Positions 1 to 64,000 of a stretch of 64,000 nucleotides of DNA are shown in pieces. The first letter of the stretch is position 1. Each line of letters starts with the position of its first letter. The translations under genes and the position numbers were made by a program. The DNA comes from a bacterium (lineage in GTDB: Bacteria; Zixibacteria; MSB-5A5; WJJR01), in contig JAKAKI010000072.1 of assembly GCA_021813505.1 (NCBI GenBank), positions 1-64,000 of the forward strand, given 5' to 3'. The notes under the pieces are model-generated. The model had not been told where the DNA came from and ran no database searches. It worked only from the letters and a program-made list of their open reading frames with translations.

Positions 1-1318
1 GGTCTGACCGCTGGGGTGGCGGCGGCCCTTGGGGATGAGCGCCGCCAGGCGAGTTGCCAGCACGATGGGCGGAGTCTGCTGCGGCAGCGGGTGTACGCCT
101 TGGCGCTGGGGTATGAGGATCTCAACGATCATCACACCTTGCGTGCCGATCCGGGGTTGCAGACAGCGGTGGAACGGGATGCACCTTTGGCCAGCAGCCC
201 GACGTTGTGCCGCTGGGAGAACCGGGCGGACCGGGAGACGGCCTGGGCCATCCAGCGGGAGCTGGTGGAGCAGTTCATCGCCTCGTACCAGCAGCCACCG
301 CGGCGGGTAATTCTGGACTTTGATGCGACGGACGATGTGGTGCATGGGGACCAGGAGGGGCGGTTCTTCCACGGGTACTACAGCCAGTACTGTTTCCCGC
401 CGATGTACGTGTTTTGCGGTTCACAGTTGCTGGTGAGCTATCTGCGTCCCAGCAGCGCCGATCCGGCGCGGCACGTGTGGGTGATTCTGGCGCTGCTGGT
501 GAGGCGGTTGCGGGCGGCGTGGCCGGAAGCGGAGGGGTGTGTTGAAAAACCCCAGCATTTGGAAACGAGAGCGCGGACAAGAGTGTCCGCCCCACTGAGA
601 GACAAGAACTTCCATGGCCAAGAGTGGGGCAGACACTCTTGTCTGCCCGGTTTTTCAACAATCCCCGGAGATCGTCTTCCGGGGAGACAGCCATTTCTGC
701 CGGTGGCGGATGCTGGCATGGTGTGAACGGCATCAGGTGGGATACATCGTGGGTCTGGCGAAGAACAGCCGGGTGCAGGCCGAGGCCGCCGATCTGATGG
801 AGGAAGCCCGCGCGGCCTTCATGGCCACCGGGGAAAAGCAGCGTCTGTTTGCCGATGTGGTCTATGCCGCGCTGACCTGGGACAAGCCACGGCGGGTGAT
901 TGCCAAGGCGGAGCACGGAGACTTGGGGAGCAATCCGCGCTTTGTCGTGACCAATCTCGAGGGCGAGGCGCAGGCGCTCTACGACGACGTGTACTGTGCG
1001 CGGGGCGAGATGGAGAACCGGATCAAGGAGCAGCAACTCGATCTGTTTGCTGATCGCACGAGTTGCCATCGCTGGTGGCCCAACCAGCTGCGGCTGCTGT
1101 TATCGAGTCTGGCCTACACGCTTTTGGAGGCGATCCGCCGTCTGGCGTTGCCGGGCACCGAACTGGCGCGGGCACAGTGTGGCACGATTCGGTTGAAGCT
1201 GTTGAAGATCGGTGCCGTGGTGGTGCGCAACACCCGGCGCGTGCGATTTATCTTCTCGTCCGCGTACCCGTTGCAGGCCTTGTTCTTCCAGGCCGTGGCC
1301 CGTTTGGCGTCCGGTTGA
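1..1318 (+). pseudogene. IS1380-family transposase, broken by a small insertion
   Basis: The reading frame is already open at the window edge, so the 5' end is missing. Up to about base 533 it encodes the IS1380-type first half with the first catalytic Asp region (DFDATDD, then HGDQEGRFFHGYY). From about 667, in a different frame, it resumes with the second Asp region (FRGDSHFCR) and, near the end, the Glu region (NRIKEQQLDLF). The break is an inserted palindromic element at 534-666. Removing that element plus one copy of a 3-bp GGA duplication rejoins the frame as PEAEIVFRGD, so the disruption is recent and exact. The protein would be a DDE transposase; as it stands the gene is dead. The right end of the insertion sequence beyond 1318 could not be placed. 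Confidence 0.9.
534..666. mobile_element. MITE-like palindromic element inside the IS1380 transposase
   Basis: This 133-bp non-coding element begins with GGGG-N2-TGTTGAAAAACC and ends with the reverse complement, GGTTTTTCAACA-N2-CCCC. A second nested inverted repeat (GACAAGAGTGTCC-like, about 574-592, against 626-646) would let the whole element fold into one long hairpin. It is flanked by GGA at 531-533 and 667-669, consistent with a 3-bp target duplication. It carries no gene and must be mobilised in trans. No second copy was seen in the window. Confidence 0.8.
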
Positions 1319-1656
1319 TAGCGAAGCTTGGGTGCTGTCCCCGGCACGCGATAAACAACGGGGGTAAGGGGGCGTATGCCCAAAAACACCGCCACCTCTC
1401 CGTCGATGACCATCAAAGCACCGAAATGCCAAAATCCAATCAGTCCGCACCCACTCCGATGCCCACAGACGTGCTCATGAAATATCCGGGGTAGCCCTGC
1501 AGGACCTCCACCGGGACTGGCGGGATGGCGGTGACTCAGGAAATCACACGCCGGGATCGCTGCCAGGTCTGACTGCCCTGTATCTCGCAGAGGAACCGTC
1601 GACCGTCGGTGAGCCCTGAGGAATCCGGAGGCTTGAGGCAAAGGCGGTGTTTTTTC
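1319..1656. other. Gap between IS1380 remnant and his promoter
   Basis: No convincing coding frame or RNA gene was seen. It should contain the right end of the IS1380 element, but no terminal inverted repeat can be assigned because the left end lies outside the window. Confidence 0.4.
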
Positions 1657-1685
1657 TTGCTTTTCGGCGGATGACCAGGTATAAT
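1657..1685 (+). promoter_or_regulatory. Sigma-70-type promoter of the his operon
   Basis: A -35 box TTGCTT (1657-1662) and a perfect -10 box TATAAT (1680-1685) are separated by 17 bp. Transcription would start near 1692, about 20 nt before the leader-peptide start codon and about 140 nt before the attenuator hairpin. Confidence 0.8.
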
Positions 1686-1713
1686 ACTCGTGATTGGACC
1701 AGGAATTCGAGCA

Positions 1714-1806
1714 ATGAAGAAGATCAACACCACAGACTACCGTCAGAACCACCTGCATCATGGGCATCATCACCACGATGAAGGTGGCGCGGTTTGTTCT
1801 GGGTGA
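1714..1806 (+). CDS. hisL: Histidine operon leader peptide
   Basis: This 30-codon frame has ATG at 1714, an AGGA ribosome site at 1701-1704 and TGA at 1804-1806. Residues 13-21 read HLHHGHHHH, i.e. seven histidine codons in nine. It lies between a strong promoter and a terminator hairpin directly upstream of hisG, which is the classic layout of transcription attenuation: when charged histidyl-tRNA is scarce the ribosome stalls on the His run and the terminator is not formed. CCAC (1773-1776) can pair with GTGG (1784-1787), and GGTGG (1783-1787) can pair with CCGCC (1837-1841) in the terminator's 5' arm, giving mutually exclusive structures. The identification rests on composition and position; leader peptides have no conserved sequence. 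Confidence 0.9.
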   Translation: MKKINTTDYRQNHLHHGHHHHDEGGAVCSG

Positions 1807-1832
1807 CAGATAGAAGGTCAAGAATCCGGAAG

Positions 1833-1861
1833 GGCCCCGCCGCGAACTACGGGGCCTTTTT
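1833..1861 (+). terminator. his attenuator terminator hairpin
   Basis: GGCCCCG (1833-1839) pairs with CGGGGCC (1850-1856) around a 10-nt loop and is followed at once by five T residues (1857-1861). This is a Rho-independent terminator 27 nt after the leader-peptide stop and 40 nt before hisG, fitting the role of attenuator. The 5' arm overlaps CCGCC, which could pair with the end of the leader reading frame to make the antiterminator. Confidence 0.88.
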
Positions 1862-1900
1862 CATTTGGTGATCCAGGTATCGGTCGAGGAAAGGGATGAG

Positions 1901-2761
1901 ATGCCACAGACTCTCAAAATAGTGCTGCCGAAAGGCCACCTCGAAGAAAAGGTCATCAACCTCCTCGAACGAATCGGGATGGGGTTCAAGTTCAACAGCC
2001 GTTCCTACCGGCCCATGTGCGGTGACTCGGAAATCGAAGCCAAAATGCTCAAGCCGCAGAATATTCCCGCCCTGGTCGCACTCGGGCGTCATGACTGTGG
2101 CTTCACCGGCCATGATTGGGTTGTCGAGGAGCGCGCGGACGTGGTCGAGCTGCTCGATCTTGGTTTTGATTCAGTGCGTATCGTCGTCGCCGGTCCTGAA
2201 GACTCGATAGGCGTGTCCGATCGGGAGGGACGGCCGCTGGTGATTGCCTCGGAATATGAGCGAATCACCGCGGAGTATATCGAGCGCAGCAAGCTGGACG
2301 CGGTCTTCATTCGCACTTACGGCGCAACCGAAGTACTGCCTCCGGAGGATGCGGACCTGATTGTCGACAACATGTCCAGCGGCTCCACCCTGCACTCCCA
2401 CCGCCTCGCCGTTGTTGAGGAGTTGATGGCCTCATCGACGCGGTTTGTCGCAAGCCCCGAGGCGCTCGCCGATCCCTGGAAGAAGGAAAAATTGGATGAG
2501 ATGTGCATGCTGATGGCGAGCACGCTCAGAGCGGAGGAGAAGGTGCTCCTGGAGATGAATGCCCCCCTCGAATGCTTTGAACGACTCATCAAAGATCTCC
2601 CCTGTATGCGCGCCCCCACGGTTTCTCCACTATACAATGGGGAGGGTTACGCGGTGAAGATTGCGGTGCCCGCGGGCGATGTGCCGAGATTGATTCCACG
2701 GCTTGTGGCGGCAGGGGCAAGGGACATACTCGAATACCGGCTCGAGAAGATAGTGGTGTAA
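1901..2761 (+). CDS. hisG: ATP phosphoribosyltransferase, long form
   Basis: HisG catalyses the committed step of histidine synthesis, joining ATP and PRPP. The 286-residue protein starts MPQTLKIVLPKGHLEEKV and has the PRPP-binding stretch ADLIVDNMSSGSTL near residue 160. Its length and C-terminal segment (residues about 210-286, ending ILEYRLEKIVV) indicate the long form with the ACT-like regulatory domain, which is feedback-inhibited by histidine and does not need HisZ. ATG 1901 is chosen over upstream in-frame TTG/GTG codons because GAGGAAAGGG lies 6-15 nt before it and the upstream codons sit in the attenuator's T-tract. It is the first enzyme gene after the attenuator. Confidence 0.96.
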   Translation: MPQTLKIVLPKGHLEEKVINLLERIGMGFKFNSRSYRPMCGDSEIEAKMLKPQNIPALVALGRHDCGFTGHDWVVEERADVVELLDLGFDSVRIVVAGPEDSIGVSDREGRPLVIASEYERITAEYIERSKLDAVFIRTYGATEVLPPEDADLIVDNMSSGSTLHSHRLAVVEELMASSTRFVASPEALADPWKKEKLDEMCMLMASTLRAEEKVLLEMNAPLECFERLIKDLPCMRAPTVSPLYNGEGYAVKIAVPAGDVPRLIPRLVAAGARDILEYRLEKIVV

Positions 2762-2794
2762 CCCCGGGTGAAAGGCAGCCGAGAGGGAAAGCTT

Positions 2795-4477
2795 ATGATC
2801 AAGGCCAGGACCGCAGTCGAGAACATGTCTGCCTATCTGCCTCCCCTGGAGGGGCGGCGCGGATTGGTCCGACTAGACTTCAATGAGAACACGGAGGGAT
2901 TCCCGTGGGCGTCACCTGGCCTGCCGGTGGAACTTGTTGCCACTTACCCCGAGTACGGCCAGTGCGAAAGGTCATTGGCGGAATACTGGAATCTGGGAAC
3001 AGAGAACATTCTACTGACCGATGGCAGCGATGAGGGGCTGCTCGTCGTCGCTCTTACATTCATCGAGCCCGGCACTGGTCGGGCGGTTATCACCCGTCCC
3101 ACCTTCGCGCTGATCCGTCAGTATCTGCAATTGGCCGGCGCGCAGTTGATCGAGGTGCCGCTAACCGGATCATTGGAATTCGACCATGACGGGATCGCCG
3201 CAGTGCTGGAAGGCACGAACATAGCCTTTTTCGCCTCGCCAGATAATCCAACCGGCGCGGTGCTGGATCAGGACTGCGTCATCAACTGGTGTCGGAATTG
3301 GCCGGACACGCTGTTCGTCATCGACGAGGCCTACGCTGAATACACCGGCCGGACCCTGGTTCCGCTGGTTCGCCAGTTGGAGAACCTGATCGTTCTGCGC
3401 AGTTTCTCCAAGGCGTGGGGCATGGCGGGGTTGCGGCTCGGCGCCGCGACTGGCTCTAAGCGATTGATCGACTACATGCGGCGTGTTCGCTCTCCTTATT
3501 CCGTTAATAGCGCGGCGGTGACAACCGTGATGAACCTGCTGCGACGTTCCGGCGAAATCCATGCGGCCGCACGGGAGACGATGGCCCGAAAGAAATGGCT
3601 GACCAACGAAGTTCAACGGCGCGGGTATCGAGTTCATAGCGGTGCGGCCAACTTCTTCCTCGTCGGGGTCGGCGCCGGCGCCCAGTCGTGGTGCGACTAC
3701 TGTCGCCGGCACGGCGTGCTGGTGCGCGACCGCTCGTCGATGCCGGCGCTGTCAGGCATGGTGCGGGTCTCGGCGGGGACTGACAGGGAGAATCGCATCT
3801 TCCTGGATGCTCTTGACGCCTACCGTCACTCGCACGCATTGATCTTCGACCTCGATGATACGCTGGTGGATTGTTCGCAAAGTTACGCGAGGATTGTGGC
3901 GGAGTTGGTCAGTTGCCATTCGGATGAGCCTCTGCGCGTCGGCGAGTTGAACGCGCTTCGAGCGGAGGGAGGCTTCAATGATGAATGGGATGCGACACAG
4001 GAGTTGCTCAGACGCCGCGGAGTGGCCGTCACCATTCAGGAGATCGCGCGTGAAGGACAATCCTGTTATCTCGGAATCGCCGGTGAAAACGAGAGGTGGA
4101 GCTTGAGCGACGAAGTCCTGGCGCAACTTAAGTTGCGATACCGTCTTCTGGTGCTCACTGGGCGGACTCGTGCGGAGTATGAACCGGTTTGGGGGAAATT
4201 CGCCGGCTCACGCTTTGAGCACGTTTGGTGCCGCGACGATTTTGATGGACTGCGGCCGAAGCCGGCGCCCGACATGCTACTGAGCGTCCTCAACCAATCG
4301 CAAGTCGAGAGTGCGATCTACATCGGTAATTCAGTTGACGACATGCGGGCTGCCATCGAGGCCGGGCTTGGCCGGATCGCGATACGGTCCACAACGCCTG
4401 ATGCAGCCCTGCGCGATGCAGGGGCGGAGTACATCCTCGACGATGTCAACAGTCTGCGAGAGGTGATCGCCATATGA
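2795..4477 (+). CDS. hisC: Histidinol-phosphate aminotransferase fused to a HAD phosphatase domain
   Basis: Residues about 1-345 are a fold-type I PLP aminotransferase of the HisC family (FFASPDNPTGAV, then SFSKAWGMAG with the PLP lysine). Residues about 348-560 are a complete HAD hydrolase: motif I DLDDTLVD, motif II VLTGRT, motif IV GNSVDDM, with a small cap between. The neighbouring HisB has only the dehydratase domain and no other histidinol-phosphatase is visible in this operon, so the HAD half is the obvious candidate for histidinol-phosphate dephosphorylation, which would put two consecutive steps in one polypeptide. That substrate is inferred. The start at 2795 has GAGAGGG at 2781-2787. 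The stop overlaps hisB by ATGA. Confidence 0.92.
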   Translation: MIKARTAVENMSAYLPPLEGRRGLVRLDFNENTEGFPWASPGLPVELVATYPEYGQCERSLAEYWNLGTENILLTDGSDEGLLVVALTFIEPGTGRAVITRPTFALIRQYLQLAGAQLIEVPLTGSLEFDHDGIAAVLEGTNIAFFASPDNPTGAVLDQDCVINWCRNWPDTLFVIDEAYAEYTGRTLVPLVRQLENLIVLRSFSKAWGMAGLRLGAATGSKRLIDYMRRVRSPYSVNSAAVTTVMNLLRRSGEIHAAARETMARKKWLTNEVQRRGYRVHSGAANFFLVGVGAGAQSWCDYCRRHGVLVRDRSSMPALSGMVRVSAGTDRENRIFLDALDAYRHSHALIFDLDDTLVDCSQSYARIVAELVSCHSDEPLRVGELNALRAEGGFNDEWDATQELLRRRGVAVTIQEIAREGQSCYLGIAGENERWSLSDEVLAQLKLRYRLLVLTGRTRAEYEPVWGKFAGSRFEHVWCRDDFDGLRPKPAPDMLLSVLNQSQVESAIYIGNSVDDMRAAIEAGLGRIAIRSTTPDAALRDAGAEYILDDVNSLREVIAI

Positions 4478-5064
4478 TGATACGTTCGGCAACGGTGACG
4501 CGTGATTCACGAGAGACGCAGATCACGGCGACGCTCGATCTCGACAAGTCCGGAGACGTCAGTGTCGCCACTGGCCTTCCCTTTCTAGATCACATGCTGG
4601 GGGCATGGGCCTGCCACGGTGGCTTCGGTCTTCAACTCCGTGCCCGGGGCGATCTGGACGTGGATCCACACCATTTGGTCGAAGATTGCGGGATTGTACT
4701 GGGACGGGTTATTGCCGCAGCCCTGGCAGAGTGCGGCCCAATCCGCCGTGCGGGATTCTACTCGTTTCCAATGGACGGCAGTTTGGCCAATGTGGCAATC
4801 GACCTATGTGGGCGTCCCAATCTGGTCTGGAATGTGCCGCTCATAGGTCGGTGCCTGGGCGATCTCGATCCGTTCCTCCTGAAAGATTTTTTCAAGTCTC
4901 TCTGCGACAATCTGCGTGCAACTGTACACGTCAACGTTCCCTACGGAGACAATGATCACCACATGCTCGAGGCGATCTTCAAGGCGTTCGGGCGCAGCTT
5001 GCAGCAGGCAGTTCAGCCCGTGGACGGCGACGTGATGAGCACCAAGGGGGTTATCGATGGTTGA
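4474..5064 (+). CDS. hisB: Imidazoleglycerol-phosphate dehydratase
   Basis: The 196-residue, monofunctional HisB dehydrates imidazoleglycerol phosphate to imidazoleacetol phosphate. The manganese-binding histidine clusters are intact: FLDHMLG, then DPHHLVEDCGI near residue 65 and DNDHHMLEAIFKAFG near residue 165. The N-terminal HAD phosphatase of enterobacterial HisB is absent, which matches the HAD domain carried on HisC here. The gene starts inside the hisC stop (ATGA) and overlaps hisH by 8 bp, so translation is probably coupled. Confidence 0.97.
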   Translation: MMIRSATVTRDSRETQITATLDLDKSGDVSVATGLPFLDHMLGAWACHGGFGLQLRARGDLDVDPHHLVEDCGIVLGRVIAAALAECGPIRRAGFYSFPMDGSLANVAIDLCGRPNLVWNVPLIGRCLGDLDPFLLKDFFKSLCDNLRATVHVNVPYGDNDHHMLEAIFKAFGRSLQQAVQPVDGDVMSTKGVIDG

Positions 5065-5641
5065 GTTGATCAACTTCAGCGGCGGGAACCTTGGAAGCAT
5101 ACGACGTGCTCTGGAGCGGCTGGATATTTCCTACAAGATTGCAGCGAGCGCCGGAGAGCTGACCGGTGATCGCGGCATCATACTACCGGGTGTCGGGTCC
5201 TTTGGGGCGGCAATGGCGGCTATTGAGCGCGTGGGACTGAAGCAGCGTGTGAGCGACGCGGTCCGCGGGGGCAGTCCATACCTGGGCATCTGTATCGGGA
5301 TGCAATTGCTGTTTCGGACTAGTGAGGAAGCTCCCGATGTCGCCGGGCTGGGACTCATTGACGGGGAGGTTCTGCGCTTCAAAACGGGCAAAGTGCCGCA
5401 GATTGGATGGAATCGTATTGAACCTCTGGGTGCAGGATCGCGCACACCAGGTTTCGTCTATTTCGTGAACTCGTACTACTGCCGTCCAGTCGATCAGACG
5501 CTGACGACATTCCAGGCGGAGTATCACATCTCGTTTTGCGCTGCGCTGCGCCGCGGAAACATCACTGCGTATCAATTTCATCCTGAGCGAAGCGGCGAAT
5601 TTGGAAGCCAATTGCTAAAAGAGTGGTGCGATGATCTGTAA
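5057..5641 (+). CDS. hisH: Imidazole glycerol phosphate synthase, glutaminase subunit
   Basis: This class I glutamine amidotransferase supplies ammonia to HisF. The nucleophile elbow GICIGMQLLF near residue 80 carries the catalytic Cys, and the partner His-Glu pair is in YQFHPERSG near residue 175. At 194 residues it has the normal length. It overlaps hisB (8 bp) and hisF (11 bp), consistent with stoichiometric production of the HisH-HisF heterodimer. Confidence 0.97.
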   Translation: MVELINFSGGNLGSIRRALERLDISYKIAASAGELTGDRGIILPGVGSFGAAMAAIERVGLKQRVSDAVRGGSPYLGICIGMQLLFRTSEEAPDVAGLGLIDGEVLRFKTGKVPQIGWNRIEPLGAGSRTPGFVYFVNSYYCRPVDQTLTTFQAEYHISFCAALRRGNITAYQFHPERSGEFGSQLLKEWCDDL

Positions 5642-6392
5642 GCGAATCATTCCCTGCCTCGACATTGACAATGGCCGCGTTGTCAAAGGCGTGAATTTCG
5701 GGCAGTTGCGTAATGTCGGCGACCCAGTCGAACTCGCGCGGTTCTATCAGGATGAAGGAGCAGACGAGCTGGTGTTTCTGGACATCTCCGCGACTTTCGA
5801 GGAGCGACAGACCGTGTTTGACGTTGTTCAAAGAGTCGCCCGAGCACTGATGATCCCATTCACGGTAGGAGGAGGAGTGAGTTCGATCGGACAGGTCAAA
5901 CATCTGCTGGAGTCCGGCGCCGACAAGGTGACCGTGAATACCGCCGCAGTCGCAAATCCTGAATTAATTGCCGAGATCGCTGCTGAATGCGGAAGTCAGT
6001 GCTGCGTTCTCGCCGTCGATGCGCGGCGGCGCAGTGCGGACCGGCGCTGGGAAGTCCTGACGCACGGCGGTCGTCGCGCAGCCGGGCTTGATGCCGTGGA
6101 TTGGTGCCATCAGGCGGTTGAGCGCGGGGCCGGCGAAATTCTACTGACGTCCTGGGATCGGGACGGAACACGCTTAGGGTTCGATCTGGAACTCACTGCC
6201 GCGATCTCGGCGACCGTGGGCGTTCCGGTGATCGCCTCCGGTGGGGCAGGCGGCGCCGATGATTTTGTCTCGGTGCTGACAATCGGCATGGCCGACGCTG
6301 CCCTGGCAGCCAGCATCTTTCATGACCGTGACTGGCGTATCTCAGATCTGAAGCATGTGCTGAATGAGGAAGGAATTCCGGTGCGCCTATGA
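5631..6392 (+). CDS. hisF: Imidazole glycerol phosphate synthase, cyclase subunit
   Basis: This (beta/alpha)8 barrel of 253 residues converts PRFAR and ammonia into IGP and AICAR. The two catalytic Asp positions are visible in [14 protein letters not shown] (residue about 11) and [13 protein letters not shown] (residue about 170 region of the barrel), with the phosphate-binding glycines in VGGGVSS and ASGGAGG. It starts within the hisH end and its stop overlaps the next start by ATGA. Confidence 0.97.
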
Positions 6393-7612
6393 TTATTCCG
6401 AGCATCGATCTTGCGGATGGCAAGGCCGTCCAACTCAGGCAAGGTCGCGACCTGGTTCTGATTTCCAGGCGTGATCCGGTGGATTTGGCCCGGGAATATA
6501 ACCGCTACGGCGAAGTTGCAGTCATCGATATTGACGCCGCACGTGGAACGGGCGACAATCTCGAGTTGATTCGCCGCATTTGCCGCGTGGCACGGGCGAG
6601 GGTGGGAGGCGGCATCCGCACTATCGAGAGGGCGCGGCAGGTCCTGCGGGCAGGGGCGCACCGCATCATCATCGGTACAGCGGCCGAGCCGGGGCTCCTC
6701 AGCAAGCTTCCGTCTCAGTATGTCATCGTCGCACTCGACCACCGTAACGGTGAAGTGGTCGACCAGGCTTGGACCAATAACACCGGCGAGTCCGTTTTCC
6801 AGCGGGCGGCACGCCTCTCGCCCTACTGCGGGGGTTTCCTCTGCACATTTGTCGATAATGAAGGCACAATGAGGGGGATAGACCCATCCGTAGCAGACAA
6901 ATTCAAGAGTCAATTGAATCATCCGTTGACGGTCGCCGGAGGAGTCGCAGGCACGTCGGACGTCGTATCGCTGCTCCGGTTCGGCGTTGATGTGCAGGTC
7001 GGAATGGCTCTTTACACAGAGCAACTGGACCTGGCCGAATGCGTCGTCCAGTCTATAGACTTTGGAAGAAAGCCGCTGGTCCCGACGATCGTCCAGAACA
7101 CCGGCGGGCAGGTATTGATGCTGGCTCATAGCAGTCCGGAATCGTTGCGGCTGGCGTTGCGTGAGGGTCGCGGAGTTTACTTCAGCCGCTCCCGGGGGTC
7201 CATCTGGACCAAAGGAATGACCTCCGGGAACGCACAGGAATTGATATCGTGCCGGGCAGACTGTGATCGCGACACGCTTCTGTTCACGGTCCGCCAGACA
7301 GGCGTCGCGTGTCACGAGGGATCGTACAGTTGCTTCGGTGACCGAACCCATTCTCTGCCGCTGCTATTCGAACTCTTGGGGCAGCGAAAACGCGAGATGC
7401 CCGCAGAATCATACTCGGTGCACTACTTCAAGGATCGATCGCGGCTCTTGCGGAAGATCATGGAAGAAGCCTACGAGGTGACCACGGCAAAAGGTCGGGC
7501 GGAACACGTGTGGGAAATGGCCGATCTTCTGTACTTCCTCAGTCTGCTCGCTGTGGATGAGGGGATCGAGTGGCAGGAGATCATCGACGAGTTGCGCGGG
7601 CGGCAAAGATGA
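6389..7612 (+). CDS. hisA: Trifunctional HisA-HisI-HisE fusion
   Basis: Three enzymes form one 407-residue chain. Residues about 1-228 are HisA (ProFAR isomerase), with the catalytic Asp in IPSIDLADGKAVQL and a second in VALDHRNGEVV. Residues about 230-320 are HisI (PRA-CH cyclohydrolase), recognisable from FSRSRGSIWTKG, RADCDRDTLL and the zinc-binding end CHEGSYSCF. Residues about 325-407 are HisE (PRA-PH pyrophosphohydrolase), from LLRKIMEEAYEVTTA and the EMADLLYFL motif. HisI-HisE fusion is common; placing HisA in front of it is not. The chain covers three consecutive reactions (steps 2-4). Both ends overlap neighbours by ATGA. Confidence 0.95.
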   Translation: MIIPSIDLADGKAVQLRQGRDLVLISRRDPVDLAREYNRYGEVAVIDIDAARGTGDNLELIRRICRVARARVGGGIRTIERARQVLRAGAHRIIIGTAAEPGLLSKLPSQYVIVALDHRNGEVVDQAWTNNTGESVFQRAARLSPYCGGFLCTFVDNEGTMRGIDPSVADKFKSQLNHPLTVAGGVAGTSDVVSLLRFGVDVQVGMALYTEQLDLAECVVQSIDFGRKPLVPTIVQNTGGQVLMLAHSSPESLRLALREGRGVYFSRSRGSIWTKGMTSGNAQELISCRADCDRDTLLFTVRQTGVACHEGSYSCFGDRTHSLPLLFELLGQRKREMPAESYSVHYFKDRSRLLRKIMEEAYEVTTAKGRAEHVWEMADLLYFLSLLAVDEGIEWQEIIDELRGRQR

Positions 7613-8880
7613 GAATTCTCGAAGGGCACGAGGCTGGAGACGTTCTGGCCCGGTATGCGGGAGGTCCGACCTGGCGGCGCGCCAGTGATTCGATTCTTCA
7701 AGAACGAGTGGACGGCATCCTGAGTCGAGTTCGAGACGGTGGTGACAGTGCCGTCCGCGAGCTGGCTTTGCAATTCGGAGACGAACCTCCGGAACGTTTC
7801 GAACTGGATCGGGACAGCATTGCTGCCGCATGTGCTCGAGTGTCCTGGGAGACCCGCGGCATCATAGAGCGTGCTGCTGAGAATATCGCGACGGTCGCCC
7901 GCGCCGTCGCGGACCTGATTAAACCAGTGCGGGTAGAGCAGGATGGCTTCGTGGTTGGTGTGGAATTCCGCCCCGTGGAATGTGTCGGATGCTACGTTCC
8001 CGGCGGGCGGTTTCCGCTTCCATCAACCGCGCTCATGACCGCCATCACAGCTCGGGTGGCTGGTGTGCGGGACATTTGCATCGTTTCGCCACGCCTGACT
8101 GACGAGGTCGTCTATGCCGGCACTCTGGCCGGAGTATCGCACTTCTACCGCCTGGGCGGAGCACAGGCCATTGCGGCACTCGCATTTGGCACGGAATCGA
8201 TACCACGCGTGGATATGATCGTGGGTCCGGGCAATACCTACGTGACGGAAGCCAAGCGGCAGTTGCAGGGAACAGTTGGAATTGATCTGCTCGCGGGGCC
8301 AAGCGAGATTGCCATCATCGCTGATGCGACTGCTAATCCGTGCTGGGTCGCACTTGACATGGCCGCGCAGCTGGAGCACGATCCTTTGTCCCGTGCTTTC
8401 TTGTTTACGACCTCCCGCAAGGCTGCGGAGGAAACTGTCCAACAACTGGCATCCCTCTGGTCCAATCATGATTTGCCCGGGAATCACGATGCGAGTTCAG
8501 CCGGAGTGTTCATCGCAGTCTTCAGCAACCTGTCCGACTGTGTCGCCGCCTCGGATATGATCGCTCCTGAGCATTTGCACCTGCATCTCTCGCAGCCGGC
8601 CGCTTTGGAGCGCCAGCCACGGTACTACGGAGCGCTCTTCATCGGGTACCATTCAACGGTGCCGTTCGGGGATTACATGGCCGGACCGAACCACACGTTA
8701 CCTACAGGCGGGTCTGCGCGATTTTCCGGTGCTCTAAGTCCGCTGAGTTTCCTGCGGGCACAGAACTTTGTCGAGGTTTGCCGTTTGGACCGTCAGGCAG
8801 CATTACGCACGTTCGGCTTCGCCGAGCTCGAGGGACTTTCCATGCACGCCGCCGCAGTACGGGCCAGGGTGGAAACCTGA
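7609..8880 (+). CDS. hisD: Histidinol dehydrogenase
   Basis: This 423-residue zinc enzyme oxidises histidinol to histidine with two NAD+. The family signatures are clear: GPGNTYVTEAKRQLQG, DLLAGPSEIAIIAD, QLEHDPLSRA, APEHLHLHL and GPNHTLPTGGSARF. ATG 7609 overlaps the preceding stop as ATGA; an upstream in-frame start is less likely. It is the last gene of the operon, and with it all ten steps of the pathway are represented, assuming the HAD domain on HisC is the phosphatase. Prophage-derived DNA begins about 20 bp after the stop. Confidence 0.97.
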   Translation: MRILEGHEAGDVLARYAGGPTWRRASDSILQERVDGILSRVRDGGDSAVRELALQFGDEPPERFELDRDSIAAACARVSWETRGIIERAAENIATVARAVADLIKPVRVEQDGFVVGVEFRPVECVGCYVPGGRFPLPSTALMTAITARVAGVRDICIVSPRLTDEVVYAGTLAGVSHFYRLGGAQAIAALAFGTESIPRVDMIVGPGNTYVTEAKRQLQGTVGIDLLAGPSEIAIIADATANPCWVALDMAAQLEHDPLSRAFLFTTSRKAAEETVQQLASLWSNHDLPGNHDASSAGVFIAVFSNLSDCVAASDMIAPEHLHLHLSQPAALERQPRYYGALFIGYHSTVPFGDYMAGPNHTLPTGGSARFSGALSPLSFLRAQNFVEVCRLDRQAALRTFGFAELEGLSMHAAAVRARVET

Positions 8881-8901
8881 TCTGCCTGCTAGCCTGCATG
8901 A

Positions 8902-9960
8902 TGCCGGGTCCCGGGGCTGGTTGGGTCCAAGTTCACAGGCTTTGCGATCGCTGATAACAAGACAGCCGAGATTGCCGAGTGGGACAAGGACCTCCTGGCT
9001 CAGCTCGTTTCGCGATTGAACCTCGAGGTGGACTTTGACCTCGGGTCGCTCGGTTTCGACGACAAAGAGCTGACGGACATCCTGGATTGGAACATCCAGG
9101 ACGAGACTGATAAGGAGGACGACGCCCCACCGCTTCCTGAGACACCAGTCACCCAACCCGGTGATCTATACATCCTGGGCGACCACCGGTTGTTGTGTGG
9201 CGATGCTACACGCCCGGAAGATGTGCGGCGCCTCGTTGAGGGCGAGAAGATCGACTGCATCCTCACCGACCCGCCATACGGGGTCTCGTACATGAGCCGC
9301 GGCCAGAACCGGGAGCAGTGGAGTGGGATCAAGAACGACGACTTGGATCCCGGGTCGCTCGAGGTGTTTCTCAAGAAGGCGTTCACCAACATGGCCTCGG
9401 TCTGCCGTCCTGGCGCTGCCGCTTACATCTGCCACGCTCTCGGGCTCGCAGGTGTACGCATTGCCTTTGAGCGGGCGTTCCTTGATGCGGGATTCAGTCT
9501 ATCCGCCACCATCACCTGGGTCAAGCAATCCGCCTCGATGGGCTGGGGCGATTACCGCCACGCCAGCGAACCCTTGCTCTACGGCTGGATCGGGGAGGGC
9601 CACCGAAAGATCAAAGACAGGACCCAGACGACGGTGTGGCAGGTCGAAAGGGAGTCCTCGCTCTGGCATCCAACCCAGAAGCCCGTGGCCCTCTTCTCCC
9701 GTGCTCTGCGCAACTCCACGATTCGCAGCGAAAGAGTGATCGATGTCTTCGTCGGGTCGGGTACCTGCCTCATCGCCTGCGAGCAGCTGGGGAGGATTTG
9801 CCATGCCCTGGAGATCGAACCCAAGTACTGCGATGTGGTTGTCCAGCGGTGGGAGACTTATACCGGCCACAAGGCGCAACTGATCCGGGAGTCAGCGTCG
9901 CCGGACGCCGTTGGCATGCCGGAGGCGGAGCAGGCGGATGTCGCGACTCCTCAAGGCTGA
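8902..9960 (+). pseudogene. Phage-type DNA methyltransferase lacking its ParB-like N-terminus
   Basis: Stops at 8890 and 8899 precede an open frame whose first recognisable residues (FAIADNKTAEIAEWD) belong to the linker after a ParB/sulfiredoxin-like domain in phage ParB-methyltransferase fusions; that domain is missing. The methyltransferase half is intact: DPPYGVSY near codon 125 and VFVGSGTCLIACEQLG near the end, in the order of beta-class N6-adenine/N4-cytosine enzymes. The only usable start may be TTG 9016. It overlaps the next gene by 23 bp as in the parent phage module. The 5' break lies directly behind hisD, marking an insertion or deletion junction. Confidence 0.75.
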
Positions 9961-10468
9961 ACAGCCCCATCAGCTCAAGGCATTCGAGTCTTACTTTGCC
10001 ATGGGCGAGGGGCGATCTTTTCCCCGGCTGGCGGCCGAAACGGGCATTAATCCCCACACGCTGAAACTCTGGAGCCGCTCCTTCCACTGGCGGTCCCGGA
10101 TCGCGGAGCGCGACACCGAGGTGGTGCGCCAAGCGTCGGAACGAACCATGTCCGATGCCGTCGCCGAGACGGAACGCAACCTGAAGATGGTCCGCATGGC
10201 GAAGATGCGGCTGATCAAAGACATCGCCGAGGGGAAAGCCAAGGGGGCCTTTGGCGATCTGGTCAAGCTGATTCAGTTGGAGCGGGAGTTGCTGTCCCGG
10301 CCAGATCCCATGGCCCCCGCTGACGACGGGACCGGAGGATCGAGCGTCGTGATCTATCTCCCGGACAACGGCCGCGACTCGGGGATTGCCGCACGGGTGG
10401 CACTGCCCGATGATGGCAGGGGCAGCAAGGCGCTGGTCCACGCCAGGCCGTGGCCCGAGACGTCATGA
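9938..10468 (+). CDS. Terminase-small-subunit-like DNA-binding protein, copy 1
   Basis: The 176-residue protein has an N-terminal helix-turn-helix-like segment (FPRLAAETGINPHTLKLWSR, residues about 26-45) typical of phage terminase small subunits or phage DNA-packaging regulators. Its first 65 residues are clearly related to the next gene (MSRLLKAEQ versus MPRLLKTEQ; KLWSRSFHWR versus KLWARSFNWR), so the two are tandem paralogues. It overlaps the preceding methyltransferase fragment. No large terminase follows, so this is prophage residue. Terminase is a family-level inference. Confidence 0.6.
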   Translation: MSRLLKAEQPHQLKAFESYFAMGEGRSFPRLAAETGINPHTLKLWSRSFHWRSRIAERDTEVVRQASERTMSDAVAETERNLKMVRMAKMRLIKDIAEGKAKGAFGDLVKLIQLERELLSRPDPMAPADDGTGGSSVVIYLPDNGRDSGIAARVALPDDGRGSKALVHARPWPETS

Positions 10469-10477
10469 GGAAAAACC

Positions 10478-11086
10478 ATGCCTCGTCTTCTGAAGACTGA
10501 ACAGTCCCAACATCGCTTAGGTTTTGAACACTACTGCGCCCTTGGCGAGAAGCGCACTTACGCCCAAGTGGCAACCGAGATGGGCGTGGACCACACGACG
10601 GTCAAGCTGTGGGCACGTTCTTTCAACTGGCGGGAGCGTGTCCAAACCCGGGACCTGGAACTGGCCCGACAGATTGCGGACAAGACGCTCAAGACCGGAT
10701 TGGACGACAGGGCCAGGCGTCGGAAGCTGATCGACCTGGCGTTGGCGAAGCTCTTCCGCGCGATCGCGGAGGATCGGGTCAAGTACCAGATCTCCGACTT
10801 GGAGCGGATTGTACGGCTGTTGGAAGAATGGGACGCCTCGGATGGATGGTCCGGCAATCCCCCGCGGTTCGATGCGACGGAGATTGTCAGGTACCTCCTC
10901 TCGCTCTGTGGCGCCGACCTCGTCGCGGCGTATCGAATCCTGCGCGAGCAACTAAAAGCGGAGTATCCGGAGTTCACAGAGGAGCGGTTACCGTGGGCCG
11001 CGGAGGCCATTGGGGGGGAGAGCAGATGCACCACTTTGGGGGTCATCGATGCGGCCCTGGCAACGCGAGGATACGAGCGGCCATAA
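10478..11086 (+). CDS. Terminase-small-subunit-like DNA-binding protein, copy 2
   Basis: The 202-residue paralogue of the preceding gene shares an N-terminal HTH-like region (YAQVATEMGVDHTTVKLWAR). After residue 70 it diverges into a charged helical region and an unrelated C-terminus. It starts 9 bp after copy 1 with GAGG upstream. Either both act as a pair in packaging or regulation, or the copy arose by duplication in the phage. No other packaging genes are nearby. Confidence 0.55.
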   Translation: MPRLLKTEQSQHRLGFEHYCALGEKRTYAQVATEMGVDHTTVKLWARSFNWRERVQTRDLELARQIADKTLKTGLDDRARRRKLIDLALAKLFRAIAEDRVKYQISDLERIVRLLEEWDASDGWSGNPPRFDATEIVRYLLSLCGADLVAAYRILREQLKAEYPEFTEERLPWAAEAIGGESRCTTLGVIDAALATRGYERP

Positions 11087-11883
11087 GGCACGTAACCGAC
11101 TGTCACCACAACCGTTAGACGGATGGGTAGGAGAGTAGCCGGGGGAAAGACTGCACCCCCATGCTCTCCCTTTGCACCCCCCATGCTCACCCCCAGGGAG
11201 TGCAAGATCATCTGACCGAGCGATCCTCGTAACCACCGTTGAGCCAGTTGGTTACGCAGGCCGGCGAGCCACATCCTGGGTCAGGTTGCACCCCTTTTTC
11301 GGGAAAAACGCCAAAAACGGGCAAAAAGGGGGAATTAGGGAGAGCAGAGCACCATCGGATAACAGGCATTATGGGATTGGCACGAGTAAAGCCAATTCGG
11401 CTATGGGTGAGAAGCGTACGGGGCTTGTTTTCTTCCGTCGCGTTCGCCTTGTCTTCCCATGTAGCGAACTCTTGAACCACAATTGCAGTCCGACAGGTGG
11501 CCCAGGAATGCGTTGGCTGTTGCCGAATCAGTGCGCTCTTCCCACAAATCCCATCCAGCCCATTGAATGGCGCGCTTGATGTGAGGACTTCGCTTTCTAC
11601 CTTGTCAGGACAGCTGGGTGAGCATCGGTCGATCTATGCAAGAGAGACAGGTCAGCAGGTGACAACCTAATACCGAGTTGCAGAATCGGCAACGGCAAGG
11701 ATCAGGCTGGAGACGAACCCAAGCACACCGATGGCGACCGAAGTGCTGCGTCAATCGCGAGTGACTTTACAGTTGCGGTCGTGTTCGGTATCCTCGTTCT
11801 TATTACGAAGGAGTCGTGCGCTTGAGACTCCCTTTCAACGCTTTAGGCATCTGGACTTGAACCATCACGCCGGTGGAACAGAA
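11087..11883. other. Non-coding stretch upstream of the accessory island
   Basis: About 800 bp without a convincing gene. Between 11291 and 11331 there is a run of alternating C- and A-rich words (CCCCTTTTTCGGGAAAAACG and a partial inverted counterpart) that resembles a similar run at 40605-40660. A 21-nt recombination-site-like motif (11353-11373) follows in both places. Confidence 0.5.
11353..11373 (+). other. dif-like/recombinase core motif, copy 1
   Basis: CATCGGATAACAGGCA followed by TTATG. It recurs at 40681-40701 with one mismatch in 21. The core ATAA-CAGGCA-TTAT (11359-11372) has the half-site and 6-bp spacer geometry of tyrosine-recombinase sites such as dif. Both copies sit just upstream of an accessory segment that contains recombinase fragments. 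Function is inferred. Confidence 0.45.
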
Positions 11884-12765
11884 GTGAGCACGATAACAGA
11901 TGCCAATGCGGCTCGCGAACCAGAGCGGGTATGGGGTCAACACCAAGCCGCATTGCTCTTCCTCCAGGCGATGTTGGCCGATCCCAAGGTCCGTCTTCTG
12001 CGCTGGCTTGATCTGGCTTGTGGACGAGGCCAAATCGTCTCAAATCTTCCGCGTGCGTTATCTCTCTCGGCGCGCAGCAAACTTCACTACGAAGGATACG
12101 ATGTCCATCTCGATTACACTCGCGAAGTCGAATCTCGTGTCTCCCAGATGTCATTGAGATCCTATAAGTGCGAAATCGGGGAGATATCGAATTTCCACAA
12201 GATATACCAAACACAGAAATTCGACTTTGTTACGTTTATCAACGCTGCGCACGAACTTAGACCAAACGACCTTGCGCTTGTGTTTTCAGAGGGAATCTCG
12301 TTGCTCTCAAGCCGTGGCCAGTTCTTTGGGTATGATGTAGAGAGTCCAAACCCAATGGAGCTCGGCGCAATACCTTGGGCGCGAGACGAGATTGGCGAGA
12401 TTCTCAAGGCTATCTGCAGGGAGTTTGGTGTGCCTCAGTATCAGCCAGAGATTTCATGGTGGCCCCATCAAAGCGGGACCGCCTGGAGCCTACACGTGAA
12501 CCGTGCGCATATGCACTGTGCGGTGAATGAGCTATCCAAACGACGGGGGTCCGCAAGAGAGGCAGCCATGAAGACCATGCGCAACTTGCTGGAGGGGAAA
12601 CTCGCCAGCGTCAAGGAGCAACTCATTGTAAGAACTCACGGGCCACTGAAGGCGGAGGGTGATGATATGGAGGCAAGGCGTCGGCTGCTCAACGATTATT
12701 GGGCACTCTCTCACGTGTTGGCTGAGTCGGCCGAATCTAAGAAGGATAGCCCGAGAAAGAGATGA
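11884..12765 (+). CDS. Class I SAM-dependent methyltransferase of an accessory gene pair
   Basis: The 293-residue protein (from GTG 11884, preceded by GGTGG; in-frame upstream starts also exist) has SAM motif I WLDLACGRGQIVSNL near residue 37 and an acidic end of strand 2 (YEGYDVHLDY). The rest (INAAHELRPNDLALVFSEG) fits a Rossmann methyltransferase, but no specific substrate family is recognised. Its stop overlaps the next start by ATGA, so it is translationally coupled to the TIR-like protein. The pair lies between prophage debris and a recombinase, in sequence visibly more AT-rich than the flanking core genes. A role in phage defence is possible but not shown. Confidence 0.65.
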   Translation: MSTITDANAAREPERVWGQHQAALLFLQAMLADPKVRLLRWLDLACGRGQIVSNLPRALSLSARSKLHYEGYDVHLDYTREVESRVSQMSLRSYKCEIGEISNFHKIYQTQKFDFVTFINAAHELRPNDLALVFSEGISLLSSRGQFFGYDVESPNPMELGAIPWARDEIGEILKAICREFGVPQYQPEISWWPHQSGTAWSLHVNRAHMHCAVNELSKRRGSAREAAMKTMRNLLEGKLASVKEQLIVRTHGPLKAEGDDMEARRRLLNDYWALSHVLAESAESKKDSPRKR

Positions 12766-13898
12766 TTGTGAAGACGCGCAAATCGAAATCCTCCTCACTG
12801 GTCTTCTCCCACAAGAGGCTGAAAGTCTTCTTCGCAGCACCGCACGGCCCAAAGTGGAGGAAGACTGTTGAGATCATACTGGGCCAATTGAAGCAGAGCC
12901 CTGAGTTTGAAGTCCACCATTGGTTGACCAGTCCTGCCCACATTTCCTTAGACGAAGGTGTGAAGCGTGAGTTTTTCGGGTGTGACGCTCTCGTTGCTGT
13001 CGTGACTTCCGGCGAATCCTGGCCCGCCATCGAGACCGCAATCTACCTTGCCGGAGAGCATAAGGTGTCAAAGCACTTATACCTACTCGTAGAGCGATCA
13101 CTCGAAAACCCGATGTACTCAGACTTCGCACAGAATGTCTATTATTTCGATAGAGGTCGTGTTGAGAATCTAAGTGCACAACTCCATCTTATATTAAGAG
13201 ACCTTTTGAAGCTCCTCGATAACTTCATAGTCCTCCGAGCGCGCAAGAACATCCGTATTCTTAAGGATGGCTTCGGGATTATCACCTATAGGCATAAGCT
13301 GCTTGTGCCGAATCGACCCGATAGCAGAGTTCGCTCACTTTCCGGTCGACTTGCAATCACCAATGATGTTGCGAAGCGTGCGCGTCGAGGGCTTCCGTTG
13401 CTAAAGGAGATGGCAATCCGCCCGGTCTCGCATGATCGTGAGGCTGCGTTCGAATACAGGATCCTCTCGCACCCACCTGACGAACTCACGATCGTTGATC
13501 TTCTCGAACGTAGCGAGGATCCCGACAGTCTCAGCCGGAGCTTCTCACTGATGCTTAACCGCTCACTTGTGCCTGGCGAAATGGTAGAGTGGGTCTGGGG
13601 TTTCACATTTCCTTGTTTATTCAAGAGTAAAGGTCAAGATACCTCTACCTATAATGCTGTCAATGGCGCCGAATCGACTGAGATAGCGCTGTCATTTGAA
13701 CTCGAGCGAAGTCCGAGTGCGCGCTTAGAGTTTGAAGAAGCACCTGCCATCACAATTACTGATTTTCTGGGACGGGAGAAGGGGCCGGGAATTGGCGCGT
13801 TCATGCAACGCAGCCTGTGTTTTGCCAATTATGTTTGGAGGGATCTGCCACCCCTTGCGGCTGGGGACAAGATTGTGGCATCTTGGGTGCGTCATTGA
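12762..13898 (+). CDS. TIR-like domain protein with unknown C-terminal domain
   Basis: The 378-residue protein has an N-terminal alpha/beta domain (residues about 15-150: KVFFAAPHGPKWRKTVEIIL, a CDALVAVVTSGESW strand, then PAIETAIYLAGEHK). This pattern, a strand-helix start and an Asp-Ala-Leu-Val strand followed by a Glu in the helix, matches TIR and TIR-like/SEFIR folds in which that Glu can be catalytic for NAD+ cleavage. Residues about 160-378 are beta-rich and not recognised. It is coupled by ATGA to the methyltransferase upstream. A TIR effector with an unrelated partner is a common defence architecture, but the family assignment is by eye. A nucleoside-deoxyribosyltransferase-like fold is the alternative. 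Confidence 0.5.
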   Translation: MIVKTRKSKSSSLVFSHKRLKVFFAAPHGPKWRKTVEIILGQLKQSPEFEVHHWLTSPAHISLDEGVKREFFGCDALVAVVTSGESWPAIETAIYLAGEHKVSKHLYLLVERSLENPMYSDFAQNVYYFDRGRVENLSAQLHLILRDLLKLLDNFIVLRARKNIRILKDGFGIITYRHKLLVPNRPDSRVRSLSGRLAITNDVAKRARRGLPLLKEMAIRPVSHDREAAFEYRILSHPPDELTIVDLLERSEDPDSLSRSFSLMLNRSLVPGEMVEWVWGFTFPCLFKSKGQDTSTYNAVNGAESTEIALSFELERSPSARLEFEEAPAITITDFLGREKGPGIGAFMQRSLCFANYVWRDLPPLAAGDKIVASWVRH

Positions 13899-14471
13899 GA
13901 CCATGAGAATCGTATATTTGATTACCGAGGTTCGGGCTTTGCGATGGATCGAATGAGGGCCGCGTCTGACCAGGATTTGACTACTCAGAGCTGGCGTGAT
14001 CCGGATAGGTGCCTTGGAGCCAGCCATAAGTGCACCAAAGTGATTGAGGTCTCTCGCCGGGTCAACTTCATCAACCAGAGATTCCTGAAATGCAGGTGGC
14101 CATTCATAAGTTCAGGCAAGATGTGGCAATTCACGACTCTCACCACACCGTGCGGCGCCATCCGGTGTCGCATTGGTGTCTTAGGCGACGGAGAGGGCTT
14201 GCCTGAGCGGGTCGTCGGACACCCTGGCATAGAACTTGGTGGAGTTGAGCTGGCGATGCCGCCTCAGCGTGGAGGCCAAGGAAGCGCGCGCTTTGACTCG
14301 AGCCGCGTAGGAGCGATGCGATGTCTTCTCAAACAGGATGAAACCGCATCCATGGAAGGCAGCGACCCGTGACGCACTTGACGCCACTCTTTCTTTCAGT
14401 GGCTCCTCAGTTGACTATTGATTTCTGTTCGTGCATCTTGACTCCCGACCATACAGTCGGCTGGAGGTGAA
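13899..14471. other. Gap containing an orphan tyrosine-recombinase tail
   Basis: No full gene was seen. The only recognisable item is the 26-codon recombinase C-terminus on the minus strand at 14181-14260. The 85 bp before the next gene should hold its promoter; GGAGGTG precedes ATG 14472. Confidence 0.5.
14181..14260 (-). pseudogene. Orphan C-terminal tail of a tyrosine recombinase (tail D)
   Basis: Read on the minus strand, the codons give RHRQLNSTKFYARVSDDPLR and a final QALSVA before a TAA at 14181-14183. This aligns with the last 26 residues of the intact recombinase at 15599-16489 (GHRQITTTEIYARMSDDRLR...), including the catalytic Tyr. Nothing upstream of the second active-site His is present. 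It lies 1.4 kb from the intact recombinase, in the same orientation, with a two-gene module between. Confidence 0.7.
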
Positions 14472-14960
14472 ATGGAGCTAAACGCGCGTGACGTGTCGCA
14501 GAGTGATGAGATCACCAGCGGTGAGATTGCGCGATTTCAGGCGCTCGTGAGTCTCATCACTACAGACGCACAGCTCATTTGGAGCAGGTACTATTCCTTG
14601 TTAACGGCCAACGCGATAGTCGCGGTTGTGATTGGAGCATTGGCGGCAAGAACATTCGACAGATTGTCCGGGGTAGTGCTTCTCATTCTCAATCTGTTCG
14701 GCCTCGCGCTTACCTGGCAATGGAAGCAAATCACTCGCCGAGGCTGGGAGCTTCAGCATACGTGGGTAGCCGTGGCCAAACAGGTGTCCTGGGGGCGAAT
14801 GTCGAACCCGTTCGAGTCATATTCAACTTGGTGCAAATCTTCGGGTTGCGGCGAAGGCGCAAAGGACTGGATTGCAACGTATGCTTTTCGAGTGTGCAAC
14901 TTGTTCCTCTTCGCGTACGCTGGAACAGCAATCGTTGTGCTCGTGAGGCTTGTCTTTTAG
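14472..14960 (+). CDS. Small integral membrane protein of unknown function
   Basis: The 162-residue protein has a cytoplasmic N-terminus (ARDVSQSDEITSGEIARFQA), a likely hairpin of two membrane helices (residues about 38-57 and 63-82, ending TWQWKQI), a soluble stretch with two cysteines (WCKSSGCGEG) and a C-terminal membrane helix (about 138-162, LFAYAGTAIVVLVRLVF). GGAGGTG sits immediately before ATG 14472. It is 83 bp upstream of a HEPN-like protein. Soluble nuclease plus membrane partner is an arrangement seen in abortive-infection systems, but the protein itself is not recognised. Confidence 0.6.
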   Translation: MELNARDVSQSDEITSGEIARFQALVSLITTDAQLIWSRYYSLLTANAIVAVVIGALAARTFDRLSGVVLLILNLFGLALTWQWKQITRRGWELQHTWVAVAKQVSWGRMSNPFESYSTWCKSSGCGEGAKDWIATYAFRVCNLFLFAYAGTAIVVLVRLVF

Positions 14961-15043
14961 GCGGGGATATAAGGCCGGCAATATGGCTCGAACAGGTCCA
15001 CACTTCATTGAACGCACTCGAATCTGGAGCCTGCACAAAGTCA

Positions 15044-15580
15044 ATGTCGCCCCGTCGACCTACTAAGAAACAGCGTGTTCTGGTGCGCGAACTCCGGGAG
15101 ATTTGTGCAGAGTTCAACCTCGACTACGAGAATATCTCCGCTTACAGTCCTACGGAACGAACGGCGTATCTCGAAGCTGCGCGCGACAAGATCGTCCGCG
15201 GTCAGGTAGTAATCTGGTACACGGTAGTAGACGAATTCCTGAACGTTGAAATCTGCCGCTACTACTTTGGCCGGAAGCGAACATTCCCCGAGTTGTGGCG
15301 CACCAAACGATTTCAGGCGTTCAACTACCATGTAATCGAGGAACTTCATTTGATGCAGAAGCTCCGGCACGTTCGGACCATTCGGAATATTCCCAAGGAT
15401 GTCGTCGCTGATATCGAACGACTAAACGCTCTTCGGAACGGGCTGGCGCACGCATTGTTTCCAGAAAACCTCAAGAGGACACAACCGAAATGGAAAGGGC
15501 AGAGCATATTCTCCCTGAGTGGCCTCAAGGCTCTTCAGGCGGACTTCATGAGAATCGCTCACTGGTTCACGTTCGACTGA
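15044..15580 (+). CDS. HEPN-like protein
   Basis: The 178-residue, largely helical protein has RNGLAH at residues 131-136, an R-x4-H motif in the setting (ERLNALRNGLAHALF) where HEPN-fold RNases and HEPN antitoxin-partner proteins carry theirs. A first helical part (VVDEFLNVEICRYYF) also fits HEPN helix 1-2. The frame is open further upstream, but it overlaps the membrane-protein gene there, so ATG 15044 is taken although no ribosome site precedes it; TTG 15010 is possible. It lies between an orphan recombinase tail and the intact recombinase. Target RNA and role are unknown. Confidence 0.55.
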   Translation: MSPRRPTKKQRVLVRELREICAEFNLDYENISAYSPTERTAYLEAARDKIVRGQVVIWYTVVDEFLNVEICRYYFGRKRTFPELWRTKRFQAFNYHVIEELHLMQKLRHVRTIRNIPKDVVADIERLNALRNGLAHALFPENLKRTQPKWKGQSIFSLSGLKALQADFMRIAHWFTFD

Positions 15581-15598
15581 TCCTGCCTCGCGCTTCCA

Positions 15599-16489
15599 TC
15601 AGGCGGTGGAAACCGCCCGCCTCAGCCGGTCATCGCTCATCCGCGCATAAATCTCCGTCGTGGTGATCTGCCGATGCCCCAGCGCCCGCTGGACCAAGTA
15701 CAGGTCCCCGGTCTTTTGGTACAGCCGCGTGGCAAATGTGTGCCGTAGGGAATGGACCGAGAACGACCGCGTGATCCCGGCCTGCTTGAGCCACCGGGCG
15801 AAGTTCAGCTGAATCTGCCTGCCGCACAGGCGTCGCCCTGACTTGGACCGAATCAGCGGCACGCCGGGGCCACCGTTGGCTTCAGGGGCGGTTTCCCGCA
15901 GGTAGGCGGCCAACATGGCGCACAGCCCGGGATTGAGGAACACCCGCTCCTGTGTGCCGCCCTTGGCGCGAATGTGCAGGGTGCCGGACTGGAGATCGAC
16001 ATCCCCCACATTTAGCCCCACGAGCGACCCGAGCCGGATGCCGGTTCCGAGTAGAAGCTCCAGAATCAGCCGGTCGCGGGAGGCGAAGGGGCCGGTGGAA
16101 CTGGTTACCACCGCCCTCAGTCCCCGAATCTCGGCCTCGGTCAGCGTCGACGGCTCCTTGGCCGCTGCAGGCGCCGACCGAATCAGCCGGGCCGGGTTAT
16201 CCTTGATCCACCCCGATTCCATGCAGAAGGCGAAGAACGATCGCAAGGCCGACTTGGTGCAGTTGATGGTGATGGTCTTGCGGGGCTGGCCGTCTGGTGT
16301 CAGGAGCGCCTCGTCTCCTATCAAGAACCGTGCCAGATCGTCGGGTTTGATCGCAGAAAGTTGAACATTCTCGCCGGTCCAGAGGGCGAATACCGCCAGG
16401 TCCCGCGCATAAGCCTTCTGGGTGTGGACCGAGCATCCGTTGGCCGCCATTTGGCGGGTGAAGTGGGTCATCGCTTGAGATAATCGCAT
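15599..16489 (-). CDS. Tyrosine recombinase/integrase
   Basis: The 296-residue XerC/D-size recombinase has an N-terminal SAM-like core-binding domain (residues about 1-95) and a catalytic domain with the full R-K-H-R-H-Y set: GTGIRLGSL (Arg), IRAKGG (Lys), VHSLRHTFA (His, Arg), ALGHRQITTTE (His) and IYARMS (nucleophile Tyr). The start at 16489 has an ACGGAGG ribosome site. Its last 62 bp (15613-15674) recur as an orphan fragment at 42121-42182 with about seven mismatches, the first 27 nt being identical. It probably mobilises the neighbouring accessory genes or is related to the enzyme that does. Confidence 0.9.
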   Translation of the reverse strand: MRLSQAMTHFTRQMAANGCSVHTQKAYARDLAVFALWTGENVQLSAIKPDDLARFLIGDEALLTPDGQPRKTITINCTKSALRSFFAFCMESGWIKDNPARLIRSAPAAAKEPSTLTEAEIRGLRAVVTSSTGPFASRDRLILELLLGTGIRLGSLVGLNVGDVDLQSGTLHIRAKGGTQERVFLNPGLCAMLAAYLRETAPEANGGPGVPLIRSKSGRRLCGRQIQLNFARWLKQAGITRSFSVHSLRHTFATRLYQKTGDLYLVQRALGHRQITTTEIYARMSDDRLRRAVSTA

Positions 16490-17194
16490 AAGGCCTCCGT
16501 CAGTGTGGTGAACGAGAGGTCGGGGCAAAGCGATGGCAAGAAGATCAGGTGTGTTCCCCGACCCCCATCCAGCACACCAGCACTACTTCGTCCTCGTCGA
16601 TCAACGGCAGGGGCGACGGCGGCTCTGAGGGTTGCAGGCCGAGTTCGCGGATCTTCTCGACGATCAACTTAGAGCGAGTCGGTGGATCGAACGGTCGTCA
16701 CGGTGCTCACAACTGACCACACGGCGCTCATCCCCCCAGGGCCGCCGCCACCCCGGCGGTCAGCCCCAGCCGACGATCTCCGCCGCGGCGGACCGCAACA
16801 GCAACACGCCTCCGTCGCTCGATACCGCCCCCCCGCCAAAATGCGCCTCCACTTTCCGGCGTTTACATGTTGGAACTGACGCGGTCGGCAGGTTACATTT
16901 CGTCACGGCGAAGCCTCCTCTCTTCTTGGTTCCAACAAACTCAATATCAGAGGACTAAAAGGCTTCGCCAGCCTTTTGGGTGAAATATCCTGGTGGCGGT
17001 GCTCCCCGGCAACGTGCGATTCTGAGGCGCCGATTCCCATGCAATAACCGGCCCATTTTGCAGATTCTGGTCAGTTCGAGGAATCGATGAGAGAGGCGCG
17101 ATCATTTGACCATCCCATCAGAAAACCAGGCACCACACGGTCCCCGCCAAAGACCACATCCGATCGCATTTCCGCCACTTGCGTCATCCGTGAT
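16490..17194. other. Gap with a small coding remnant
   Basis: On the minus strand, about 16700-16545, a frame without a normal start ends GLQPSEPPSPLPLIDEDEVV and a few further residues before TGA (16545-16547). The composition looks protein-like and it is immediately upstream of the recombinase, but the product is not recognised and it is probably truncated. 16700-17194 holds proline-rich, repetitive frames that look non-coding and no recognisable element. Confidence 0.35.
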
Positions 17195-19672
17195 TCATCG
17201 CCCAGGCTTGTCGATACGGCAAAGGCGCAGCGAGTTAAGAGTGACAACTAAGCTGCTGCCGACCATCGCGGCCGCGGCAATCACGGGACTTAGCAATCCG
17301 ACCGCAGCAAGCGGGATCGCTGTTGCATTGTATGAGATGGCCCATGTGAGGTTTTGACGGATGATGCGCGTGGTCCGGCGGGCTGTGGTTATGAGAACTG
17401 GAATCGAATTGAGGTTGGGTGAGATCAGAAGTACGGCAGCAGACTCGCGGGCGAAATCCGTGCTGCTCGCCACTGCGATTCCGACGGAGGCGGCGAGTGC
17501 TGGGGCGTCATTGATGCCGTCGCCCACGAAGATTGGGGTGTTGCCACTCTTGGACTTCTCCCTGGTCAGCCAGCGCGCCTTCCCATCCGGCGTCATTCCG
17601 CTCGCGGCTTCATCGATTCCCAGTGCATGTGCCACGCGTTCGGTCGGCTCCGGTGCGTCGCCAGAGAGCACCGCAGTTTCAAGTCCAGCGCTTCGAATGT
17701 ACAGAAGCGCACCTGCCGCATCGTCGCGGATTGTATCAGAAAACACGAAGGCTGCGCAGATCCTGGATTTCCAGGCGAGCAACACAACCGTCTTCGCTGC
17801 GGCCTTCGCTCCTCGAATCACCTGCTCCAGATTGTCTGGAACGCTGCCATAGCGGGATGTGATCCAGCTTGGACGGCCGGCGGCCACAACGTCTCCATCA
17901 ATGGTCCCATGAATTCCTTCCCCTGGCACGGCAGACACATTGACCGATCGGGCGGGAATTGTCCGTGCGCAAACTTGCCTGATTGTTTGCGCTATCGGAT
18001 GTTGGGTCCGGCTCTCGATCGTTGCCAATAATTCTAAAGTGAATTCTGCGGTGGCACCGTCCGTTTCGACTCTCTCGAGTACCAATTCTCCCGTGGTGAG
18101 CGTGCCTGTCTTGTCGAAGGCAACGCAGCGCGCGCGGGCAATTGCATCCATGGCGCCATCGCCTCGCACCACGATTCCGCGCCTGGCAAGAGCCGCGGCG
18201 CTCACCACGCGCGCCAGTGGCGCTGCAACTGCCAGAGCGCAAGGACACGAAACAACGAGCACCGCCAGGCCGCGTCGGAACGCCTCGTAGAACGGCAGAC
18301 CATTCACCGACCACGCCGCCGCAGTTACAACGGCCAGCAACAGCATCAAGGGAAGCAGCAATCGGGCAAGCGCATCGGTGACTTCACTGCCCGATTCGGA
18401 TGCTCCCGCACCCGCCACGTGATCGGCAATGCGCGAAAGGAGTGAACCAGTCGCGGGTGCGGCCACCTCGAGTTCGGCGGCCATGGCGCCATTCGTGCTC
18501 CCTGCATGAATCAGCGCTCCCCGGCCGAGCGAACGCGGACAAGGCTCCCCGTCGACGCTTGCCGTCGAGAACATCGCCTCTTTGTCGAGCAAATATCCAT
18601 CCAGAGGAACTCTGGAGCCAGGATCGACCCGTATACGGTCGCCGGTCTTGACGCGACAGGCATCGACCCACTTGGCTCCGGACGAATCGAGGCGAAGCGC
18701 CTTCCGAGGGAGCAATCCGCGAATTCCCGCGATCATATGCTCCGTCCGACGGAATGCCGCCCGTTCGATCAGTTTGCCGAGAAGCGAGAGTGTGATCAGA
18801 GCCGCGGCGACTTCGAAATAGACCTCCTGATTCCCCCGCCATGCCGCCTCAATGCTGAATCCGTACGCGCCGAGCGAACCCAACGCGATCAATCCATCCA
18901 TCGTGACTGCACCAGACCTCACGGCCGCAAACGCTCGCCTCAGAATGAGCATCCCTGGGCCGGCAATCAGGACGGCCGTCAAGAGCGCAATTAGCCATCC
19001 GACCCAGACGGACGATTGCAGCGCAGATCCCGCATCCAATCGATGAAAGTGTGCATACGACAGCATCATGATCTGGGCTTCGAGAGCAGCTGCAACGCCC
19101 AGACGAATCAGCAATCCATGGTGCGAATTGCTCCGATTCTCGCTTGTAACACGGTATCCGAGGGCACCGATCTTCTCCGCGAGAGCCACACGTCCGGTCA
19201 GCGCGGGATCGAAAGTAACCTCAGCGCGCTCAGCGAGAAAGTTCACACGAGTGGATCGAACTCCCGGCTGGCAACTCAGGACAGTCTCAATCAACCAGGC
19301 GCAGGACGGACAGGTCATCCCTTCCACGCTCAGGGCAAGATCGCAGTTGTTCGCGGAGCCGGCAGTCGATTCGGATGCTGCTCCATCGTTGGAAGCTTGC
19401 GCGATGGCTCCGGCCCGAAATGCTTGCTGGAATGCGACGCTCTGGCGCGGATCACCCTGATAGCCCGCGCTTTCGAGAATTTCGGCAACCTGCGCACATC
19501 CGGAGCAACAGAACTTCGTTTCAGGGCTCTTCAGGGGAAGCTGGCAAAGAGCGCACATCGAGCGGCCCGCGGGGGACTCCGGCGAATCACCACCGTACGG
19601 TGATGTGTACGGTTTTCGATTGAGCCTCGTATCGGTCTTATCCACCGCCGACGTGACAGCACCCGCCTTCAC
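17195..19672 (-). CDS. ccoI: Copper-translocating P-type ATPase for cbb3 oxidase assembly
   Basis: The roughly 825-residue P1B ATPase has, in order, an N-terminal Cys-rich metal-binding segment (CALCQLP...FCCSGCAQVAE), a heavy-metal-associated domain with MTCPSCAWLIE, six to eight membrane helices, the ion-binding CPC (SCPCALAVAAP), phosphorylation site DKTGTLTTGE and hinge GDGINDAPALA. The Cys-rich extension plus HMA domain is characteristic of CcoI/FixI (CopA2), which exports copper for insertion into CcoN. GTG 19672 is chosen because GGAGG lies 8 nt upstream; it overlaps the preceding gene by 35 bp. It is the last gene of the respiratory operon. Confidence 0.93.
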   Translation of the reverse strand: MKAGAVTSAVDKTDTRLNRKPYTSPYGGDSPESPAGRSMCALCQLPLKSPETKFCCSGCAQVAEILESAGYQGDPRQSVAFQQAFRAGAIAQASNDGAASESTAGSANNCDLALSVEGMTCPSCAWLIETVLSCQPGVRSTRVNFLAERAEVTFDPALTGRVALAEKIGALGYRVTSENRSNSHHGLLIRLGVAAALEAQIMMLSYAHFHRLDAGSALQSSVWVGWLIALLTAVLIAGPGMLILRRAFAAVRSGAVTMDGLIALGSLGAYGFSIEAAWRGNQEVYFEVAAALITLSLLGKLIERAAFRRTEHMIAGIRGLLPRKALRLDSSGAKWVDACRVKTGDRIRVDPGSRVPLDGYLLDKEAMFSTASVDGEPCPRSLGRGALIHAGSTNGAMAAELEVAAPATGSLLSRIADHVAGAGASESGSEVTDALARLLLPLMLLLAVVTAAAWSVNGLPFYEAFRRGLAVLVVSCPCALAVAAPLARVVSAAALARRGIVVRGDGAMDAIARARCVAFDKTGTLTTGELVLERVETDGATAEFTLELLATIESRTQHPIAQTIRQVCARTIPARSVNVSAVPGEGIHGTIDGDVVAAGRPSWITSRYGSVPDNLEQVIRGAKAAAKTVVLLAWKSRICAAFVFSDTIRDDAAGALLYIRSAGLETAVLSGDAPEPTERVAHALGIDEAASGMTPDGKARWLTREKSKSGNTPIFVGDGINDAPALAASVGIAVASSTDFARESAAVLLISPNLNSIPVLITTARRTTRIIRQNLTWAISYNATAIPLAAVGLLSPVIAAAAMVGSSLVVTLNSLRLCRIDKPGR

Positions 19673-20330
19673 CGGCAGATCCTCCGATGAGGAATACCAC
19701 ACCCCGCCACGTTGTTACCAATCCCATGACGATGACCGTGGCCGCGGCCAATCGTTCTCCCCATACTCGCGAGCGCGCACCGACACGTCCACCGATCCAT
19801 CCAGCGCCGATCAGAGCCGGACTCGTTCCGGCACCGAATGCCATCATGACTGCGGCACCCGCGATGGCCGACCCAGATGCGGCGGCTTGAGCGGCCATTG
19901 CATAAACGAGTCCGCAAGGCAAGAGCCCGGCGAGGCCACCGGCAACAAGAGGGCCGATACGACCCGGCAGACGCAAAGCGCGGGACAGAAGTGTGGAGAC
20001 AGCCATCCCGATTCCCTTAAGCTTGACAACTCGAGACAGGAAATACCGTGTTCCGATGAAGACCATGAGGGCACCTGTGATGAGTGCCACAATCGCGAAC
20101 CCCGGCCTCCCGGCGCTCCAACCACCGAAGGCCTGGCCCACGAGTCCCGTGATGGCGCCTATGAGCGCATAGGTCAGCCCTTTACCCAGAACGAAGAGCG
20201 GCAACCGGAAGCTGGTTGCGCGCGGAGAACCAGCCCCGACGGCGATGGCCAATGGGCCGCACATTCCGATACAATGCAGCGAGCCCATCAGGCCAGTGAC
20301 GGCCGCGACGGTCAGCAAGCGGATGTCCAC
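19638..20330 (-). CDS. TauE/SafE-type membrane protein of the cbb3 assembly cluster
   Basis: The 230-residue polytopic membrane protein has the signature HCIGMCGPLA in the first membrane helix and a second Pro-Cys-Gly motif (GLAGLLPCGLVYA) mid-chain, plus five further hydrophobic helices. This is the UreH-like/DsbD-membrane-domain family that commonly accompanies ccoGHIS and has been linked to copper or electron handling during oxidase maturation. Its GTG start shares one base with the preceding TAG stop. The exact function is inferred from family and context. Confidence 0.8.
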   Translation of the reverse strand: MDIRLLTVAAVTGLMGSLHCIGMCGPLAIAVGAGSPRATSFRLPLFVLGKGLTYALIGAITGLVGQAFGGWSAGRPGFAIVALITGALMVFIGTRYFLSRVVKLKGIGMAVSTLLSRALRLPGRIGPLVAGGLAGLLPCGLVYAMAAQAAASGSAIAGAAVMMAFGAGTSPALIGAGWIGGRVGARSRVWGERLAAATVIVMGLVTTWRGVVFLIGGSAGEGGCCHVGGG

Positions 20331-20461
20331 TATCGCCCTCCGTGGAATTCCGCCGGCTGCGGCACGAACACCGGATGCGCCCGCTCCGCACACACCCAAA
20401 CCGTGATCATCAGGATCGAGAACATGGTGACTACCGCAACTGTGAGCCACTTCATTCGCAT
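20330..20461 (-). CDS. 43-residue single-span membrane protein between ccoG and the SafE gene
   Basis: The start ATG overlaps the ccoG stop (TGATG) and the TAG stop overlaps the next GTG by one base, so the frame is embedded in a translationally coupled chain; this argues it is real. The sequence begins MRMKWLTVAVVTMFSILMIT and is one membrane helix (residues about 5-25) followed by a short polar tail ending FHGGR. The position is where ccoH/fixH normally lies, but FixH is about 150 residues, so this is at most a minimal counterpart. No homologue is recognised. Confidence 0.6.
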   Translation of the reverse strand: MRMKWLTVAVVTMFSILMITVWVCAERAHPVFVPQPAEFHGGR

Positions 20462-21708
20462 CAAGCACCTCTTTCCGGAACAAAGAACTTCGTTGCAAGT
20501 CCCAGAGAGTTCCCGCCATCCAGTGTGACAATCCGAAGCGTCACAGGATGCACACCAGAGGAAATGGATCGGGAATTGCTCCGCAGTGCGACTCCCACTT
20601 GCATACTCTCCGCGGCCCCGAGCGTCACGCCGCGTTTTGGTTCCAAGACATCCACCGCAGAGTTCGATTCTGTTGCAAGTTTCACATCGATGGGCCGCAG
20701 GGTCCGATTGTTGAGAGTCAGCACGTAGCGGTTGGTCACCAGACCGGTGCTGTCGCAAGTCGTGCCCTCGAAACGCGGAGCCACACGCCCTCCGATTGGT
20801 CCTCGCACATGGACTGAGCGCACGAATAGCACGCCGATCGCGAGCGTGAGCGCGATCACCGCTGCCCGCCGGAAGTCGACAATCCCGACCGATGCCAGAG
20901 CTTTGGGCCAGCCGCTGCGGTTTCTTCCAAATGCAAATCCGCGGATGTGCCGGATCTTTCGCTTGTCATGCGAAGCGTTGGTGCCGTCGATGCAATCGCC
21001 GCAGTTGAAACATAGAGGACTGAATGACTGGCAGCGAATATCGATCCCCAGGAAACAGGAGCGGTAGCACCCGCCGCAAGCGATACATGATGGCTTGAGG
21101 TCCTCATCAAACTCCACGCCCAGTGTGGACTCATCCTGGATGACTCCCTGCAATATCCCATATGGACAGGTGGCGATGCAGAAGTCATGGCGAATGATGA
21201 GGAGGTCCACACTCAGAATGGGCCAGAGAAGCAGCCAGCACACCAGCGCGAGGAGCGAAGGTGCCAGCCACTGCTCCGGGTTGAGGAAGTAGGAGACGAC
21301 ACTGGCTGCGACAAGTGCGGCAAATAGCACTATTATCGCTGATGACATGACCCGTCGCAGCCGCGTCAGTCTCCGATTTCCTGCAAACCAGCGCTCGATT
21401 GTCGACGCGAGTTCCGACAGCGTGGTCTGCGGACACATCCATCCGCACCAAAGCCGCCCGTACAGCAGCGACCAGGCGAAAACCAGTAGCAGTCCCAGCA
21501 GGAGAAGCAGGTAGATGGGACCCGACTCTCCCAATGCGTAGACATCGCCCGCCAGGATCATTGCTTTATGCTCCAGATCAAAGCGAAGCAGATCGATAAA
21601 CGGTGCAACTAGAAACAACGCGGAAACGACCACCTGGATGAGCCGCCTCAGGCGGTGAAACCGTCCGCTCTTGGGCGGCCGGACAAACAGGTAATCAGGG
21701 GACTGCAT
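20461..21708 (-). CDS. ccoG: Cytochrome oxidase accessory protein CcoG (RdxA/FixG)
   Basis: The 415-residue membrane ferredoxin has N-terminal membrane helices with YGRLWCGWMCPQTTLSE, a FCIATCPYGILQ segment, and two ferredoxin-type clusters (CIACGGCYRSCFLGIDIRC and CFNCGDCID). An Ig-like C-terminal domain (residues about 300-415) follows, as in FixG. CcoG reduces Cu(II) to Cu(I) for oxidase assembly in studied proteobacteria. It overlaps the upstream small gene by 14 bp and is coupled to the downstream one. Confidence 0.94.
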   Translation of the reverse strand: MQSPDYLFVRPPKSGRFHRLRRLIQVVVSALFLVAPFIDLLRFDLEHKAMILAGDVYALGESGPIYLLLLLGLLLVFAWSLLYGRLWCGWMCPQTTLSELASTIERWFAGNRRLTRLRRVMSSAIIVLFAALVAASVVSYFLNPEQWLAPSLLALVCWLLLWPILSVDLLIIRHDFCIATCPYGILQGVIQDESTLGVEFDEDLKPSCIACGGCYRSCFLGIDIRCQSFSPLCFNCGDCIDGTNASHDKRKIRHIRGFAFGRNRSGWPKALASVGIVDFRRAAVIALTLAIGVLFVRSVHVRGPIGGRVAPRFEGTTCDSTGLVTNRYVLTLNNRTLRPIDVKLATESNSAVDVLEPKRGVTLGAAESMQVGVALRSNSRSISSGVHPVTLRIVTLDGGNSLGLATKFFVPERGA

Positions 21709-21892
21709 TACCTGCCATTTGATTGAACTGCTCGACCAGCGGGGATCCGTCTCCGGAGAAGTAGATCACAAGATACACGATTCCGAAGATGAGGAATCCC
21801 GCGTAGGTCAGCTTCAGGAACAGGGGGAGTTTGCCTTCTTGTTCCTCGATGTCACCGGGATAACGGGTCAGTCCATGGTTTTCGGCAGCCAT
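21695..21892 (-). CDS. Small CcoP/CcoQ-like membrane subunit without haem
   Basis: The 65-residue protein has a polar N-terminus (MAAENHGLTRYPGDIEEQEG), one membrane helix (KLTYAGFLIFGIVYLVIYF) and a short tail. It resembles the N-terminal anchor of CcoP but has no CXXCH, so the CcoP haem domains are absent. The diheme function may be taken over by the seven-haem protein encoded upstream. It lies directly after ccoO and overlaps ccoG. ATG 21892 has GGAG upstream; ATG 21904 is an alternative. Confidence 0.7.
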   Translation of the reverse strand: MAAENHGLTRYPGDIEEQEGKLPLFLKLTYAGFLIFGIVYLVIYFSGDGSPLVEQFNQMAGNAVP

Positions 21893-21928
21893 CAGAGTCT
21901 CCATAGGAAAAGATTTCGGAACATCGCT

Positions 21929-22474
21929 CTACTGCTCGTAGTCATGATTTGGACGCCAATCCCGTCCCCGTCCCAGACTCTGGACATAGGCGACCAGGTC
22001 GTCCAGGTCTTTTCCGCCGTTGCTGGTCACGATCCAGGGAAAAGGCGGCATGACTGATCCTGGGACAAGATCGCGCGGATTGTTGAAATGAGTTCGATGC
22101 CAGCTCTTATCGTACTTGCCGCCGACGCGCGCAAGATCGGGGCCGATCCGCCTCGTCCCGAATAGATGCGGCTTGTCGCGCGTGAACTCACCGGGAAGGC
22201 TGATGGGCGCGTCGACTCCCCGCCAGCCGTATCGCTTCACGTCGGATTCAAGTGTTCGTACCTGTTGAGTGTGGCAGTACCAGCAGCCCTCGCGTATGTA
22301 GATCGCACGTCCCCTCAGTTCCTGATCGCTGTACTCCTTCAGACCTGCGACTGGATTCCCCCAGGACTTCTCCGTGATCCAGGGCAGGACCGTGGTCATG
22401 AGCCCGCCGATGAGGAAGAAAGTAAGGGCTCCGGTGAAGAGCATCAGGGCGTTCTTATCGAACTTTCCAAACAT
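21929..22474 (-). CDS. ccoO: cbb3-type cytochrome c oxidase subunit II
   Basis: The 181-residue protein has an N-terminal membrane anchor (residues about 10-32) and a single c-type haem in EGCWYCHTQQVRT, the CcoO hallmark, with the distal Met in VPGSVMPPFPW. It passes electrons to CcoN. GAGGAGG lies 7 nt before ATG 22474. It is 12 bp after ccoN. Confidence 0.94.
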   Translation of the reverse strand: MFGKFDKNALMLFTGALTFFLIGGLMTTVLPWITEKSWGNPVAGLKEYSDQELRGRAIYIREGCWYCHTQQVRTLESDVKRYGWRGVDAPISLPGEFTRDKPHLFGTRRIGPDLARVGGKYDKSWHRTHFNNPRDLVPGSVMPPFPWIVTSNGGKDLDDLVAYVQSLGRGRDWRPNHDYEQ

Positions 22475-22486
22475 GATCAATCCTCC

Positions 22487-23881
22487 TCAAGCGGTCCGGG
22501 GCTCTGCAGCGACCGGTTTCACGCCACCCTTGATGGTCTGAATGATGTTGTAGAAGAACAGCACGACGCCGGCAAAGATGATGACACCGGAAAACGCCCG
22601 GGCAATCCAGTATGGCCGCATGGCAATGACCGTGTCGATGAATGGAATGGTGGGGTTGTTCCATTGCAAGCCCTGGATAAACCCGCCGATCCACAAACTC
22701 ACAAAGTAGATCAGTCCTCCGGTGAACATCAGCCAGAAACTCTGCTGGGCCAGCTTAGCCGAGTAGAGCGGACGCCGGACCATGAGCGGAACGGCGAAGA
22801 GCATCCCGGCGATTGCGAAAAAGCTGAATGCCCCGAGGACGGCCATGTGCGCGTGGCCGACAATCCAATCGGTCTTGCTCACGATCGCATTGACCGTTCG
22901 CAGCGAGTGCATGGGACCCTGAAAACAGGTGAGAAGGTAAAACGTGGTCCCGGCGATGAGGTACTTCAGAATCGGGTCAGAGTTAACACGGTTCCAGCGG
23001 CCCTTCACAGTGCCATAGAAATTCGTGATGACCGTCCACACCGGAATGATCAACATCACGCTGCAAAGAATCGCGACTGTTTGCAGCCACTGGCTGATCG
23101 GGCCGTGGAGCATGTGATGCGCGCCGGTCCAGACATAGATGAACGCAATCGTCCAAAAGCCGGCCATCGACAGGCGGTGACTGTACAACGGTGCCTGCGC
23201 CGCTTTGGGAATAAAGTAATAAGCGAGTGCGAGGCCGATCGGCGTAAAGATTAGGCCAACGGCGTTATGGACGTAGAACCAATTGAGGTTGGCCTGGTTG
23301 ACTCCTGAGAAGAGCTCCGTTGCGAAATTGCCGGTGATATAGACAAATGCGGTCCAGACGATCGCGCCCATGATGTACCATAGGCTCACATACATCTGCT
23401 GGTGTTTTCTCGTGGCGATCGTGGCGAAAATGTTCACACCAAACAGAACCCAGGCCACGGTGACTCCCAGATCCAATGGAAGGGGCAGCTCAGCATACTC
23501 CAGTCCCTGAGTCCATCCTCCGAGTGTGGTGAAGACGGCGGCAAGCACCACGGCGTCGAAGAGCCCCAGGGTTATCAATCCGAGCTTCTCACTCCACAAC
23601 CGGTTGCCGCAGAGCCGCGGAACCACGTAGTAGACCAGTCCCATATCTGCCGCCAGAAGCCATCCAAACAGGATTCCGTTGACATGCAGCGGCCTCATGC
23701 GCCCAAAGGTGAGAAACGACATTGAACCCAGATACTCAGGCCAGACGAACTTCAGTGCGGCCAGAATTCCAACCAGCGCCGTGATTACGAAGAAGACAAT
23801 GGAGCTGATAATGAACCCCATCGCCGTTGGTTCGCCGGGTCCGCGCTCGGAAACGGCGGCTCTCTTCACCTCGCTCGTCAT
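22487..23881 (-). CDS. ccoN: cbb3-type cytochrome c oxidase catalytic subunit I
   Basis: The 464-residue, roughly 12-helix haem-copper oxidase is of C type. Metal ligands are visible in RPLHVNG (low-spin haem), FYVHNAVG (CuB), TGAHHMLHGP (CuB pair) and VGHAHMAVLG (haem ligands). No Glu-based K/D channels of the A type are apparent, as expected for cbb3. It reduces oxygen to water with high affinity. The start overlaps the stop of the seven-haem cytochrome (ATGA), tying oxidase and bc-side genes into one transcript. Confidence 0.95.
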   Translation of the reverse strand: MTSEVKRAAVSERGPGEPTAMGFIISSIVFFVITALVGILAALKFVWPEYLGSMSFLTFGRMRPLHVNGILFGWLLAADMGLVYYVVPRLCGNRLWSEKLGLITLGLFDAVVLAAVFTTLGGWTQGLEYAELPLPLDLGVTVAWVLFGVNIFATIATRKHQQMYVSLWYIMGAIVWTAFVYITGNFATELFSGVNQANLNWFYVHNAVGLIFTPIGLALAYYFIPKAAQAPLYSHRLSMAGFWTIAFIYVWTGAHHMLHGPISQWLQTVAILCSVMLIIPVWTVITNFYGTVKGRWNRVNSDPILKYLIAGTTFYLLTCFQGPMHSLRTVNAIVSKTDWIVGHAHMAVLGAFSFFAIAGMLFAVPLMVRRPLYSAKLAQQSFWLMFTGGLIYFVSLWIGGFIQGLQWNNPTIPFIDTVIAMRPYWIARAFSGVIIFAGVVLFFYNIIQTIKGGVKPVAAEPRTA

Positions 23882-25596
23882 TGGCGGGCACTCCTTTCTC
23901 CCTCATGCCGTACTGCGGCGGCACCAGTGTTGGACAATGATCTTACATAGTTAACGAGATCCCACCGCTGCGTCTCGGGGAGGAAATCCCATGGGGGCAT
24001 CCCCGTGCCGACCACGCCGAAAGTGATGGATTCGAAAATTCTCTTGTCGGAGATGGGCTCGAAAAACGGCGCCGACGTGAGATCGCGCGGCCGCGGGAGC
24101 ATGTCGGGCGCGTTCGGGCCTTTGCCGTTGCCCATTCGCCCATGGCAGCCATAGCAGCGCAGGGCAAAGATCGCTGCACCGGACGCAACGCTCGACTCAG
24201 TGTAAACCTGAGGATTGGAATCGGGGACCTGGCGGATTCCGGTGGGCGGCCGAAGACTGTCCGCAAGGAAAGTGCTGACCACGTATCTGAAGATTGCCTC
24301 TTGTCCGGTCGAATCGAGAAGCGCGCCAAATGGCGGCATCGCAGTTCCGGGCACACCATCTCGAATCGCGCGAATCGCTCTGCCCTTGGAGAGCCAGCTG
24401 AAATACTGCCTGTTGGTGAACTGGCGTGGCCGTGGCAGAAGCACTTCGGCGATGACGCCATCTCCCTTCCCTTCAGCACCGTGGCAGCGACTGCACAGGA
24501 GCTTGTACTGATCGGCGGGAGATAGCGGGATGGTCAGATCCGTCAGGGTCCCGAGGTATGAGGCGATGGCGTCCCGCTCGCTCTGCGACATCCAGAAACT
24601 CGGCATGGGACTTCCCGTATTGTGAGCCCGGGGATCGGTGAGATGAACGGTGATGTAGTCCCGGTTACGGAGCCGTCCGATGTAGCTTAGGTCCGGGGCG
24701 ATCCCGCCGTCGAGTGGACCGAGTTTGTGGCAGGCAACGCACGACCGCCTTGCCACCGCGTCCTTGCCTGCCTCCACCGATACAGCAACTTCGGGCGGGG
24801 TCACCTCTTTCCACTGCTTGCTCGTCACTCGTAGCGTGACCGGATCCTCAACCAGTGTCCGTCCTCGCTGTGACTTCAAGAATACTACCAGATCAATCCG
24901 ATCCTGCTCCGGGACCTGCAGCAACGGCATGATGCTGGTCGGCATGTTTGCCTTGGGGACGCGGATGGACTCATCCAGATAGGGGATCCCAAACCGGTCG
25001 CCGACGTCAGTCAGATCCGGTCCGAGCTTCCCGCGCGAGATGAGTCGAAGCGTATGGCAGCCGCCGCAGGCGTACTTGTCGAACAACTCCCGGCCTCTGC
25101 GAATATGCGGCATTTCCTCCAGATAAGGCTCGGGATGGCATCGTGCGCAGGCGGCCTCGATATAGGGGCCGCGCAGGAGTGGTTCCGGCCAGAATTCATC
25201 CTTGCCGTGGGCGTAGTCCTCCGTCAGCGCGCGGCCGTTGCCTTCGTGGCAGATCGTGCACCCGAATTCGGCGAATGGGTGCTCCGGAATTGGAGGATGG
25301 GACCGCAGCGGTTCGGCACCGTCAGCGAAGTTGGGATCCTCAATCGCCATATGGCAGGTACGGCATCGGTCGGTGCGGGTCTCCTCACCGAAACCCACAA
25401 GAAACTCCTGCTTGATCTCCAGGCCGCTCCGCTCGATCGCGGCTTTGACCGCCGGACTGGATGCGCGCCCCATCGCCTGGTGGTAGTACTCGAGCTGATA
25501 GTCGCGCCAGGTTTCATCAGTCGAGTGAACGATCACTGCCACCGCAACAACGGCCTGTAGAAGACTCACAATGAGGAGAATTAATCGAACACGCAT
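23878..25596 (-). CDS. Membrane-anchored seven-haem cytochrome c
   Basis: The 572-residue protein has an N-terminal signal/anchor (MRVRLILLIVSLLQAVVAVA) and seven CXXCH sites: CRTCH, CTICH, CARCH, CGGCH, CVACH, CSRCH and CYGCH. The first four lie in the N-terminal third; the last three are in separate cytochrome c-type domains with Met ligands (SPMPSF, TAMPPF, GMPPWDF). It is encoded between cytochrome b and CcoN with overlaps on the CcoN side, so it probably wires the bc complex to the oxidase, replacing cytochrome c1 and CcoP. No named family is certain. Confidence 0.88.
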   Translation of the reverse strand: MRVRLILLIVSLLQAVVAVAVIVHSTDETWRDYQLEYYHQAMGRASSPAVKAAIERSGLEIKQEFLVGFGEETRTDRCRTCHMAIEDPNFADGAEPLRSHPPIPEHPFAEFGCTICHEGNGRALTEDYAHGKDEFWPEPLLRGPYIEAACARCHPEPYLEEMPHIRRGRELFDKYACGGCHTLRLISRGKLGPDLTDVGDRFGIPYLDESIRVPKANMPTSIMPLLQVPEQDRIDLVVFLKSQRGRTLVEDPVTLRVTSKQWKEVTPPEVAVSVEAGKDAVARRSCVACHKLGPLDGGIAPDLSYIGRLRNRDYITVHLTDPRAHNTGSPMPSFWMSQSERDAIASYLGTLTDLTIPLSPADQYKLLCSRCHGAEGKGDGVIAEVLLPRPRQFTNRQYFSWLSKGRAIRAIRDGVPGTAMPPFGALLDSTGQEAIFRYVVSTFLADSLRPPTGIRQVPDSNPQVYTESSVASGAAIFALRCYGCHGRMGNGKGPNAPDMLPRPRDLTSAPFFEPISDKRIFESITFGVVGTGMPPWDFLPETQRWDLVNYVRSLSNTGAAAVRHEGERSARQ

Positions 25597-25605
25597 GATT
25601 GTCTC

Positions 25606-26943
25606 CTACCAGGGAACCGTGAATTGCCAGTTCACTCCGCGGAAGAGCGACCCGATGATGGTCAGGATTCCCAGCGTTAGCATGATGGTGAGAAACATCC
25701 AATTCGCCGCGCTGCGTGAGCGGTGAAACCAGACTCCCTCACCGCCTTTTCGCCATTCGAGATAGGGCGCAAGAAGGGCAAGGAGCACGAGGATTCCGGG
25801 AATCCCGATCCCACCCCAAAAGGCATCGTAACTGACCAGTTCCTGGAGGCCCAGGAAGTACCACGGGGCCTTGGCCGGATTGGGCGGATGCAATGGATTG
25901 GCTGGATCTTCCAGCGGGGCTTTGAAGATCAATGCGAATATGCTGAGTACCAGAAGGGAAATTACGAACAACGCCAGTTCACGATTCAGGGCCGCAGGCC
26001 AGCTCTGCACCTGACACTCCGGCTCGACCTTGGTCGCAGGGGAGGACCGCTCCACCACACACATTAGGCCGTAAGTCTTGCCCGCTCGTGCCGGAAAGCG
26101 TTCGAAGCTGGGGGCCTCACCTGGTTGCATGTGACTGACTGTAGCCTTTGTATTGCTTGAGTCCCCTTCCTCATTCCCATGGGGACGGGCCAGCCCGCCA
26201 TCCTTGCGAATGCGCCAGAAGTGTGCTCCCACAAGGGCGAGGAGAACCGCCGGCAAGGCCACGCAATGAAGCACGTAGAAACGCAGAAGGGCCTCTCCGC
26301 CGACCGAGTAGTCACCCAACAGCACGAACTGCATTGATTTGCCAACCACCGGCGCATAGCCGGCGATCGATGTTCCAACAACGATCGCCCAGTACGCAAG
26401 CTGATCCCAAGGGAGCAGGTAACCTGTGAATGACATGAAAAGCGTGAGCAGCAGGAGAACAACACCGATGCACCAATTGAACTCTCGTGGCGCTTTGTGC
26501 GCACCGGTGAGGAAAACCCGGACCATGTGGAGCACAACCAGCAGCACCATCGCATGGGCCGCCCATCGATGGAGATTGCGCAGAATGTCTCCGAAGAAAA
26601 CCGCTCCGCGCAGGTCAAGCATCCGGTTGTATGCCTCGGCGGGCGTGGGGACATAGTAGAACATGAGCAGCACCCCGGTGACCACCAGGATGATGAACAT
26701 AAAGAACGAAAGCAGCCCGAGACCCAGAGTCGTCCGGAACTTCAGAGTGCGATCATGGACCTTCGCCGAGTGGATGTGGAGGAAAAAGTTGTCGGCGACC
26801 GCCTTCGAATGCTCCAGCTCGTTTTGGGGGATAGCCGGCTTCCGGAAAACGGAATTCCAGATCCTGCGGTGGATGCCCCGGAACCCTGCCAGCCCTCCAT
26901 TCTCATTAATGCTCTGCGGAACGACCACTTCATGCACGCTCAT
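25606..26943 (-). CDS. Cytochrome b of a bc-type quinol oxidoreductase
   Basis: The 445-residue protein has eight likely membrane helices. The bis-haem histidines are in [20 protein letters not shown] and [20 protein letters not shown]. The Qo-site equivalent of PEWY is [11 protein letters not shown] near residue 350, a variant without the Glu. A polar insert of about 80 residues (about 235-315) separates the b6-like and subunit IV-like halves, which are fused. The start overlaps the Rieske stop by ATGA. Confidence 0.92.
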
Positions 26944-27431
26944 GACGCGACTTCCAGATAAGTGTTGAAGGGCACGATATCCGACTTGTCCACCTCGAGT
27001 TCACCTTCGGGTGTGAGGCTGATCCGATACCACGCAAGCGGCTTGGGAGCCGGGCCACCCATGTTAATGCCCTGCTGATCATATGTGCTTCCATGACACG
27101 GACAGTCGAAGCCGACATCAGTCGCGCGAACTGTACAGCCGAGATGCGTGCAAACCGTGCTGATGGCCGCGAATCTGTTTCCGTCCCGTCTGACCATCAG
27201 GCGCGCCGCGGGAAGATCCAGGTAGCTGCCCTGCGGAAATGCGTTAGGCCTGCCGACCCGAACTTTGCTGGACGATCCATATATCACTCGCGGCTTCAGG
27301 AAGATCATGTTGAACAGACTCATCGCTCCTGCCGCCGTAGCGAGCGTTACCGTGGTAACCGTAGTCAGGAACCGCCGCCGTCCCTCGTCGGGCGGCGCGC
27401 TTCGCTCAGGATCGATGTGTAAAGGCGCCAT
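26940..27431 (-). CDS. Rieske iron-sulfur protein
   Basis: The 163-residue protein has an N-terminal RRRFL plus hydrophobic segment (Tat-type signal anchor, residues about 15-40) and the [2Fe-2S] ligands in CTHLGC and CPCHGSTYD. It transfers electrons from quinol at the Qo site. ATG 27431 is six nt after GAGGAGG; an ATG two codons earlier abuts the ribosome site. It overlaps ccoS by 26 bp and cytochrome b by 4 bp. Confidence 0.94.
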
Positions 27432-27576
27432 CGTCATCCTCCTCGTGAAACATCTGGTACTTCGTCTCTTCCAGATTATCAAACTGGCCGGTGCGGACTC
27501 CCCAGATAAAGACGAGAGTTGCACTCATCGCCATCAGCAGGCCACCCGCAAGCAGGCCGATCTCAAGCGTATTCAC
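27406..27576 (-). CDS. ccoS: CcoS-type cbb3 oxidase assembly protein
   Basis: The 56-residue single-span protein (VNTLEIGLLAGGLLMAMSAT then VFIWGVRTGQFDNLEE) shows the CcoS hallmark W-x-VR-x-GQFD-x-LE followed by an acidic tail. CcoS is needed for cofactor insertion into CcoN. It is separated from the other cco assembly genes and lies at the 5' end of the operon. GTG 27576 overlaps the upstream stop (GTGA); a longer start inside the upstream gene is unlikely. Confidence 0.85.
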   Translation of the reverse strand: MNTLEIGLLAGGLLMAMSATLVFIWGVRTGQFDNLEETKYQMFHEEDDDGAFTHRS

Positions 27577-29375
27577 TGTTGTGGCTTCCTTTCGAGCAGG
27601 CGCACCTCCGGCTCCTGCGTCCATGGCTCGAAGTTGCAGAGGCTCTCCATCGTGATCGCATCAGTTGGACAGCGTTCCGCGCAGTACCCGCAGCGAATGC
27701 AGCGGTCCTCATCTTTGATAATGGCACTCATACCCGGAAAATCCGCTCCCAGGCCGATCTCTTCAGTCGTTACCAGCTTTAGGCACCACGTCGGGCAGAC
27801 ATCGGCACAACCGCCGCACAGAATGCACTTGGTGCCGTCGAAGATCGTCTCGACCTCGCAGCGCAGGCATCGCGCGCCCTGTTCCCTCGCTGTCTTGTCC
27901 GGGAATGTCAGCTCGACTTGGGCATCCGGGCTAGACCAGCGGGAGTTCTCATCGGAGCACGGTGGCAGACGGCGGGGCAGGCGCAGATAGTCGTGCCTCA
28001 ATCCCTGGCGCACCGCTTCCTCAACGAACCCGAGTCCCCCAGTCCGCTTTCCTGAGTCGCGGTGTGCCTCCTCGATTCCCAAGCGCCGGGATATTCCACG
28101 CGCCGCCCGTTGTCCGTGGGCAATCGCGTCAATGAAGAGGCCGGGACCGAGTGCGATGTCGCCGATCGCATAGAGCCAGGGAACAGAAGTGGCCCCTGAA
28201 TTCCGGTCCGCCAGCAGACTTCCCGATCGTCCGAATTCAAGACTCGACACTCCGTTCGCAAATCCCGGGTCACTCTGCTGGCCCACGGCCACCACGATGT
28301 GATCGCAGGCAATTACTTCTTCGGTTCCAGGGGTTAGTTCGGGTGCAAACCGGCCGGCCTCATCGAAAACTCGTGAAACCGCCCGTGTCTCCAGCCCCGT
28401 GATCACTCCATTCTCACCGACGAACCGCACGGGCCCACGACGGTTGATCAGGGCGATATTCTCCTCTTTCCCTTCGATTATTTCGATTTCGTCTGCCGGC
28501 ATTTCGTGCAGGGCTTCTAGGCAGACGAGAGTCACAGACGTCGTGCCTGGCATGCGACGGGCAGATCTCGCGCAATCGTAGGCCACGTTGCCACCACCGA
28601 TCACCACTGTGCGGCCCAGCGCCCGGCCTCGCTGCTGTTCGTTGAACTTCTCAAGGAACTCAAACCCGCCGGTGACGCCGTCCAAGTCATTCCCCGGAAG
28701 GTTGAGTGCACGTGATTTCTGAAGCCCGACAGCGATAACGATGTACTCGAATCCCTGCGCGTGCAATTCGTCGATCGTAATGTCCCGCCCAACAGTCGTG
28801 CCACACCGCAGTTCGACACCCAAGTGCAGGATGGCTTCGATTTCCTTGCGCCAAAGGCCTCGCGGGAGCCGATAAACCGGCACACCAGTCCTTAGCATCC
28901 CGCCTGCTTCTGGTCCCGACTCGAAGACCGTGACTTGAACACCGAGTCGGGCGAGGTCATGGGCACAGGTCATCCCTGCCACACCGGCACCAATGATCGC
29001 AACACGATGTTGCAGAGGTTCGGGATTCAAACTGCCGGGCGCGGTCGAATGGCGGAGCGTCTCGATTGGATCAACTGGCGTCTCGACTCCGTGACGTTCC
29101 GTGGCCGTACGTTTGATCGCGCGTATGGATACCGGTTTGTCGATTGCCCCCCGGCGGCATGCCCTTTCACAAGGGGCGCCGCAGACACGCCCGCAAATGG
29201 ATGCAAACGGGTTAGGTGCGCGCGCAATCCGGTAGGCCAGTGCATAGTCGCCGCTTGCAACTGCCTGGACATAGCCACGAGCATCGGTGCGGACCGGGCA
29301 GGCTTCACGGCAGGCGATCAGACGCTCGAAATAACGCGCATCGGGGATTTCAATTTGGGTCTTGACAGGATCCAT
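27573..29375 (-). CDS. GltD-like FAD/NAD(P) oxidoreductase with ferredoxin domains
   Basis: The 600-residue protein has an N-terminal Cys-rich domain as in glutamate synthase small subunits (ACREACPVRTDARGY, ICGRVCGAPCERACRRG). An FAD site (IIGAGVAGMTCAHDLARLG) and an NAD(P) site (VVIGGGNVAYDCARSARRM) follow. The C-terminus, from about residue 520, carries two [4Fe-4S] clusters (CILCGGCADVCPTWC and CIRCGYCAERCP). First in the bc-cbb3 operon, it may oxidise NAD(P)H or ferredoxin and feed the quinone pool or the Rieske/b complex. ATG 29375 fits a transcript starting near 29399. Confidence 0.87.
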   Translation of the reverse strand: MDPVKTQIEIPDARYFERLIACREACPVRTDARGYVQAVASGDYALAYRIARAPNPFASICGRVCGAPCERACRRGAIDKPVSIRAIKRTATERHGVETPVDPIETLRHSTAPGSLNPEPLQHRVAIIGAGVAGMTCAHDLARLGVQVTVFESGPEAGGMLRTGVPVYRLPRGLWRKEIEAILHLGVELRCGTTVGRDITIDELHAQGFEYIVIAVGLQKSRALNLPGNDLDGVTGGFEFLEKFNEQQRGRALGRTVVIGGGNVAYDCARSARRMPGTTSVTLVCLEALHEMPADEIEIIEGKEENIALINRRGPVRFVGENGVITGLETRAVSRVFDEAGRFAPELTPGTEEVIACDHIVVAVGQQSDPGFANGVSSLEFGRSGSLLADRNSGATSVPWLYAIGDIALGPGLFIDAIAHGQRAARGISRRLGIEEAHRDSGKRTGGLGFVEEAVRQGLRHDYLRLPRRLPPCSDENSRWSSPDAQVELTFPDKTAREQGARCLRCEVETIFDGTKCILCGGCADVCPTWCLKLVTTEEIGLGADFPGMSAIIKDEDRCIRCGYCAERCPTDAITMESLCNFEPWTQEPEVRLLERKPQQ

Positions 29376-29410
29376 CGCGACTGCCGACCACGGCGGCAGC
29401 GGTCCGGAAA

Positions 29411-29425
29411 GCAAGTATCATGCCT
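29411..29425 (-). promoter_or_regulatory. Sigma-54 (-24/-12) promoter of the respiratory operon
   Basis: On the minus strand AGGCATG-ATAC-TTGC has GG and GC dinucleotides exactly 12 bp apart and matches TGGCACG-N4-TTGC at all but two bases. It lies 36 bp upstream of the GltD-like start codon and downstream of a sigma-54 activator gene. Confidence 0.72.
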
Positions 29426-29498
29426 GCCACGTAAGCCGATGGGAGGGAGTGTGTTCCATCTCACTGATGGTCCTGAGAACTGTAAGTGGGGTCTCTTT

Positions 29499-29519
29499 GT
29501 CACCCCAGTTTGGGGCGAC
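29499..29519. promoter_or_regulatory. Inverted repeat, likely activator (UAS) site
   Basis: GTCACCCC-AGTTT-GGGGCGAC is a near-perfect 8-bp inverted repeat centred about 92 bp upstream of the -24/-12 promoter, a usual distance for NtrC-type enhancer sites. The neighbouring GGGGT (29488-29492) adds a second possible half-site. It is the only such palindrome in the intergenic region. Confidence 0.55.
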
Positions 29520-29582
29520 TTTGTATGGCAAGCTCGGTGGTTGGGGAAGACGGCTGCTAATATCTAATGAGGGGACCAACTC

Positions 29583-31004
29583 TTAGGACTTCCTGGCCGT
29601 CGTGTCCGGATCGAGGAGTCCATAGCGCTGAATCTTGGAAAAGAGCGTCCGGCGGTCAATTCCCAATGTGGCTGCTGCGACGGACCGATTCCAGCCGCAC
29701 TTTCGCAGTACGAGTTCAATGTGCTCCTTCTCGATCTCTACAAGCGTCTGTAATTCGCAGGGAGTATCGGCAGAACGATCAGGCAGTTCGGTGATCACGG
29801 GACGACTATCTTCTCGGTCGGGAAGATCTGACAGCTTAATATGACGTCCCCCTGCGCGCACGAGGGCCCTCTCGATTGCATTTCGCAATTCTCGAACGTT
29901 TCCCGGCCAGCGTCGGCTGGCAAGCGTTTCCAGAACTTCCGGTTCGAATCCGTGGCACGGTATGGAATGATCGTCGATCAATTCCGCCAGCAGGTGATCG
30001 GCGAGCATGGGAATATCGCCTGGTCGTGCAAGCAGTTCTGGCATTTGAATGTGGAGAACATTGAGGCGAAAATACAAATCCTCACGGAATTCGCCCCGTT
30101 GGACCATCGCCTCAAGGCTCCGGTTGGTGGCACTGATGATCCGCAGATCCACCGGGGTGGACTTCGTGGCTCCCAAACGCCTGATCTCGTGCTCCTCAAT
30201 AACACGAAGAAGTTTCGCCTGCTGGACGAACGGTATCTCACCGACTTCATCCAAACACAGTGACCCACCGCTGGATCGTTCGATCAGCCCCGGACGGTCG
30301 GCGGTTGCCCCAGTGAATGCTCCGCGCTGACATCCGAACATCTCGCTTTCGAAGAGAGTCTCAGGAATCGCTGCGCAATTGACTGCAATAAAGGTACCCT
30401 TCGCCCGGGCACTGAGGTAGTGAATAGCTCTGGCTGCAAGTTCCTTGCCAGTTCCGCTTCGACCAGTAATCAGCACGGGAGCCGAGACCTTGGCGGCATC
30501 GGTGACTAACTGCCGAACTTGCTGCATCGCCGGCGAAGTGCCTATCAGGCGGTCCGCTGAATACTGGGACCTGGTCACCTGGGCCAGATGCCTCACCCGC
30601 CTGGTCAGCCCGATCTCACGGGTCGCGTTGCGAAGCACTCCGGCCACTTCATCAACCCGGAAGGGTTTGCAGATGTAGGAGTATGCGCCGGCCTGCATGG
30701 CATCGACTGCGGCATCCACCGAACCGAACGCGGTCATGAGAACGACCTTCGTTTCTGGCCACTTGTCGAGGATCGCGGGCAACAGACTTCGCCCATCCAT
30801 GCCCGGCATACGAATATCGGTGAGAACGATGTCGGCGGGCGCTGAGCGAAGAATCTCGAGCGCCCCGGCAGCGTCGGACGCCGTGCGCACACCATAACCC
30901 ATCCTGGCGACGTGCCGCTTCAGGATGTCCAGCATCTTTCGGTCGTCTTCGACGATAACGACGCGGAATTCACCAGCATCAGGATGGTCTTGCAGATTGT
31001 TCAT
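29583..31004 (-). CDS. Sigma-54-dependent response regulator (NtrC family)
   Basis: The 473-residue protein has a receiver domain (residues about 12-130, phospho-Asp in VLTDIRMPGMDG, Lys in CKPF), an AAA+ domain with Walker A TGRSGTGKE, the sigma-54 contact loop GAFTGA and Walker B GGSLCLDEVGEI, and a C-terminal Fis-type HTH (AAATLGIDRRTLFSKIQRYG). It should be phosphorylated by the kinase encoded upstream (4-bp overlap). A sigma-54 promoter and palindrome lie just after its stop, ahead of the bc-cbb3 operon, so that operon is its probable target. Confidence 0.93.
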   Translation of the reverse strand: MNNLQDHPDAGEFRVVIVEDDRKMLDILKRHVARMGYGVRTASDAAGALEILRSAPADIVLTDIRMPGMDGRSLLPAILDKWPETKVVLMTAFGSVDAAVDAMQAGAYSYICKPFRVDEVAGVLRNATREIGLTRRVRHLAQVTRSQYSADRLIGTSPAMQQVRQLVTDAAKVSAPVLITGRSGTGKELAARAIHYLSARAKGTFIAVNCAAIPETLFESEMFGCQRGAFTGATADRPGLIERSSGGSLCLDEVGEIPFVQQAKLLRVIEEHEIRRLGATKSTPVDLRIISATNRSLEAMVQRGEFREDLYFRLNVLHIQMPELLARPGDIPMLADHLLAELIDDHSIPCHGFEPEVLETLASRRWPGNVRELRNAIERALVRAGGRHIKLSDLPDREDSRPVITELPDRSADTPCELQTLVEIEKEHIELVLRKCGWNRSVAAATLGIDRRTLFSKIQRYGLLDPDTTARKS

Positions 31005-32950
31005 TCGCCCTGCTCCGGAGCTCGCGCGAGCTGAAGAACGAAACAGGCACCGCCAAGCGGGCTGCCGATCACGCGAAGGTCTCCCTTGTGCGATTCCACG
31101 ATGCGCGCACAGACCGCCAAACCCAGACCGGTACCTTCCGCGCGCGTCGTAAAGAACGGATTGAACACCTGCTCTCTCAGCTCCACGGGAATCCCGGGAC
31201 CATCGTCATGAACTTCCAGAGTAACCGTATCCTCGGTGTCCCCGGAACAGTAACCCACAAGTTTCAGGTGTCCCTGCTCCGCAACGGCCTCGATGGCATT
31301 AAGCATCAAGTTGACCAGCACCTGATGAATGGCGTCTGGCTGCGCCAGAACGACCGGAAGATCCTCGGAGACATTCAGCTCCACGCTGACCTTCTTCTTT
31401 TGCAGCGGAACGCGCATGAGAGTGAGCACGCGCTCGGCAATCTGTCGCAGTGAGACCGGCACGCGCGGGCTTTGGCTCTCACGGGCGAAGGCGAGGAGAT
31501 CGGCGACCAGACTCCCAATGCGTTCCGTTTCGGCCACGATGCTGGAAAGCTCCATGCGAATCGGGCTGGTGGGTGCCTGGTCGAGGAGAAGATACTCGGC
31601 CGTGGCACTGATGATATTCAGCGGCGTTCCGATCTCGTGGGCAAGACCGGCAGCAAGACTCCCGACTGCAGCCAGCTTTTCGGAACGAACCATCTGACGT
31701 TCGGTGCGAACCGTTTCGCGCGCATCCCGAATCAGCGCGGCTACCCCTGTGATCTTCTGATCGGTGTCGCGAATGGGGGCCACCGAGAGGTCTACCGGGA
31801 TCATCTCGCCCGAAACATGGCGGCACTGGATCCGGCGCCCGCGAAGTGCCGTATTCTGGCTCATCGCCTCGAATGCCGCCGCCGCACCTTCGCCACCGAG
31901 GATTTCCTCCAGTGAGGATTCGGCAGAACCATGATCGACAACGCCGAATAGCGCTTCCGCTCCGCTATTCCACCCGGTAATGCGCCCCTCACGGTCGGTA
32001 ATGAAAACTGCTCCTCCGATTTCGTTGATGACGTGACTCAGCAACTGGTGATGGGCATCGAGTCTCGTGCGGAGGTGCTGAACCTCACTGAGGTCCTCGA
32101 TAAACATGGAACAGCCCATGCTCACGCCCGCTTCATCGCGCAGACAGACAGCGGATATCGCAACTGGAACCAGACGGCCGTCTTTGGCTTTCCTCACAGT
32201 CTCCATCCGGGGGACCCGCTCCTCACGCGCGGCGCAATCCAGCATCCCGGGGATTTCCGCCTGCCGGTCCTCGGGTACCAGCATTTCGATTTTCCGGCCC
32301 AGCACCTCGTCGACTTCATATCCGAACACCGTTTGTGCGGACGGTGACCAGCTCACGATGCGGTGCTGATTGTCAATGATCAGAAGTGCAACAGAGGAGG
32401 AGGAAGCAGCCTCATTCAACACATGCTGGATGTTCTCGCTTGGACCTGTTCCGGGACCGGGAAGACGGCGAAGTTCGGTCAGCGCCTCCAGGACCCACTT
32501 CTGCCCGTTGGCTGGACTACTGACCGGTAGCGCCTGCACACGGTACATCCTTCGGGATTCACCCGGACGGCCGCGCACGCGCAATCCCTCGCGCGCCTCC
32601 CCAAATTGGAACACCAGCACCGGAAGACAATCTTCACAACGGCTCTGCCGGCCGAAATGAGAGGCAAAACAATGGCTTTCCCCAACCTTGACGTCGGGGA
32701 ACCACTCCCTGGCCGCCGCATTCTGCCACACGACGACCATCCGGGGATCAACCAGTGTGAGACCAACCCCAAGAATCGACGCGGCATTGCCCAGCGTGTC
32801 CAAGTCTTGCGGTGTGTCGATCTCCAATGGTTTGCCTACGATCGCGTGCATCCCAACTCCCGGCATATCGTCCGTTCGGTGCACCGTAAGATACAAGCAA
32901 TCCATGTTTCGTGCCAACAACTGCGGCGTGGGCAACCGCGGCATGGGCAT
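31001..32950 (-). CDS. PAS-domain sensor histidine kinase
   Basis: The roughly 649-residue soluble kinase has no clear membrane helices. An N-terminal PAS-like domain contains four clustered cysteines (ESHCFASHF...SRCEDCLPV, residues about 95-112), which could bind a metal or sense redox state. Two further PAS domains follow (VIDNQHRIVSWSPSAQ is split around residue 200; the second contains FITDREGRITGWN). The H-box is LAAGLAHEIGTPLN and the ATPase boxes are LMLNAIEA, DDGPGIP and GTGLGLAV. ATG 32950 is preceded by AGGAG. It is coupled to the response regulator gene; the cue is probably oxygen or redox, an inference from the target operon. Confidence 0.88.
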   Translation of the reverse strand: MPMPRLPTPQLLARNMDCLYLTVHRTDDMPGVGMHAIVGKPLEIDTPQDLDTLGNAASILGVGLTLVDPRMVVVWQNAAAREWFPDVKVGESHCFASHFGRQSRCEDCLPVLVFQFGEAREGLRVRGRPGESRRMYRVQALPVSSPANGQKWVLEALTELRRLPGPGTGPSENIQHVLNEAASSSSVALLIIDNQHRIVSWSPSAQTVFGYEVDEVLGRKIEMLVPEDRQAEIPGMLDCAAREERVPRMETVRKAKDGRLVPVAISAVCLRDEAGVSMGCSMFIEDLSEVQHLRTRLDAHHQLLSHVINEIGGAVFITDREGRITGWNSGAEALFGVVDHGSAESSLEEILGGEGAAAAFEAMSQNTALRGRRIQCRHVSGEMIPVDLSVAPIRDTDQKITGVAALIRDARETVRTERQMVRSEKLAAVGSLAAGLAHEIGTPLNIISATAEYLLLDQAPTSPIRMELSSIVAETERIGSLVADLLAFARESQSPRVPVSLRQIAERVLTLMRVPLQKKKVSVELNVSEDLPVVLAQPDAIHQVLVNLMLNAIEAVAEQGHLKLVGYCSGDTEDTVTLEVHDDGPGIPVELREQVFNPFFTTRAEGTGLGLAVCARIVESHKGDLRVIGSPLGGACFVLQLARAPEQGE

Positions 32951-33020
32951 TGCGCTCCTGCATGACGAATCGTAGATTGCAGCCGCGTCGTGGACGAATT
33001 GGGGGATGAGGAACACGCCG

Positions 33021-33902
33021 ATGAAGAAGCAGAGACAGCCGGAAACTCAGTCTGGCAAGACGGCAAAGCCGAAGAAACGGAAGCCGATGTCCACAGGTTC
33101 CTTACCGTCACTTCGGTCGATGAGGGATCTCCTGGCGGACTTTGGAATGCTGGGGAGTAGGCGCATGAGTGCCACGGAAGAGGCGCAGTTGCTCATGTAC
33201 GAGGCCTGGGATGCTTCGACCACCAAGCAACGCATCGCGATGGCCCGCCAGGCCCTGGCAATATCGCCGCGCTGTGCGGACGCCTACGTGCTGCTTGCGG
33301 AGGAGTTCGCCAGATCACGCGACGAGTCCCTGGAACTCTATCGCCAAGGCGTCGAGGCCGGGGAGCGCACTTTGGGGAAGAAACGATTTCAGGCATACAC
33401 GGGCTGCTTCTGGGGTGTACTGGAGACGCGTCCGTATATGAGGGCGCGTGCTGGTCTTGCTCAAACCTTGTGGAGCGTCGGCAGGCACGATGAGGCGATT
33501 GAGCACTACTGGGCAATGCTGCGACTCAACCCCAACGACAACCAGGGCATCCGTGATCTGTTGATGCCGTGCTTGATCGAGACACAGCGGGATGAGGAAG
33601 CGGAGAAGCTCTTTCGGCAATACAAAGACGACGGGATGGCTGTCTGGATGTACTCGAGGGCGCTCCTGGATTTTCGCAAGCACGGCGACAGCCCGGTTGC
33701 CAATCGGGCGTTGGAGGCAGCCATCAAGGAGAACCGGTTCATCCCGCCATATTTGCTGGGGCGAAAGAAGCTGCCGCGACGTCTGCCGGGTCACTACGGG
33801 TATGGCGACGTTAACGAAGCCGTACTGTACGCATTTGGCAACCAGAGAGCTTGGCAGGCAATGCCGGGCGCTATGGAATGGCTTGGAACCAGGACGGCGT
33901 AG
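33021..33902 (+). CDS. TPR-repeat protein of unknown function
   Basis: The 293-residue soluble protein has a basic start (MKKQRQPETQSGKTAKPKKR) and tetratricopeptide-like helices: RIAMARQALAISPRCADAYV (about 75-94) and HDEAIEHYWAMLRLNPNDNQ (about 155-175). The C-terminal YGYGDVNEAVLYAFGNQRAW motif is typical of a family of small TPR proteins of unknown role. It is divergent from the kinase gene. The last roughly 150 bp of the gene and the following 400 bp recur, degenerate, at 62625-63190. GAGGA precedes ATG 33021. Confidence 0.7.
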   Translation: MKKQRQPETQSGKTAKPKKRKPMSTGSLPSLRSMRDLLADFGMLGSRRMSATEEAQLLMYEAWDASTTKQRIAMARQALAISPRCADAYVLLAEEFARSRDESLELYRQGVEAGERTLGKKRFQAYTGCFWGVLETRPYMRARAGLAQTLWSVGRHDEAIEHYWAMLRLNPNDNQGIRDLLMPCLIETQRDEEAEKLFRQYKDDGMAVWMYSRALLDFRKHGDSPVANRALEAAIKENRFIPPYLLGRKKLPRRLPGHYGYGDVNEAVLYAFGNQRAWQAMPGAMEWLGTRTA

Positions 33903-34330
33903 CGGACTGACGGAGCAGCCCGCCTCGGCTCAGTCAAAAGTGGTAGGGTTCAGGGTTTCGCGGCGAAAGGGAAGACAACTACCAGCGACGGGACACTCGA
34001 AGAAGTTCGTAGATCGTTTCACTCGGCCCGCCATTTCTAACACCTTAACCCGCAATGAGTTACAAGGCCACCTTGTTACGGCTTCGAACTTTCCGCATTC
34101 ATGAATTTGTAACTCCGCACCACACAGCACATTAGCAATCCGCCACTATCGCCATTTCGCAGTCTCGCAATTGAACCCCTGACGTAACGGTGCACGAAAA
34201 GCGCCGCGATTCCCGCTCAACCACCCGCGATTTCCGTCTCGGAGTATTGGATTCGGTGACGCTCTGAAACTACAAGGGCGCCCGAAGACGCCCCTTGTTT
34301 GCACTGCCTCACGCTCTCGACGGGCTTGAT
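33750..34330. repeat. Duplicated segment, copy 1
   Basis: This covers the 3' end of the TPR gene, about 370 bp of non-coding DNA and a GC-rich hairpin. The same order of words recurs at 62625-63190: GGGGC(A/G)AAAGAAGCTGCCGC, then GGGTATGGCGACGT, then CAGGGTTTCGCGG, then CGTTTCACTCGGCCCGCCAT, then GGTGACNCTC, then the hairpin. Both copies are followed at once by the 3' end of a dockerin-type gene on the minus strand. Apart from the TPR end no gene is seen in 33903-34344. Confidence 0.85.
34273..34297. terminator. Hairpin downstream of dockerin protein gene
   Basis: CAAGGGCG-CCCGAAGA-CGCCCCTTG forms a stem with one bulged or mismatched pair and is followed by TTT on the plus strand and by TAG/TTTC on the other. 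It lies between convergent genes and could stop both. An equivalent hairpin lies at 63160-63182. Confidence 0.6.
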
Positions 34331-34344
34331 GCGTCGCCCGCGAC

Positions 34345-35829
34345 TCACTGCTGCCCGGCGCACGACTGCTTGGCGCAGAATTCGGTGTCCGGGTTTGCTG
34401 CTTTGAAGGCGACTGCAATCACGTGAAGAACATCCAGGATGTCAGTCACCCCGCTGCAGTCGACATCGGTGCGCGCGCGGGGACAGGTCGGGTCGAGCTT
34501 CTCGTCGGTGCCCCCGAACGCTACGTCAATGCACGCTACCACGTCGAAAACATCCGTCACCACACTGTCACATTTGGGGTCGCCGTGACAAGGACAGCAC
34601 GGATGGCAGCGTGAATCCTCAAAGGTGCGGAAGATGTTATAAACTGGGATAGTCGACCATTCCCGGTTGCCATCCTGGTCAAAGTCGGTCATCTGCATTT
34701 CCACGAATTTGCCATAAGTGCTTCTTTCCCACGTGCATCCTGGGACAAAGTCCCCGATGGCCTCATCCCATTCCCACACCCGGGTGATTTCAAGGTTCAA
34801 GAACAACTCGTCCAGACCGTCACAGTCGATATCGACCGCGTAGACATCATGACTTCCTTCTCCGCTGGCTGGTTCCTCGTGGTACCAGACGGCCTCGAAC
34901 TTGTTGTCCGCGACAGCCCGGAGGAGCCAGGCGCGATAAAACAAGTCGCCGCCCGAGCTCGCCACCAAGGCATAGAGTGTCCCATCGGGCTTGGGCCGGC
35001 AGGCGACCGTGCTCTGATTCATCGCTCCCCTGTTATTGATCAAGTTGCCGATGTACGACAAAGTCCGCCCATCATACTCGAATAACCCGTACCCGTAATC
35101 GTTGCCGGTGATGAATTCGACTCGGTCGTCCCCATCGAAATCGCCAACCGCCGATTCCCCGAATGTATACCGGGGTGCGGCAGTAGTGGCCACCACAGTG
35201 AATGTGTCGCGTACCGGATCATAATGAATGATGACGGCCTCAGCGGGACCGAAGCCCGATGGTGTAGCATAGATTTCCAGAAACGAGTCCGCATCGACGT
35301 TCACCGGAATCGGATACATCCAAAAGGTCATCCCGGGGAATGCCATGCGCGCCCGAAGCCGCCAGTCTGGGGCGGAGTAGATCTCCAACAAGCCATCGCC
35401 GGAGGACGGGTCACCGCGCTGAACCACCAGCTCGAGTTGACCGTCCCGATCCAGATCCAGGGCGAACCAGGGATTCCCGCTCGGCAGCAGTAACACGGTT
35501 GTAGTCACGTGCAAGTTGGCGTCGATCGCATGGCGGATGATGGAGTCGCGGAAACTCGCTCCCCCGCGAGTGAATACATAACTGAGTTGGAGTAGCGAAT
35601 CATACGCATACGCGAAATGATCCTGCACAAGCAAGCCGTCGAAGATCAGTGAGCATTTGTTCGCTGATCCGCCGTCAACGGCATCAGTTTCGGCGTGCCT
35701 GGCAAGGCGAGTTGTTCCGGATAACCCGCCTCGTGGATGGACCGCTGTTTTCGAGTCGCTGGACGCAAGGACAAAGGCGACGCCAACCGCCAGCAGAAGG
35801 GTGGTTCGAATCACATCACCGAATCGCAT
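34345..35829 (-). CDS. Secreted FG-GAP/VCBS-like protein with dockerin-type C-terminus
   Basis: The 494-residue protein has a signal peptide (FGDVIRTTLLLAVGVAFVLA) and a beta-propeller-like body with calcium-binding FG-GAP/VCBS loops (DLDRDGQLELVV, NVDADSFLEIY, DFDGDDRVEFI, DIDCDGLDELF, DFDQDGNREW). Two C-terminal dockerin-like repeats follow (GDPKCDSVVTDVFDVVACID and TDVDCSGVTDILDVLHVIAV). A Cys-rich CHPCCPCHG linker precedes them. Dockerins normally bind cohesins; none is seen here, so the modules may instead anchor or stabilise surface proteins. Such single dockerin pairs are frequent in Zixibacteria-like genomes. Confidence 0.8.
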   Translation of the reverse strand: MRFGDVIRTTLLLAVGVAFVLASSDSKTAVHPRGGLSGTTRLARHAETDAVDGGSANKCSLIFDGLLVQDHFAYAYDSLLQLSYVFTRGGASFRDSIIRHAIDANLHVTTTVLLLPSGNPWFALDLDRDGQLELVVQRGDPSSGDGLLEIYSAPDWRLRARMAFPGMTFWMYPIPVNVDADSFLEIYATPSGFGPAEAVIIHYDPVRDTFTVVATTAAPRYTFGESAVGDFDGDDRVEFITGNDYGYGLFEYDGRTLSYIGNLINNRGAMNQSTVACRPKPDGTLYALVASSGGDLFYRAWLLRAVADNKFEAVWYHEEPASGEGSHDVYAVDIDCDGLDELFLNLEITRVWEWDEAIGDFVPGCTWERSTYGKFVEMQMTDFDQDGNREWSTIPVYNIFRTFEDSRCHPCCPCHGDPKCDSVVTDVFDVVACIDVAFGGTDEKLDPTCPRARTDVDCSGVTDILDVLHVIAVAFKAANPDTEFCAKQSCAGQQ

Positions 35830-35974
35830 TGACAGTTTCCCTCACGTGAAGCCACCTGGCACGCAATCCTCAACATATCCTGTTTCGCCCGGCATTCTGT
35901 CCCGCCAGTGGAGACGGTCCCGGAGAAGGACCGGGACCGTCCCTCGTTTTCACCTTCATGAGCAGATGGACCAG

Positions 35975-38656
35975 CTACCGCAATAACGTCATCTTGCGCG
36001 TCTCTTGCTTGGCGCCGTGCGTTAGGCCGTACAGGTAGACCCCAGTCGGGACATCAGTCCCGTGCTCATCGCGCCCATCCCATGAGGCTGTGTGGACACC
36101 TGCTCCAAGGGTCTCATCCACAAGTGTTACGAGATGCTGACCCAGGACATTGTACACTTCCAGCCTCGCAGTCTCACGCTGCTCCAACGTAAACGAGATT
36201 ACCGTCCCGGAATTGAAGGGATTCGGCTGGTTCTGAGAAAGCACCGCATCCCGAGCAAGCGTGCTCGTCGCCGTCTCGTAGTATCCCGTAGACTTCAAGA
36301 CGAAACCCCTTGTCCGCCCAGAGGGTGGGTTGGCCAATTCGGGCGTTGGAAAGGTCAGATTCAACACCTCTCCCGGCTCCAGCGTCGTGGACCCCTCGTC
36401 GGCTTCGACCAAGAGTTGACTCGTTTCACCTTTCAGAGAGTGTGTCGCCGCGGTGGGCCTAACGTGAACAACGCCAGGTTCTTCCGAACGGAGAGAATAG
36501 TACACCAACTGGTCAGCTTCGAACTGACCGTTCCACGAGAGCCGCACGCGAAAACGGGTGCCCAACTCATATCCAGCGGCCTTGTTTAGCAGCCAGAGGG
36601 CATTCTCTGGATTCCCACGCGGCGGCTGGACATCGACGGCGTGCCAATTCCCGTCACGGTCCTCCACTTGCACGAGAACACCCGTTCCGGGATTCCCGCG
36701 TTTCTGCGGCGGAGGTGGGCCCATAAGCTGTTCACCGGGAGGTGTTGGATCATACAACACACCCGGAAGACCGGGACGCCAGACTTGGAATTCGATGTAC
36801 AGGGCACCTGCATCCTGTGAGGAGTACGTCCTCCCATCCTCGTCCAAAATAAGCCCGAGCACGTCCGTTCCCGTGTGATCGTAGGCGGCGATTGGCCGAT
36901 ACTCCTGGTCGTAGAGGAACACTTCCCCGTCAGGGGCGACACCCATCCGCGCGTCGGTGGGATAGTCCACGACGAGCAGTTCCAATGCGTCCAGGTACGA
37001 CTTTTCCTGCTCGAATTCTCGAACCTGCAGCTTGTACTCGCCCGCATCTGCAACCAGTGGCTGCTGCAGGCGGAGATAGTCGGTCACGGAACTCCCGTCA
37101 CCGCGCGACTCGCATTGCCCCAAGATAGTGTTCTCTTGCCGGTACTCCCTGCCATCCCACGTGTACACATAGGGACACCCTCCCCCTCCCCCACCGGGCG
37201 GCGTGCTTCGCGTGGACACAGCGGCGGTATACGCCTGCTGAACGCCGGTGCGGGCGTCGTTCCAGCAGGGGTACGCATAGCCCCTGACGGAGGCGATCCC
37301 GATGTAATCTCCCATGTAATAGCCATAAAACGAGTCGCCCGGCGTGCCCGGTACCCTACAAGGAATGCATATCTGATCGCTGACCAGCGTGTCTTGGAAT
37401 GATTGTCCGCCGTCGTACGAAGACGACATATACACAGCGGAATAATCGTTTTCTGGCGAAAGACGACTGTCGTAGTAGACGACATGGACGTACCCGAAGG
37501 GATCGACCGTGACCCAGGGCATCCATTGGTCGGTTCCGGCTCCATTGTGGTTGACGCGGATGGGGGAAGACCACGACGCTCCTCCGTTCCGAGATGTCGT
37601 AAGATAGATGTCAGGCGTGCCGTCATTGCTTCGACCAGCCCACACGATGTAGATGCTCCCCGCGTTCGCATAGCCAGATCGGTCGACTGCCATCGACGGG
37701 AAACTGTTGACGTTGATTGTGCTGGGTTTGAGTGGGCCGAAGATTCCCCGAACTCCGAGCCCTGGAATCGAATCCTGGGTCAAGGTGAAAGTCGCTCCGC
37801 CATCCGTCGAGCGGGCGAAGCCGATGCCCGTTTCAGATTGGATGTTTTGATGGCTCGGAATTCCCTGCCCTGAGTCGAAAATGGCCCAAGCCACGTAAAC
37901 GTCCCCGTGGGGTCCGATTGCCACATTCGGACCGTGGAACAGCCGTGCGTTTCCAAGTGGGGCGGAGACAAGCGTTATTGGAGGCGTCATCTGGTTTGAA
38001 GTGGAGTCATACTTCGAGAAGTTGATCCATTTGGCCACTCCTGGATCCGGTCCATACTCGACATAGGCGACGTATGGTCCTCCGAGGCCATCCTCGACTG
38101 CCATGTGCGGCTTGTCGGGGGAGGTGGTGGCCGGCACCGTCCACCGGCTTGGCCATTCCCCTGGTGTGACGCCCCGGGCCACCGTCACATGCAATTGTGA
38201 GCCGTCGTAATCCAAGTAGCTGTACCAGTACTTCCCGTTCGCTATCCCAACGGTGGGGTCGGATCCAATGACTGCGGTCGGTGGAGAATTGTTATTGCCG
38301 GTCCATCTTGACGAATCTGCAAGATACCAGTAGGTTCCCTCTCTGAATGTTGTCCGACCATTAGTTGGCCCGCTCGCTGTATTGGCACCGGCCAAGAAAG
38401 GCCAGGTCATGTTCAGATTGATAGCAATGGACGTTTCAGTCTGGTCAAACGTAGGACTACTGGGCAAGAGCGCGACGTTGGCGAAACTCGAGTACCAGCC
38501 ATAACAGCTTGGGGTGCAGGGCGGGGGGACTGACATAGTGTCGGTCGGCCCGGTGGTACGCCAGGAGGACTCGGCCCCAGAACCGACGGCGGGTAGGATC
38601 GCCAACAAAACTGCGATCATCAGCAATCCAAGTCGTTTGATGTGCTGGGTTTTCAT
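35975..38656 (-). CDS. Large secreted sialidase-like repeat protein with C-terminal sorting domain
   Basis: The 893-residue protein has a signal peptide (KRLGLLMIAVLLAILPAVGS) and BNR/Asp-box-like repeats across residues about 60-480 (STDGGATFTL, SRNGGASWSS, SYDGGQSFQD) suggesting a six-bladed propeller. A middle domain (about 490-800) is of unknown type. A FlgD-like/T9SS type A-like end contains NQPNPFNSGTVISFTL and finishes with GVYLYGL and KMTLLR. The C-terminal signal implies export to the cell surface by a T9SS-like route. Without recognised catalytic residues it is better called a surface protein than a sialidase. Confidence 0.75.
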   Translation of the reverse strand: MKTQHIKRLGLLMIAVLLAILPAVGSGAESSWRTTGPTDTMSVPPPCTPSCYGWYSSFANVALLPSSPTFDQTETSIAINLNMTWPFLAGANTASGPTNGRTTFREGTYWYLADSSRWTGNNNSPPTAVIGSDPTVGIANGKYWYSYLDYDGSQLHVTVARGVTPGEWPSRWTVPATTSPDKPHMAVEDGLGGPYVAYVEYGPDPGVAKWINFSKYDSTSNQMTPPITLVSAPLGNARLFHGPNVAIGPHGDVYVAWAIFDSGQGIPSHQNIQSETGIGFARSTDGGATFTLTQDSIPGLGVRGIFGPLKPSTINVNSFPSMAVDRSGYANAGSIYIVWAGRSNDGTPDIYLTTSRNGGASWSSPIRVNHNGAGTDQWMPWVTVDPFGYVHVVYYDSRLSPENDYSAVYMSSSYDGGQSFQDTLVSDQICIPCRVPGTPGDSFYGYYMGDYIGIASVRGYAYPCWNDARTGVQQAYTAAVSTRSTPPGGGGGGCPYVYTWDGREYRQENTILGQCESRGDGSSVTDYLRLQQPLVADAGEYKLQVREFEQEKSYLDALELLVVDYPTDARMGVAPDGEVFLYDQEYRPIAAYDHTGTDVLGLILDEDGRTYSSQDAGALYIEFQVWRPGLPGVLYDPTPPGEQLMGPPPPQKRGNPGTGVLVQVEDRDGNWHAVDVQPPRGNPENALWLLNKAAGYELGTRFRVRLSWNGQFEADQLVYYSLRSEEPGVVHVRPTAATHSLKGETSQLLVEADEGSTTLEPGEVLNLTFPTPELANPPSGRTRGFVLKSTGYYETATSTLARDAVLSQNQPNPFNSGTVISFTLEQRETARLEVYNVLGQHLVTLVDETLGAGVHTASWDGRDEHGTDVPTGVYLYGLTHGAKQETRKMTLLR

Positions 38657-38930
38657 TTCACACCTCCTTTGCTGTGCAGAGTATTTGAGTGATTGGTCCT
38701 AATTGCCAATCCCGTTTTCATCGACAAGACCAGCCAACTGGCCGTCTGCCACGAATAGCAAGAGTTCATTGCATCCTCCTTTCGGTATTCCATGGCCGCC
38801 TGCTTCACCCGCACTCACAACCTTCAATTGCCCTCAGATTGCACCTGTCCCGCGCCAAAAGCGAACAGGACAGACAGCAAACACTCAAGCGGCGCGACAA
38901 CCACCGCGATCAGGACCCGCTCGCCGCGGG
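38657..38930. other. Upstream region of the secreted protein gene
   Basis: Nothing coding was recognised. AAAGGAGG-type sites on the minus strand precede 38656; the rest has no identifiable element. Confidence 0.4.
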
Positions 38931-39311
38931 TTATCGTTCACTCATATTCCCCCAAGCCGCCGTGGGAGAACAGGACGACTTGGTACTCTCACCAAGTGCA
39001 ATAGTAATTTGTGGACGGCAGCTTGTCAAGACTTGTCGGCGCGTTTTCTTTTCTTCGGATAGGAATTGCTGGTATTCATAGCGACTGCGAGATGGCTCTG
39101 CCCGTCTGCTTGCCATGTACAAATCGTGTCGACCCCCTTCCGAGGGGGGCGCATCTTGAGCCACACCCGCACGCCGAAACCGAACCTCAATCCTCTCCTC
39201 ATCATCATGGTAGATAATCGTCTCAATCACCGACCGCACCAGTTTGACCCGCTCGACCGGGCAGAGGACATCCCACAAGTCCGTGAACTGCCGTAGCGTC
39301 TGCTCAAGGTG
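38931..39311 (-). pseudogene. Orphan C-terminal end of a large serine recombinase
   Basis: Only the last part of a recombinase is present: it begins HLEQTLRQFTDLWDVLCPVE at 39311 and continues RVKLVRSVIETIIYHDD, matching the end of the larger recombinase fragment 65 bp upstream (REHLTQTLAQFTDLWDVLYP, RVRLVHSLIESVVYHDE). It then runs on for about 70 further codons to TAA. Catalytic, recombinase and zinc-ribbon domains are all absent. Confidence 0.75.
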
Positions 39312-39375
39312 TGGTCAGTCGACAGCTTGGTGGCGGAGGATGTGACGATCTGAAACTCCGGAATTTGGTGACGAC

Positions 39376-40533
39376 TTAACCGGATGTCTTGAAGTGGAAT
39401 TCGAGATGATCCGTCTCGTCGTGATAGACCACGGACTCGATCAGAGAGTGAACCAATCTGACCCGCTCCTGCGGATATAGCACATCCCACAAGTCGGTGA
39501 ACTGCGCGAGAGTTTGGGTCAGGTGCTCGCGATTGATCGTCTGGGCGTCGAACGCCGCCAACTCCTGCTCTACGAATTGAAGGCGATCATTGAGCCGAAG
39601 CACCTCAGCCTGACGTTCCTTGATCCGCTCCCCTATCACCTCAGGTAACTCTCCGGCGGTGCTCTCCAGCGTGCTCACGAGGCGTTTGATGGCCTCCTCC
39701 CGTTGCTCGCGCTGCCGGAGTAGGCGGGTGCGTTCCGTTTCCAGAAACTCGCGTCCTTGCTTGGTTTGCTCCAATGCCTTGGGGAATACCTGGTCGACAA
39801 GGGCCGGATCTTGCGCCATGCGCTTGATCTCGTTGATGATGGCCGCTTCAACCTCCGGCGCGGAGAGCGTGGGTGTGGGGCAGGCCTCCCGGCCTTGCTT
39901 CTGCTCGCTGCAGCACCGGAGGTAGGAGTAGATTCGCCCTCTCGCATTGCGCGTCCAACAATACGCCATGGCGGCCCCGCAGCGGCCGCACTTCACCAGC
40001 CTTCGGAGGATCGTGCCGTTCTTGTTCCGGGTGACGGTGTCGCCGTAGTTGCGGTTGGCAACCAGGAGGGCGCCAACTTGCCGGAAGGTATCCTCATCGA
40101 CAATCGCCTATTGCAAGCCTGGGTAGACTTCATCGTGGAGCGTGACCTGGCCGATGTAGAGAGGGTTGATCGGCAACCGCTGCAGGTAGACCTTCTCAAA
40201 CCGGGTGCCGGTGCGCCGGACTCCTGCATTCGTGAACCAGGACTTGCGTCTCCAGCCACGAGCGTTCACGTGCTTGGCCACGGCCAACAGAGAGCGATGC
40301 TCGAGGTAGAGATCGAACAGCTCCCTGACCATCGCGGCCTCGTCCGGATTCACGACCAGCCGGTGGTTGAGCCTGTCAATGTCGTGGCCGAGTGGCGGAT
40401 GGCACCCGGTTCCGGGTTGCCGCCGCGGGCCTGAGATTGCCGCTTTTTGCCGGTCAAGTAGCCGGTTTTTGCCGCTTTGTTTGCCGGTACCGACAACGCC
40501 GGACCCGGAGACCGCTTCCCGTCTAATTCTCAA
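39376..40533 (-). pseudogene. Serine recombinase lacking its catalytic domain and carrying an internal TAG
   Basis: The frame contains the recombinase domain (from about 40395: HPPLGHDIDRLNHRLVVNPD), the zinc-ribbon (KCGRCGAAMAYCW, CC at 39900-39910) and the long coiled-coil C-terminus (EREQREEAIKRLVSTLE-like). Upstream of 40395 the frame runs into unrelated sequence, so the N-terminal resolvase domain with the catalytic Ser is missing. A single in-frame TAG at 40108-40110 splits it (YPGLQ-stop-AIVDEDTFRQVG). It is therefore an inactive remnant. Confidence 0.82.
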
Positions 40534-40680
40534 ACCTGTTGTCGGTTCCGCGAAAATTGCCTGACCCGTTCGGAGTCAGAATTGCCGCTTTCCTCCGCTT
40601 TTTGATGAGTTGGCGAAAAAGCGGCCAAACGCCCCCGAAACGGCAAAGGGCGGCAAAATGCATCCTAAGCCCTTTCGTCA

Positions 40681-40701
40681 CATCGGATAACAGGCACTAT
40701 G
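40681..40701 (+). other. dif-like/recombinase core motif, copy 2
   Basis: CATCGGATAACAGGCA followed by CTATG, identical to 11353-11373 except for one base. As in copy 1, it follows a run of GCGGCAAA/GAAACGG-type words and precedes an accessory gene (the phosphoesterase at 40796). Confidence 0.45.
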
Positions 40702-40795
40702 TGAAAGGCGCATCGGGGATAGCGGGTCATGGCTCCTGCGGGAAGTACACACACCTGGCTTGTGGAGAATGACTGACATGGTATCCTACTCGCAT

Positions 40796-42007
40796 ATGCG
40801 ACGAGCGTTCATGAACAGGACGAACGGATCCGCGATGCGAGCGATCCGGAGCCAGCTTATCGCCCTCACCCTGGTAGGATGGACGATTGCGTTCCCCGCT
40901 GCTGCAGAGAGCGGACGTGCTCAGGCGCTGTCCCGCTTATCTCGTGAACACCTCGTCAACGCTGATTCAACTGGTTTGAACAAATCCGGAGATGTTGGCC
41001 CATACGTCTTTCTACAGTCTGACTCCTCCGCCGTTGTTATGTACATGCGCGGTAGTACCGTGGATCGTCAGACTTGTCGCTACCGTGACACGCTTCGCTT
41101 CTCGGGTGCCGGCAGCGCCTCTGAGACGGACTTCGTGGTCGCGGGAGCGCCTCCTGCCGCAGGCGCGCAGGTGTTCGACGGCGTATCCGAGATCATCGCC
41201 GTGAGCGACGCTCATGGCGACTACGAATCTCTGATCGAGGTTCTGCAGAACGGTGGCGTCATTGACAAGAACCTCCGCTGGGTTTGGGGGACCGGCCACA
41301 TGGTCGTACTTGGTGACATCTTTGACCGGGGAGACAAAGTCAACGATTGTCTGTGGCTCATCTACCGCCTGGAGCAGGAATCACAGCGGGTTGGCGGACT
41401 GGTTCATTTCATCCTCGGGAATCACGAGCTGATGGTTCTGAGGGGCGACTATCGATATGTCCACAAGAAGTACCTTTCCGGAATTGTCACGGCAGCCGGC
41501 CTTGAGTACAGGGATTTGTACGGTTCCAGCACCGTGCTTGGGCGATGGCTCCGCTCGAAGCACGCGGCGCTGAAGATCAACGGGGTGCTCTTCGTTCATG
41601 GCGGGATTTCTCGCTCCTCTGTAGAACGTGGATTGAGCCTAATGCAGATCAATGAGGGCATAAGGGCCAGTATCGACGAGGCATCGTCAGCGTTGGCAGT
41701 TGATAGACTCCGGCAACTCTTACTTGGAAAACAGGGACCTGTGTGGTATCGGGGGTACCTAAATGCGATGGAAGGTGCCTACCCTCAAGCGTCGCGTGAG
41801 GACATCGATCTGGTTCTGCGTCAATACGAGGCAACGACAATTGTGGTCGGACATACCGAGGTGGAACAGGTCTCTGGATCGCATGACACCAGGATTATTG
41901 CCATCGATGTCCCGGTCGAAGAGTTGGGCGGCCTTCAGGCATTGCTGTGCAAAGATGGCAGGTTCTATCGGATCGAGGGAAGCGGTGATATTCAGCCTAT
42001 AGAGTGA
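40796..42007 (+). CDS. Exported PPP-type metallophosphoesterase
   Basis: The roughly 403-residue protein has a signal peptide (IRSQLIALTLVGWTIAFPAAA). The calcineurin-like metal-binding series is complete: SDAHGDY (residue about 145), GDIFDRGD (about 178), GNHE (about 210), FVHGGISRSS (about 265) and VVGHTEVEQ (about 357). This is the PPP/Shewanella-like phosphatase subgroup, probably acting on periplasmic or surface phospho-substrates. The start is uncertain between ATG 40796, 40811 and 40835, none with a good ribosome site. It is flanked by the recombination-site-like motif and an orphan recombinase tail. Confidence 0.82.
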   Translation: MRRAFMNRTNGSAMRAIRSQLIALTLVGWTIAFPAAAESGRAQALSRLSREHLVNADSTGLNKSGDVGPYVFLQSDSSAVVMYMRGSTVDRQTCRYRDTLRFSGAGSASETDFVVAGAPPAAGAQVFDGVSEIIAVSDAHGDYESLIEVLQNGGVIDKNLRWVWGTGHMVVLGDIFDRGDKVNDCLWLIYRLEQESQRVGGLVHFILGNHELMVLRGDYRYVHKKYLSGIVTAAGLEYRDLYGSSTVLGRWLRSKHAALKINGVLFVHGGISRSSVERGLSLMQINEGIRASIDEASSALAVDRLRQLLLGKQGPVWYRGYLNAMEGAYPQASREDIDLVLRQYEATTIVVGHTEVEQVSGSHDTRIIAIDVPVEELGGLQALLCKDGRFYRIEGSGDIQPIE

Positions 42008-42120
42008 GATACCTGCTGCCCCTGCCGCATGCGCAATCAGCAGATTCTCTGGGTTGACTGGGAGAAGCGGGCAGGAAACACGAATGCCGGATCGAGAACA
42101 TCTGAGTCATGTCGTCCCCG

Positions 42121-42182
42121 CCGCCCGCCTCAGCCGGTCATCGCTCACCCGGGCGTCTATCTCAGTCGTCGTGATCTGCCGA
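42121..42182 (-). pseudogene. Orphan tyrosine-recombinase tail (tail B)
   Basis: The minus strand encodes RQITTTEIDARVSDDRLRRA, matching the end of the recombinase at 15599-16489 (RQITTTEIYARMSDDRLRRA). The nucleophile Tyr codon has become Asp, so it could not function. The first 27 plus-strand bases are identical to 15613-15639 and about 55 of 62 match overall. Confidence 0.8.
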
Positions 42183-42264
42183 ACTGCCTGCGGTTTCACG
42201 GCAGTTGGTACTTGACAACCAGACAATTCGTGACATCTTGTATGTGCTCTGAAGCAGGTGCCCG

Positions 42265-43389
42265 ATGTCCACATGCCGATCTGTCGTCAAGCTGTTTCCA
42301 GGGTTGCTTGCCCTCGCGGTTCTCACAACCGCCGGCTGGTCTGCCGCCCGGGGCGTAACCAAAGTGAAGATGACCGACTCGAGTCTCTCGCTACGATCTC
42401 TACAGCCGCACTCCGCAGACACAGCCTGGGTCCGGAGCTACAATGGTCCGGGAAACAGTGCTGACCGTGCCAACGCGATGCAGGTTGACGCAGCCGGTAG
42501 TGTCTATGTCACCGGACAAAGTCACTCTCTTCAGGGGATAGATTGCGTCACTCTCAAGTACGACACCGATGGCAACCTGCTATGGGAGCGCCACTACAGG
42601 GGTCCTTTGGACGACACTATGAACGTGCCGGTGAAACTCGTGCTCGATGGTGCGGGAAATGTCTACGTTGCGGGGTGGAGTCTGCTTCCCACATACGACT
42701 ATTTCACCTTGAAGTACGACAACGGCGGCACGCTCAAGTGGCATCGCCGTTACAATGGCCCGGCCGATGGGAGCGATGTGCTGGCCGGCCTCGCGGTGGA
42801 TCGCGCGGGGAATGCCTACGTCACTGGATACAGTGCTGGTGTTGGAACCGGCACGGATTTCGCCACTCTGAAGTATGATTCAGCAGGCACACTCATTTGG
42901 GAGCGCCGCTACGATGGGCCGTTGAGCAAGGACGACGCCGCGTCGGCGATTGAAGTCGATTCCAGTTTCAATGTGTTCGTGGGCGGCGGTGCCGCCACTG
43001 ACTCCATCGACTCAGGTGAATTCGGATATATCAGTACTCGTGACTTTGCCACGCTGAAGTATGACTTGAATGGGACTTTGCTTTGGACGCGCCTGTACAG
43101 CGGCGCCGGACACACCAATGACGCGGCCAGTGCGATGCAAGTGGACGTGATGGGGAATGTCTGCATCACCGGAATCAGTGACGGCGGATTGGGGCATTTC
43201 TTCGACTACGCGACCCTGAAGTACGATCCCAACGGCAATCTACTCTGGGAACGCCGGTACGACGGCCCGAGCCACCTCTACGATGAACCATTTGCGCTCC
43301 AGACCGATGCGGCCTCAGAATGTCTCGCTCACCCGGGCGTAGATCTCGGTGGTCGTGACATGTCGGTGGCCCAAGTCCCGCTGGATTAG
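42265..43389 (+). pseudogene. SBBP-repeat beta-propeller protein, 3' truncated
   Basis: After a signal peptide (VVKLFPGLLALAVLTTAGWS) come repeats of about 50 residues each with the pattern NVYVTG..., DFATLKYD..G.L.WERRYDGP (seen at least five times), as in SBBP-type seven-bladed propellers. Proteins of this class normally continue to a C-terminal sorting domain. Here, after SHLYDEPFALQTDAA, the frame runs into an antisense recombinase tail and stops, so the 3' end has been replaced. It may still be expressed as a truncated secreted protein. Confidence 0.78.
43318..43389 (-). pseudogene. Orphan tyrosine-recombinase tail (tail C)
   Basis: The minus strand encodes LIQRDLGHRHVTTTEIYARV followed by SETF, the second His and the Tyr region of a tyrosine recombinase related to but distinct from the intact one (QRALGHRQITTTEIYARM). 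It joins directly to the truncated propeller gene on one side and to the end of the SnoaL-like frame on the other. Confidence 0.78.
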
Positions 43390-43933
43390 CCACCCGCCGG
43401 CGCCGAAGGTGGCGTGAGTGAGAACCCGAGCTGCTGCAGGAGGTCAAGCATGTTGAAGTACACCCATTCCTCAACGATCTTACCCTTCACAACCCGGTCA
43501 ATCGCCATCCCCGAGAAGCGAACCGACTTTCCCGTAGGCGGAATGCCGTGCAGAAGGCCCGTGTGTGTCGCCGTGATCGTCCACATGTCAATAATGTTGT
43601 CTCCCGACACGAGCACGGAGTGGAACGTGATCTTGAAATCCGGAAATCCGGAAATCCGGAATGACTCGCTTGGTAAAAGGCTGTCAGTGAGTCGAGGCCG
43701 ACGATGTCCACCGGAGCGCTGCAGTCGTGGACAACGACCGCCGCATCGATGATCTGTTCCAGCAGGTCGAGGTTGGCGGTATTCCGCGCCTCCTGATAGG
43801 TCGAAAGGATCCGGTGCGCCTCTGTCTCAGTCAGTCCGGGTATGCTCCTCGGCTGGCACGAAAGCCCACATGCCCCTGCCGTCAGAATCCCAAACAGGAG
43901 AATGCGACCGATAGTCGCGTGCACTCTTCGCAT
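43386..43933 (-). pseudogene. SnoaL/ester-cyclase-like protein with repeat-expansion frameshift
   Basis: ATG 43933 has an excellent ribosome site (AAGGAGGG, 4 nt). The N-terminus is a signal/lipoprotein-like segment (IGRILLFGILTAGACGLSC), followed by a SnoaL-like fold (LLEQIIDAAVVVHD, FYQASHSGFPDF; then in another frame LVSGDNIIDMWTITATHTG, KSVRFSGMAIDRV). The frame breaks at about 43635-43660, where the 8-bp unit AAATCCGG is repeated three times in tandem. Removing one unit restores GFPDFKITFHSVLVSGDN. The end coincides with the orphan recombinase tail C. Confidence 0.8.
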
Positions 43934-44080
43934 GATTCCCTCCTTGTCTTGCGGCAAAATGCGGCGGGCAGGACCGGGTGTCAACCACATCCGTGAGGCA
44001 GCGTTTTAGAGGGATTCGTCGGAGCCATGCGGAGGAACTCCCTGCTGTCTCTTCTCCGGGTGGCACGGTGCTAAATTGAA

Positions 44081-44110
44081 AACGGGCCCCATTGATCGCT
44101 GGGGCCCGTT
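44081..44110 (-). terminator. Terminator of the porin gene
   Basis: AACGGGCCCC and GGGGCCCGTT form a perfect 10-bp stem around a 10-nt loop, followed on the minus strand by TTTTC-AATTT. It lies 35 bp after the porin stop. Confidence 0.88.
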
Positions 44111-44144
44111 TCCCGATAGGCTCTCTTTACTGTCATTGGAGGGT

Positions 44145-45362
44145 TCAGAACGAGAGCCTAAAGCCGCCGTTGACATTGAGATTCGTCCCGTCGGCCTCCT
44201 TGATCTCGCTTCCCACCGGATACTTATAAGTCGTGCTGATGTACCCGAGTTCGAGGGCAAAGGTGACCTTCGGCAAGGGATCATAGAAGATGGCACCAAA
44301 GACCGTCATGTTCTTCCATAGAGTCGCGGCCGCGGCCGCGTTGGTCTTGACCTGATCCTCGTCGATGATTTCGATCCCCGCACCCCCGCCGAAGGAAACT
44401 TTGGAGTCAGTTGGTTTCACGGTCAGCTCTCCCCAGCCGCCCACAACATCGTATCCTTCACGCGTCTTCTTGTCGCCTTCCGTCTTCGCGAAGTTACCGG
44501 CATTTGAGAACATCATTGGGAGATTGCTGCCGGCGAAACCCTCGATCGAGATTCCCACCGTGGCGGTTGAGACCTTGAGGTCGCCGGCGGCGCCGAATGT
44601 GGTTGTCTTCTCATCTTTATCGTAGCCATCGGCCGGATACTTCTTGTTCCAGTCTTCCTGGCCGAGATGAACGGACACACCGCCGGTCACGGTCTTAGCG
44701 TGGGCAAACGCCACCCGGGCCTGGCCGAACGGCAGACCGCTGTATTCCCCTGCGCCGAAGAGTTCGCCCTGCCCGGCGTCGACCGCATCAGCGGCGATTG
44801 GCCGCACCGCTGCCAGTTGAAACAACAGACTGTTATTGTTTTCCAGTGGCGCCGTGTACTCAAGGCGAATCTGCGGCAGTCGACTCCAGAGGTTTCCGGA
44901 ACCGGAAAACGCCGGTATCGATACGTGCGCCATAGAATTGGGCGACAATGGTGCAAAACAGGTCCAATCCTGTCCGAACACCAATTGCAGGTGTTCTCTC
45001 TTGAGAGAGAAATACGCGAGCCGCAGTCGCGGGGCCGACTGCATTGATGCCCCGTTCGCTCCACTGCCTTTCAAGCCCCAGAAATCCAGTTCAACCTGCC
45101 CCTTGACATCCCAGCCCAGCGCGGAGTCCATCTTCATCCTCAGTCCGAAACGCGTCTGACGTGCAGTCAGGAGCATGGTGTTGACTGCCCCTCCCGTATC
45201 CGCCAACGCCGCTTTCACGGGAATATCCGTCGCTTGATGGTTGTTATACCCGGCATTGAGCAGGACAAACCCATACGGCGTCACCTGCATCTCCCCCGCC
45301 GCGGCCGTCCCCGCCAACAATACGAGAGTGAGACCCGCAATCCAACTGCACGCTGACTTCAT
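44145..45362 (-). CDS. Outer-membrane porin-like beta-barrel protein
   Basis: The 405-residue protein has a signal peptide (SWIAGLTLVLLAGTAAAGEM) and alternating amphipathic strands (VTPYGFVLLNAGYN, WDVKGQVELDFWG, QTRFGLRMKMDS), and ends in NGGFRLSF with the C-terminal Phe recognised by BAM. It resembles DcaP/phosphate-selective porin-like proteins. ATG 45362 has AGGAGG upstream. It follows the formate dehydrogenase operon by 134 bp and could admit small anions such as formate, a guess from position. Confidence 0.78.
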   Translation of the reverse strand: MKSACSWIAGLTLVLLAGTAAAGEMQVTPYGFVLLNAGYNNHQATDIPVKAALADTGGAVNTMLLTARQTRFGLRMKMDSALGWDVKGQVELDFWGLKGSGANGASMQSAPRLRLAYFSLKREHLQLVFGQDWTCFAPLSPNSMAHVSIPAFSGSGNLWSRLPQIRLEYTAPLENNNSLLFQLAAVRPIAADAVDAGQGELFGAGEYSGLPFGQARVAFAHAKTVTGGVSVHLGQEDWNKKYPADGYDKDEKTTTFGAAGDLKVSTATVGISIEGFAGSNLPMMFSNAGNFAKTEGDKKTREGYDVVGGWGELTVKPTDSKVSFGGGAGIEIIDEDQVKTNAAAAATLWKNMTVFGAIFYDPLPKVTFALELGYISTTYKYPVGSEIKEADGTNLNVNGGFRLSF

Positions 45363-45496
45363 GAACCCTCCTTTGCGATCGCCGATCATTGTCTGCCGGC
45401 CACCCGTGTTGATCCCGCTGCTTGCGGGTATTTCCCAGTAGTTTGCATCCTCTCAACGCCGCCCGGTTGCGGATTCTCACCGCCTGGCTTGATCGT

Positions 45497-46024
45497 TCAG
45501 AATCCCTGGATCTGCTCGAACGCTTTGAGGATTTCCATGACTTCCTGACGGCTCATCTTCGACTCCGCGTGCTCCCACATCCGGAGCACCGTCGTCTTCC
45601 GCTCCTGTTTGTTGATCATCGCCAGCCGACTGAAGACCTCGTCGCTATGACATCGCTGGCACTTCATCATCAGCAGCGCACCGTGGATCTTGTTCCGTTC
45701 CCCCACGCCGATATGGGCGTCGGGGAAGGCATTCATCCGGTCGATGAGTTGTTGGATGTTCGCGGTGCCGTGTTCTCCCAGGTAGCGCCGCTCCGAGTGG
45801 CAGGAGGCGCACTGCTCGGCCAGATAGTCGCCGGGACTGCGCACCGGCGCTGCCCGGCGCGACAGCTCCTCGATCTGGAGCAGCTTCCCCTGCACCGTCG
45901 CCACCTGCTGCCGTACCCCTACGGTCATTTGTGCCAGAAAGACGACGAGCACTGCGTTTAATATCACGATGAAGAGCGTGAAGGCTGACACTCTTGTATC
46001 GCGTTTTTCCGTGATTTCCGCCAT
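45497..46024 (-). CDS. Membrane-anchored diheme cytochrome c of the formate dehydrogenase operon
   Basis: The 175-residue protein has an N-terminal membrane anchor (STLFIVILNAVLVVFLAQM-like, residues about 12-33) and two haem sites, CASCH (about 73) and CQRCH (about 120). It is encoded directly after the NrfD-like subunit, so it probably exchanges electrons between the FdhAB-NrfD complex and a periplasmic acceptor or the bc-cbb3 chain. GAGGTG precedes ATG 46024. No close named family is recognised. Confidence 0.83.
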   Translation of the reverse strand: MAEITEKRDTRVSAFTLFIVILNAVLVVFLAQMTVGVRQQVATVQGKLLQIEELSRRAAPVRSPGDYLAEQCASCHSERRYLGEHGTANIQQLIDRMNAFPDAHIGVGERNKIHGALLMMKCQRCHSDEVFSRLAMINKQERKTTVLRMWEHAESKMSRQEVMEILKAFEQIQGF

Positions 46025-46044
46025 ATCCACCTCGATTTCGCGCG

Positions 46045-47322
46045 CTACCGGGCCAGCGCGGGCCGATCATCGAATACCGGGAAGTTGCGAACGATGAAGT
46101 CCATTACCAGTATCCCGCCTGATAAGACGCCGAGCGAAATGGCGATCTCCATCCACGACGGATGATAGGGCGCCCACTTCTCGACGACCACGGCGGTGAT
46201 CACCGTATTCAGGCGGTTGATGATTCCACCAGCCACCACGAATACCGATCCTCTCAACAGCCATTTCTCCGAAGTGCGCGTTTCGGTTGTCATGAAGAGC
46301 ACCAGCGGGATCATCACGCCCACGACCAGTTCCAGCCACATGCCGATGGCAGCCGAATTGAACATGAACAGATATTCAGCCGCTCCGGTCCGAAAAATGT
46401 CTCCGACCTTTATGAGCAGATACAGCCCCAGCAGAACGGGCAGCGCTCGCGCGAACCCGGCCAGCAGGTGCGTGTCCGGCTTGCGCTTGTGCACGCGGGC
46501 GCTGACGATATTCTCAAAGATCACCATCCCCACTCCAATCATGATCGCCGACAGCAGGAAGAAGACGGGGACCACCGGCGTGAACCAGAGCGGGTGCAAC
46601 TTGTGCGGAATGATCAGAAGCAGCGAACCCAGCGACGACTGGTGCAGCGTGCTGAATATTATTCCCGCCATCACCAGCAAGACCGGCATCTGCGCATCCC
46701 GACGCATCAGCCCGGTTCGCATCGCAACCTCCCACAGCAGCAGGATTGTGAACACCAGGAGTGTCCACACGTTCGAGCCGCTCATCGCCAGCGTAAACAA
46801 CGTGACCATCAGTATGATGGCCCATGGGACAAAATTGTGCCACATACCGAGGAGGTGCCTCCATCGGAACCGTTCAAACACCACCGGCAGGAACTCCAGC
46901 AGCAGAACGGTTGTGTACATGGTGACGCACCACGACACCTCGAACATCGGGGAGCTGTGATTCCAGTGGAACAGCACCTGCCAGATCATCCAGGGCCGTC
47001 CCAGATCGATCGCAAGCCCGATGATGAACAGCAGATAGCCGAGGAACGCGGTAAGGATCGCGGGCCGGGCCAGCGCGTGGTACTTGTGCGCCCCGAACAG
47101 GTGCACCATCCCGGCGACAATGAACCCGCCCGCCGCCAGCGCGATCCCGGCGAGAATATCCAGGCCGATCCAGAATCCCCACGGGTAACCGTCATTGAGG
47201 TTCGACACGCGTCCAATGCCTCCCGCAAAGCGGATGACGACAAGCACGAACCCCAATGCTGCCAGAAGATAGAGGACAGCGTTGTACCGGGTGATTTGCG
47301 GCTTGATCCAAGCGCCTGTCAT
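46045..47322 (-). CDS. NrfD/HybB-type membrane subunit
   Basis: The 425-residue protein has about ten membrane helices and belongs to the NrfD/PsrC/HybB family of quinone-interacting membrane subunits (NDGYPWGFWIGLDILAGIAL, LDLGRPWMIWQVL-type RPW motif). It carries no haem. It should anchor FdhAB and pass electrons to quinone, replacing the cytochrome b561-type FdnI. ATG 47322 overlaps the fdhB stop by ATGA. Confidence 0.9.
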   Translation of the reverse strand: MTGAWIKPQITRYNAVLYLLAALGFVLVVIRFAGGIGRVSNLNDGYPWGFWIGLDILAGIALAAGGFIVAGMVHLFGAHKYHALARPAILTAFLGYLLFIIGLAIDLGRPWMIWQVLFHWNHSSPMFEVSWCVTMYTTVLLLEFLPVVFERFRWRHLLGMWHNFVPWAIILMVTLFTLAMSGSNVWTLLVFTILLLWEVAMRTGLMRRDAQMPVLLVMAGIIFSTLHQSSLGSLLLIIPHKLHPLWFTPVVPVFFLLSAIMIGVGMVIFENIVSARVHKRKPDTHLLAGFARALPVLLGLYLLIKVGDIFRTGAAEYLFMFNSAAIGMWLELVVGVMIPLVLFMTTETRTSEKWLLRGSVFVVAGGIINRLNTVITAVVVEKWAPYHPSWMEIAISLGVLSGGILVMDFIVRNFPVFDDRPALAR

Positions 47323-48122
47323 TGCATCTCCTTTACCTGCTTGACCCATTTCTCCACCATCCGCTTGTCACGACGGCTCACGATCCATGCCACGGCACCA
47401 AGCGCAAGACTCAATCCGGCGACGATGTACGGGATCGGTTTCATCGCCGGCTCGGTCCAACGCCGCAGCGACTTTTCGGGAAGATCCGACCGGTACCCGA
47501 GCAATTCGAACGGCACTGTCGACAAATGCAGCACACAGGTTCCTCCGACTTCGCGCTCGCCGAACACATGATGCACGTACTTGCGCGGATTTTCCTCGAT
47601 CCGCCTGTGCGCTTCCGCAACCAGTATCTCGCGATCTCCAAACACCAGTGCATCGGTCGGGCATGACTTCACACACGACGGTTCCTGGCCCGAGAGCACG
47701 CGGTCGGCACACATCGTGCACTTGGAGACATATGGATTGGCGCTGAACCAGTCGAATCGTATGACCTGGAAGGGGCAGGCCAGCATACAATACCGGCAAC
47801 CCAGACACCGGCTGGTGTGGTACACCACCGGTCCCTCCGCGAGCTTCTCCATCGCCGAGGTCGGGCAGCTGGCCGCACACGCCGGTTCCTGGCAGTGCAT
47901 GCATTGGAGCTTGCCGTACACCCAGTCGTAGTGGTCGCCAACCTGAGCCTCATTGTATGTGAGCAGAGTCCACGTCTTGGACGACAGGTCGCGAGGGTTC
48001 TGGTAGCCCGCTCCGCCGAAGAACTGGGTTTCTTCCGCCGGCAGCCCGTTCCATTGCTTGCATGCCACCTGGCAGCCGCGACAGCCAACACAACGCGTCG
48101 TGTCAATTAGCATCGCCTTCAT
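47319..48122 (-). CDS. fdhB: Formate dehydrogenase iron-sulfur (beta) subunit
   Basis: The 267-residue protein has four [4Fe-4S] clusters: CVGCRGCQVACKQW, CMHCQEPACAASCP, CLGCRYCMLACPF, and CTMCADR...CVKSCP. A single C-terminal membrane helix (YIVAGLSLALGAVAWIVS) is as in FdnH. It passes electrons from FdhA to the membrane subunit. It is coupled to fdhA (ATGA) and to nrfD (ATGA). Confidence 0.94.
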   Translation of the reverse strand: MKAMLIDTTRCVGCRGCQVACKQWNGLPAEETQFFGGAGYQNPRDLSSKTWTLLTYNEAQVGDHYDWVYGKLQCMHCQEPACAASCPTSAMEKLAEGPVVYHTSRCLGCRYCMLACPFQVIRFDWFSANPYVSKCTMCADRVLSGQEPSCVKSCPTDALVFGDREILVAEAHRRIEENPRKYVHHVFGEREVGGTCVLHLSTVPFELLGYRSDLPEKSLRRWTEPAMKPIPYIVAGLSLALGAVAWIVSRRDKRMVEKWVKQVKEMQ

Positions 48123-51100
48123 GCCGGGACCACCTTTCGCTCGACGTTGCATAGGAACGCCTTGTATTCGGGGATCATCGTGTTGGCATCGCCGATGTGC
48201 GACGTCAGCAGATTCGCACTGTCACCGGTGGCCAATCCGGCGTAACCGAAATGCCAGACGATTCCAATCTGGTGCACAACGTGTTCACCGCAGTGGAACC
48301 GTTGGAAGCGGCTGGTCACCAGCGCATACGCCTCCATCTGGCCGCGAGCCGATTTCACGATCACGCGATCGCCGCTCTTGATTCCCCTGATCTTGGCGAG
48401 TGCCGGACCGATCTCGACGAAAACGTCCGGCATCAGTTCGCACAACCAGGGAACGTTGCGGGTCATGGCCCCGGCCTGCCAGTGTTCGCTCACCCGATAA
48501 GTGGTACCGACAATTGGGAATTGCGAAACGTCACCGATCGGGTTCATGTCCGGCTTGTCGACATGCCACAGTTTGATCGCGGGATTGACCTGCTGACCGG
48601 ACATGACATTGCGCAACGGACTCTCCAATGGCTCGTAATGCTCGGGGAAGGGTCCGTCCGCGAGGGCCGATGCGAACAAAGCCGCATACCCGTCCGGCCG
48701 CATGATGAAGGGGTGTTTCTCTTCCGGCGGCCAGGGACCATCCGGGACATCCCCCTCCCACTTTTTGGTTTCCGCATTCCACCGAATCACCCAGCGCTTC
48801 GGATCCCAAGGCCTGCCTCTGGGGTCACAGGAGGCACGATTGTAGATGATGCGGCGGTTGACCGGCCAGCACCATGCCCAGTTCGGGAAGAGACCGATCT
48901 TGTTCGGCGCATCGGTTCTGTCCCGCCGTGCCATCTTGTTGTCCTTCTTATCCGGTCCGGTGTAGGATCCGCAGTAGATCCAGCACCCACACGCCGTCGA
49001 GCCGTCATCCTGAAGAAAAGCGAACGAGGGGACCTGGTCGCCCTTCTTGAACGACTTCTCATTGACCACCTTGTCGGCGAGGAAATATCCGTTGACCTCG
49101 CGCGCCACCAGGTGAACATCCGGTTCTTTGTGCGCGTCGATCTCCCGTCCGCTGCCGTAATCCCAATTGAGTTTGACAATCGGATCCGGGAATGTGCCGC
49201 CGGCCGCGTAGGCCTCCTTCAGTGACTTGGCCAGCGCGTCGAGGATCCATAAATCCGAGCGTGAGTCGCCAATTGGCTTGACGGCTCCGTAACGCCACTG
49301 CACCCAGCGGCCGCTGCTGCTGACACTCCCTTCCTTCTCCACCGACGAACACGCGGGCAGAAGGAACACCTCGGTCTTAATGTCGGCCGGGTTGACGCCC
49401 GGCCGCTTCCAGAATACCGAAGTGTCCGTCTCAAACAAGTCGGCCGCAACCATCCACTCGAGCTTATCGAGAGCGGCCCGCTCCTTGTTGGAGTTCGGGC
49501 CGCCGACAGCAGGGTTTTGCCCGAACAGGAACAGCCCTTTGATCTTTCCCTCGTACATCGCTTCGAAAAGCGAAATGTGCGAACAGTTGCCGGCGGCCTT
49601 TGGCAGATAGTCAAAGCCGAATCCATTCTCCGGTGTGCCGTGCTCCCCCCACCACGCCTTCGTCAGCGAGGTGATATACTTGGGATAGTTCCCCCACCAG
49701 TTGGCTGAGTTCGGATCCCTCGTCTTTGGAACCAGCCGCTCGAGGTAGTCCGCGAGTTTCTGATCGGGGACCGTCGGAGAACCGAGATAACCCGTCAGGA
49801 TATGGAACAGCAGGCCCATGTCGGTTGATCCCTGGACATTCGACTCACCCCGCAGGGCATTGATCCCGCCCCCAGCGAGGCCGACATTGCCCAGCAGGGT
49901 CTGCAGGACGCTGTATGCCCGGATGTTTTGCGTGCCGTGAGTGTGCTGGGTGGTCCCCATCGCGTACAGCCAGGTCGCCACACGATCCGGCGCCCACGTC
50001 GATGTATAGTGCCGGCAAATCTTCTCGTAATCGTCCTTCGGCGACCCGGTGATCCGGCAGACGGTGTCCGGATCATACCGCGCGAAGAACGTCTTCATGA
50101 GTTGATAGACGCACCGCGGGTCCTGCAGAGTCTCGTCGCGCCTCGGCAGCCCGTCACCATCGAGTTCATAGGCCCATGTCGTCTTGTCATATGCCCGCTT
50201 CGCGGGATCGTACCCGCTGAAGAGGCCATTGGTATAGGTGAAGTCCTCCCGGATGATACACGGCGCATTCGTGTACTTCACCACATACTCGCGATGGATG
50301 AAGTCGTTCTGCAGCGCGTAGTTGATCATCCCGTTGACAAAGGCGATGTCGGTGCCGCTGCGGATCTTGCAGTACACGTCGGCGAACGTGGATGTGCGCG
50401 TGAATCGAGGATCGACATTGAGAATGAGGGCGCCACGTTCCTTTGTGCGTGTGATCCACTTGGTGGCGATGGGATGATTTTCGGCCGTATTGGAACCCAT
50501 GATCATCACGACGTCGGCATTGACCATGTCGATGAAGTGATTGGTCATGGCTCCACGACCAAACGAGGCCGCCAGACCGGCGACCGTGGAGCTGTGTCAT
50601 ATTCGGGCCTGGTGCTCGAGATAGACAATGCCGAGTGCTCGCGCCAGCTTGGACCACAGATAGCACTCCTCATTGTCCAAGGCGGCGCCGCCGAGGCCGG
50701 CGATGCCTTCGGTTCGATTAACCGTCTTATCGCCATCCCTGGCTTTAAAGGTCGCATCGCGAGTCGCCTTGACACGATTGGCGATTTCAGGCAGTGCCCA
50801 TTCCCATGGCTTCTCCTGCCACTGATCGCTGCCGGGGGCGCGGTAGCGGACTTTTTGCAGCCTGCGATCATTGACCGCAATCTGGAACAGTGCCATCCCT
50901 TTTGAGCACAGGGACCCTTCGTTGACCGGGTGATCGGGGTCCCCTTCAATGTTGACCACCTTGCCGTCACGCACTGAGACAATCAGCCCGCAACCTACGC
51001 CGCAATAGGGACAGATTGTGGACGTCTCCGTGGTGCCATCAGTCTTCAGGGCTAGACGCGGGGATGCCGCCGATTCTGTAGTCAGTGCCAGCGATGCCAG

Positions 51101-51163
51101 CAGCGCACCACCCGTCGTCGCGCCAGAAAGCGTCATGAATTCTCTGCGGGACAGGTTACTCAT
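48119..51163 (-). CDS. fdhA: Formate dehydrogenase catalytic subunit, selenocysteine-containing
   Basis: The 1014-residue periplasmic enzyme has a Tat signal with SRREFM (residues 5-10), a [4Fe-4S] cluster in CPYCGVGCG (Cys51, 54, 58) and Cys86, and the bis-MGD-binding body. The frame is interrupted by a single in-frame TGA at 50597-50599 (codon 189) in the context QARI-TGA-HSSTVAGLAAS. FdnG/FdhF families have Sec-His-x-x-(S/T)-V-A at that place, and a SECIS-like hairpin follows, so TGA is read as selenocysteine, not as a stop. It oxidises formate to CO2, using Mo or W. It is the third gene of the operon fdhD-fdhE-fdhA-fdhB-nrfD-cyt c. Confidence 0.94.
50557..50599 (-). promoter_or_regulatory. 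Bacterial SECIS element with UGA-Sec codon
   Basis: Starting at TGA (50597-50599), a stem-loop with apical GCC-GGTCT-GGC (50571-50581) lies 15 nt downstream of the codon. The GGTCT loop and spacing resemble the E. coli fdhF SECIS bound by SelB. The selA/selB/selC genes are not in this window. Confidence 0.82.
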
Positions 51164-51252
51164 CGATTACTTCCTCCCTCAAGGTCCGTACACATGTTTG
51201 TTGCCCCTGCTAACCGGCGTTGGTCATCTGTGATCTGAGAAGCCGCCTCGGT

Positions 51253-52107
51253 CTAGTTCTGTTCTCCATCAATCCAGTGGGGGCTGAAGCCGCGTTTGGA
51301 GATCGCGGCATCGAGACCGCTGCTTGTCAACTCCAACTCCAGGAGTCCAAGCGGGGTCTCGGCGGGCAGCTGATTCATGTCACACGTCTTGATATATCCT
51401 TTGCAGCAGTCACAGACGTCGATGCGCAACGCACTGGGAGGATCAGTCTCGAAGTAGCGAAGCGAGGCGACGTCCTGGTTCCCACAAAAGACACATCCGA
51501 GACGGTCGACATTCCAACGGGTGTCACACCACTGGCACCACAGGAGGCGTTCGTGGGTATCGCCCACCAGGATGGCCATTGCCGGTGGGTATCCGCGGAT
51601 TGGGCACCTGCGGTGCCGCCAATCAACTATCGACAGATCTTCAAGGAGCGCCTTGGCCGCAGTGCGCAGGAACGGGCGCACGACTAACATCTCGACGAGC
51701 GCGAACACCTCCCCCGACTCGTCCGCATCTCCCCGCCCCTCCGTCCGTGGGGCGCGACCCTCCAGCGCCCGGTGCACGAGAGCGGATGCGTCTGAAAAGG
51801 CAGGTCGTGTGTCGAGCAGCGATCCATACTTGGGGCAGTACGAGAGCGCCTGCTCCCATGCCTCGTGAACGACCGCCAATACAAGCTCTGGGGCTTCCGG
51901 TTTGATCGGCCAGTCTTCGACGCTGTACAGCGGATGTCCTTCTGATAGAATCTCCTGTCGCACCGTTGCCGGGGCGGCATGGCGGCCGGGAGCGAAGAGG
52001 TCATGAAGATCAAACTGTCCTGCCAGGATGGCATCGGCCCTGGCCAGAATCTTCCCGGCACACATCAAGGCGTGCGGTCGGGTCGGATCAGGAGCGTCAT
52101 TCATCAT
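51253..52107 (-). CDS. fdhE: Formate dehydrogenase accessory protein FdhE
   Basis: The 284-residue rubredoxin-like protein is needed for activity or quality control of exported formate dehydrogenase. Three of the four Cys-pair motifs are present: LWCQWCDTRW, GCVFCGNQ and CDCCKGYIKTCD. The first, normally CPxCG before the conserved Pro, reads CPIRGYPP and lacks the second Cys. It overlaps fdhD by 11 bp and is 89 bp upstream of fdhA. Confidence 0.9.
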   Translation of the reverse strand: MMNDAPDPTRPHALMCAGKILARADAILAGQFDLHDLFAPGRHAAPATVRQEILSEGHPLYSVEDWPIKPEAPELVLAVVHEAWEQALSYCPKYGSLLDTRPAFSDASALVHRALEGRAPRTEGRGDADESGEVFALVEMLVVRPFLRTAAKALLEDLSIVDWRHRRCPIRGYPPAMAILVGDTHERLLWCQWCDTRWNVDRLGCVFCGNQDVASLRYFETDPPSALRIDVCDCCKGYIKTCDMNQLPAETPLGLLELELTSSGLDAAISKRGFSPHWIDGEQN

Positions 52108-53032
52108 GGCCGCCAGTGATTGAGCCTGTCATACTCCTGGTTTCAGTGATGCGCCACGGATGCGAGTACAGATTGACCCTGTGGGCTCGAACGAATCCAG
52201 CAAGGGTGACTCCGAGCCTGTCGGCGATCCGGATCGCTGTGTCGGTCGCCGCGGCGCGCGTGGCAACGAGGGGAATACCGATGCGGGCCGCCTTGAGCAT
52301 CATCTCTGAGGAAATGCGTCCGGAGACCAGCAGAGCACAGCGCTCGATGGGCGAGTGTTGCGCCATTGCCGCACCGATGACTTTGTCGATGGCGTTGTGC
52401 CGTCCGATGTCCTCGCGAAAGATCTTTATCGATGACGCATCGGCCAGCGCAGCGACATGGATGCATCCGGTCTGGTGATGGTGCTCGGAGATTTGGAGAA
52501 AACGGGACATGAGGGCCGTCAGATCATCGAACCCGATGTCGAAGCGCGCCCTGACCGAGGCAATGCCGGTTTCTTCCAGCCGCCTGGTCAGCGTTAGCCC
52601 GCGTGCGCATCCGGAACTGATCGTGCGCTGGCGGTTGAAGGATTCCCAATCGAAGGTCACACTGTCGCGCAGGCGGATGAATACCTGACCACGGGCAGTA
52701 TCCGGGACCATATTCAGGATGTCGGCCGTGGTGTGAACCAGTCCCTCCGAGAAGAGATACCCCAGCGCCAGCTCCTCGACTTCTCCGGGTGAGCAAAGGA
52801 TCGTTAGCAACTCACGGTCGTTGATGAACAGTGTCAGGGGCTGTTCGGTGGCGACGGAATCCGTACTGACGGCAATCATCCCCTTACGCAGGGCGACAAT
52901 TGGGCGGACGACAGCGACTGCCGCCGAACGGCGGGGAGACACGGGCGCCGTTGTTGCGAGAGGGGATGTCGCGGACGCCCCGTCGATTCTCCCCACTGGC
53001 ATCTCACGCATGACTCCGCCGACGTTGTGCAT
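52097..53032 (-). CDS. fdhD: Sulfurtransferase FdhD for formate dehydrogenase
   Basis: The roughly 311-residue protein transfers sulfur to the bis-MGD cofactor before insertion into FdhA. Family hallmarks: CSPGEVEELALGYLFSEG, TISSGCARG with the catalytic loop Cys, EDIGRHNAIDKVIGAA and LVSGRISSEMMLKAA. Only one Cys is present in the loop, against two in E. coli. ATG 53032 with GGAGAG upstream is chosen; TTG 53065 would add 11 residues. It is the first gene of the fdh operon. Confidence 0.92.
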   Translation of the reverse strand: MHNVGGVMREMPVGRIDGASATSPLATTAPVSPRRSAAVAVVRPIVALRKGMIAVSTDSVATEQPLTLFINDRELLTILCSPGEVEELALGYLFSEGLVHTTADILNMVPDTARGQVFIRLRDSVTFDWESFNRQRTISSGCARGLTLTRRLEETGIASVRARFDIGFDDLTALMSRFLQISEHHHQTGCIHVAALADASSIKIFREDIGRHNAIDKVIGAAMAQHSPIERCALLVSGRISSEMMLKAARIGIPLVATRAAATDTAIRIADRLGVTLAGFVRAHRVNLYSHPWRITETRSMTGSITGGHDE

Positions 53033-53153
53033 CCCTGGCTCTCCGATTGAATTGACACCCGTCAAGATCTGATGCCACTCCTGTGTTACTCCAGCACCCG
53101 GCGAGTGGCCGTTCCCTCAATCGCCGGCACAAATGTCGGTCGAGACCCTCAGG

Positions 53154-53792
53154 TCAGGACAACGCGAACGCAATACCTGCTGCCCAACACGCCATAACAG
53201 CGACGCCCGAAATTCCAATCCACAGAGGTCGAGCGAGGATCATCTCCTGAGGGGCGCTCAATGCGGATCGCCCGGGAAGGCGGTGTGCAGCCTCCAATGC
53301 GATGACGCTCAGAAGCGCCCCGATCACCCCATTGCCCCGCAGGTAGTCAGCGATGCCCCCGATTCCCCGCTCCGCCCAATGTGGTTCGGGAATCACGTAC
53401 GTATTGACGAACCCGAATACCGTGAAGCTGGCCGCCGTAATCCCAATCGCCGCGAGCGCCCGGACACGGGCACTCTGCTCGATCCTCGCGTGCAACCAGT
53501 AATAGGCCAGATCGAATATCAGTGCGTGGGTCAGCACTGCGAGCAACTGGCAGGAATAGAATCCGTTCGATGCCAGCTTGTACAGGCAGGCGACGACACC
53601 CACCGCCACTGCCGATCCCAGGTGCGGGATGACCCGTTTGCCAATCAGGAGTATCCCCATGCCGAGCGCCGAGAGAATCGCCGCTTTGTACGGCAGGCCG
53701 TTGACTCGCATGAAGTCGCCGCCGAAGAGCTCGACCGTCCCCCAGATCGTCCCGAAGACAGCAATCCAATACAGTTTTCCCGTGAGTTTCAC
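53154..53792 (-). CDS. Polytopic membrane protein of unknown function
   Basis: The 212-residue, Leu/Ala/Gly-rich protein has about six membrane helices. It starts MKLTGKLYWIAVFGTIWGTV and carries a GTIWGTVELFGG motif in helix 1. The size, helix number and small-residue-rich first helix resemble ECF-transporter S components, but no substrate motif is recognised. GTG 53792 has GGAGG 4 nt upstream. It lies 120 bp before fdhD on the same strand, so it may be cotranscribed with the fdh genes, and it faces the lipoprotein/TonB cluster. Confidence 0.6.
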   Translation of the reverse strand: MKLTGKLYWIAVFGTIWGTVELFGGDFMRVNGLPYKAAILSALGMGILLIGKRVIPHLGSAVAVGVVACLYKLASNGFYSCQLLAVLTHALIFDLAYYWLHARIEQSARVRALAAIGITAASFTVFGFVNTYVIPEPHWAERGIGGIADYLRGNGVIGALLSVIALEAAHRLPGRSALSAPQEMILARPLWIGISGVAVMACWAAGIAFALS

Positions 53793-54308
53793 TGCACCTC
53801 CGCGAAGAAAGACTCGTCAGCGACAAGCTTGCGTTGTCTACTATTCTCTCCTCAAGGCACGGGTTCCCACATCGCGCCGCCGCACCAGAGATAGAGTATC
53901 ACTTCACAAGCCAATTGTATTTACATAAGATATTTCTGTCAAGCGCATAAAACAGGCCGGTCACCCAGGGTGCTCTGATTCTTGGCAAAAGTGCCGAATG
54001 TGCCTGTATCGTATTGGATGATAACATGTTATAGGCACTAGCTGGCACCACCCCGCGATTTAAGGTGGTTCGTGCGTTTGCATCACGGTCGCGCGGTATC
54101 AAGATTCGTGAAAAAAAGCACGAACTATATCATATTAGTCCTCATTGTCACAATCGCATCCGATAATCCACGACGGTATTGCGCTCTCGCGATGACTTGC
54201 TCTTATTATAGGAGAGAGCGGCTGCTACGGAGACGTACCCCCGTGGCAGGACCAGCTTGAATCAACCGACATCAGGTTTGTCTTTGCAACCAGCGAGGAG
54301 GCTGTGTC
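53793..54308. other. Divergent AT-rich intergenic region with a palindromic operator candidate
   Basis: This is the most AT-rich stretch of this part of the window. It holds the perfect 12-bp palindrome ATAACATGTTAT (54021-54032), nested within TGCCT (54001-54005 area) and AGGCA (54033-54037), and an inverted repeat ACCACC-N11-GGTGGT (54047-54069). Promoters for both divergent units must lie here. No riboswitch could be identified. Confidence 0.5.
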
Positions 54309-55091
54309 ATGCGGGTCTTGCTCATTGCTGTCTTCGGGTGCTTTACTCTTATCACCAGCTGTTCGGACAGAGGGGTCAATGATACCCGGCCTGAACCGGG
54401 CATCACCCTTCAAGTTGTGCTTGGAGAGCGGGTGGACACGATCGCTGTCGATGAACTGGCATGCGACACCATCGACGGTCAATCCGCTGTGCGTCTCTCG
54501 GCATTTGTACGCAGCGAGTTTATTCAGCCCTACATCGACAAGGACTCTGCCGCGCACGATACGCGCTGTCTTTACACCTACCGGCTGATCGGCGAGGACG
54601 GCTTCAACCCGCATGACGATCGCGGCTACGAGGACAATCTCTGGGCACACCTGGACGTCGGGTATTACCTGGTCGACGATGACCGCTGTGTCTTTCCAGA
54701 TGAGAACATCGACCTGCCCGGCGCGTTCAACATCAAGTCACCCCGCATTATCAGGGTACTCCGCAAAATCGACATAGTGACCGACAAGGCCACTGTCATC
54801 AGGGCGATTGAAGAACTGCCTGTAGTGCAGATACAGAATCTGGAGGGGCAAGCGGAGAGCGCCGTCGCATTGTGGCAGTGCATTACTGCCCCCCACGTAT
54901 CGGACCCCGCCGCCCGCCGGTATCGGCTGCGCACGGTCGATGGTTATTCCCCTCCGTCATTGACCTGGGACCAACTCCAGACCGGATACTGGCTTCTGAA
55001 CACCCAACGGACAATCTTCACGGCACCGGAGTTGAACCAGGGGAAGTACAAAGTGTTTGCGCTGGAGGCGATTGATGTCACGACGCCGTGA
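54309..55091 (+). CDS. Lipoprotein with two related domains, partner of a TonB receptor
   Basis: The 260-residue protein has a lipobox FTLITSC (Cys18). It contains two diverged copies of about 115 residues. Copy 1 (about 25-145) has YTYRLIGEDGFNP, then LDVGYYLVDDDRCVF, then LRKIDIV; copy 2 (about 150-258) has RYRLRTVDGYSPP, then LQTGYWLLNTQRTIF, then LEAIDV. The DGYS...L..GYxL pattern loosely recalls sulfite-oxidase-like molybdopterin-binding domains; this is weak. The gene overlaps the receptor gene by 17 bp, so it probably works with it at the outer membrane. GAGGAGG precedes ATG 54309. Confidence 0.65.
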   Translation: MRVLLIAVFGCFTLITSCSDRGVNDTRPEPGITLQVVLGERVDTIAVDELACDTIDGQSAVRLSAFVRSEFIQPYIDKDSAAHDTRCLYTYRLIGEDGFNPHDDRGYEDNLWAHLDVGYYLVDDDRCVFPDENIDLPGAFNIKSPRIIRVLRKIDIVTDKATVIRAIEELPVVQIQNLEGQAESAVALWQCITAPHVSDPAARRYRLRTVDGYSPPSLTWDQLQTGYWLLNTQRTIFTAPELNQGKYKVFALEAIDVTTP

Positions 55092-57021
55092 GGCGCGGTT
55101 GGCCACCTGCGTTCTTGCATTGCTGGCCAGTGCCGCCGGCGCTGAGCCCCTGCCTCAAGTCCTTGATTTTAAGACCGCGGACTCGCTGCCGGTCTACGAA
55201 ATGGATTCGATTCTTGTATTCGCCGAGCGGCCTGTCTGGAAATTGGTCCCCCAGCAACGTCTTCTGCGGTCTGAACTGCTGCAACGGAACGCCACGTCAC
55301 TCGGGGGCGCCTTGCAGCAGGTCCCGAGCGCGATTGTCAGCACGGGCTACAAGAATACCACAGAAGTGCGCCTGCGCGGTGCGCTTGCGCAGGATGTGCT
55401 CGTTCTGGTCGACGGCAATCCCATCAATCCCGGATACTATGGCAAAGCGGATCTTTCCCTGGTACCCATCAGTACCGTGGCCGCCGTCGACGTTGTGCCT
55501 GGACCGGCATCCGTCACCTATGGCCCCAACGCCTCGGGCGGCGTCATCAACATCATCACGCACACCGGCCAATCCGGATCAGGCAGCACGTTCCGGGCCA
55601 GGTACGGTTCCGGCGATATGCGTGACCTCGACCTGGCGCTCGGCGGCAGGCGGGCAGCGTGGGACTACCGGATCACATTTTACGACACACGATCACACGG
55701 ATTCGACTTGTCGGCCGAATTCGCGCCCACCAGCGCGGAGGACGGTGAACGGCGCGATAACGCCGATTTTGCGCGGACTGGGATTGATGCCAAGACTGTG
55801 GTGCACCGGACTCCGATTGGTTCGATAACCGCGACCGGAGGACTCCAGTGGGGTTACAAAGGGCTCCCCTCGGATATACACTCCCCGCGCTGGTGGCGGA
55901 TGACAGGAATCCACCACTATCATGGGGCAGTGGATATCGCCAGTATCGCCGCACCCTCCTCCCGTCACGCAGCCCGATCAGTGACATTGTTCTACGATAC
56001 CTGGGAAGACCGGCTGACCGAATACAAGGACCGATCCCTGAATCCGGACCGCGTGGAGTGGATCTCAGACTTGGAGAATTGGACCGCCGGCGTGCGGTCC
56101 CAATGGCGGGCCAATCACTTGACGGAATGGCTGACAGCGCAATGGGGTGCCTCGCTCACGAAGCAGGGCGTGAATAAGCGGGCCGATCTGGCCGAGCTGT
56201 GGTTCAGTCATCACGCTTGGGACGGCCGTGTGTACGGCGAGTTTGAGACCCGCATCAACCCGCACTTCCGGCTCGCTTCCGGAATCTCGGCGACCGTTCA
56301 CGACGGCGAGAACCAGGAGGACATATCGCATTCGATTGACCCCATCTGTGCGCTTCTCTGGTTGCCGTCACCGAATGCGACACTGAGCGCCTCCGTTGCG
56401 CGAGCGAGCCGCTTCCCGACGCTGCACCAGCTCTATGGTGAAACAAGCGGCAATCCTGACCTCAAGCCGGAATCAGTGATCCGTTGGGAGATCGGATGCA
56501 AGATGACCGTGTGTGGAATAGGCTGGCGGCCACGATCGCTGTCGGTCCAAATTGCTGCCTTTGGAAACCACATGTCGAACGCCATCATTCGCACGGGCCG
56601 GCTTGACCGATACGAAAATCGATTGGAAACGGCCACGGGCGGTGCCGAGTTTGGGGTCAGAGCCGCTTGGACGGGCTGCTCGATTCGCGGGGACTATGCG
56701 TACGTTCGGCTGTCGGATGGGGACCCGGATGTCTTGATCTATGTGCCCAACCACAAATTCACTCTGACCGCGGTATGGGAACCGCATCCGCGCTGGGCTG
56801 CCGACGTTATCGTCTCCCACACAGGGAGCCGGCTGGGCATGGGCGACAGCGACCGCATGCCGAGCTACACGACCTGCGACGCGAAAGTATCATGCCGCAT
56901 TGCCCAGCATGCGTTGATGCACTTTGGAGCGAACAACATCTTTGACATCAACTACGAGGAGGAGAGCGGCTTCCCAGGACCTGGCCGCCAGATGATCGCC
57001 GGATTCGAATTCACTTTCTAA
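55075..57021 (+). CDS. TonB-dependent outer-membrane receptor
   Basis: The 648-residue protein has a signal peptide (LATCVLALLASAAGAEP) and a plug domain (residues about 45-160: VPSAIVSTGYKNTTEVRLRG, VLVLVDGNPINPG, GPASVTYGPNASGGVINIIT). A 22-strand-type barrel follows, with SRFPTLHQLYGE...NPDLKPESVIRWEIG and a C-terminal GFEFTF. A possible TonB box is VYEMDSILVF near residue 40. The substrate is not readable from sequence. Neighbouring fdh and mobB genes make molybdate/tungstate chelates one possibility; siderophore or cobalamin uptake are alternatives. Confidence 0.88.
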   Translation: MSRRREARLATCVLALLASAAGAEPLPQVLDFKTADSLPVYEMDSILVFAERPVWKLVPQQRLLRSELLQRNATSLGGALQQVPSAIVSTGYKNTTEVRLRGALAQDVLVLVDGNPINPGYYGKADLSLVPISTVAAVDVVPGPASVTYGPNASGGVINIITHTGQSGSGSTFRARYGSGDMRDLDLALGGRRAAWDYRITFYDTRSHGFDLSAEFAPTSAEDGERRDNADFARTGIDAKTVVHRTPIGSITATGGLQWGYKGLPSDIHSPRWWRMTGIHHYHGAVDIASIAAPSSRHAARSVTLFYDTWEDRLTEYKDRSLNPDRVEWISDLENWTAGVRSQWRANHLTEWLTAQWGASLTKQGVNKRADLAELWFSHHAWDGRVYGEFETRINPHFRLASGISATVHDGENQEDISHSIDPICALLWLPSPNATLSASVARASRFPTLHQLYGETSGNPDLKPESVIRWEIGCKMTVCGIGWRPRSLSVQIAAFGNHMSNAIIRTGRLDRYENRLETATGGAEFGVRAAWTGCSIRGDYAYVRLSDGDPDVLIYVPNHKFTLTAVWEPHPRWAADVIVSHTGSRLGMGDSDRMPSYTTCDAKVSCRIAQHALMHFGANNIFDINYEEESGFPGPGRQMIAGFEFTF

Positions 57022-57129
57022 GATAACGCTGAAACACCACTCGCATGAGGGTAGACACAGAACCGGTTCTTGAGTTGTACGGAGCAGCGGTCTATCGGCA
57101 CTGTCGCAAACAGCCGCCTCAGGAGCATC

Positions 57130-57300
57130 ATGAACACACCCGATCAACATTCCTCTGTCGCCATTCAGGTCAACGGAATCCAACTCGATCTCAATCCGTT
57201 TGTCAGCACGATGGTCGCAAACGTGATTGACGCCATTGTCGACTCGTTGCGGACGCAGGGTGACATTCGCGAAATCAAGATCACGCGCATCCGGGCGTGA
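57130..57300 (+). CDS. Small conserved protein next to mobB
   Basis: The 56-residue soluble protein reads VAIQVNGIQLDLNPFVSTMV, then ANVIDAIVDSLRTQGDIREI, then KITRI. A NG-I-x-LNPFV-x-x-x-x-x-NVI-x-x-x-VDSL pattern is seen in small proteins encoded near molybdopterin and formate dehydrogenase genes in anaerobes (recollection of family context, not a database result). ATG 57130 has CAGGAG upstream. It lies 36 bp before mobB, probably in one transcript. Function unknown. Confidence 0.65.
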   Translation: MNTPDQHSSVAIQVNGIQLDLNPFVSTMVANVIDAIVDSLRTQGDIREIKITRIRA

Positions 57301-57336
57301 CCGGCGTACCACGCCGGCCATCGCGGGCGCCCTTCG

Positions 57337-57849
57337 ATGCCATACCTTCTGACGATTGTTGGCTGTAAGAACGCGGGAAAGACACGGACCTGCGAGCTTC
57401 TGGTGCCTTTGCTGCGCGGCTTGGGGCTCCGCGTCGGAACTCTCAAATACACGGAGCATGAAGGATTTGATTGGGATGAAGAGGGAAAGGACACACATCG
57501 CCACCGCCAGGCGGGAAGCGAAATCACAGGAATTATCGGCCGGCGAGTCTTCGCTTATCAAAGCCATCGCCCGGACGACCCGGGGATTGACCTCGATACA
57601 GTCATCCGCACACTCTATACCGGTGTCGATTTGCTTCTCATCGAGGGTCTTCGGCGTGCCGCCGGGCTCAAGCTTGAAGTGCACCGGCCGGGGTTTACGG
57701 ATGCGCCGGTCGCCGCACCAACGGAGCTCCTGGCGACATACGGCGCGAGCTTGTTTCGGTATGATCTGCTGCACTTCGACTATGGACATGAAGCTGAATT
57801 GGCCGCGCACATTTTCGGAAATCTGAATCACCTGCACGAAGTCAAATAG
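57337..57849 (+). CDS. mobB: Molybdopterin-guanine dinucleotide biosynthesis protein MobB
   Basis: The 170-residue P-loop GTPase has Walker A VGCKNAGKTRTCELL at residues 8-22, a GTLKYTEHEGFDWDEEGKDT switch-like region with the conserved D-x-x-GKDT (about 45-60), and LLLIEGLRRAAG (Walker B, about 105). MobB helps MobA form the MGD cofactor used by formate dehydrogenase. This ties the small cluster to the fdh operon. No mobA is in the window. Confidence 0.9.
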   Translation: MPYLLTIVGCKNAGKTRTCELLVPLLRGLGLRVGTLKYTEHEGFDWDEEGKDTHRHRQAGSEITGIIGRRVFAYQSHRPDDPGIDLDTVIRTLYTGVDLLLIEGLRRAAGLKLEVHRPGFTDAPVAAPTELLATYGASLFRYDLLHFDYGHEAELAAHIFGNLNHLHEVK

Positions 57850-57915
57850 AGGGCCGACGCATAAACGGCTCTAAACAACAGTCCATCTCCGCGAGTGACA
57901 TCGCGTGACTAATCC

Positions 57916-58281
57916 TCACGGAGTTCGGAGGGCATAGGCTGATAACGGCGCGAGGCGGGTTAGTGCCGTGAGGTGGATTCTTCGGGGACGACTTGCAATG
58001 CCCGCATCGCGGGCGTCACAATTCCGCAATACCTCCTCTGTGATGCCCGTCTCCACCATGCCTGCCCGCATCATCGGGATGACGCGACCTGGCGGATGAT
58101 TCCTGACCTCGCCGCCCGGACATGTGGCAGCGCATGCACCACACTGGATACAACCGAGGAATGCCACTCCCTGAGGAAATCGCGCGAGCGTTCCAAGGTG
58201 GACCCCGTCAGTGCCCAAGGAGAGACAGAAGCGGGAGTAGCAATTCCCATTGGCCACCGCTTGTCTTATTGATCTACGCAT
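57916..58281 (-). CDS. HdrC-like ferredoxin domain protein, IS630 at its start codon
   Basis: The 121-residue protein has one [4Fe-4S] motif, CIQCGACAATCPGG (about residue 44), and the following helix NHPPGRVIPMMRAGMVETG, as in HdrC-type electron-transfer subunits. The second cluster expected about 30 residues later is absent (NCDARDAGI, then unrelated sequence), so the gene is shortened or shifted. The IS630 element is inserted at the TA that supplies the A of the start ATG, cutting the gene from its promoter. Excision in silico restores CCGTATGCGTAG across the joint. Confidence 0.65.
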   Translation of the reverse strand: MRRSIRQAVANGNCYSRFCLSLGTDGVHLGTLARFPQGVAFLGCIQCGACAATCPGGEVRNHPPGRVIPMMRAGMVETGITEEVLRNCDARDAGIASRPRRIHLTALTRLAPLSAYALRTP

Positions 58282-59358
58282 AAGTAATGTCCTATTCAAG
58301 GCATAGAGAAAGCGGCGTTTTCTTGATGAACGAACGGAGCAGGTGGGTATCCCCCTGGACCTCGTGGATGATCCAGTCGGCCCGGGCGGCGAGTTCATCG
58401 GCATCCCGGGGGGCGTGATTGGCCAGCGGGTTCATTTTGAGATACCCCCACAACCCCTCGACCGGATTGAGTTCCGGGGCGTACGGGGGCAAGTACTCGA
58501 CCCGGACCGTCTTCAGTCCGCTCAGAAACTTTTGCATCCGGACCGCCCGGTGCACATTCAACCGGTCCCAGATGAGAATGAAACGGCCACCAATATGATG
58601 CCGCAACTGCCGCAGGAAGGGGATCAAACTCTCGGCCGTGACGTTGCGACCGGCCAAAAGCGAGAAGTACATCCCCACCCGCCGGCGGCAAGGCGACACC
58701 GTGATTGCGCCAATGATCGACACCTTCTCCCGGGCGCCGGTGCGCTGGTACAAGATCGGGGTCTGCCCGATGGGGGCCCACGTCCGCCGGACCAGCGGGG
58801 CCATCAACAGCCCCGTTTCATCGAGGAAGACCAGGGACGCCCTCAGGCGCCTGGCGTTTTTTTTACCCGGGGCCAGTCGGACCGCACCCAGGACCGGATG
58901 GCCTCCTCGTTGCGCTCGCGCGCCCGGCGCTCCGGTTTCTGCGGCGTGAACCCCAAACGGCGAAGGAGCCGCCCCACATGATTGGGATGATACTCCACGC
59001 CGAACCGCCACCCGATCACCTCCGCCACCCGGGCACAGGTCCACAGGTCGGTCGGGTATCCCGCCGCTCCCGCCCCCCGCAGCAAGATGGTCGTGAGGCG
59101 GGCACACTCTCGCGCGGACAGTTTCCAGGGACGGCCGGACGCCGGTTTGGCCAGCAAACCCGCTTGTCCCTCGGCATCATGGGCGGCACGCCAACGGCGC
59201 ACCGAGCGCCGATCCACCGACAGCCGTCGCGCCACGTCCACCGGGGACCAGCCTTGCCGCAGCAGCGCCAGAGCGCGCTGCCGCCGCTTCTCCAACAGTT
59301 CCGGGCTTCCATGCGGTCGCATACATATCCCTCCGCCCGGAAGATAGGACATTACTTA
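58281..59358. mobile_element. IS630-family insertion sequence
   Basis: A complete element: terminal inverted repeats AGTAATGTCCTAT (58283-58295) and ATAGGACATTACT (59344-59356) are perfect over 13 bp and flanked by the TA target duplication (58281-58282, 59357-59358) typical of IS630/Tc1-type insertion. The body is 1074 bp with one transposase in two overlapping frames. Confidence 0.95.
58292..59322 (-). CDS. IS630 transposase made by programmed frameshift
   Basis: Frame 1 (from 59322) encodes the helix-turn-helix region (SPVDVARRLSVDRRSVRRWR) and ends VKKTPGA. Frame 2 encodes the catalytic DDE domain: FLDETGLLM (Asp), IWDRLNVHRA (Asp) and YAPELNPVEGLWGYLK (Glu). The frames overlap at a run of eight A residues on the coding strand (58857-58864), a standard slippery site for -1 or transcriptional slippage in IS630 elements, so the gene looks functional and not broken. 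The terminal repeats are intact. Confidence 0.93.
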
Positions 59359-59955
59359 TACGGAAGCCAATAGCTCCATTGTCTCCCAATAACTTACAAG
59401 TTCGTATACCGTTTCACTCAACCGGTGGCCAAGGAGACACGGGGGCGGGGAGGCCTTGGTCAAATCAACTATGTGAATCTGATTTGCTTCGAATAATATA
59501 GGCCACGCTTGTCACGCTGCGTTCAGAAACGCGGAACACATGAACGTTCTTCAATCAGCGAGTATATTGCCGGGCCATGGTTCTCTTGGCCAGCCCGAGC
59601 TTGTGCGACACATTCGGAGGTGGATTGCTGGAGAGCGGAGCGCGACAGATCAAGGTCGCCTTGTTCACGCTGCCGGCCTCGACAAACCACCCGTGCGTCG
59701 CCGATTGGACCCGCACCGGTGGGGTGAACGGCGCTGGGCAGAGTGGTAATGCTCCGCGCGGCCATGATCTGCCTCCTGTCCCCCGGCAGCCGGTGGGCCC
59801 TCTGGGGGCATGTTCAAGTTCTCTACAAGCGAGTCGATACTTTCAAAGAGAAGATCCATCCGCCACGGTTTCGCTTGAGACTCTTGAGGTTGAGCATCGG
59901 CGCCATGGCGCCGGGTTGTCCCGTTCTGGATCGGCTCGCTTGCCTGAGGACAATA
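59359..59955. other. Gap before the histidine kinase
   Basis: The several overlapping frames here look arginine/serine-rich and non-coding. The old 5' flank of the HdrC-like gene lies at 59359-59420. No terminator or RNA gene was recognised. The kinase frame stays open back to 59743, so part of this may be coding if an earlier start is used. Confidence 0.4.
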
Positions 59956-62082
59956 ATGGCTTCGACACCCACGCCCCGACGCGTGCTCACTCGACTCACA
60001 GCGGCCGTCTTCGGCGGTGAGATGGCCGTGATGATCTTCCTCGAGTGGGGCCCGCCGCTTCCCCACTGGATCTTGCCGTTCATCGACCCTCTGGCACTGT
60101 GCATCATAGTGTCTCCCGTCGTGTACCTCTCCATCTACCGTCCGATGGCGCACTTGATCCGCGAACTCGAAGCAGCCCATGGCGAGCTGCAGCGCGGTCG
60201 AGAGGAACTGGAACATCGGGTTGAACTCCGCACTCAGGGCCTGCGGGAGGCGAACGCACGCCTGCAAGTCGAGATCACGGCCCGGGACCAGGCTGAGAAG
60301 GACTTGAGGCGGGAGCAAGACGTCACCGAAATCATCCGCGCCGCCCAGCAGGAGTTTATCGCCAATCCCAGCGGCGAATCTTTCCTCTATGGGCTCTTTG
60401 ACGAAGCCATGGGAATGGCGGGCTCTGACCACGCGCTGTTCGCCGAGACTGTAACCAGTCGCGCCGAGACGCCTGAGATCCGACTTCTGGAACTGACCAA
60501 GTTGCGGGGCCGATTCTCGTGCCATGAACGTTACGACCGTGTTGCTCTGAGTGAGATCGACCCGCCGACCCTGCATGATCTAATAGAGGTCGGCCTCCGG
60601 TCGAATCGACAAGTTGGCGGTGACGAGTTGGGGGGCAGACCGGACCCGACGAACTACGAGGTGGGAAGCTACGAAGGCCGAACATACTTGGTGTTGCCGA
60701 TACCGGACGGATGCGGACAGGCAGACGCGCTCTTTCTCGCGGTGGACAAGCAGGGAGCCAATGTCAGTACTGTGAAGCTCTTGGAAGGGGCCATCACGGC
60801 CTTGGGCTTGCTTCGGTCGGCGGGGCGAATCGAACAGCAGCGCCGGGAGATGGAGCGGTCATTGCGGCTCACGCGTTACGCCATGGACCGGGCGGCAGAT
60901 ACAGTGCTCTGGATCAGCTCAGACGGACGGATTTGTTACGGGAATGCCGCAGCCAGCGCCGCCACTGGGTTCTCCAACCAGGAGCTTCTAGGCGGCCGGC
61001 TTGCGGATATCGATCAATCTCTCCGCCCGGAAGACTGGGCGGATCATTGGGCTGCGTGTCTTCGAACCGGCGGTTCCATGCGCGAATCTGTGTTTGGAAC
61101 GAAGGAGGGAATGACCTACCCCGTGGAAATCAGCGAAGTGCTGCTGGAATTCGAGGGGTATCGCTACCTGTGCGTTTTCGCCCGCGACATCACGGAGCGT
61201 CAACGGATTATCTCGGAACTGGCGGCCTCTGAAGCCCGGCTGCATCAGGCCCAGAAACTGGAGGCCGTGGGTTCCCTCGCGGCCGGGATTGCCCACGAGA
61301 TCAATACCCCGGTTCAGTTCGTGGGTGACAACACCCGATTCCTGTCCGATGCATTCCAAAATGTGCTGCAGGTCTGCGATGAGTTCGAACGGGTGATGCA
61401 AACGGTGCTCTCCGGGACCCTGCCGGAGCAGTTGGTTACAGAATCGCGCGAGATGATGCAACGCCTGGATCTGGATTTCATGCGCGAAGAAGTCCCGCGG
61501 GCGATCAGCCAGACCTTGGACGGCGTCCACCGGGTTGCGACCATCGTGAAGGCAATGAAGGACTTCGCGCATCCGGATGTCGGGACCAAGACGCCGGTGG
61601 ACATCAATGAAGCGCTCCGGTGCACCTTGACCGTGGCGCGCAATGAGCTCAAGTATGTCGCGGAGGTAGCGACCGAGCTGCAGGATGACCTGCCGCCCGT
61701 CCTTTGTCTGGCCGGCGAAATCAACCAGGTGTTCCTCAATCTGCTGGTCAACGCCGCTCACGCAATCGACGAGCGAAACAAAGCCAGCGGGGAATCGATG
61801 GGTCTGATCACAGTCAAGACTGAACGGGATGGGAACACGGTGGTGGTGGCCATTTCCGATACGGGGGCGGGGATTCCGGAGAATGTGCGGGAGCGCATTT
61901 TTGAACCATTCTTTACCACCAAACCCATCGGACGCGGGACGGGACAGGGACTGGCGATTGCGCGTTCTGTGGTTGAGGGGAAACACGGCGGCTCCCTCAC
62001 ATTCGAGACTGAAGTCGGCAAGGGCACCACGTTTTATGTTCGACTCCCAATGAACAGTGAACAAGCAGTCGAAGCGGAGTGA
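59956..62082 (+). CDS. Membrane-associated PAS histidine kinase
   Basis: The 708-residue protein has two membrane helices at the N-terminus (about 8-30 and 38-58, FIDPLALCIIVSPVVYLSIY), a coiled coil (about 65-120), a GAF-like region (about 125-300, with SCHERYDRVALSEID), a PAS domain (about 310-430) and an HWE/HisKA-type core: LAAGIAHEINTPVQFVGDN (H-box), EINQVFLNLLVNAAHAI (N), DTGAGIPENV and GTGQGLAI (G boxes). No receiver is encoded nearby. It is followed 13 bp later by a bacteriohemerythrin, suggesting an oxygen or redox cue. ATG 59956 has GAGGA upstream. Confidence 0.88.
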   Translation: MASTPTPRRVLTRLTAAVFGGEMAVMIFLEWGPPLPHWILPFIDPLALCIIVSPVVYLSIYRPMAHLIRELEAAHGELQRGREELEHRVELRTQGLREANARLQVEITARDQAEKDLRREQDVTEIIRAAQQEFIANPSGESFLYGLFDEAMGMAGSDHALFAETVTSRAETPEIRLLELTKLRGRFSCHERYDRVALSEIDPPTLHDLIEVGLRSNRQVGGDELGGRPDPTNYEVGSYEGRTYLVLPIPDGCGQADALFLAVDKQGANVSTVKLLEGAITALGLLRSAGRIEQQRREMERSLRLTRYAMDRAADTVLWISSDGRICYGNAAASAATGFSNQELLGGRLADIDQSLRPEDWADHWAACLRTGGSMRESVFGTKEGMTYPVEISEVLLEFEGYRYLCVFARDITERQRIISELAASEARLHQAQKLEAVGSLAAGIAHEINTPVQFVGDNTRFLSDAFQNVLQVCDEFERVMQTVLSGTLPEQLVTESREMMQRLDLDFMREEVPRAISQTLDGVHRVATIVKAMKDFAHPDVGTKTPVDINEALRCTLTVARNELKYVAEVATELQDDLPPVLCLAGEINQVFLNLLVNAAHAIDERNKASGESMGLITVKTERDGNTVVVAISDTGAGIPENVRERIFEPFFTTKPIGRGTGQGLAIARSVVEGKHGGSLTFETEVGKGTTFYVRLPMNSEQAVEAE

Positions 62083-62095
62083 CCGGGGGGATACT

Positions 62096-62518
62096 ATGTC
62101 GTTCTTCACCTGGAGCGAGGAATACGTGATCGGCGTCGAGCCTTCCGACAGGCAGCATGAGCGGCTCTTTGGCATTATGTGCGAGCTTCAGGCCGCGATC
62201 GCAGAGGGACGAAGCACACCCGATGTTTCCTCGCTCATCGCGTGCCTCAAAGACTACACGATCACCCATTTCACCCAGGAAGAGAACTTGATGCTTCATT
62301 GTCAGTTCCCGCTGTTGAGGCAGCACCAGACAGAGCATGCGGTGTTCGTCAAGAAGATCGTGGTCTTTGCGGAACGCTGCACCCAGGGTGACCAAGCAAT
62401 GAGTCTTGAACTGCTCAGTTTCCTCCGGAACTGGCTGCTTCACCACATCCTCAAGATAGACCGGGCCTACGTGCCGTACGTCGTGGGGAAACAAATCGCC
62501 CAGATTCCTCAGGGTTAG
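62096..62518 (+). CDS. Bacteriohemerythrin
   Basis: The 140-residue four-helix di-iron protein has the ligand pattern in order: DRQHERLF (His), ITHFTQEENLM (His, Glu), RQHQTEHAVF (two His) and WLLHHILKIDRAY (His, Asp). It binds oxygen reversibly. The gene follows the kinase by 13 bp, so it may deliver or sense oxygen for that kinase, or protect oxygen-labile enzymes such as formate dehydrogenase. The context argument is inference. Confidence 0.92.
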   Translation: MSFFTWSEEYVIGVEPSDRQHERLFGIMCELQAAIAEGRSTPDVSSLIACLKDYTITHFTQEENLMLHCQFPLLRQHQTEHAVFVKKIVVFAERCTQGDQAMSLELLSFLRNWLLHHILKIDRAYVPYVVGKQIAQIPQG

Positions 62519-62624
62519 CGGCTGTTATCCAAGTCTCTCCCTCTCCCTTGACAAGGTTTCCGCGTGGGATCATCGGCCTTGGCTGAGATTTTCGGTTCGC
62601 GAGTATCCGGCTGGTTATCGCGAC

Positions 62625-63190
62625 CGACCTCTGCCATATCTACTGGGGCAAAAGAAGCTGCCGCGACTCTGCCCACCCATTACGGGTATGGCGACGTCGA
62701 CGAGGGTGTGCTTTGCGCATTTGAAAACCAGAGAGCCTGGCAGGCAACCCTGGGTGCTTTGAAATGGCTTGCAGCCAGGACGGCGTACCGGATTGACGGG
62801 GCAGCCTGACTCCGTTCAGTCAACAGCCGTAGGGATCAGGGTTTCGCGGTGATGGGGAAGGCGACTGCCAGCACGGGATACTCGAACAAGTTCGCAGACC
62901 GTTTCACTCGGCCCGCCATTTTCAAGCCCCTCCACTGCAACGACTTACAAGACCACCGAATATCGATTTTCAACTCCCCAAAAGCCCTCCATCGTAACTC
63001 CAAAGCACGTCGCGGATTAGCAAACCGTCGCGATGACGATTTCGGATTCGCTTGGATGGTGTGCGAGTGATACGGTTCGCGAAAGGCATCGCGACTTCGG
63101 TCGAATGACCGGCGATTTCCATCTGGAAATCTAGGATTTGGTGACCCTCGGAAGCAATAAGGGGCGCCCGACGACGCCCCTCTCTTACAC
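62625..63190. repeat. Duplicated segment, copy 2, with TPR-gene relic
   Basis: 62635-62790 is a degenerate copy of the last 50 codons of the TPR gene at 33021-33902 (for example GGGTATGGCGACGT then ACCAGAGAGC(T/C)TGGCAGGCA); the frame is broken and there is no 5' part. The following non-coding stretch and hairpin also match copy 1 at 33903-34330. Like copy 1 it adjoins a dockerin-type gene on the minus strand. No intact gene was found in 62519-63206. Confidence 0.82.
63160..63182. terminator. Hairpin downstream of second dockerin gene
   Basis: AGGGGCG-CCCGACGA-CGCCCCT forms a strong stem in the same relative position as the hairpin at 34273-34297 and is followed by CTCTT on the plus strand. 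It probably ends the minus-strand gene at 63207. Confidence 0.6.
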
Positions 63191-63206
63191 CGCACTGGTT
63201 GTTCGC

Positions 63207-64000
63207 TCACGGGCAGTTCGTTGGGTACGGGCTGCAGGCGCAGGGATCGCACGGTGCCGGACCGTTGCTAAACAGATAGTCGTTCAGATAGATCACGTCG
63301 AGTACATCATCCCCGCCATCGCAATTCACGTCACCTCGGTCGACATGCGGACAGCCCTGATCCGTGGGCGGAATCGGGTAGCCACCGAAGACATAATCGA
63401 TGAGGGACATCAGGTCGAACACGTCAAACGCCGCGTCCCCGTTGAGATCGCCGTGGTGGACACAATTGCAGGCAGCGATGGTGACAATGCCCTTTGTGAA
63501 CGAAGGCAGCAACCCTGTAGGTGGTCCCGTGGGATTGGTTCGAACGAACTGCAGATGGTTGGACACTACGGTGCACGTGGTGTCCACCTCAAAAGTACCA
63601 AGCGTGTTCGTCACGTTTACGATCATTCGCATCGATGGGGTGATATCCGTCCCAGGAGACAGCGTGGGCGATGCAATTCGAATTCGCGCGAACATGGCTC
63701 CCTCTGGCGATGCCCCCACCGTGCGGCTGGAGTCCGCGCGTCTGGTGGCGATATCTCGAAACCCTATCCCGCCATAGCTTTCGCAGATGTAGTTCTCCGT
63801 GGAATACTGGTAGTTGATGACGGCATCCGTCATCACTGAATCCATACGCCCGCCCCAAGATAGCGCCAAGTCCGTGATGAAGGAACCCGTGGATACCTCA
63901 CGGATCTTCAAGGGTATGATGACCGCAGCCAGCGGGAAATCGTTCGTGACGCGGACGCCAATAACTACGCCTTGAGCTCCCGCCATGACCGTCTTCGATT
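63207..64000 (-). CDS. Secreted protein with dockerin-type C-terminus, 5' end outside window
   Basis: The frame is open through the window edge. The visible 264 residues comprise a beta-sandwich, cohesin-like repeat region (VVIGVRVTNDFPLAAVIIPL, then RIRIASPTLSPG and SMRMIVNVTNT), then two dockerin-like repeats: HGDLNGDAAFDVFDLMSLID and RGDVNCDGGDDVLDVIYLND. The protein ends in a Cys-rich tail (CDPCACSPYPTNC). This is the second dockerin protein of the window, with the same downstream repeat as the first. The N-terminal signal is not visible. Confidence 0.78.
   Translation of the reverse strand, partial: SKTVMAGAQGVVIGVRVTNDFPLAAVIIPLKIREVSTGSFITDLALSWGGRMDSVMTDAVINYQYSTENYICESYGGIGFRDIATRRADSSRTVGASPEGAMFARIRIASPTLSPGTDITPSMRMIVNVTNTLGTFEVDTTCTVVSNHLQFVRTNPTGPPTGLLPSFTKGIVTIAACNCVHHGDLNGDAAFDVFDLMSLIDYVFGGYPIPPTDQGCPHVDRGDVNCDGGDDVLDVIYLNDYLFSNGPAPCDPCACSPYPTNCP

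Follow-up and report, generated by a model that had tools for sequence, protein, structure and literature searches.

A predicted histidine attenuator ahead of a Zixibacteria his operon, and His and Trp leader peptides in further bacteria

The his operon and its leader region

The window analysed here (the whole stretch of 64,000 nucleotides, positions 1 to 64,000 of contig JAKAKI010000072.1 in the Zixibacteria assembly GCA_021813505.1) contains an operon at 1901-8880 that encodes, by Pfam, the complete histidine pathway with all ten activities. The operon is preceded by a short open reading frame rich in histidine codons and by several predicted RNA structures. The features of the locus are as follows.

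1657..1685, + strand: promoter, with -35 TTGCTT at 1657-1662, a 17-bp spacer and -10 TATAAT at 1680-1685 (read from the sequence)
1701..1704, + strand: AGGA, Shine-Dalgarno-like, with the leader ATG 9 nt further on (read from the sequence)
1714..1806, + strand: leader peptide gene MKKINTTDYRQNHLHHGHHHHDEGGAVCSG, 30 codons, 7 His (sequence and the homologue MRKLNTMDCKHNHPHHGHHCHGEGGAVYSG in the relative L006)
1749..1787, + strand: protector hairpin, segment 1:2, CCACCU:AGGUGG, expected if the leader is untranslated (folding)
1750..1776, + strand: His cluster HLHHGHHHH, the candidate stall codons (read from the sequence)
1784..1804, + strand: antiterminator 5' arm, segment 2, within the last leader codons (folding)
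1824..1843, + strand: antiterminator 3' arm, segment 3, which shares bases with the 5' arm of the terminator (folding)
1833..1861, + strand: intrinsic terminator, segment 3:4, GGCCCCG / CGGGGCC with a U-tract (sequence and folding)
1901..2761, + strand: hisG, long form (Pfam HisG and HisG_C)
2795..4477, + strand: hisC fused to a HAD phosphatase domain (Pfam Aminotran_1_2 and HAD)
4474..5064, + strand: hisB, IGPD (Pfam)
5057..5641, + strand: hisH (Pfam GATase and operon context)
5631..6392, + strand: hisF (Pfam His_biosynth and sequence)
6389..7612, + strand: hisA-hisI-hisE fusion (Pfam His_biosynth, PRA-CH and PRA-PH)
7570..8880, + strand: hisD, start approximate (Pfam Histidinol_dh)

The operon has two unusual gene fusions, namely hisC-HAD (2795-4477) and hisA-hisI-hisE (6389-7612). 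The HAD domain is the probable histidinol-phosphate phosphatase, a substrate that we infer; in another Zixibacteria genome, G031, the HAD gene is separate and lies between hisC and hisB. At the upstream end of the window, a palindromic MITE-like element of ~122 bp (534-666; ends GTTGAAAAACC/GGTTTTTCAAC, inner arms 573-596 and 623-646) splits a DDE_Tnp_1_4 transposase gene (16-1318) and is present in ~40 copies in the genome.

The leader gene, which is too short for routine annotation, starts with the ATG at 1714 and ends with the TGA at 1804-1806, 94 nt before the hisG start at 1901. Histidine occupies codons 13, 15, 16 and 18-21, and all elements of the leader frame described in the first-pass annotation (30 codons, HLHHGHHHH, seven His) are present in the sequence. 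The His-cluster pattern CAYCAYNNNCAYCAYCAYCAY occurs at two sites in the 3.9-Mb genome, one of which is the leader; a reversed-pattern control has no sites. The promoter had been called strong, which holds for the perfect -10 TATAAT but not for the weak -35, where TTGCTT shares just 3 of its 6 bases with the consensus. A simple promoter/terminator scan made no calls in the window, the -35 being weak and the terminator loop outside the limits of the scan; the same scan called the homologous promoter of L006 (TTGCCT-17-TATATT), which is 68% identical to the one here.

Mutually exclusive RNA folds

The GC-rich terminator noted ahead of hisG is indeed there, with a stem of seven G-C pairs (1833-1839 with 1850-1856), a 10-nt loop and a U-run. 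The scan missed it because this loop exceeds the limit of 3-8 nt, and direct folding was used instead, giving -18.8 to -19.6 kcal/mol (z -2.54). When the region through the stop codon is masked, as if by a ribosome, the terminator is the sole fold. The antiterminator was folded from the RNA that exists before synthesis of the terminator 3' arm, a ribosome being placed at the first His of HHHH. It forms a single helix stack, in which 1784-1789, 1791-1794 and 1797-1804 pair with 1838-1843, 1833-1836 and 1824-1831, respectively, at -27.5 kcal/mol (z -2.66; 1 of 200 shuffles as stable). This fold consumes the terminator 5' arm, so that the two pairings are mutually exclusive. In the protector hairpin, 1749-1754 pairs with 1782-1787 (-19.2 kcal/mol for 1745-1795, z -2.44). 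Thus, folding of the leader region, the check suggested for the exclusive pairings, produced all three structures. With a ribosome stalled at the last His codon, covering part of segment 2, the fold, which then starts from 1790, is weaker (-15.9 kcal/mol), so the effect should depend chiefly on stalls at the His codons further upstream.

Searches with Rfam covariance models detected no T-box in the window or around the leader. The His_leader family (RF00514) had no matches at the gathering score in the window and none to E 10 around the leader. Weak hits to Thr_leader and ctRNA, far below the gathering scores, reflect the generic leader-plus-terminator shape and were rejected.

Conservation of the RNA arms in the closest relative

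The nearest relative that bears the operon is L006 (genome G006), a Candidatus Zixiibacteriota MAG of the same family whose HisG is 89% identical to the one in the window; this agrees with the first-pass impression of a candidate-phylum genome. Between the two loci, segment 2 is 93% identical (over 1777-1804), segment 3 is 95% identical, and the terminator 3' arm with the U-tract is 100% identical. The loop between the antiterminator arms is only 37% identical, and the first 12 leader codons and the hisG start are 67% and 77% identical, respectively. Conserved paired arms alongside a diverging loop are the pattern that selection on an RNA structure would be expected to leave. Compensatory changes are almost absent from this one close comparison, in which the arms are near-identical.

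Proposed mechanism

The sequence and the comparisons show the leader, the terminator, the mutually exclusive pairings, the conservation in the relative and the recurrence described below. The element is very probably a ribosome-mediated transcription attenuator of the hisL type, for which we infer the following course of events, from the transcription start through leader translation and stalling to the response to histidine. Transcription would begin near 1692, and the leader would be translated while the RNA is being made. With plentiful charged tRNA-His, the ribosome would reach the stop codon at 1804-1806 and cover segment 2 (1784-1804), and RNA polymerase would then halt at the terminator (1833-1861). 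With charged tRNA-His scarce, the ribosome would stall on the His cluster, leaving segment 2 to pair with segment 3 (1824-1843); the terminator 5' arm would thereby be occupied and the polymerase would continue into the his operon. If the leader were not translated at all, the hairpin at 1749-1787 would sequester the start of segment 2 and termination would be favoured.

His leaders and the rarity of his genes in Zixibacteria

HisG is encoded in 7 of the 132 genomes of the class (a phylum-wide search gave the same set) and HisB in 4 of 132, versus 72 of 132 for the TrpE N-terminal domain, so histidine synthesis by the standard route appears to be absent from most of the phylum. The full his operon was seen only in the genome analysed here (G000), G006, G031 and G034. 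Four of the six other Zixibacteria hisG genes are preceded by a His leader and a terminator, those of G006, G034 (MKRMTCQTTHHHHHHGGAPLENRSVG), G078 (MKTITDINAATAISTCQHHHHHHTTPRVGM) and G126 (MVIEKRTSIHHHEFLPPDRGGRI); in G078, hisG is followed by genes other than his genes, and the contig of G126 spans only 3.2 kb. G031 has kept the his operon, but its leader ends in LHHN, with two His, and has no clear terminator. The comparison with relatives proposed in the first-pass annotation therefore came out in favour of a recurrent His leader and terminator in G006, G034, G078 and G126, and against it in G031. No His leader was found upstream of the hisG of G011, a lone, very divergent hisG-like gene of 210 aa with no his neighbours (L020, G011:C235, ~7918-8550 on the reversed strand) that possibly has another function.

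In the HisG tree, the HisG proteins of the window and of G006 cluster with Melainabacteria (support 97/99), and the Zixibacteria HisG proteins fall into more than one group; the tree is small, with several long branches, and the joining of G011 and G126 is unreliable. Repeated horizontal acquisition of his genes is the simplest reading of this small tree. Since few Zixibacteria have his genes and this HisG clusters with Melainabacteria, operon and attenuator were probably acquired jointly, by horizontal transfer into this lineage.

His leaders in other phyla

His-rich short ORFs are also present upstream of hisG in Acidobacteria, Melainabacteria and Vampirovibrio loci. Among 17 loci, such an ORF precedes hisG on the sense strand in 14 and on the antisense strand in none; control amino acids (Trp, Cys, Arg, Leu and others) have no comparable strand bias in this set. 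Where labels are taken from the names of the central MAGs, His leaders were found at 5 of 6 and a further 15 of 17 Melainabacteria-class loci with long-form HisG (one antisense hit), at none of the 23 Melainabacteria-class loci with short-form HisG (L102-L124), and at 20 of 30 Bacteroidetes-phylum loci (13 with a terminator, none antisense). The surprise expressed in the first-pass annotation, that attenuation best known from proteobacteria should appear here, is accordingly weakened, His leaders upstream of hisG being common in several other phyla.

Three Acidobacteria loci (L009, L010 and L031) have His leaders with the common C-terminus AHRCVRA.R.M.GR.SR and no U-run terminator. A hairpin can be drawn in L010 (CGATGCG/CGCATCG) and in L009 (CGGTGCG/CGCACCG), or TGCGTCC can instead pair with a downstream GGACGCA. 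This arrangement suggests a different attenuator, perhaps translational or Rho-dependent.

In all 10 of 10 loci that combine a leader with a terminator, folding places every alternative partner of the terminator 5' arm within the footprint of a ribosome at the stop codon. The pairing summed over nine independent loci involves 56.9 bases, compared to 31.1 +/- 7.2 in shuffled sequences, and none of 300 shuffles scored as high; the locus in the window gives, on its own, a modest signal that 33 of 300 shuffles equal or exceed. The statistical strength of the pairing thus comes from the locus set and from L006 rather than from single loci. The histidine attenuator originally proposed for this locus is borne out by the conserved arms of L006, the recurrent His leaders in Zixibacteria and the consistent folds over the nine loci.

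Trp leaders in Zixibacteria

In a set of 50 Zixibacteria loci, trpE, or a dapF-like gene at the head of the trpE operon, is preceded in ~25 cases by a short ORF with clustered Trp codons (WWW, WWWW or NWNW) and a terminator, with 40-90 nt between the leader stop and the terminator. The trpE locus of the present genome (L073), with an NWNW leader, and that of its genus mate (L074) are among them. The formal count of Trp leaders is 26 sense and 0 antisense; at least one of these hits, in L046, falls within a gene and probably arose by chance. With Trp leaders and terminators at about half of the trpE loci, leader-peptide attenuation looks general in the phylum. The Trp-leader loci are L073-L092, L040, L041, L048, L049, L053, L056, L058, L065 and L067; in G108 (L077) and G110 (L078), two Trp leaders are arranged in tandem.

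Discussion

Several other explanations of the locus were weighed against transcription attenuation. In the first, which we regard as improbable, attenuation is translational, with the leader and its stalled ribosome altering how accessible the hisG ribosome-binding site is, the terminator being incidental. His leaders that lack a clear U-run terminator, in L009, L010 and L031 (Acidobacteria) and in G031, fit such a form, which may exist elsewhere; at the present locus, however, the terminator combines a stem of seven G-C pairs with a U-tract, L006 has an identical terminator 3' arm, and it is exactly the terminator 5' arm for which the antiterminator competes. The attenuator could also be a relic that arrived with the transferred operon and does not respond in its present host. 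Such a history would fit the scarcity of the operon in the class and the position of its HisG next to Melainabacteria, but across two genera conservation is higher in the RNA arms than at the hisG start, which points to selection after arrival, and the Trp leaders indicate that the host class employs the mechanism; a relic is accordingly very unlikely. More doubtful still, to the point of being hardly credible, is a functional small His-rich protein, for example a metal-binding one, followed by an ordinary terminator and by hisG only by accident: His-rich peptides can bind metals, but the peptides of other lineages have little in common beyond the His run, and the link with hisG recurs in several phyla with almost no antisense cases. 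A chance His run adjoining an unrelated terminator is refuted by the conservation in L006; moreover, only two such His clusters occur in 3.9 Mb.

Transcription attenuation of the hisL type has a close model in E. coli and Salmonella, where seven His codons likewise lie in a short leader, a terminator precedes hisG and the RNA adopts mutually exclusive folds. The E. coli hisL peptide (MTRVQFKHHHHHHHPD) is encoded 145 nt from hisG by 16 codons; the leader here, with 30 codons, is nearly twice as long, its His run is broken (HLHHGHHHH), its stop lies 94 nt from hisG, and the RNA has no Rfam His_leader match. The host also differs, belonging to an uncultured phylum, and so does the operon layout, with its hisC-HAD and hisA-IE fusions. 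Although predicted to work like hisL, the element is thus outside the Rfam His_leader sequence family. The E. coli trpL leader has the same parts, clustered regulatory codons, an antiterminator and a terminator, with Trp instead of His.

Leader-peptide systems were known in 2010 only from Proteobacteria and Actinobacteria, to which Firmicutes were then added (PMC2965389), and in 2016 cyanobacteria were described as lacking reliable data on such attenuators (PMC4833913). The trp attenuators of Corynebacterium and Streptomyces share the clustered regulatory codons, antiterminator and terminator, and differ in the amino acid and the operon (PMC1262725). His attenuators were assigned to Proteobacteria until three Firmicutes lineages were added in 2022 by prediction, namely the Bacillus cereus group, Peptostreptococcaceae and Erysipelotrichales (PMC9413887). 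These likewise combine, outside Proteobacteria, a His-codon leader, a terminator and an antiterminator upstream of his operons, but belong to another phylum, have 3-5 His codons in a row and differ in RNA sequence (PMC9413887). In the literature covered, there is little or no description of His or Trp leader attenuators in the phyla discussed here, and we found none of histidine regulation in Zixibacteria; an earlier prediction is possible, for instance in the comparative work of Lopatovskaya 2010, outside that literature. The mechanism itself is already known; what the present analysis adds is its spread over several phyla and the probable joint transfer of operon and regulator.

The locus probably reveals how histidine synthesis is controlled in an uncultured phylum; because so few genomes of that phylum have his genes, it also offers a clear example of an operon and its regulator that were probably transferred together. 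With the other loci taken into account, one isolated observation becomes a claim open to testing, that His and Trp leader attenuators exist in further phyla. On balance, we favour the view that leader-peptide attenuation is a general strategy of Zixibacteria, used widely for Trp and, for His, with rarely acquired operons, and that His leaders are a usual partner of long-form HisG in Bacteroidota, Cyanobacteriota (the Melainabacteria class), Acidobacteriota and Zixibacteria and are carried along in transfers of the operon. If this is true, the mechanism would have a much broader distribution, and possibly a greater age, than its description in proteobacteria implies.
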